This document shows positions 1 to 32,150 of a stretch of 32,150 nt of DNA, in pieces. Each line of letters opens with the position of its first letter. The stretch's first letter is position 1. Position numbers and translations under genes: made by a program. The notes under the pieces were generated by a model. It searched no databases, had not been told where the DNA came from, and saw only the letters and a list, made by a program, of their open reading frames with translations. This stretch comes from Aquificota bacterium (GTDB lineage Bacteria; Thermosulfidibacterota; Thermosulfidibacteria; Thermosulfidibacterales; B14-G1), in assembly GCA_015486105.1 (NCBI GenBank), contig WFSI01000082.1, positions 1 to 32,150 on the forward strand, read 5' to 3'.

Positions 1-102
1 AACCTGATGCCCCCGGCCCTGCAACGCCCGGGCCAGCCTCACCATCTGAATGGCTCCTCCCCTTGTCACCCTTTTGTGGGTAGCCACCTGAAGAATCTTC
101 AT
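1..102 (-). CDS. Glycosyltransferase family 4-like protein, N-terminal fragment (truncated by window edge)
   Basis: Reverse strand from ATG at 102 reads MKILQVATHKRVTRGGAIQMVRLARALQGRGHQV, a GT-B/GT4 N-terminus, open to the window edge; next to two more GT4 genes. Confidence 0.7.
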   Translation of the reverse strand, partial: MKILQVATHKRVTRGGAIQMVRLARALQGRGHQV

Positions 103-111
103 GCCCAGGAC

Positions 112-1251
112 CTACTTTGACCCCTTCAAGACGCTCAAGTATAACTCCTCTATTACTTCCACTCCCCCACGCCCATCAAAGAGGCGCCTTGTTCTAACCT
201 CAGCATTCCTCCCCATCTTCTTCCTTATTTTAGGGTCCAATAACTCTGTGAGGGCTCGGCTCATAGCCTCCACATCCCAGGGGGACACTATAAACCCCGT
301 CTTTCCATCCACCACCACCTCAGGTAGGGCACCCACCCGGGTAGCCACCATGGGCTTACCTGTAGCTCCCGCCTCTAAGGCCACACGACTGGATCCCTCG
401 GAACCAACGGAGGCCAGCACTGCCACATCCAAGGCCGCTAATACCCTTTCCACATCCTCCCTGGGCCCCAAAAGATGGATTCTCTCCTCAAGGCCCCTAG
501 ACTTTACCCAATCCCTAAGCCTTCCATACAGAATTTTGTTCTTCACCCGTCCCAACACTATGCCCTTCACCCTCTCATCCCAGACCATAACCTTTTCCAG
601 GGCTTCCAAGAAATGGGGCAATCCCTTTACCTTAGAGTATCGTGACACGCTACCCACGAGTACCTCGCCTGGAGCCGCACCCACCTCCATTCTCACCCCT
701 TGGCCATTTAAGGAGCAATTGAAACGTCTTAGATCCACACCGTCGTAAATCACCCTTACCTTTTGGGGATCCCATATTCCTCCTCTAAAATACCCGTTCC
801 CCACGGCGTGAGAAACAGCCACCACTGCCGCCGTCTTACGATAGAGCATGGTATTAAAAGGATGGGGTATGAGGGGCACAGGAATGTGCCGGGTCCTCAC
901 CAAGGGGGACCCAGTCATGAGGGAAAGAATGAATCCCAGCCAGTAGTCGGGAGAGGAATGGGTGTGGATGATATGGGGCTTGAACTCCCTGACAAAGGGA
1001 TAAAGTCTCCTCAAGTCTTTAAACCAATGGTTGGGACGAAAGCCCGGGGCCATCTTGATGCCTGTGATGAGCCTCACCTTATTCTTGCCTACCAAGGTCT
1101 TGTATAAAAGACCCCGCTTGAAACAGACCACGGCCACCTCATGACCCCTATCTGCTAACCCTTCTACCAAGGCCAAGGTGCTGGCCCCCGTACCTCCCTT
1201 TCCCCTGATAGCTACCAGATGGAGGATGCGAAGGTTAGAGGAAGATCTCAT
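112..1251 (-). CDS. Glycosyltransferase family 4 (GT-B fold)
   Basis: 379 aa ORF; N-terminal GGTGASTLALVEGLADRGHEV and C-terminal EGSSRVALEAGATGKPMVATRVGALPEVV motifs typical of GT4. Confidence 0.88.
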   Translation of the reverse strand: MRSSSNLRILHLVAIRGKGGTGASTLALVEGLADRGHEVAVVCFKRGLLYKTLVGKNKVRLITGIKMAPGFRPNHWFKDLRRLYPFVREFKPHIIHTHSSPDYWLGFILSLMTGSPLVRTRHIPVPLIPHPFNTMLYRKTAAVVAVSHAVGNGYFRGGIWDPQKVRVIYDGVDLRRFNCSLNGQGVRMEVGAAPGEVLVGSVSRYSKVKGLPHFLEALEKVMVWDERVKGIVLGRVKNKILYGRLRDWVKSRGLEERIHLLGPREDVERVLAALDVAVLASVGSEGSSRVALEAGATGKPMVATRVGALPEVVVDGKTGFIVSPWDVEAMSRALTELLDPKIRKKMGRNAEVRTRRLFDGRGGVEVIEELYLSVLKGSK

Positions 1252-2347
1252 CGTAAATCCTCTCCACTTGAGCTACTGTCCCGTTAAGATCAAATAGTTC
1301 TTTTACCCTTCGGTAGCCTGCCTCGCCCATCTCTCGACGCTTCTCCCCGTTTTCTAAAAGCTCAATCACAGCCTTGGCCAAGGCTTCTCTGTCTCCCGGG
1401 GGCACCAGCAAACCCGTCACCCCATCCTCCACTACTTCAGGGATGCCCCCCGTCCTGGTGGCCACCGTGGCCTTGCCCATGGCCATGGTCTCTATGAGCA
1501 CCCTTCCAAAGCCTTCCTGGGCCGACTCCAGGGAAGGCATGATCACAAGGTCGGCAGCCGCATACAGGGCGGGCATATCCCCTCTGACCCCAGTGAATAT
1601 AACCCTCTCCTCCACCCCCGTATTTCTGGCCAGGGCCTTCAGCTCCTCCATGAGCCCCACTTCCTGGCGGGATGTCTCTCCCACAATGACAAGCACCGCC
1701 TGTCCCACCTCCTTAACTATCCTCTCCATGGCCAGGACAGCCTCTCTCTGACCCTTGGTGGTATCCACCCGACCAGGCAGAAGAATAACTGAAGCTCCTT
1801 CTAATCCCAGTTCGCGGCATACTTCCTGACCCGACACCCTCTCCCTGTTGAAAACCTTCAGATCTACTCCATTATATATAACCCTATAAGCAAGCCCGGC
1901 TTCCTTCAAAGGACAAGCCACGGCCTCGCTCACGGTGATGATGAGGGACGTCTTGTCCAACCAGTACTTCTTGACCTTGTCCTTATCAAAGGTGTTGCGT
2001 ATATGGGTCATCACCGGTACCTTCAAGAGCCTCCCCAGTGTCACACCGTAGGGGGTATCCCATAAGGTGTTGCAGTGGATTATGGCCACACCTTTCCTCC
2101 GGGATTCCCTGAAGAGGTTATAAAAGGTTAGAGGCAGCCACGGCCAGGTTCTGGCCTTGCGCCACATCCCCATCCCCACCGCGAAATAGGAGACTCCAGA
2201 TTCTCTGAGACGCCTGGTCAATTCTCCTTCCCCTGAAGTGGCTATCACAGGACAGTACCTGGTAAGGTGAGTCGTCAGATTAAAGAGGCTCTCTGGAGCC
2301 CCTCCATATCGGGTCACTCCCTGGATGTAGAGCACAGTCCTTTTCAA
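1235..2347 (-). CDS. Glycosyltransferase family 4 (GT-B fold)
   Basis: 370 aa; LPGRVDTTKGQREAVLAMERI and EGFGRVLIETMAMGKATVATRTGGIPEVVEDGVTGLLVPPGD motifs; overlaps next GT by 17 nt. Confidence 0.9.
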   Translation of the reverse strand: MKRTVLYIQGVTRYGGAPESLFNLTTHLTRYCPVIATSGEGELTRRLRESGVSYFAVGMGMWRKARTWPWLPLTFYNLFRESRRKGVAIIHCNTLWDTPYGVTLGRLLKVPVMTHIRNTFDKDKVKKYWLDKTSLIITVSEAVACPLKEAGLAYRVIYNGVDLKVFNRERVSGQEVCRELGLEGASVILLPGRVDTTKGQREAVLAMERIVKEVGQAVLVIVGETSRQEVGLMEELKALARNTGVEERVIFTGVRGDMPALYAAADLVIMPSLESAQEGFGRVLIETMAMGKATVATRTGGIPEVVEDGVTGLLVPPGDREALAKAVIELLENGEKRREMGEAGYRRVKELFDLNGTVAQVERIYDEIFL

Positions 2348-2429
2348 TAGACCTCCTCCAAATGAATGGAGAGAGGATGCCCCATATGAAAGGTTTGGGT
2401 CAAGTTGAAGAAGCCCGCCCTATGCTGAA

Positions 2430-3482
2430 TCACTCCTTCAGAATTTTAATCTCAACCCGTCTGTTCTTGGCTCGGCCCTCTTCCGTGGCATTGTCGGCTA
2501 CGGGATAAGCCTTGCCCTCTGCCTCTATCCTGATCCTGTTTCTCCCTATTCCCTCCACGTAGACTAAGTAGTCTGCCACACTCTGGGCCCGCTGGAGAGA
2601 AAGTCTCAAGTTGTAGGAGTCACTTCCCTGATTATCTGTATATCCCGTGACGAGTACCTTTCTACCAGAACTCTCTTTAAGGATCCGAGCTACCATGCGA
2701 AGAGCTTCCCTCGACTGGGGCTTGAGAAAAAACTGGTTAAAGTCAAAAAGCACCTTATTCGGAATGGTAAGCTTCATGCCGGTGGCGGTCTTCTCTACAT
2801 TGATACCCAGTTTTTCAGGTGTGGGCTTTGCCTCAGACCAGGTATATTTGGCAATCCTAATGTTGGATATCAGCTCGCTATACTTTCCCCTGGGAAAAAA
2901 CCCTACGGATGTCACCTTCCCCTTAAAGGGAACCGTCACAATCCTTTGGCCATTTAAGAAAAATCTGAACTGCCTTCTTCTGACTTGGATGACCACATGG
3001 AGCACCCTTCTTAGGCTACTGTAACTGGTTTTCAAGACACGACCCATGTTTTCAACATTAGCGTAAATAGCCTCCCCCTTACATCCAGGTCCCACACTTA
3101 CCTCATAGGGAATCTTACCCTCCCCCACCTTGGCACCACTATAGAAGCGCACGGGAAGCTCCCCACACTCCCCTTTTAAGAATACAAGATCGTACTCCAC
3201 AGAAAAGTCATCGCCCCCCAGGCCCACCTTTTTCATGAGTCCAGCTTCCCCCATGATGGAAGTGAACCATATCTGATTTCCGTACATCACACACTCTCCC
3301 GCTCCCATAGTTTTGTCGAAGCCTAAAGGCAACTCCCCTATGGGACACTTGCCAAAATCCTGGAAAAAGAGCACCTTGTCGCCTGGTACGAGCTTCATAC
3401 TCTGTCCACTCACCAGTTTATGGGCAGAAGCAACCCCCACCATCAAAAAGACCGCCAAGAACACCCAACAGCATCTCCGCAT
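2430..3482 (-). CDS. OmpA-family C-terminal domain protein with a lectin/laminin-G-like N-terminal region
   Basis: Signal peptide MRRCCWVFLAVFLMVGVASA argues for a start at 3482 rather than 3557; C-terminal OmpA domain (VTGYTDNQGSDSYNLRLSLQRAQSVADYLV...EGRAKNRRVEI). Confidence 0.85.
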   Translation of the reverse strand: MRRCCWVFLAVFLMVGVASAHKLVSGQSMKLVPGDKVLFFQDFGKCPIGELPLGFDKTMGAGECVMYGNQIWFTSIMGEAGLMKKVGLGGDDFSVEYDLVFLKGECGELPVRFYSGAKVGEGKIPYEVSVGPGCKGEAIYANVENMGRVLKTSYSSLRRVLHVVIQVRRRQFRFFLNGQRIVTVPFKGKVTSVGFFPRGKYSELISNIRIAKYTWSEAKPTPEKLGINVEKTATGMKLTIPNKVLFDFNQFFLKPQSREALRMVARILKESSGRKVLVTGYTDNQGSDSYNLRLSLQRAQSVADYLVYVEGIGRNRIRIEAEGKAYPVADNATEEGRAKNRRVEIKILKE

Positions 3483-3635
3483 CTCGCCCCCCCCAAGGCC
3501 TAAAACCTTTTCATCTTGTTTATCTATCGCGAAATTTACATTTGCACGGCCTTTCATAGCAAAGGCACATTCCTGAATTCTCCTTTAGTGCAACCATACA
3601 CATAATGGCTATCAAAGGGAAAGTTTAAGACTTTC

Positions 3636-5682
<2,047 letters not shown>

Positions 5683-5823
5683 TCCCTAACAATACCGGGA
5701 TTATTTTTCCTTTTTTGGACTTTAGAAGTGGGTTTCTGGGAAAAGGCATAGCTTTTAAGGGGTTGCATATTTATGACAGGGGGCTATTAAAGAAAGAGCA
5801 TGCAGAAATGGGGGTAGTTTTTG

Positions 5824-6135
5824 ATGAAGAGATATAAGAGATTAGCAGAAGCCATATTGGAAAGGGCTATCATAGATCTCTTAAAGCCCGTAGCCGAGGA
5901 GAAAAAGAGGACTTTGGAGTGGGTAACGGCCTATCATTGGATCTTCAACTCTGAATGGCCCAGCATCCTCAAGTTCGAATCTTGCTGTGATGCCTTGGAC
6001 ATTAACCCCGGGGAAATGAGGAGGATGCTGAAGAGAGCCTGTGATGATAGGATCATGGCCATGGAGATTCTATACCGCAGCAAAAAAATGGACAACGGCA
6101 AGGGGGGATCGAACCAAGTCACTGCTGTAGAATAA
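5824..6135 (+). CDS. Small conserved-looking hypothetical protein, possible HTH-like segment
   Basis: About 103 aa from ATG 5824 (TTG at 5821 possible) after a GGGGG-type RBS; contains ILKFESCCDALDINPGEMRRMLKRA; candidate promoter TTGCAT-16-TATTAA at 5763-5790. Confidence 0.65.
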   Translation: MKRYKRLAEAILERAIIDLLKPVAEEKKRTLEWVTAYHWIFNSEWPSILKFESCCDALDINPGEMRRMLKRACDDRIMAMEILYRSKKMDNGKGGSNQVTAVE

Positions 6136-6144
6136 AAGGAGGAG

Positions 6145-6921
6145 TTAGCCTCTTTTGGGCCTGTTTTTTTGAAACAGAATTCTGAGTCCTTCTAAGGTAA
6201 GCCAGGGATCCACTTGTTCTATTTCTCCGCTGGTGTTGGCTATAATAGGAGCCATGCCTCCGGTAGCTATCACCTTCGATTCCTCCCCAAGTTCCCTTTT
6301 AAACGCTCTGGCCATGCCGTCCACTAAAGCCACATAGCCGAAGAATACCCCTGATTGAATAGACTCCACCGTGTTTTTGCCAATAATCCTATCCGGCTTG
6401 CGAAGCTCTACCCTGGGAAGCTGAGCCGTCTCCCTGAATAAGGCCTCCATGGATATACCTACACCTGGAGCAATAGCACCGCCCAGATACTCGCCCTTAG
6501 GAGAAATGGCATCAAAGGTGGTAGCCGTGCCAAAGTCCACTACTACTAAGGGACCCCCGTATTTAGAATAGGCTGCCACAGCATTCACCACCCTGTCTGT
6601 ACCTACCTCTCGGGGATTGTCCACGAGGATGGGAATCCCTGTTTTTGTCCCAGGACCCACCACTATAGGCGCCAATGGAAGGAGAAGCCTAAAGCTCTGA
6701 TAGAGAATAGGGGTCAGGTTAGGCACAACGCTGGAGATGATAGCCCCTTCTATCTCCGGGAGTTCAATACCTTCAAGATCGAACAGGGACTTAACCAAAA
6801 CTGCGTACTCATTCTGAGTCCTATCCCTTCTCGTTCCTAATCTCCAATGGGCCTTCAGGTTTTCCCTCTGAAAGATTCCCATAACGATATTGGTGTTACC
6901 TATATCAATTACCAGAAGCAT
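6145..6921 (-). CDS. coaX: Type III pantothenate kinase
   Basis: [17 protein letters not shown] start; [37 protein letters not shown] motifs. Confidence 0.95.
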
Positions 6922-7324
6922 GACGCTTTTTATCCAGGTATCGTTGGAGAATGAGGACTGCTGCCAGCCTATCAACATGCCTGCTTCTCTTTTTTCTCGT
7001 AAGCCCTGCCTCCTTCATAATTCCGTGGGCCTCCCAAGTAGTGAGCCTTTCGTCATACATCTCCACGGGAAGTCCTGTGGCGTGGTAAATTCTCTGGGCA
7101 AAGCCCCGAGCCTCTCGAGCCATTTCCCCCTCTCCTCCATCCATATTCAAGGGAAGCCCTACCACGATCATCCCTACCCTATTGGTTGTTGCCAGTTTGG
7201 CTATTCTATTTAAGGTCTTGGGGCCGTGGGAAAAGACATCCAAAGGCTGGGCCACGGTGCCCGTGGGATCAGAAAGAGATATACCTATCCTTGACCTTCC
7301 ATAATCTATACCCATGATCCTCAT
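6905..7324 (-). CDS. ruvX: Holliday junction resolvase-like protein RuvX/YqgF
   Basis: [40 protein letters not shown] motifs. Confidence 0.93.
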
Positions 7325-7365
7325 GATAGGAAAGGGACCAGACCTGGCCCCTTAAGTCAAATCCT

Positions 7366-7539
7366 TCACCCCGTTGGGGCACATCCCCCAGTAGACCTCG
7401 AGGAGCTGGCGAAAGAAGAGAAGAGCTTCTTTACCTCTTTGCTCCCACACTGGGGACACTTAATCTCCCTGTCCTTGGAAAGGACCAACTGGAGGAAGCG
7501 CTGACCACAAGACTTACACTGAAACTCGTAAAGGGGCAT
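7366..7539 (-). CDS. FmdB-family zinc-ribbon protein (57 aa; absent from supplied ORF track)
   Basis: Hand translation: MPLYEFQCKSCGQRFLQLVLSKDREIKCPQCGSKEVKKLFSSFASSSRSTGGCAPTG*; two CxxC knuckles, FmdB-like MPLYEFxCxxCG start. Confidence 0.85.
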   Translation of the reverse strand: MPLYEFQCKSCGQRFLQLVLSKDREIKCPQCGSKEVKKLFSSFASSSRSTGGCAPTG

Positions 7540-7546
7540 GGCCTTT

Positions 7547-7882
7547 TTACTGCTGTACGTATTTATTGATTATATTAATAATAGCTTCTTTCGGCTGAAC
7601 TCCTATCACCTGTTCTGTCACCTCTCCCCCTTTAAAAAGAAGAAGGGTGGGAATGGCTCTGATCCCGTAACGAACAGCCAACTGAGAACTCTCATCCACG
7701 TTTACCTTTCCCACTTTCAACTTTCCCTGATACTCCTGGGCTATGGACTCTACAATGGGGGATATCATAGAGCAGGGGGCACACCATACAGCCCAAAAAT
7801 CGATTAGCACAGGCACTTCGGACTGGAGTACTTCCTGATCAAAATTACTCTCTGTAAGAGTTACCATATTCTCACCAGACAT
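7547..7882 (-). CDS. trxA: Thioredoxin with WCAPC active site
   Basis: [21 protein letters not shown]..., [16 protein letters not shown]; 111 aa. Confidence 0.93.
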
Positions 7883-7917
7883 AAGCTTTTCCTCCCATAT
7901 ATTTCCACCTCTGAAAA

Positions 7918-7993
7918 TGGTGCCGGGGCCCAGAATTGAACTGGGGACACGTGGATTTTCAGTCCACTGCTCTACCGACTGAGCTACCCCGGC
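7918..7993 (-). tRNA. tRNA-Phe(GAA), CCA encoded
   Basis: Reverse complement GCCGGGGTAGCTCAGTCGGTAGAGCAGTGGACTGAAAATCCACGTGTCCCCAGTTCAATTCTGGGCCCCGGCACCA folds into a 76-nt cloverleaf with all four stems paired; anticodon GAA. Confidence 0.97.
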
Positions 7994-8005
7994 TGAGCCT
8001 GGAGC

Positions 8006-8034
8006 AATCTAATCCAGCCTCCACTCCTTGTCAA
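8006..8034 (-). promoter_or_regulatory. Sigma-70-type promoter for tRNA-Phe
   Basis: Minus strand TTGACA (8034-8029), 17-nt spacer, TAGATT (8011-8006); about 13 nt before the tRNA 5' end. Confidence 0.65.
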
Positions 8035-8057
8035 GGGCAAGGTCAGCTTGCTATAAG
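8028..8057 (+). promoter_or_regulatory. Sigma-70-type promoter for the ATP-grasp/lpxI/lpxB/msbA operon
   Basis: TTGTCA (8028-8033), 18-nt spacer, TATAAG (8052-8057), then GGAGGGAGG and ATG at 8080. Confidence 0.55.
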
Positions 8058-8079
8058 CTTATCACACTGGAGGGAGGAC

Positions 8080-8772
8080 ATGTGGAAAAGGTTTTTTAAG
8101 GGTAAGGAGTGGGACAAAAGCTTCAAATTGGGCAAGAAGAAGATGAAGGATCTCCTGGAGCGGGTCAAAAAAAGAGGAGATGAAGGAGTAAATCTGGAAG
8201 CCTTAGAGGTCTTAGAGTTCTATGGATTGCCTGTGGCCCCATACAGGGTAGTGAGATCCCAGGATGAGGTCTACCAGGTAGCTGAAGACTTGGGGTACCC
8301 TTTAGTGCTAAAAGCTATCACTTCCAAAGTGATCCACAAGGAGGATGCGGAAGCAGTAGCCGTGGTCAACAACAAAGAGATGGTGAACAAAATGTACCCT
8401 TCTGTCCTGGGAGAAGTAGCCAGTAGGATGCCTTGGCTCACCCTTATGGGCGTCCTGGTCCAAGAAAAAGCAGAAGGAACTGAGAAGCAGGAAATCAGCC
8501 TTGAGCGAGAGGGAAAAAAGGCTTTTCCCTTTAAATGGATAATCCGGTTTTTTAGGGACGAAAAAGAAGAGGGAATCCGAGATACAGAAGTAGTAGATAT
8601 CGGCGATCTGGCTGTTCATACCCCCCAAAAAGAGGAATGGCGGGAGATATATCAAGGTGTATGGTCCCTTTGGCTTCAGTACCCCCAGATAAGGAGATTG
8701 GAGTTGGATATTATCTGCCCACCCCCTTCCGCCAAAGTAGTGGATGCCAAAATCTTCTTTTTTGAGTTCTAA
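8080..8772 (+). CDS. ATP-grasp (acyl-CoA synthetase beta-type) domain protein, probably degenerate
   Basis: EALEVLEFYGLPVAPYRVVRS..., DLGYPLVLKAITSKVIHKED and VDAKIF resemble ATP-grasp_5; start at 8080 with strong RBS. The upstream ORF extension overlaps the tRNA. Confidence 0.8.
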   Translation: MWKRFFKGKEWDKSFKLGKKKMKDLLERVKKRGDEGVNLEALEVLEFYGLPVAPYRVVRSQDEVYQVAEDLGYPLVLKAITSKVIHKEDAEAVAVVNNKEMVNKMYPSVLGEVASRMPWLTLMGVLVQEKAEGTEKQEISLEREGKKAFPFKWIIRFFRDEKEEGIRDTEVVDIGDLAVHTPQKEEWREIYQGVWSLWLQYPQIRRLELDIICPPPSAKVVDAKIFFFEF

Positions 8773-8775
8773 TAG

Positions 8776-9615
8776 GTGCCTATGGGAAATTTGGGCATAA
8801 TCACGGGCCAAGGAAACATTGTGGATCTGGCTTTGAATCTTCTGGAAAGGCAAAGAGAAGAATTCTACATCATTGACCTCACTGGAGGAGAAGTTTTAAA
8901 ACGCTTTCCTCACTGTCCGGGAAAGGCCTTCGGGGCAGGGCAAGTAGGAAGTATTATCAAAACCTTGAAAAGGGCCCACGTGGATAGAGTCCTTTTTCTG
9001 GGGAAGATAGACAAGAGGGTGCTCTACAAGCACCCAAGAGTGGATCTGAGAGCGGCTAAGGTCCTTCTCACTTTGAGAGACTTCAGCGATGATTCCCTCC
9101 TCAATGCCGTAATTCAAGAGTTAAAAAAAGAGAAAATAAGGTTGGTGGGACAGAAGGAGGTTTTGGGGGATATGATCCCCCCCTCCGGCTTGCTGGCAGG
9201 AGTGGAGCCCAACAGGAAAACTATGGAGGATGTGGCCTTTGGCTTTTCCATGGCCCTGGAGATAGGGAGACTGGGCATAGGCCAAACGGTGGTAGTGAAA
9301 GACCGATCTGTGGTAGCCGTTGAATCCTTGGAAGGTACCGATGAGACCATTAAGCGGGGCGGAGCGTTGGCCGGTCCCGGGACAGTAGTGGTAAAGGTTA
9401 AGAGACCCTCCCAGTCCCCTCTGCTGGATGTACCCACTGTGGGGCTAAGAACCTTAGAGGTAATGGAAGGGGTAAAGGCCCGGGCCCTGGCTGTAGAGGC
9501 CCACGAAACCCTGGTACTAAACTTACAAGACATAGACAAACGGTCGAAGAAATCAGGTATCTCCCTCCTGGCTGTAGATGAAGCCTTTTTGGCATCATGG
9601 CTCGCGTCCTTATAA
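8776..9615 (+). CDS. lpxI: UDP-2,3-diacylglucosamine diphosphatase LpxI (DUF1009)
   Basis: GTG start; GNLGIITGQGN, GAGQVGSIIKTLKRAHVDRVLFLGKIDK, VVKVKRPSQSPLLDVPTVGLRTLEVM; adjacent to lpxB. Confidence 0.92.
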   Translation: MPMGNLGIITGQGNIVDLALNLLERQREEFYIIDLTGGEVLKRFPHCPGKAFGAGQVGSIIKTLKRAHVDRVLFLGKIDKRVLYKHPRVDLRAAKVLLTLRDFSDDSLLNAVIQELKKEKIRLVGQKEVLGDMIPPSGLLAGVEPNRKTMEDVAFGFSMALEIGRLGIGQTVVVKDRSVVAVESLEGTDETIKRGGALAGPGTVVVKVKRPSQSPLLDVPTVGLRTLEVMEGVKARALAVEAHETLVLNLQDIDKRSKKSGISLLAVDEAFLASWLASL

Positions 9616-10742
9616 TTGCTGGCGAGGCCTCGGGGGACAGATTAGGAGGTCTTCTCCTCCATGAGTTTCACGCCATTTCCCCTGGCCACACCTTTTTAGG
9701 AATAGGAAGCTCCTCCCTAAGAAAGCAAGGAGTGAAGCTGCTGGCCTGCTCCCAAGAATTAGATATAGTAGGAGGACCGGAAGGCCTATCTCGTTTACCC
9801 AAGGTATACAGGGTATATTCAAGACTGAAAAGGGCAATTGCTCGGAGGGAGGTGGACGTCCTTCTCCTCATCGACTATCCAGGAATGAATCTGAAACTGG
9901 CCCAGGTAGCAAAGGATCATGGGGTGCCTGTAGTCTATTATGTATCTCCTCAGATATGGGCATGGAGGCCTGGCCGCATAAAAAAGATCAAGGGTACCAT
10001 TGATCTTATGATGGTAATCCTACCCTTTGAAGAGGAGCTTTATAGAAGGGCAGGGGTCAATGTGGTCTACGTAGGCCATCCCTTGCTCGATGTAGTTAGA
10101 CCAGAAATGAAGAGAGAAGATCTGTGCCGGGAGTTGTCTATACCAGAGGATAGGGACTTAATAGCCCTGCTTCCCGGCAGTCGCCAGCAAGAGTTGGATT
10201 ATCTTATGGGGGAAATGGCCCATGCCGCTTTCTTAATAGCCCAAAGGAGAAAGGTGTCTTTTCTTCTTCCTGTAGCCCCCACCCTTACCGTGGAAAGGGT
10301 TAAAGACCAATGGGCTGGACTTGCATGGAGCAAGGGGGTAGATTGTTTCATCATGGGAGATGGTGCATATAGTGCCTTGGCAGCTTCTCAGGCTGCCTTG
10401 GTAGCGTCGGGTACAGCCACCTTAGAGGCAGCCCTTTTAGGCACGCCTCAGGTATTAGCTTACAAAGTCAACCCCATTACATATTTGGTGGGTAAACGTT
10501 TAGCCAAGGTGAAGTGGCTTTCCTTGGTAAATATTCTTCTGGGTAAAGGGTTAATTCCTGAACTCATCCAATCTGAGGCTACAGGGGTCCTAATGGCCCA
10601 GAAACTTGAGGCCATTTTAAAGGAAAAAGATGAGGGTATGAAAAGGGGGTTTTCCAAGCTCAGGGAGATCCTTGGTCCTCCTGGTGCCTCCGCCCGGGCT
10701 GCCCAGCAATTGGCCAACTTTTTAAAGGAACGGGGACTATGA
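9597..10742 (+). CDS. lpxB: Lipid-A-disaccharide synthase
   Basis: IIAGEASGDRLGG, DYPGMNLKLAQVAKDHGVPVVYYVSPQIWAWRPGR, YVGHPLLD, LLPGSRQQEL, ASGTATLEAALLGTPQVLAYKVNP. Confidence 0.96.
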   Translation: MARVLIIAGEASGDRLGGLLLHEFHAISPGHTFLGIGSSSLRKQGVKLLACSQELDIVGGPEGLSRLPKVYRVYSRLKRAIARREVDVLLLIDYPGMNLKLAQVAKDHGVPVVYYVSPQIWAWRPGRIKKIKGTIDLMMVILPFEEELYRRAGVNVVYVGHPLLDVVRPEMKREDLCRELSIPEDRDLIALLPGSRQQELDYLMGEMAHAAFLIAQRRKVSFLLPVAPTLTVERVKDQWAGLAWSKGVDCFIMGDGAYSALAASQAALVASGTATLEAALLGTPQVLAYKVNPITYLVGKRLAKVKWLSLVNILLGKGLIPELIQSEATGVLMAQKLEAILKEKDEGMKRGFSKLREILGPPGASARAAQQLANFLKERGL

Positions 10743-12502
10743 GGTACTACCTCCGCATCCTTTCTTACGCCAAGCCATATTGGTTCAGGATATCTATAGC
10801 TCTCATTACGGCCCAGGTAGTGGCAGCCACCGACGGTGCCCTGGCCTGGCTGGTCAAACCTATGATGGACAGGATATTTGTAGAGAAGAATGCCGCAATG
10901 CTGAAGTTCATTCCCATAGCCATCATCGGCCTTTACACGGTGAGAGGGATAGGGCGCTACCTTCAGAACTACCTCATGAGATACGCAAATCTCAGGATGA
11001 TCATGGATCTCAGGACTGACATCTTTCGCCACTTCCAAAGGATGAGCCTGGCCTTCTACAAGGATCGTTCTACAGGAGAGCTTATGTCCAGGATCACCAG
11101 TGACGTGGGAGCCGTAAGAAACGCCAATGTGGGGTTGGTGAAAAACCTTTTCCGGCAGATCTTCACCCTTTTGGCCCTTATGGTGGTGCTCTTCAGAAGA
11201 GACTGGCAACTGGCCCTTATGGCTTGCGTCACTGTTCCTCCATCTGGGATCCTTATTGATCGTTTAGGGAGGAAGATTAAAAGACTCACCAAGGAATCCC
11301 AGGAGAAACAGGCAGACCTGTCTACCCTCTTAGTAGAGTCCCTCTCAGGGGCCAGGATCGTTAAGGCCTTCAACATGGAGAAACAGGAGACCAAGAGGTA
11401 TAGAAGACAGCTTCACAAGCTCTATTCTCTTAGCATGAAGAAGGTGAAGGCATCAGAGCTGGTTTCTCCATTGGTAGAGTGGTTGGGTTCTCTGGGCGTG
11501 GCAGCCATTATCTATGTGGGGGGTACCAGGGTTATGTCGGGGGTGCTCACCCCCGGTGACTTCTTTTCCTTCATGGCAGCCCTTATGATGATGTACAGCC
11601 CCATAAGAAAGCTCACCAACGTGAACAGTTCCATCCAGTCGGCCACAGCAGCAGCTGAAAGGATCTTTGAGGTCTTAGACCTGGAACCAGACATCAAGGA
11701 TGCCCCTGATGCTGTCGAGATTAAGGAGTTCAAAGACTCTATCCGATTTGATCAAGTGTGGTTTGCCTACCCTGACGATCCAGAGACCTGGACCCTCAAG
11801 GACATAACCTTAGAGGTGAGGAAAGGTGAGTTGCTGGCCATAGTGGGAGAAAGCGGGGCCGGGAAGAGCACCTTGGTGGATCTGGTGCCACGCTTCTATG
11901 ACGCAACTAAAGGAGCCCTTTACATAGACGGTACAGACGTCAGAAAGGTAACCCTTAACTCTCTAAGAAGCATCACGGGAGTGGTGACCCAAGAAATCAT
12001 CCTTTTCAACGATACCATTTTTAATAATATCCTTTATGGACGCCCTGGGGCCACATTTGATGAGGTAATAGAGGCTGCCAGAGTGGCCCATGCCCATGAG
12101 TTTATCGAGGATCTTCCCCACGGCTACGATACTGTTATTGGTGAAAGGGGTACCCGCCTATCCGGGGGGCAGAAGCAGAGAGTTGCTATAGCCAGGGCAG
12201 TATTGAAAAATCCTCCCATCCTTATCCTGGACGAAGCCACATCGGCCTTGGACACTCAATCAGAAAGGATGGTCCAGGTGGCCCTGGACCGTCTTATGGA
12301 AGGCCGAACGGTCTTTGTCATCGCCCATCGTTTGTCCACTGTCCAGAATGCCAGCAGGATCCTGGTGCTGGACAAAGGAGAAATAAAGGAGATGGGTAGC
12401 CACCAGGAGCTCTTGGAACAAGGGGGCCTCTACAGCCGCCTTCACCAACTCCAATTCTCCCAGGACTATGAGGATAAGCCTCTCTCCGCAGTTAACTTCT
12501 AA
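10739..12502 (+). CDS. msbA: Lipid A export ABC transporter MsbA-like (permease + ATPase)
   Basis: N-terminal TM domain; Walker A GESGAGKST, signature LSGGQKQRVAIARA, Walker B ILILDEATSALD; lpxB neighbour. Confidence 0.93.
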   Translation: MRYYLRILSYAKPYWFRISIALITAQVVAATDGALAWLVKPMMDRIFVEKNAAMLKFIPIAIIGLYTVRGIGRYLQNYLMRYANLRMIMDLRTDIFRHFQRMSLAFYKDRSTGELMSRITSDVGAVRNANVGLVKNLFRQIFTLLALMVVLFRRDWQLALMACVTVPPSGILIDRLGRKIKRLTKESQEKQADLSTLLVESLSGARIVKAFNMEKQETKRYRRQLHKLYSLSMKKVKASELVSPLVEWLGSLGVAAIIYVGGTRVMSGVLTPGDFFSFMAALMMMYSPIRKLTNVNSSIQSATAAAERIFEVLDLEPDIKDAPDAVEIKEFKDSIRFDQVWFAYPDDPETWTLKDITLEVRKGELLAIVGESGAGKSTLVDLVPRFYDATKGALYIDGTDVRKVTLNSLRSITGVVTQEIILFNDTIFNNILYGRPGATFDEVIEAARVAHAHEFIEDLPHGYDTVIGERGTRLSGGQKQRVAIARAVLKNPPILILDEATSALDTQSERMVQVALDRLMEGRTVFVIAHRLSTVQNASRILVLDKGEIKEMGSHQELLEQGGLYSRLHQLQFSQDYEDKPLSAVNF

Positions 12503-13145
12503 GCTCCTGGGGCTTTTAGTAGGTCCCCTTGGCTCCACTTACAGGATCAGGGTCTGGAACATAGAAACAGAAGATCTTCTCAAGAGGAAAAAAGAAGGCC
12601 TTATATACACCTTTTGGCACAATAGGCTCTTCCCTTTGGTAGCCTACTACCGTCGTTTCTATCTTTCTCGATTCCCTAAGGAAAGGGTGGATGTACTAGT
12701 GAGCAAGAGCAAAGACGGAGAGATGGCGGCCCTCATGCTGCACCGATTTGGATTTGGCACCATCAGAGGTTCCAGCTCTCGAAGGGGAAGAGAGGCCCTT
12801 TTGGAGATGGTAGAAAGGGTGAAAAGTGGGGGAGACGTAGGCATCATCCCCGATGGACCTAAGGGTCCCCGATACATAGCCAAGGGAGGGGCTGTAGCCC
12901 TGGCTAAAGCTACCGGGGCACCCATACTTCCCGTGGGTGTTTCCGCCAAACCCGCTAAGGTCTTTCATAGTTGGGACAGGTTTATACTTCCCCTTCCCCT
13001 TGCTCGGGTAGGCATCCTCTTTGGAGGACCCCTTTACGTGACCAAGGAAGAGGAGATAGAGACCTCCAGAATACGCCTTGAAAGGGCCCTTATGGATGTC
13101 ACCCGGGAGGCAGATATCCGCATGGGAGTAAAGGTGGAATATTGA
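12468..13145 (+). CDS. Lysophospholipid acyltransferase family protein (DUF374)
   Basis: FWHNRLFPLVAYYR, GTIRGSSSRRGREAL, GIIPDGPKGPRYIAKGGAVALAKATGAPILPVGVSA. Confidence 0.9.
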   Translation: MRISLSPQLTSKLLGLLVGPLGSTYRIRVWNIETEDLLKRKKEGLIYTFWHNRLFPLVAYYRRFYLSRFPKERVDVLVSKSKDGEMAALMLHRFGFGTIRGSSSRRGREALLEMVERVKSGGDVGIIPDGPKGPRYIAKGGAVALAKATGAPILPVGVSAKPAKVFHSWDRFILPLPLARVGILFGGPLYVTKEEEIETSRIRLERALMDVTREADIRMGVKVEY

Positions 13146-13825
13146 AACTGCCTCATCTAGTACCTGGCTTCTTCCTCCAGCGCATGAATCGATTTCTGGC
13201 TACAGTAGAAGTGGAAGGAAAAACCCACCCTACTTTTGTACCCAATTCAGGCCGCATGGAAGAACTTCTGCTGGAAGGGGTCCAGGTCTATTTGAAGGAC
13301 AGGCGAAAACTCCCAGGTAAGACCCACTATGAGTTGGTCCTGGTGAAGAAGGAGGACACACTGGTGGGTTTGGACTCTCGAATGCCTCCCTCCATTTTGG
13401 AGGAAGCGGTGCTTCGAGGCAGGGTAATGCCCGGTCTCAAGCCCATTGGCAGGGAACCATCCTTAGGCAATGGACGGGCAGATCTTCTGCTGCAGGGCAA
13501 AGGTAGCCAGGTTTGGGTAGAAACCAAGTCGGTAAACTTGGTGGAAAACAAAGTGGCCCTTTTCCCCGATGCCCCTACTATTCGGGGCACTAAGCATATG
13601 AATGCCTTAAGAAACCTGGTAGAAACAAGAAAAGGAGAGGCCTGGGTGGTCTTTATAATTCAAAGGAAGGACGCTGAGGCCTTTTCTCCTTTCACCAAAA
13701 GGGATCCTCTCTTTGCCCAGGCCCTGAAGGAGGCCTACAAAAGAGGGGTGAAGGTAGCAGCCTTTCGTTCCCTGGTCACCCTGAAAGAGATCATCCTGGA
13801 TAGAGAAGTACCCGTCCTTTTATAG
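13142..13825 (+). CDS. sfsA: Sugar fermentation stimulation protein / DNA-binding nuclease SfsA
   Basis: TTG start overlapping preceding TGA; FLATVEVEGKTHPTFVPNSGRMEELL, WVETKSVNLVENKVALFPDAPTIRGTKHMNAL, FIIQRKDAEAFSP. Confidence 0.93.
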   Translation: MKLPHLVPGFFLQRMNRFLATVEVEGKTHPTFVPNSGRMEELLLEGVQVYLKDRRKLPGKTHYELVLVKKEDTLVGLDSRMPPSILEEAVLRGRVMPGLKPIGREPSLGNGRADLLLQGKGSQVWVETKSVNLVENKVALFPDAPTIRGTKHMNALRNLVETRKGEAWVVFIIQRKDAEAFSPFTKRDPLFAQALKEAYKRGVKVAAFRSLVTLKEIILDREVPVLL

Positions 13826-13940
13826 AGTGCACGCCTTCAAAAGCCTCCTTAAACCATAGGAATCACCCGCTGTACTCCTAATTCTCATATACCAGGCTGT
13901 TTGGCTAACTCCACCAGCCCTGACTTTTTTGCAGCTTACA

Positions 13941-14474
13941 TCACTCTCCTCTATCCGAAGGGATTCCCCGGGGGGTACCTACTTTCCTCGGTCTACCCCG
14001 TCTCATTCTTTCTCTGATTATCATCCTCATGATCTCCCGATTGAATCGCTCTGTGAACAAGATATACTTAGCCTCCTCTTGGGGAGAGAGCTCTTTCTCC
14101 AAGGCCCGAAGTTCTTTCACCCTTAGCCTGGCCAGTTCCACACCTACGTTGAGGTACCTCAAAGACATGGACCTTACATCTCCTTTCACAGCCTTACCCC
14201 TTGAGGCATTTATGAGTTCCTCCCGGAGGCTCCGCCTCTCCTGAACCAGTTTTCTGCGTTGGAGATCAAACCTCCTAAGTATAATAAAAAGTCTCTGAGC
14301 CCTGTCCTGGGATAGATTCAACACGTCCATGAGCTTCCAATTCCTTATGGTCTCCACCTTCTCCATAGTTCGGGCCTCCTCTTTCTTAGAGACCCCTCCC
14401 AAGCTTAAAACGGGCGTACTTAGGAAACACAAAAAAACCACAAGAGAAAAACCCAGTTTATAGACATCCTTCAT
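13941..14474 (-). CDS. Putative periplasmic Spy/CpxP/ZraP-like helical protein
   Basis: Signal peptide (LGFSLVVFLCFLSTPVLSLG), repeated LTxxQ-like motifs (LSQDRAQRLF, LSPQEEAKYILF), Arg-rich helical body; follows the anti-sigma gene with a 4-nt overlap. Confidence 0.65.
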   Translation of the reverse strand: MKDVYKLGFSLVVFLCFLSTPVLSLGGVSKKEEARTMEKVETIRNWKLMDVLNLSQDRAQRLFIILRRFDLQRRKLVQERRSLREELINASRGKAVKGDVRSMSLRYLNVGVELARLRVKELRALEKELSPQEEAKYILFTERFNREIMRMIIRERMRRGRPRKVGTPRGIPSDRGE

Positions 14475-15082
14475 GCTACACCCCCTATCTGGTTTATGGT
14501 TTCCCGACCTTGCTTACTTGTCCCCTTCAAAAGAGCATCTAATTCAGCAGGTGAAAGGCTACCTGCCGATTCCAACGCATCAGCCCAAGGGGTAATTGTA
14601 GAAAAGGGCTCTCCATGGGGAAGAGAAAGGGCCATGGCCCTGTTTAACTCCACCATATCTTTCCTATCCAACTGGGAAAGAATTTCGGCTTCCCCACCTG
14701 GAGGAATAATATCCCACGAAGTTATCCTCCATTTAATATTTGAATGGCCAATAAAAAGGAAAAGAAAACAGAAGGCCAAAAGGAGACCCCCTATACAGGC
14801 CCCCCACCCCCAAGGAAGGCTCAATGGCGAAGAAGGGGAAGACAAGGAAAGAGATGGGACCACCTGCTTCGCTTCCTCCAAGAGCCTCTCCTCCATGGCA
14901 AGAAAGAAGGCCTCGCCATCTCCAGCTATTTCTCCTTCTTGCAATGCCTGGAATAGACGCTTCATGAAAGAGAGTCTTTCTCTGCACTCTCTGCACTTTA
15001 ATAGATGGAAAAAGAGGGGAAGCCTTGCCAGGGCAAATCCGGCCTCGTCATACCATCTCTCAACGAACTCTTCACAGGTCAC
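14471..15082 (-). CDS. Putative membrane-anchored zinc-finger anti-sigma factor
   Basis: N-terminal HLLKCRECRERL (HxxxCxxC), single TM (ACIGGLLLAFCFLFLFIGH), directly downstream of and overlapping an ECF sigma gene. Confidence 0.75.
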   Translation of the reverse strand: MTCEEFVERWYDEAGFALARLPLFFHLLKCRECRERLSFMKRLFQALQEGEIAGDGEAFFLAMEERLLEEAKQVVPSLSLSSPSSPLSLPWGWGACIGGLLLAFCFLFLFIGHSNIKWRITSWDIIPPGGEAEILSQLDRKDMVELNRAMALSLPHGEPFSTITPWADALESAGSLSPAELDALLKGTSKQGRETINQIGGVA

Positions 15083-15614
15083 GACCTTCCCCCAGAATCC
15101 ATCTCAATCTTTTCACTCCCACCCAAAAAAGACTCCTGGCGGTTGCCGGCTGACACCCCATGGCCAGAGCCACCTCTTTGAAGGAGAGTTCACCATAAAC
15201 CCTGAGAACAATAGCCATCCTCTGACGAGGTGGAAGGTGACTAAGGGCCCAACGGATACGTTCCTTCTCCTGAAGGGTAGACAAAATCTGAAAGGCCTCA
15301 CTCTCTCGGGGAACCCCATCCCTCTCAAAGTCCAGGGCATAAGCTTCACCTTTTTTACGGCGCAGAGAGTCTTTGACCAGGTTAGATGTGATCTGGAGAA
15401 GCCAAGGTCTAAAGCTGGAGGGATTTTTAAGACAAGCCAATCCCTTCAAAGCCCTTAAAAAGGCCTCTTGGGTGATGTCCCTGGCACTTTCTCTATCACC
15501 CATCATATTAAAAGCCGCGTTATATACCATCCTTTCGTACCTCCTCACCAGATCTGAGAAAGCCTGGGCCGATCCTTCCAAAAACATAGCTATGAGGTCC
15601 TCATCTTTTTTCAT
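15072..15614 (-). CDS. ECF-type RNA polymerase sigma factor (sigma-70 family)
   Basis: sigma2 (FSDLVRRYERMVYNAAFNMMGDRESARDITQEAFLRAL) and sigma4 (ALSHLPPRQRMAIVLRVYGELSFKEVALAMGCQPATARSLFWVGVKRLR). Confidence 0.92.
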   Translation of the reverse strand: MKKDEDLIAMFLEGSAQAFSDLVRRYERMVYNAAFNMMGDRESARDITQEAFLRALKGLACLKNPSSFRPWLLQITSNLVKDSLRRKKGEAYALDFERDGVPRESEAFQILSTLQEKERIRWALSHLPPRQRMAIVLRVYGELSFKEVALAMGCQPATARSLFWVGVKRLRWILGEGRDL

Positions 15615-15736
15615 CCCTCTATCCTCTTAGACGCAGTGGTGTGAAAAAGCGTGTAAAAAGGAGAGGCACCGGCAGGACTATTTGAAGAAATGGGGGGCAA
15701 AAGACGAGAGGGAAACCACCTGCCTGATTAGATCCC

Positions 15737-17050
15737 TTACGAATCCTTCCTAAAAAGAAAGAGTTTACGCCTAATAGTATTTCTGTGAACACCCAGGATC
15801 CTTGATGCCCTAATCTGATTACCCTGGGTCAAACCCAAGACCTCTTCCAAAAGTACCTTCTCTACCTGCTCAAGAACCTTCCCATAAATATCCATCTCCC
15901 CCTCTTTGAGCATCCGTTGAACCTCCTCCCTCAGGTAGAGAATGAAAGGGGGCTCCTCCCTATTCTCCCGAATCACCAAAGGGAGAAGATCTAAAGAGAC
16001 AAGCTGCCCCCTGCATAAGGACACCAGCCTCTCTACCACCTCTTTCAGCTCTTTCACATTGCCCGGCCATCTATACCTCATAAGGGCCTCCATGGCTTGA
16101 CTGGTGAAACCCTTTACCCTGCTCCTCGTTGCCTCAGCCGCCCTTTGAAGAAAGTAGTTAGCCAACAAGGGAACATCTTCTACCCTCTCCCTCAAGGGAG
16201 GAATCTCCAAGGTAAGGGTCTGGAGGCGCAAAAACAGATCCTCATTAAACACCCCCTCCACCACCAGACGGGGTAAGTCCTTGCTGGTTGTTGCCATGAT
16301 CCTGGCCTCCAATTGAAAGATCCTGCCCCCCAAACCAATATACTCCCCCTGTTCCAAGACCGTTAACAGTTTATCCTGAACCTCTGGTACCAGATCCTCC
16401 ACATGCTGGATCACCAAGGTGCCACCCCGGGCATTTTCCAGCTTCCCCCCTCTGCCAAAAAGTTCTGTCTCTACCCGCGGAGCTGGAAGTCTAGCAGGAG
16501 TGAAAAAAACCAAGGGCCCATCCCCCCGGCCACTGTGAATGTGCATATACTGGGCAGCAGCTCCCTTTCCACTCCCTTTTTCCCCAATGATAAGGGCAGA
16601 AAGATCAGTGGCGGCAAGGCGCCCCATGCGCTTCAGCACCTCCTCCATGGCAGGAGACTGGGTCATGAACTCATGAGATCTATCCTCTCCCTCTTCCCTC
16701 CTGAGGAGAGCCTCTCCCTCCTTCACCACACCCCGTAGCCTCGATAGATCAAAGGGCTTAGGAAGATAATCCATAGCCCCACGTTTCATAGCCTCAATCA
16801 CAGTTTCTGGCCCTCCCCGCCCCGTCATTAACACCACCAAGGGGGGATCCTCCATGGCAAGGACCTCTTCTAAAAATTGAAGACCATATCCATCGGGAAG
16901 ATAGATATCCAGAAAAACCAACTGGACATCCCTCAGCAGCCCCCTACCATCCCTCAAGGTAGGAGCCTCTAAGACCTCGTAATCCCGGCCCAAGGCCTTA
17001 TTGATTATCCACTGGACGCTGGGATCATCGTCTATGACCAGAATCTTCAT
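15737..17050 (-). CDS. NtrC-family response regulator (REC + AAA+ + Fis HTH) with atypical AAA+ domain
   Basis: REC with FLDIYLPDG; Walker A GEKGSGKG; PPLRERVEDVPLLANYFL; WPGNVKEL; HTH GNQIRASRILGVHRNTIRRKL. GAFTGA loop and canonical Walker B absent. Confidence 0.92.
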   Translation of the reverse strand: MKILVIDDDPSVQWIINKALGRDYEVLEAPTLRDGRGLLRDVQLVFLDIYLPDGYGLQFLEEVLAMEDPPLVVLMTGRGGPETVIEAMKRGAMDYLPKPFDLSRLRGVVKEGEALLRREEGEDRSHEFMTQSPAMEEVLKRMGRLAATDLSALIIGEKGSGKGAAAQYMHIHSGRGDGPLVFFTPARLPAPRVETELFGRGGKLENARGGTLVIQHVEDLVPEVQDKLLTVLEQGEYIGLGGRIFQLEARIMATTSKDLPRLVVEGVFNEDLFLRLQTLTLEIPPLRERVEDVPLLANYFLQRAAEATRSRVKGFTSQAMEALMRYRWPGNVKELKEVVERLVSLCRGQLVSLDLLPLVIRENREEPPFILYLREEVQRMLKEGEMDIYGKVLEQVEKVLLEEVLGLTQGNQIRASRILGVHRNTIRRKLFLFRKDS

Positions 17051-18107
17051 GCCCCTGCCTCAAAGGTAAAAGCACTTCAAAGACCGTCCAATCTCCCTCC
17101 CTCCCGTACTGGAGATGGCCCTGGTGACACTTCACTATCTTATAAGCAATGGACAAACCCAGACCCGTACCCTTTACCTTAGAGGTGACAAAGGGAGAAA
17201 ACAGACTATCCTCCACATCAGGGGGCACACCACCTCCCGTATCCTCTACCCTCACCAAAAGGGCATCTGCCTGGGGAAGGAGCCTCCTATCCCAGGAAAG
17301 AGCCGTTTTTACCCTCAGGGTTCCACCTTGGGGCATGGCTTCCAATGCGTTCTTCACCAAGTTGGAAAAGACCTGATAAAGCCTAAAAGGATCCGCTCCC
17401 AAAGGAGGCAAACTGGGATCATAGAGGCGCTCCACCTGAACATCTTGCATCTGGATCTGATGCTTGTATGCATTGAGTACCTCCTCCAGCACCCTGTGGA
17501 TATTGGTCTTCACCATCTCTAAACTCAAGGGTCGGGAAAAATCCAGGGTCTCCTCCACCAACTGTTGAAGCCTCACCACTTCCCTCTTTATAAACCTCAT
17601 ATACTCCAAAGGATCTCCCTCTTCCTCTTCCATAAGCTGAACGGCCCCCTTCAAACCCGTAAGGGGACCCTTAAGCTGATGAAAGGCCATACCTAATGCC
17701 TCCTCTACCAAGGAGATGGCCAATCCCTCCTTATCTTTCTCCTCCAACACCTTGATACGGGTGACATCTCTGAAAAGGATACCCACTACCCTTTTCCCTT
17801 CCACCTCCACTGGAAAAAAGCTGGCCATGAGATACCTATTGTCACCTCTGAGGGTGAGAGGATACCCTCGTAGCACCCTGCCCTCCCTCAAAACCCGGGC
17901 CCAAGCCTGGAGAAATCCCTGGTCATCCACCACAGTGGATAGGGGAACCCCCCGTAGATGGCCTAAAGACAAGACTTCCCGGGCAGCAGGGTTGGCGTAC
18001 TCCACTCCTCCCTCATCGTCCACCAAGAGATAGGGATCCCCCAATCCCTCTAACAGTTCCCTAAAAGGAATCTCATTCATGTTCATAATTGATGGCATGA
18101 AACGCAA
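17025..18107 (-). CDS. PAS-domain sensor histidine kinase (NtrB-like), partner of the adjacent regulator
   Basis: PAS, H-box AFHQLKGPLTGLKGAVQLM, N-box QVFSNLVKNALEAMPQGG, G-boxes VEDTGGGVPP, GTGLGLSIAYKIV; overlaps regulator by 26 nt. Confidence 0.93.
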   Translation of the reverse strand: MRFMPSIMNMNEIPFRELLEGLGDPYLLVDDEGGVEYANPAAREVLSLGHLRGVPLSTVVDDQGFLQAWARVLREGRVLRGYPLTLRGDNRYLMASFFPVEVEGKRVVGILFRDVTRIKVLEEKDKEGLAISLVEEALGMAFHQLKGPLTGLKGAVQLMEEEEGDPLEYMRFIKREVVRLQQLVEETLDFSRPLSLEMVKTNIHRVLEEVLNAYKHQIQMQDVQVERLYDPSLPPLGADPFRLYQVFSNLVKNALEAMPQGGTLRVKTALSWDRRLLPQADALLVRVEDTGGGVPPDVEDSLFSPFVTSKVKGTGLGLSIAYKIVKCHQGHLQYGREGDWTVFEVLLPLRQGHEDSGHRR

Positions 18108-18126
18108 AGATTGGCAAGGGTAAGGG

Positions 18127-18393
18127 CTATTGAAAGAAGAGAATAAAGCCCAAGATGATGAGTAGAAGGGCCCCTCCTCTTCTCGCCAAGTCCAAAGGTA
18201 TCCATAGAGCCAAATGCTCTCCCACCAAAACGGCTAAAAGGGTGGTAGCAGTTAAGGCCAAAGACGCCCCAACAAAAACGGCCAGGGGCGATCTACCCGA
18301 AGAGGCAAACCCCAATACCGCCAACTGGGTCTTGTCCCCCAGCTCAGCCAAAAACACAGCCACGAACACAGCCACTAGGCTCTTAATGTTCAT
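18127..18393 (-). CDS. Single-domain GDT1/TMEM165 (UPF0016) family membrane protein
   Basis: About 88 aa with AVFLAELGDKTQLAVLGFAS (ExGDKTQ motif) and three hydrophobic segments; RBS GGGAGGTAGAGG before ATG 18393. Confidence 0.88.
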   Translation of the reverse strand: MNIKSLVAVFVAVFLAELGDKTQLAVLGFASSGRSPLAVFVGASLALTATTLLAVLVGEHLALWIPLDLARRGGALLLIILGFILFFQ

Positions 18394-18499
18394 CACCCTC
18401 TACCTCCCAGGACTTTTCCTCTTACCTACCATAAAAAGCGGAGCACATCACCGGTGCCCATGGTATTTCACTGTTCCTTTGTGGTATATATATCTTACT

Positions 18500-19123
18500 A
18501 TGAAGGCTCCTTTGGATAAGATTCGGACTATCATCCAACACCGAGAGGTAAGGGAAGAACCACCATCAGAGAGGATACCCTCGGCGGTGCTGGTCCCCCT
18601 CCTAAATGAAAGGGGGAGGCTCCACCTCCTCTTCATAAGAAAGGTGGAAGACAACTCCCTCCACTCGGGACAAGTCTCCTTTCCCGGGGGTGCTAAAGAA
18701 GATGAAGACCTCCACCTATTAGCTACTGCTCTAAGGGAGACCCATGAGGAGATTGGTATCCCCCCCTCGTCATGGGAGGTGTTAGGACCCCTGGATCCTG
18801 TAAAAACCCTGGGATCGCCCTTCATCATCTACCCTTTCGTAGCCTTTCTCAGGAAACCCATACCCCCTAACCCTTCGCCCCAGGAGGTTGCAAGGGTGTT
18901 CACCGTTCCCTTGGCCTACATCCTGGAGAGATACCCCTTCCAGCTCCAAAACTTCACCTGGCGGGACAAGAACTACGAGACCTTCCTCATCCCCTATGGA
19001 GAAGAAATTATCTGGGGAGCTACAGCTCGCATACTCCAAGCCTTCTGCCAGCTTATCAAGGAAACCCACCCCTCTGGCGCTGGACTTCATAGAGAAAAAC
19101 CGCCGTGGAAGCGGCCACATTGA
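18500..19123 (+). CDS. NUDIX hydrolase, CoA pyrophosphatase-like
   Basis: SGQVSFPGGAKEDEDLHLLATALRETHEEIGI fits the Nudix/CoAse motif; ATG at 18500 is in frame in the longer ORF. Confidence 0.9.
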   Translation: MKAPLDKIRTIIQHREVREEPPSERIPSAVLVPLLNERGRLHLLFIRKVEDNSLHSGQVSFPGGAKEDEDLHLLATALRETHEEIGIPPSSWEVLGPLDPVKTLGSPFIIYPFVAFLRKPIPPNPSPQEVARVFTVPLAYILERYPFQLQNFTWRDKNYETFLIPYGEEIIWGATARILQAFCQLIKETHPSGAGLHREKPPWKRPH

Positions 19124-19793
19124 GAGAAGCCGTTTTTCCCTTCATAGGAATCCTTATTAGAAAGTCGCATGTATCCCTCACCAAGGGGGAAAGCCCCTTC
19201 TCTTCGCTACCCATGACAAGAACCAAAGGCAGGGTGAGATCCACCCCATAGGGCACCTGCTCCCCCTGAAGGTGGGTACCAACTATCCAGAGCCCCTCCT
19301 TCTTCATAGCCCGAAGGGTAGTGGTAAGGTTGGAAACCCTATCTACTGGCAAGTGAAAAATGGCTCCAGCAGAAGCCCTAACAACACCAGACGTTATAGG
19401 GGCTGATCTCCTCTTAGGAAAGATGACCCCATGGACTCCCAAGACCTCACAGGATCGAAGGATGGCCCCCATGTTCCCCACATCTACCACCCCATCCAAG
19501 GCAAGGAATAGAGGTGCTTCTCCCCTTTCCCTAACCTCCCTGAGACGCTCCTGCCATGGAAGAAACCCAACAGGAGATAGAATGAGCACGGCCCCCTGAT
19601 GCTCATGGGAATAACGGGCCAGGTGCTCCTTGGGCACCTTAACCACTTTGATCCCCTGCTCCCGGGCCTTCTGAGCTAAGCCTTCCAAGCGTCCCCCTCC
19701 CCCCTTGAGAAGATAGAGGCTTTGGGCCGGATGCTTAGCCTTTAAGGCCTCCTCAATAGCCCTCAGGCTCCAGACCAGCAACTCATCGCCCAT
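19056..19793 (-). CDS. rlmB: 23S rRNA (guanosine-2'-O-)-methyltransferase RlmB / SpoU family
   Basis: FLALDGVVDVGNMGAILRSCEVLGVHGVIFPKRRS, LVLVMGSEEKGLSPLVRDTCDFLIRIPMKGKTASLNVAASTAVFLYE. Confidence 0.92.
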   Translation of the reverse strand: MGDELLVWSLRAIEEALKAKHPAQSLYLLKGGGGRLEGLAQKAREQGIKVVKVPKEHLARYSHEHQGAVLILSPVGFLPWQERLREVRERGEAPLFLALDGVVDVGNMGAILRSCEVLGVHGVIFPKRRSAPITSGVVRASAGAIFHLPVDRVSNLTTTLRAMKKEGLWIVGTHLQGEQVPYGVDLTLPLVLVMGSEEKGLSPLVRDTCDFLIRIPMKGKTASLNVAASTAVFLYEVQRQRGGFP

Positions 19794-20328
19794 AGTTCCT
19801 CTTCTCCATAAGAAGTCCCTGCCTCACTTCCTCCATAAAACGAAGCACCAAGGGCATTTTGTAATCAGGATAAGTCCAACCCATGGGCTCAAAGCTCCCG
19901 CCGTGATACACCATGGTAACCTCTGCGTATATACCATCCCCAAGATAGATCCTGTGGGAGTAACCTTTGGTGGTGGCCAGCACTAACTGAGCCTCTGTGA
20001 GATAACCCGGATCAAGGTTCACCACTCTCCTAAGGACCCCTTCCCTATCCTCGGCCAGCTCTTCCTCCAAGGCATTAGTAAAACCCTTGGCCTCTGCCAA
20101 GGCCTCCTGGGGGAAGAAACCACCAAAGGCCCAAAAGAACTTCAATAGGCCTGAACCCATCTCAAGCTCATAATACTCAGTGTGAGTAAAAGGGTAAGAA
20201 GGACTCTCCAAGACCACAGGCCCAAACTTCCCCACCATGGCCTCCCTCACCCTCCCCCAGGGAGCAGATGGAGAACCCATCAAGGCGCAGACGAGTCTGG
20301 CCGGACCAGGTCTCTTGGGCTTACCCAC
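19783..20328 (-). CDS. DUF4416 family protein
   Basis: [84 protein letters not shown]. Confidence 0.85.
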
Positions 20329-21553
20329 CCCTCCTCACATCAAAACGAACTTGGGCAAAGCGCTTCTTGCCATACTTAAGGACATGCTCTTTATCATCAC
20401 AGGGAATCTCCGCGTCCCTATCAGTTATCCTCTTTCCATCCCATCGCACCCCTCCCTGTTGAATAGCCCTTATGGCTTCGCTGGTAGAACGGGCAAAACG
20501 AATAGCTGTGAGGATCCGGGCAAGCCAAATCTTCCCCCCCTGGGAAATCACGGTGAACTCAGGCATCTCTGTGGGAAGCTTTCTCTCCTTAAAAACCCGT
20601 TCAAACTCCTCCTCAGCCTTCTGGGCAGCCTCCTGGCTATAGAAACAGGCCACTATCTCCTTAGCCAGATCCATCTTGGCCCTCTTAGGATGAAGCCCAC
20701 CCTCCATCACCCGTTCCTTCAAGGCCTGAGTTTCAACGGGGGGAAGGGACGACAAAAGTTCGTAGTACTTCCACATAAGCTCATCAGAGATGGACATAAG
20801 CTTTCCAAACATCTCCTGGGGAGGTTCAGTAATACCCACATAGTTGCCCAGGGATTTGGACATCTTGTGGACCCCGTCCAAGCCCTCTAGAATGGGTAGC
20901 ATCATCACCACCTCAGGCTCCTGGCCGTACTCCCTCTGGATATCCCTGGCCACCAACAGGTTGAAGCGCTGGTCGGTGCCCCCAACCTCTACATCAGCCT
21001 TCAAGGCCACAGAATCGTAGCCTTGAAGAAGAGGATACAGAAACTCATGGATATAAACAGGTACACCCTCCCTATAGCGGCCTTTGAAATCATCCCTCTC
21101 CAGCATCCTGGCCACCGTATACTTAGCCGCCAGCTTTATCATACCCTCCGCTCCCAAAGGGGAAAGCCACTGGCTGTTGAAGGACACCACGGTTTTCTCA
21201 GGATCGAGGATCTTAAAGACCTGCTCCTTGTAAGTCTGGGCATTCTCCTGGACCTCCTGGGGGGTAAGGGCCTTCCTAGTCTCTGACTGGCCTGTGGGAT
21301 CACCTATCATTCCAGTAAAGTCGCCAATAAGAAAGACTACTTTATGACCTATGTCTTGAAACTGCTTAAGTTTCTGGATGAGGACCGTGTGACCCAGATG
21401 AAGGTCAGGAGCCGTTGGATCGAAGCCCGCCTTTATAACAAGAGGCTTCCCATCTCTTCGACTGCGTTCCAGTTTCCTCAACAGCTCTCCCTCATCTATG
21501 ATCTCTTCCACACCCTTCGCCAGCAGTTCCATTTCCTCCCTGATATCCACCAC
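20321..21553 (-). CDS. tyrS: Tyrosyl-tRNA synthetase
   Basis: [68 protein letters not shown]-terminal S4-like region; GTG start with GGAGGTGAG RBS. Confidence 0.96.
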
Positions 21554-21754
21554 TCACCTCCCAAGAGAATGCTAATGTGTATAGAACGGCTCTCCACCCT
21601 TTTCAAGGATGATAAAATTCAAAAGTCCCATCAAAAACCGATCATTACCGTAGTTAAGACATTCAAGTTAAAGAAAGTCCGTCTGAAAGTAAGTGAAAGG
21701 ACGGAATCCTCCTTCTTCCAGGGAAAATGAGGAAAGTCTTGTAGGTCTCTTTCC

Positions 21755-21783
21755 TTGAATAAAGGTTAGATCTGTGTTAAATT
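21755..21783 (+). promoter_or_regulatory. Candidate promoter of the radical SAM gene
   Basis: TTGAAT (21755-21760), 17-nt spacer, TAAATT (21778-21783). Confidence 0.4.
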
Positions 21784-21860
21784 AACTATAGCAATTTTCC
21801 CACGTGAAAACGTAGTTAACCGAGGCACAAAAACTGAGAGAAGAAACGTGGAGAGGCAAT

Positions 21861-23357
21861 ATGAAAGTGCTTCTGGTCTATCCAGAGTACCCTAACACAT
21901 TTTGGGGATTTAAGTATGCCCTGAGATTTATCTCCAAGAGGGCAAGCCTTCCTCCACTTGGATTGCTGACTGTGGCTGCAATGCTCCCAAAAGAGTGGCA
22001 CAAAAAGTTGATTGATATGGCAGTAACAGAACTCTATGACGATGATATAAAATGGGCCGATTATGTATTTATCAGTGCCATGACTGTTCAAAAAGAATCC
22101 ACAAATACTGTGATAGAAAGATGCAAGAGATTTGGGACTAAGGTTGTTGCAGGTGGACCACTTTTCACAATGGAATACAGAGAGTTCGAGAAAGACATAG
22201 ACCACCTTGTGCTCGATGAGGCCGAGATCACACTCCCTGCATTTCTGAGTGACCTGGATAAAGGGTGTCCTCGCCACATCTATACCTCGGAACAATGGGC
22301 TGACATACGAGAGACGCCCATTCCCCTATGGAAACTTATTGACATGCGTAGATACGCTACTATGAACATTCAGTTCTCAAGGGGATGCCCCTTCGATTGC
22401 GAGTTCTGCGATATACCCATCCTTTATGGACATACACCACGCACGAAGAGCAAAGAACAAATGGTAGCAGAGCTTGAGGCTCTGTTCACAGGTGGTTGGA
22501 GAGGTGGGGTTTTCATTGTAGATGATAACTTTATTGGAAATAAGAGGGTATTAAAAAGGGATATCCTGCCTACCATGATAGAATGGATGGAAGGGAAAGG
22601 TTATCCCTTCAGCTTCTCAACAGAGGCTTCCATTAACCTATCCGACGATGAGGAACTTATGCAGATGATGGTCCAGGCAGGGTTTGATACGGTATTTATC
22701 GGCATTGAATCGCCACATGAGGAGAGCTTAGAGGAATGTGGTAAGATCCAAAACAAAAATCGAGATTTGATATCAAGCGTTAAAAAAATCCAAAAACACG
22801 GACTTCAGGTTCAAGGAGGGTTTATTATAGGTTTCGATAGCGACCCGCCTTCCATATTTGAGAAGATAACCTCCTTTATCCAGGAGAGTGGCATTGTGAG
22901 TGCAATGGTTGGATTATTGAATGCTCCGCGGGGAACTAAACTCTATCAACGTCTCGCAAGAGAAGAAAGGCTGTTGAAGGAAGCGTCGGGTAATAATACA
23001 GATCTATCCATCAATTTTATCCCCAAGATGCCCACAGAAGTGCTCATTGATGGATATAAAAGAGTGGTTAATACTATATACTCTCCAAAATACTATTATG
23101 AAAGAGTAATGGCATTCTTGAAAGATTATGAACCATTGCAGAAGAAGAGTTTCCATTTTCAGTTTAGCTATCTCAAAGCATTGCTTAAATCTATGTGGTC
23201 ATTAGGGGTCATAGGTAAAGAGAGAGCCTATTTCTGGAAAGTGTTTTTGTGGTCCTTAATAAGACGTCCCAAGGTTTTCCCATTAGCGGTTACCCTCTCG
23301 ATCTACGGCTTTCACTTCAGGAAAATGTTCGAAGAATACAGATTGGGTGATGCATAA
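21861..23357 (+). CDS. B12-binding domain-containing radical SAM protein (DUF4070-like C-terminus)
   Basis: N-terminal B12-binding-like domain (VLLVYPEYPNTFWGF...PPLGLLTVAAMLP); radical SAM motif FSRGCPFDCEFCDIPILYG; FIGIESPHEESLEECGKIQN. Confidence 0.9.
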   Translation: MKVLLVYPEYPNTFWGFKYALRFISKRASLPPLGLLTVAAMLPKEWHKKLIDMAVTELYDDDIKWADYVFISAMTVQKESTNTVIERCKRFGTKVVAGGPLFTMEYREFEKDIDHLVLDEAEITLPAFLSDLDKGCPRHIYTSEQWADIRETPIPLWKLIDMRRYATMNIQFSRGCPFDCEFCDIPILYGHTPRTKSKEQMVAELEALFTGGWRGGVFIVDDNFIGNKRVLKRDILPTMIEWMEGKGYPFSFSTEASINLSDDEELMQMMVQAGFDTVFIGIESPHEESLEECGKIQNKNRDLISSVKKIQKHGLQVQGGFIIGFDSDPPSIFEKITSFIQESGIVSAMVGLLNAPRGTKLYQRLAREERLLKEASGNNTDLSINFIPKMPTEVLIDGYKRVVNTIYSPKYYYERVMAFLKDYEPLQKKSFHFQFSYLKALLKSMWSLGVIGKERAYFWKVFLWSLIRRPKVFPLAVTLSIYGFHFRKMFEEYRLGDA

Positions 23358-23417
23358 ACCTATCAAGGTCCACTCTCTCCTACATCACGCTAAATAGCTT
23401 CAGCGAATTCATGGACA

Positions 23418-23447
23418 CCTGCCTGCCGCGTCCCCGGCACAGACAGG
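23418..23447. repeat. REP-like imperfect palindrome between convergent genes
   Basis: CCTGCCTGCCG-CGTCCC-CGGCACAGACAGG; on the minus strand CCTGTCTG pairs with CAGGCAGG (one G-U), plus an inner CCG/CGG stem with a 2-nt bulge. Confidence 0.5.
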
Positions 23448-23542
23448 AGAAAAGCATGCCTGCCTCTTACTTGATAAGGCAATCTCTCTTGTTTCAATAA
23501 GTTGGCTGTGAGCTATGCTGTCTTTTTGAATGAAGCCCTTCC

Positions 23543-24259
23543 TTAGTTGGGATCAATAAGATCTTCCAGCTTTACAAAGCTGTATCCCCTCCTTGTTAAC
23601 ACCTTTACTATCACAGGCAGTGCCTTCCCCGTACTATATCCGCGCCCATTAATGTGAAATATTAATATAGATCCCGGCCTCGTTCTCGATAACACCCACC
23701 TTTTCAAACTAATAGGATCAATACTTTTGTCTGGATCCCCACTTGGAAATGTCCAATGTACGACTTTATAACCCAATCTCTCTACTATTCTAAGAGATCT
23801 TTCATCATAATTACCCCCTGGGAACCTAAATAACCTTGTCCTTCTGTTCGTAAGAGAATAGAGAATAGCTTCGGTTCTTAAAACCTCTCTTTCAATCTCT
23901 TTTGGGGTCAACCGCTCCATGTGAAGTGGATGGGAATAAGAATGGTTCTCCACCTCCACAAAATCATACTTGCAAATACATCTTATGATCATAGAATTAA
24001 CCGTTCTTTTAGCAAACTTCCCACTTATAAACAGAGTAAAAGGTATCCTGTTCCTCAACAAAAAATCCAGTATAGTTAAATCAAAATATGACGGCGTCTT
24101 GGTCTCACAAGCATCAAAGGTCAATGCCACCAATCTTCTATGGGTGGGCAATTCTGTTATGATTTTACCCCAGGCTGGAAAGCTGTATAATAAAAATAAT
24201 AAGCAAAAAACTATTAGACATGTTTTACTGGCTAACGGCGTTTCTGGGACGTGCTTCAT
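23543..24259 (-). CDS. Polysaccharide deacetylase (NodB homology) family protein
   Basis: ALTFDACET (motif 1 variant), VENHSYSHPLHMERL (motif 2), FRFPGGNYDERSLRIVERLGYKVVHWTFPSGD; start at 24259 preceded by GGGGAGGTGAGGG RBS and signal-anchor segment. Confidence 0.9.
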   Translation of the reverse strand: MKHVPETPLASKTCLIVFCLLFLLYSFPAWGKIITELPTHRRLVALTFDACETKTPSYFDLTILDFLLRNRIPFTLFISGKFAKRTVNSMIIRCICKYDFVEVENHSYSHPLHMERLTPKEIEREVLRTEAILYSLTNRRTRLFRFPGGNYDERSLRIVERLGYKVVHWTFPSGDPDKSIDPISLKRWVLSRTRPGSILIFHINGRGYSTGKALPVIVKVLTRRGYSFVKLEDLIDPN

Positions 24260-24398
24260 GCCCTCACCTCCCCATTCATATTGCACCGGTACTATTTTAC
24301 ATCACCATACCTCCGAGTCCTTTGGAGTGGAAGGGGTTTAGAAGTATCTTTGCCCACTATCTCTCCCTCGCCCAGGGCGAAAGAAAATTTAACAGATC

Positions 24399-24412
24399 TT
24401 GATTTACATCAA
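24399..24412. promoter_or_regulatory. FNR/CRP-family operator upstream of hcp
   Basis: TTGATTTACATCAA is an exact match to TTGAT-N4-ATCAA; centre is about 41 nt upstream of the TSS predicted from the TATATA -10 at 24434-24439. Confidence 0.75.
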
Positions 24413-24469
24413 GGAAACCCAGGAAAGAAGGCATATATAAACAGATACAAAAGCCCAGGAGGTAGACAA

Positions 24470-25580
24470 ATGTTTTGCGACCAGTGTGAACAAACAGCCA
24501 AAGGCTACGCCTGCACCGTAAGAGGTGTGTGCGGCAAGTCCCCCGAGGTGGATTACCTCCAAGACCTGCTCCTTTACGTGGTAGAGGGCATATCCCAGGT
24601 AACCCTAAAGGGACAAAAGGTAGGGGTGAGAAGCCCTAAAGCAGAAGTTTTTGCCTGTGAGGCCCTCTTTTCCACCCTCACCAATGTGAACTTCGATCCC
24701 CAAAGGTTTACAGACAGAAGGGAAAGGTGTCTACGTCTATACCCACGGCGAAATGCTCCCCTGCCATGGGTACCCCGAGTTGAAAAAGTATTCTCACCTT
24801 TACGGCCACTACGGTACTGCCTGGCAAAATCAACAGAGGGAGTTTGCTGAGTTTCCCGGGGCCATAGTCATGACCACCAACTGCCTCATGCCCCCTAAAG
24901 ACTCTTACAGAAAGAACCTTTTCACCGCGGGTCCCGTGGGATGGCCTGGTATAGCCCATATCTCTACCAGGGACTTCTCCCCTGCCATAAAGCGGACCTT
25001 AGAACTCCCTGGATTTTCCGAAGACAAGGAAGGCAAAAAGGTTTACACAGGCTTTGCCAGAAACGCTATCCTCTCCGTAGCAGATAAAGTGGTAGAGGCG
25101 GTAAAGGCGGGGAAGATCCGCCACTTCTTCCTGGTAGGCGGGTGTGACGGGGCCAAGCCAGGACGTAACTACTATACCGACTTTGTGGAGAAAGCCCCCA
25201 AGGACACGGTAATCCTTACCCTGGCCTGTGGGAAGTTTCGTTTCTTTGACAAAGACTTGGGCTCTGTGAACGGTATCCCCAGACTTCTGGATGTAGGTCA
25301 GTGTAATGACGCCTACTCAGCCATCCAGATCGCTCTGGCCTTGGCCAAGGCCTTCAACTGCAATGTAAACGATCTTCCCCTCTCTATAATTCTCTCCTGG
25401 TTTGAGCAGAAAGCAGTAGCCATCCTTCTCACCCTACTCTATTTAGGGATAAGGGACATAAGACTGGGGCCCACTCTTCCTGCCTTTATCAGCCCCAAGG
25501 TACTGGATGTGTTGGTGAAAAACTTCGAGCTCAAACCCATCTCCACCCCTGAAGAAGACCTCAAGGCCATCTTAGGATAA
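24470..25580 (+). pseudogene. hcp: Hybrid cluster protein / hydroxylamine reductase, internally deleted and frameshifted
   Basis: N-terminus MFCDQCEQTAKGYACTVRGVCGKSPEV...[10 protein letters not shown] in frame of 24470, then [58 protein letters not shown]... to the normal C-terminus in the +1 frame. About 165-170 codons expected in Hcp are absent between them. Confidence 0.88.
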
Positions 25581-25584
25581 AGCT

Positions 25585-25615
25585 TAAATGGGGAGGGTTT
25601 CATCCTCCCCATTTA
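25585..25615. terminator. Perfect 12-bp hairpin downstream of hcp and of selC (possible bidirectional terminator)
   Basis: TAAATGGGGAGG-gtttcat-CCTCCCCATTTA; lacks a strong T tract on either side. Confidence 0.5.
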
Positions 25616-25669
25616 TCCAAACCCTAAAATAGAAGCTATTTCTGGATAAATAGACCTCGCAAAAAGTCC

Positions 25670-25764
25670 TGGCGGAAGTGGGTGGGAATCGAACCCACCA
25701 GCCCCCTTTTGGGAGGCTCACCGGATTTGAAGTCCGGGGGCAGCACCAGCCACCACCCACTTCC
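25670..25764 (-). tRNA. selC: tRNA-Sec (UCA), selenocysteine tRNA, CCA encoded
   Basis: Reverse complement GGAAGTGGGTGGTGGCTGGTGCTGCCCCCGGACTTCAAATCCGGTGAGCCTCCCAAAAGGGGGCTGGTGGGTTCGATTCCCACCCACTTCCGCCA: 95 nt, 8-bp acceptor, long D stem, long variable arm, anticodon TCA, terminal GCCA. Confidence 0.97.
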
Positions 25765-25789
25765 AACATAAAAGGGGGATTTTTGCGGC

Positions 25790-25818
25790 GTTATACGGAT
25801 TCAATCATCCAAAGTCAA
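25790..25818 (-). promoter_or_regulatory. Sigma-70-type promoter for selC
   Basis: Minus strand TTGACT (25818-25813), 17-nt spacer, TATAAC (25795-25790), about 26 nt upstream of the mature tRNA 5' end. Confidence 0.7.
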
Positions 25819-25904
25819 GGGTATCAAAAAGGTCCTTCCCTCAGAATTGGAAATAATTAGTAGTAAGATTTACAAGGATTGCAACAATCCCCAATCTGTA
25901 TAAA

Positions 25905-28172
25905 ATGCTGCATAGGGAGAAGAAAGCAATGGAAAGGGAAGACAAGCTAAACTTAAAGATAATCGACGCATTAGGGGAATCTGTCGTCATCTTAAATAAA
26001 GATCTGGAGGTCCTTGAAGCCAACAAAGCAACAGAAAAATTGCTGGGTCTATCTAAGAAGGAAATTTTAGGTGAAAAGTGCTTTAAACTCTTTCATGGAA
26101 AGAACGATCCTCCCGAAAACTGCCCCCGCTCTTCTGCTCAAAAGGGCAATGAAGGAATCTATGATGAGATCCAAGAACCCCACTTAGGGAACCACTGGTT
26201 TCAAGTCTACATAAAACCCCTGCCAAACTCCAAAATGATCCATGTCCTAAGAGACATAACCCCTTGTAAAGACATGGAAAGACATTTGAAAGCAGAGAAA
26301 GAAAAGCACAGGGCGCTTCTGGACAACGCCCTGGTACCCATATACGAAACCACACCAGAGGGAAGACTTATCTACGCCAATCCCGCTTTTGTAAGGGCCT
26401 TTGGATACATGTCTTTCAGAGAAATAAAAGGCATCAACGTGTCCCAGCTCTGGCTCTATCCCGAAAAGCGACAGTGGTTCAAGGAGGCCATGGCCCAAGA
26501 TGGGAAAGTCGACGCTATAGAGATAAAACTCAAAGACCGATGGGGGAAACCCTTCTGGGTGTTAGCCTCAGGCATCGCAGTGAGAGACGATACCGGTAAA
26601 GTTGCGAAGTATCAGGGCACCTTCATCAACATCACCCGGATTAAAGAGGCAGAAGAAAAACTCAAGGAGTCGGAAAAGAGATACCGAGAGCTATTCCAAG
26701 AGTCAGCCGCTGGCATCTTCCGCACTACCCCAGATGGAGAAATCCTTATGATGAATCCCAGATCTCTGGAGATCCTGGGATTCAGAGACTTAACAGAGCT
26801 TAAGCACTCAAAGGTAGCCCAGGATGTCTATTACAACCCTGAAGGCAGGGAAGCCTTCAAAAAGCACCTGGAAAGCAGAGGCAAACTGGAGGGCTACGAG
26901 ATCCAGCTTAAAAGAAAGAATGGCAGCCCTGTATGGGTAAAGATGTACGCCAGGGTTCACTACGACCAGGAGGGGAAACCCCTTTACTACCACGGAACCG
27001 TCATAGATATAACCAAGCAGAAGGAATTGGAGATCCAACTCAGGCAGTCCCAAAAGATGGAAGCCATTGCCAGATTAGTAGGGGGAATAGCCCACGATTT
27101 CAACAACATTCTCACCACTATCATAGGTAATATAGAGCTGGCCCAGATGAGCAACAACCACATTGAAGCTGTTCAATCCTACTTGGGGAAAGCCAAGAGA
27201 TCCTCGGAAAAAGCCACTAAACTTATCTCACGGCTTCTCTCCTTCAGTAAACCCCGGACAACCTCAAAGGAACTGATAGACCTAAACGATCTGGTCCAAT
27301 CCGTCTTGGACGTGTTCCAGCACACCATAAGGGAAGACATCAAGGTGATCACTGATCTAAGCCCACAAAGCCCCTTGGTAGCCGCCGATCCCCTTCAAAT
27401 GGAACAGGTGTTGATCAATCTTGTGATTAATGCTGTAGATGCCATGCCCCAAGGGGGAACCCTCACCATATCCACAGCCAGGGTTCAAACAGAAAGTGGG
27501 GAGAGCCCTCACGATACCCTCATCCCTGCAGGTTCTTATGGTCTCCTTTCCGTGTCTGACACGGGAATAGGCATGGGCCAAGAGGTACAAGAAAAGATCT
27601 TTGAGCCCTTCTTCACCACTAAACCCATAAACAAAGGGTCAGGGCTTGGTCTATCTATGGTTTACGGCATTGTAAAACACCATGGGGGCCATATAGAAGT
27701 ACGAAGCAAGGTAGGAAGAGGTTCTACCTTTAACGTGTTTATCCCAGAGGTTAGCAATAAGCAAAGATCTCTCCAAGTTATCCCCCCAAAGAAGACCCCC
27801 ATTACCAAAGGAAAAGGCACCATACTCCTTGTGGAAGACCAGGGGGAACTCCGGGAAGTACTGACAGCCTTCTTGGGAGAGCTGGGATATGAGGTCTTGG
27901 AAGCCCCTGACGGCAAAGAAGGGTTAGAGAGATTCCAGGAGCACCGGGAGAGAATAAACCTTATCATTTCAGACATCGTGATGCCCAAGATGAGCGGAAC
28001 CCAACTGGTCCAAACCGCCCAGGCCCATAACCCCTCCATCAAAGCCCTCCTCATATCCGGCTACGGAGGAGGACATGTGACAGAAGATATTGAAAGGCTA
28101 TACCCCATTATGCAAAAACCCTTCACCCTAAAAGAGATCGCCCATAAGGTGAAAGAGATACTGGAGGACTAA
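25905..28172 (+). CDS. Hybrid histidine kinase: three PAS domains, HisKA, HATPase, C-terminal receiver
   Basis: H-box GGIAHDFNNILTTIIGNIELAQ; N-box QVLINLVINAVDAMPQGG; receiver TILLVEDQGELREVL...LIISDIVMPKMSGTQLV...MQKPFTLKEI. Confidence 0.93.
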   Translation: MLHREKKAMEREDKLNLKIIDALGESVVILNKDLEVLEANKATEKLLGLSKKEILGEKCFKLFHGKNDPPENCPRSSAQKGNEGIYDEIQEPHLGNHWFQVYIKPLPNSKMIHVLRDITPCKDMERHLKAEKEKHRALLDNALVPIYETTPEGRLIYANPAFVRAFGYMSFREIKGINVSQLWLYPEKRQWFKEAMAQDGKVDAIEIKLKDRWGKPFWVLASGIAVRDDTGKVAKYQGTFINITRIKEAEEKLKESEKRYRELFQESAAGIFRTTPDGEILMMNPRSLEILGFRDLTELKHSKVAQDVYYNPEGREAFKKHLESRGKLEGYEIQLKRKNGSPVWVKMYARVHYDQEGKPLYYHGTVIDITKQKELEIQLRQSQKMEAIARLVGGIAHDFNNILTTIIGNIELAQMSNNHIEAVQSYLGKAKRSSEKATKLISRLLSFSKPRTTSKELIDLNDLVQSVLDVFQHTIREDIKVITDLSPQSPLVAADPLQMEQVLINLVINAVDAMPQGGTLTISTARVQTESGESPHDTLIPAGSYGLLSVSDTGIGMGQEVQEKIFEPFFTTKPINKGSGLGLSMVYGIVKHHGGHIEVRSKVGRGSTFNVFIPEVSNKQRSLQVIPPKKTPITKGKGTILLVEDQGELREVLTAFLGELGYEVLEAPDGKEGLERFQEHRERINLIISDIVMPKMSGTQLVQTAQAHNPSIKALLISGYGGGHVTEDIERLYPIMQKPFTLKEIAHKVKEILED

Positions 28173-28208
28173 ACTAAGGAGGATCCTTCAGGCCAGCAAG
28201 AACACAAA

Positions 28209-28234
28209 AAGGGCGCCTTTTAAAAGGCGCCCTT
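28209..28234. terminator. Bidirectional intrinsic terminator between convergent genes
   Basis: AAGGGCGCCTTTTAAAAGGCGCCCTT, a perfect 26-nt palindrome between stop codons at 28172 (+) and 28249 (-). Confidence 0.75.
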
Positions 28235-28248
28235 AAGACAAAGTACCT

Positions 28249-29217
28249 TTACCGAACCAGGGTACTGTAAATCCAGCCTATACGTCCATCCGGCAAAGTC
28301 ACCTGATACCAGTTACCTTGCTGCCCCATGGCCTTGAGCTGAGTACCGGGGTTGATTTTTGTGAGAATGGAATGACTGGTCCCTGGCCCTGTTCTCACAT
28401 TGGCACTCTTTATTACCTGAAGAGGCCTCACCTGGGGAAAACTCACGTAGCTGGCAACCTCACCCGACGGAACGGAGCGGTTTGACTCACCATACCTATA
28501 ATACCTTTGAGGCATCATCTGGGCTATGGCATTGATGGCGTTGTTAAGCATAACCCTGACAGCCTTCTCCATAGGGGTGTTCTTGTAAGCACCCAGAGCA
28601 CCACCGAGATATACATTGTGACTCACACGGGCTCCTAATCCTGTCAAGGCCCCCCAACTGGTGGCCTTGCCCTCCACAGTGGTGGCATTGATCACCCGGC
28701 CCGTCCTCACATCCACCAACCGAATGTCCGCTGCTATATAGGCATTTCTTAGATGCCCTGCTACACCACCCAAGACCTTGCCAAACAGACCTCCAACACC
28801 AGCCCCACCGCCGGTGTAGTTGGGCTCAAAGGCCGTAACGGCCCCCACTACCAACACGTCTGCTGACTCCACCTGGCCCTTCTGAACAGCCTTCCTCTCA
28901 TTCACATAACCAGACTGGCCCAGCTCCAACTCCTTTTTTACCTCTTCAAAACCCTCGCCTCTCTCGAGAACCACAAAACGCCCCGTGCGAAAGAGGGCCG
29001 TGGCCAACATGTCGGATAGACCACTTCCAATTTCGCCAGTGCACTTAGCCGCTTTGCACTTGAAGCTGGCCACAGCAATCCTGGCCTTTGGCCCATGGTA
29101 AGTAAGGGCCTCCTGAACAGTAGGCCCACCCGACTGGACATTGGTCGTGGTCTCTTGACAGGCAGCCAGGGTAAAAACCAGAATAACCATGGCTGTGTAC
29201 CTTACCAATCTCCCCAT
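28249..29217 (-). CDS. CsgG/HfaB-family outer-membrane lipoprotein with C-terminal SH3-like domain
   Basis: Lipobox VFTLAAC; CsgG-like RIAVASF...GSGLSDMLATALFRTGRFVVLERGEGFEEVKKELELGQSG...ADVLVVGAVTAFE; C-terminal SH3b SANVRTGPGTSHSILTKINPGTQLKAMGQQGNWYQVTLPDGRIGWIYSTLV. Confidence 0.85.
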   Translation of the reverse strand: MGRLVRYTAMVILVFTLAACQETTTNVQSGGPTVQEALTYHGPKARIAVASFKCKAAKCTGEIGSGLSDMLATALFRTGRFVVLERGEGFEEVKKELELGQSGYVNERKAVQKGQVESADVLVVGAVTAFEPNYTGGGAGVGGLFGKVLGGVAGHLRNAYIAADIRLVDVRTGRVINATTVEGKATSWGALTGLGARVSHNVYLGGALGAYKNTPMEKAVRVMLNNAINAIAQMMPQRYYRYGESNRSVPSGEVASYVSFPQVRPLQVIKSANVRTGPGTSHSILTKINPGTQLKAMGQQGNWYQVTLPDGRIGWIYSTLVR

Positions 29218-29254
29218 ACCCAACCTCCCTATTAAGATCTTTTACTCTTCTCCA

Positions 29255-29297
29255 TTGTCTTAGAAAATAAGTTACAATAGAATCCCTTCTAAAACAA
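29255..29297. promoter_or_regulatory. Spaced inverted repeat in the divergent csgG-like / MBL intergenic region
   Basis: TTGTCTTAGAA (29255-29265) and TTCTAAAACAA (29287-29297): 10/11 dyad matches, arm centres 32 nt apart. Confidence 0.4.
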
Positions 29298-29309
29298 GAT
29301 AGGAGGTTT

Positions 29310-30164
29310 ATGTCCATGTTAATAAAATCACCCCAGCCTTTCTCTTCCCGCTGTTATGTGTTGGGTTCCAGGTATTTCCCCCTTTTCTGGTTGGACACAG
29401 AGCCCCCCATCTTAGTCGAAGGAGGGGTCTCAGGAGTGATCCCGCTGGTGCTGAAACAGATGAAGTTCCTCTCCCTAAGCCCCCCGCAGCAAGTAATCCT
29501 TCTTCATGAGCACCCCGATCATGTATCGGGCCTCCCCCTCCTGAAGGCCCAGTGGCCTCACTTAGAAGCGGTAGCATCTCCTAAAGCATCCCGGCTTCTC
29601 TCCAAAGAGAAAACGATACAATCCTATAAAGAAACCGACAGGTTCTTCACTAAGGTGTTAATAGAGCAGGGTGAAGGGGAAGAAGCAGGATGGAACGATT
29701 TCCTCCCCCCTATGCCTATGAAACCCGAGAGTTTACCTCCAGGCATCCACATCATCTCCACTCCAGGCCATAGCCCTGGATCCATAGCCCTTTTTTGGGA
29801 AAAAGAAGGAATCCTCTTCACCTCCGACGCCTTGGGGTACTACTCCTCTAAGAATAAACATTTTCCTCTGTTCTTCCAAAGTTTAGCCCTATATTTAGAC
29901 TCCATCCATAGCATGGAAGATATAAAACCTGCAACCTTGGTTCTGGGACACCTCCATTACTTCGAGAAGGAACAGGTTCCCCAGGTTTTCCAGAGATCCC
30001 GAGAAGAAGCCCTTAGGCTGGCAGAAAAAATAAAGACCCAAGGGAAAGATGCAGAAACCATGACCTTCAAAGCCATATTCCAGGACGAACTCACCATTCT
30101 CTATCCTGAGAAAATAACCAAAAGCCTCGCGAGGCTCTTGGTAAAAAGGTCCCTGGAAAGCTGA
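29310..30164 (+). CDS. MBL-fold metallo-hydrolase
   Basis: ILLHEHPDHVSGLPLL (HxHxDH), IISTPGHSPGSIALFW, ILFTSDAL, LVLGHLHYFEKE. Confidence 0.88.
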   Translation: MSMLIKSPQPFSSRCYVLGSRYFPLFWLDTEPPILVEGGVSGVIPLVLKQMKFLSLSPPQQVILLHEHPDHVSGLPLLKAQWPHLEAVASPKASRLLSKEKTIQSYKETDRFFTKVLIEQGEGEEAGWNDFLPPMPMKPESLPPGIHIISTPGHSPGSIALFWEKEGILFTSDALGYYSSKNKHFPLFFQSLALYLDSIHSMEDIKPATLVLGHLHYFEKEQVPQVFQRSREEALRLAEKIKTQGKDAETMTFKAIFQDELTILYPEKITKSLARLLVKRSLES

Positions 30165-30177
30165 GGAAACCACAGGC

Positions 30178-31116
30178 ATGAAACTCACTCTCCATCTCTA
30201 CATCGCTACTTTGATCAAAGTTGCCATCATGGTTTTAGGCGGGGTGATCCTGGGCAAGGTGATGGAGGAAAAGAGGTGGATCAGGTTCTTTAGGGTCCTC
30301 ACCCGGCCCATACTAAAAACCGCTCATCTTCCTACCTCCTGCGAAGGGGCCCTGGTCACCGCCTTAGTCTCAGGATACGCTGGAGACGCCCTCTTATCCC
30401 TGCACTACAGGGAAGGTGAGCTCTCAGCCCAGCAGGTGATCCTCTCCTCCATGATTCTCAACCTACCCCTCTTCCTCTCCTTTGCCCCCCTCTTGGTGGG
30501 TATCGTCTACCCCCTTATGGGATGGGTAGGCCTGGTCTACATAGGCTGCCAGATCCTGGCCAGCTTCGGCCTCATGCTGGCAGCCATGGTCATAGGTAGG
30601 CTCAAGTTACCACCGGAAACATGGGAAGATGACAGAAATAACAACCATGGGCCTTCGCCTCCTATCTACAAGGTCTTTAAAAAGGCTCTGAAGGAGGGTT
30701 CCTACATCACCCTTAGGATTATCCTCATCACTGCTCCCATCATGGGTCTGGTATTCTATCTTGTAAACGCAGGGTTCTTTCAGGTGCTTCAAAGGGCCTT
30801 GGCCAGCCATCTCCTATTCCCGGGTCTGCCCCCATCCGCCCTTACCGTAAGCGCAGCCCACGCCGTCCACATAGCAGGAGGAGCCGCTGTAGCCGGAGTT
30901 CTACTACAGGGAGGAATCATCACCCCCAAGGAGGCGGTGCTCGCCATGCTCTTGGGCAATGCCGTTGGCACCCCTTTCAGGAGCCTCCGCCTCAACCTCC
31001 CCCGCTACGCCGCCCTGTACCCCACCCGTTTGGCCCTTAGCATCATCCTCACCAGCCAAGGGGTGCGGGTTGTGATGGTCCTCCTCCTCTATTTCATCAT
31101 CCTGGCTCTCTGGTAG
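30178..31116 (+). CDS. Nucleoside recognition (Gate) domain-containing membrane protein
   Basis: Polytopic; SGYAGDALLSLHYREGELSAQQVILSSMILNLPLFLSFAPLLVGIVYPLMGWVGLVYIG; repeat-like GNAVGTPFRSLRLNLPRYAALYP. Confidence 0.75.
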   Translation: MKLTLHLYIATLIKVAIMVLGGVILGKVMEEKRWIRFFRVLTRPILKTAHLPTSCEGALVTALVSGYAGDALLSLHYREGELSAQQVILSSMILNLPLFLSFAPLLVGIVYPLMGWVGLVYIGCQILASFGLMLAAMVIGRLKLPPETWEDDRNNNHGPSPPIYKVFKKALKEGSYITLRIILITAPIMGLVFYLVNAGFFQVLQRALASHLLFPGLPPSALTVSAAHAVHIAGGAAVAGVLLQGGIITPKEAVLAMLLGNAVGTPFRSLRLNLPRYAALYPTRLALSIILTSQGVRVVMVLLLYFIILALW

Positions 31117-31431
31117 AGGAATCTCCACGTCCAACCAGGGGGCGTGCTGCTGGGCCCCATAGACATCGGTATCACCAACACATCCCGAAGGCACAGGCCT
31201 CGCTATAGTAGCCTTAAAAGCATTGGCCTGGGGCACATCCACCAGACAGAGCACTTTATGTAAAGGAACACCGTACATCCTGGCCACCAAGTCCCTGGTG
31301 ATGACCCCTGCAGATCTCACCAGGTCAAAGGTCTCCCTGTCGGGAAAGATAAGATCAAAGGTCAACTCAAAGGGACCTGCATTCTTGCTTCGGATCACCT
31401 CGGCCAAATCTGCCAGTCTCACCTTTTTCAA
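30904..31431 (-). CDS. DUF4387 family protein with unusual C-terminal extension
   Basis: LADLAEVIRSKNAGPFELTFDLIFPD...VDVPQANAFKATIARPVPSGCVGDTDVYGAQQHAPWLDVEIPL fits DUF4387; a further ~70 residues are antisense to the preceding + strand gene. Confidence 0.82.
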   Translation of the reverse strand: MKKVRLADLAEVIRSKNAGPFELTFDLIFPDRETFDLVRSAGVITRDLVARMYGVPLHKVLCLVDVPQANAFKATIARPVPSGCVGDTDVYGAQQHAPWLDVEIPLPESQDDEIEEEDHHNPHPLAGEDDAKGQTGGVQGGVAGEVEAEAPERGANGIAQEHGEHRLLGGDDSSL

Positions 31432-32150
31432 GGACCCACCTCCATGAACTCTATCCCAAAGGGCTCCAGGGGATCATCCACCTTCACGAGATGGTGGACG
31501 TTAAAGACCCACACGGGACCCAGGGGGATATCCGAAGGAGAATAGGGAAGGGCCAGATTACCTGCCGTGGCCTTACGCCCATCATAATGGTAATGCATGA
31601 GGAAAGACCGGGCAAAGGAGCATAGGGTCTGGGCCTCTTCCTGGGTAGATGCCACCGCCTCAAAAACCAAACCCAACTCGTGAGAAGAGATGACCTTTAC
31701 AGGCTCCAAGGGACCCATGACACCATTCCTCCCATAAATGTGAAAAATCACCCCCCAATCCCCGGCACCGAAGTAATCCTCCAAAGCCCTTTTAGTAGCA
31801 TCCTGCCATTCCTCCACCCGGGAAATCATAATGGGATCCCTAACACCAGCAATAAAAATAGAACGATAGGCCTCAAAACGGGCTCCTTCCAGTTTTATCC
31901 AGCATTCCTGGGCAGGTTCAAAGGCTGACCCCCTCACCTCTACCCTCCTCTCCCCCACTTGATGAAAAGAGGTCCCAGAAAGATTCATCACACCTTCAGG
32001 ACCTGGAATGTGATAGGGATCGGACTTCTCGTACAGGGAATGGGCCGCCACCGATACCTCTGTACATCTCCGGGCAGGGTTTAGGGGCTCCACCAAGAAA
32101 GAGTCCTCCCTTAAGGTACCCAACATTGAGTCCGAGGCACTGCCAGGTAC
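31428..32150 (-). CDS. AtuA/DUF1446-like acyclic terpene utilization family protein, C-terminal part (truncated by window edge)
   Basis: ORF is open to the edge (VPGSASDSMLGTLREDSF...); IFIAGVRDPIMISRVEEW, GVIFHIYGRNGVMGPLEP; overlaps DUF4387 start, a common pairing. Confidence 0.75.
   Translation of the reverse strand, partial: VPGSASDSMLGTLREDSFLVEPLNPARRCTEVSVAAHSLYEKSDPYHIPGPEGVMNLSGTSFHQVGERRVEVRGSAFEPAQECWIKLEGARFEAYRSIFIAGVRDPIMISRVEEWQDATKRALEDYFGAGDWGVIFHIYGRNGVMGPLEPVKVISSHELGLVFEAVASTQEEAQTLCSFARSFLMHYHYDGRKATAGNLALPYSPSDIPLGPVWVFNVHHLVKVDDPLEPFGIEFMEVGP

Follow-up and report, generated by a model that had tools for sequence, protein, structure and literature searches.

The window (the whole 32,150-nucleotide stretch analysed, contig C82 of a 1.89 Mb assembly of 155 contigs with 94% completeness and 5% contamination) encodes a 437-residue response regulator that is probably a former sigma-54 activator now serving, with the PAS histidine kinase encoded by the overlapping gene, as a plain sigma-54-independent response regulator. 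Its AAA+ domain lacks a working L1 motif, which places the protein in the known functional class of GAFTGA-less NtrC-family regulators. It lies outside the named families tested, and its decay is unusually thorough. The original prediction of a sigma-54-independent and probably ATPase-dead protein is the best-supported reading: the L1 loop, the Walker B acids, the switch and sensor-1 asparagines and the first arginine finger are absent from all four proteins of the orthologous group.

Pfam recognized Sigma54_activat (2.3e-30), AAA_lid_14, Response_reg and HTH_8 domains in the regulator, and thus the receiver, AAA+ and Fis-type helix-turn-helix (HTH) order of group I bEBPs. The receiver residues D7/D8, D48, T76 and K98 are present and invariant across the orthologues. 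The receiver aspartate and the Fis HTH have been retained as predicted. The regulator departs from group I in GAFTGA, the Walker B Asp-Glu pair, the switch and sensor-1 asparagines and the possession of both arginine fingers.

Table 1 Features of the regulator and of the genes adjoining it, in window coordinates.
Feature	Position	Strand	Basis
Response regulator, REC + pseudo-AAA+ + lid + Fis-type HTH	15737..17050	-	ORF and Pfam
Receiver domain, residues 3-109	16724..17044	-	Pfam
AAA+ core, residues 129-286	16193..16666	-	Pfam, model, fold match
Walker A GEKGSGKG (GEEGVGKT in orthologues), residues 156-163	16562..16585	-	Alignments
Switch-Asn position, Thr184 (Ala in orthologues)	16499..16501	-	Paralogue alignment
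L1 deletion junction ETELFG-RGGK, residues 194-203	16442..16471	-	Alignments
Degenerate Walker B VIQHV (canonical FLDEI), residues 213-217	16400..16414	-	Alignments
Sensor-1 TTS (canonical ATN), residues 254-256	16283..16291	-	Paralogue alignment
First arginine finger replaced by Asn269 (FNED)	16244..16246	-	Alignments
AAA+ lid, residues 287-366; sensor-2 position Lys333	15953..16192	-	Pfam and paralogue alignment
Fis-type HTH, residues 393-430	15761..15874	-	Pfam; conserved in orthologues
PAS histidine kinase, likely partner; may in fact start at an internal Met	17025..18107	-	Pfam, synteny
GDT1-family antiporter (divalent cation/proton) of 89 aa, heading the conserved run	18127..18396	-	Synteny

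The motifs of the regulator (switch Asn, sensors and arginine fingers named as in PMC7175178) were compared with those of NtrC1/NtrC4 and of the genome's own canonical paralogue. The AAA+ string quoted in the original prediction, ETELFGRGGKLENARGGTLVIQHVEDL, corresponds to residues 194-220 (nucleotides 16391-16471). The alignments agreed with that prediction in that the GAFTGA-bearing L1 loop is gone in frame (13 alignment columns including GAFTGA are absent at the junction), LDEI is replaced by IQHV and FRED reads FNED, the last being common to the three orthologues. The Walker B Asp-Glu pair has become Gln215-His216, and the motif is degenerate in the orthologues also, which have IQQ rather than IQH. 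Walker A was likewise retained as GxxxxGK; its lysine is followed by Gly in the window protein but by Thr in the orthologues. More has decayed than had been recognized, the losses extending to the switch and sensor-1 asparagines and the first arginine finger. The sensor-1 Asn is Ser256, a change common to the orthologues, and the sensor-2 Arg is Lys333 (R or K in the orthologues). The second arginine finger is kept as Arg275.

Our sample of the phylum was nine genomes, five of which belong to the family of the window genome. The regulator was found in four of these five (the window copy plus three orthologues of 74-75% identity); the fifth assembly, in which it was missing, is 73% complete. 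The remaining families of the nine-genome sample yielded no copy. Public records matching the four proteins carry conflicting phylum names, Aquificota versus Thermodesulfobacteriota. When the orthologues were checked for an intact GAFTGA or LDEI, all three were found to share the losses: each of the four copies (the window, L012, L013 and L014) has the L1 deletion, IQH or IQQ, FNED and an altered sensor-1, which therefore are not sequence errors. Every domain is under purifying selection, the AAA+ domain included, for which dN/dS was 0.04-0.18 where synonymous sites were unsaturated. A decaying pseudogene or an assembly error might be argued from the long branch of the orthogroup (1.91), but the losses shared by four genomes, dN/dS values well under 1, the intact frame and the conserved synteny leave that explanation with a negligible probability, and we consider it ruled out.

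An AlphaFold model built from an alignment of 30 sequences had a mean pLDDT of 87.7 and a pTM of 0.59, the latter making the arrangement of the domains uncertain. The AAA+ domain of the model superposed on that of FleQ with bound ATPgammaS (TM 0.91 by target, rmsd 1.3 Å), and the top full-length structural matches were NtrC1 and Brucella NtrX. Hence, the AAA+ fold is predicted to be intact despite the lost motor residues. Because the regulator keeps the Walker A lysine, Arg275 and a large part of the lid, it could still bind nucleotide and conceivably hydrolyse it weakly. It might then resemble R. capsulatus NtrC in being a sigma-70 activator for which nucleotide binding rather than hydrolysis is essential and drives assembly; for the R. 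capsulatus protein PMC10274813 cites a need for ATP binding but not for hydrolysis. The invariance of Lys162 (in the four orthologous proteins and all 30 aligned regulators) and the FleQ superposition speak for this reading, whereas the loss of both Walker B acids and of the switch and sensor-1 asparagines, exceeding that in NtrX, which keeps LDEV and FRED, makes it rather unlikely. It is, however, a sub-case of a sigma-54-independent response regulator, and the two overlap.

The kinase and regulator genes overlap by 26 bp and the GDT1-kinase-regulator gene order is conserved in four genomes, which supports the predicted pairing of the regulator with the adjacent PAS kinase. In all four genomes tyrS, a DUF4416 gene and rlmB precede this run on the same strand, and the run is led by a lone 89-residue GDT1 half-protein. 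All four kinases have HQLKGPL as their H-box, with Gln at the H+1 position where Glu or Asp is usual, and judging from this residue the kinase output could be altered. The genes downstream of the regulator vary. In the window these are an ECF sigma factor, an anti-sigma-like membrane protein and a small secreted protein (13941-15614, minus strand). Only a 36-residue anti-sigma-like stretch and the secreted protein were found in G004 (L041 7323-7974), and a multi-subunit glutamate synthase-like cluster directly follows the orthologous regulator of G002 (L042 7533-12850). Elsewhere in the window ARAGORN predicted a tRNA-SeC gene (25670-25764, minus strand).

As a sigma-54-independent response regulator, the protein would be phosphorylated on Asp48 by the overlapping kinase, and phosphorylation would shift its dimer/oligomer state. 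The AAA+ domain would be an inert assembly scaffold, possibly stabilized by nucleotide through Lys162, and the Fis-type HTH would bind operators at sigma-70-type promoters to give activation or repression without ATP hydrolysis. Its targets might, speculatively, include its own GDT1-kinase-regulator operon. In PspF the Walker B Glu to Gln change E108Q alone reduces ATPase activity to <1% (PMC4132715); that mutant still engages sigma-54 via its GAFTGA loop, the loop that is absent from the window regulator. Dependence on sigma-70 is inferred by elimination and by analogy to the GAFTGA-defective TyrR, DhaR and HupR, which are reported to be sigma-70 dependent (PMC3162934).

Searches for -24/-12 sites in the window gave 6 versus 5.4 expected, and thus no excess, which speaks for sigma-54 independence. 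Upstream of the GDT1-kinase-regulator operon no operator common to three or more genomes was detected; the intergenic sequences aligned poorly. Upstream of GDT1 in L043 (about 4509-4655) there is a perfect 9-bp inverted repeat, CACCCTTTG-N7-CAAAGGGTG, and L042 has a weaker CTTTG/CAAAG pair; a repeat of this type was not seen in the window. The L043 repeat is a possible, weak candidate for an operator.

The window genome has retained rpoN, the product of which has a region-I-like N terminus and an RpoN box, and one canonical GAFTGA activator encoded near it on contig C62. The coexistence of rpoN and a canonical activator allows the regulator to be viewed as an inactive partner that forms mixed hexamers with the C62 activator and thereby tunes or blocks sigma-54 activation. 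The fold and second arginine finger are kept, and PspF hexamers made of linked subunits tolerate altered subunits (PMC4132715). However, the regulator has its own kinase and HTH, which are conserved together, and shares no more than some 31% identity with the canonical paralogue, to which it is not linked. We therefore regard mixed hexamers as improbable.

Canonical activators are in a minority in four genomes of the family, being one of six activator-like proteins in each of G000, G002 and G003 and two of five in G004. GAFTGA is absent from 18 of the 23 such proteins of these four genomes, as against at most 11 of 73 domains in two comparator genomes (a GAFTGA-type match was found in at least 62, a lower bound). 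The Fisher test gave p = 4e-8, but orthologues are not independent and hence the orthogroup counts (two canonical, five not) are the fairer measure. The contrast with the other families of the phylum, where 8 of 13 are canonical, was weaker (p = 0.03). The five orthogroups lacking GAFTGA differ in Walker B: it is intact in the NtrX-like orthogroup B, reads DQ in C and has lost both acids in D (the window regulator), E and F. In sister family f3 two relatives of orthogroup B still bear GSFAGA or GAFGGA.

The orthogroups without the loop were recovered as supported clades in the tree, with orthogroup E beside GAFTGA-bearing relatives (91/82). Parsimony gave five changes, although the long branches make any count of L1-loop losses tentative. 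AU tests rejected none of the groupings tried, neither a single clade of all loop-less proteins (p = 0.13) nor the pairing of the window group with group B, C or E. The RpoN DNA-binding domains of the family scored 114-123 bits (G000:C62, G002:C11, G003:C173 and G004:C24) versus 179-196 bits in sister families, and the lower scores suggest relaxed or shifted constraint on sigma-54.

Tentatively, and at somewhat less than an even chance, the family may have dismantled its sigma-54 network yet kept the regulators, leaving sigma-54 with essentially one nearby canonical activator as several orthogroups separately became sigma-54-independent pseudo-ATPases. GAFTGA-less precedents (TyrR, HupR, NtrX and the R. 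capsulatus and Caulobacter NtrC proteins) are already known, and the greater interest lies in such an uncoupling of activators from sigma-54 across a lineage. The label "sigma-54-dependent activator", which automatic annotation is apt to give such proteins, would misname most of those counted here. Within the phylum the proteins grade from canonical ones, via those with a mutated loop (GSFAGA, GAFGGA) and those that have lost the loop but kept the other motifs, to the pseudo-ATPases, and with this natural series the purpose of the AAA+ domain once sigma-54 remodelling is lost could be tested.

The best sequence matches of the regulator among solved structures are the Aquifex proteins NtrC1 and NtrC4 (E = 1e-59 to 1e-62), canonical sigma-54 activators that have the same domain order and fold but, unlike the regulator, carry GAFTGA, the Walker B DE, the sensor-1 Asn and both arginine fingers. 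NtrX of Brucella abortus (PDB 5m7n/5m7o/5m7p), which ranks with the top matches both in sequence and in full-length structure, is also a REC-AAA+-HTH response regulator without GAFTGA, but keeps a Walker B LDEV and FRED whereas the window regulator has neither. The regulator is not the NtrX orthologue of its genome, the NtrX-like protein being encoded on contig C61 (5m7n E = 1e-113). Assignment to a named NCBIfam family also failed, in that the regulator fell short of every cut-off tested: 221 versus 600 bits for the NtrX equivalog, 309.6 versus 558.6 for NtrC, 139.6 versus 576 for the TyrR equivalog and 166.7 versus 551 for the DhaR equivalog. Unlike the window regulator, TyrR and DhaR are not known to have a receiver domain. 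Together with HupR, which is a response regulator like the window protein and is likened to it by its published description, they combine a defective sigma-54 contact motif, descent from activators and action at sigma-70 promoters (PMC3162934). The predicted analogy to TyrR and HupR is limited to function, the TyrR family cut-off having been missed. The NtrC proteins of R. capsulatus and Caulobacter resemble the regulator in deletion of the GAFTGA L1 loop, in the receiver-AAA+-HTH layout and in having a partner kinase, and are reported to act at sigma-70 promoters (PMC10274813). Caulobacter NtrC requires the Lys of Walker A and the Asp of Walker B (PMC10274813), whereas the window regulator has dispensed with both Walker B acids.
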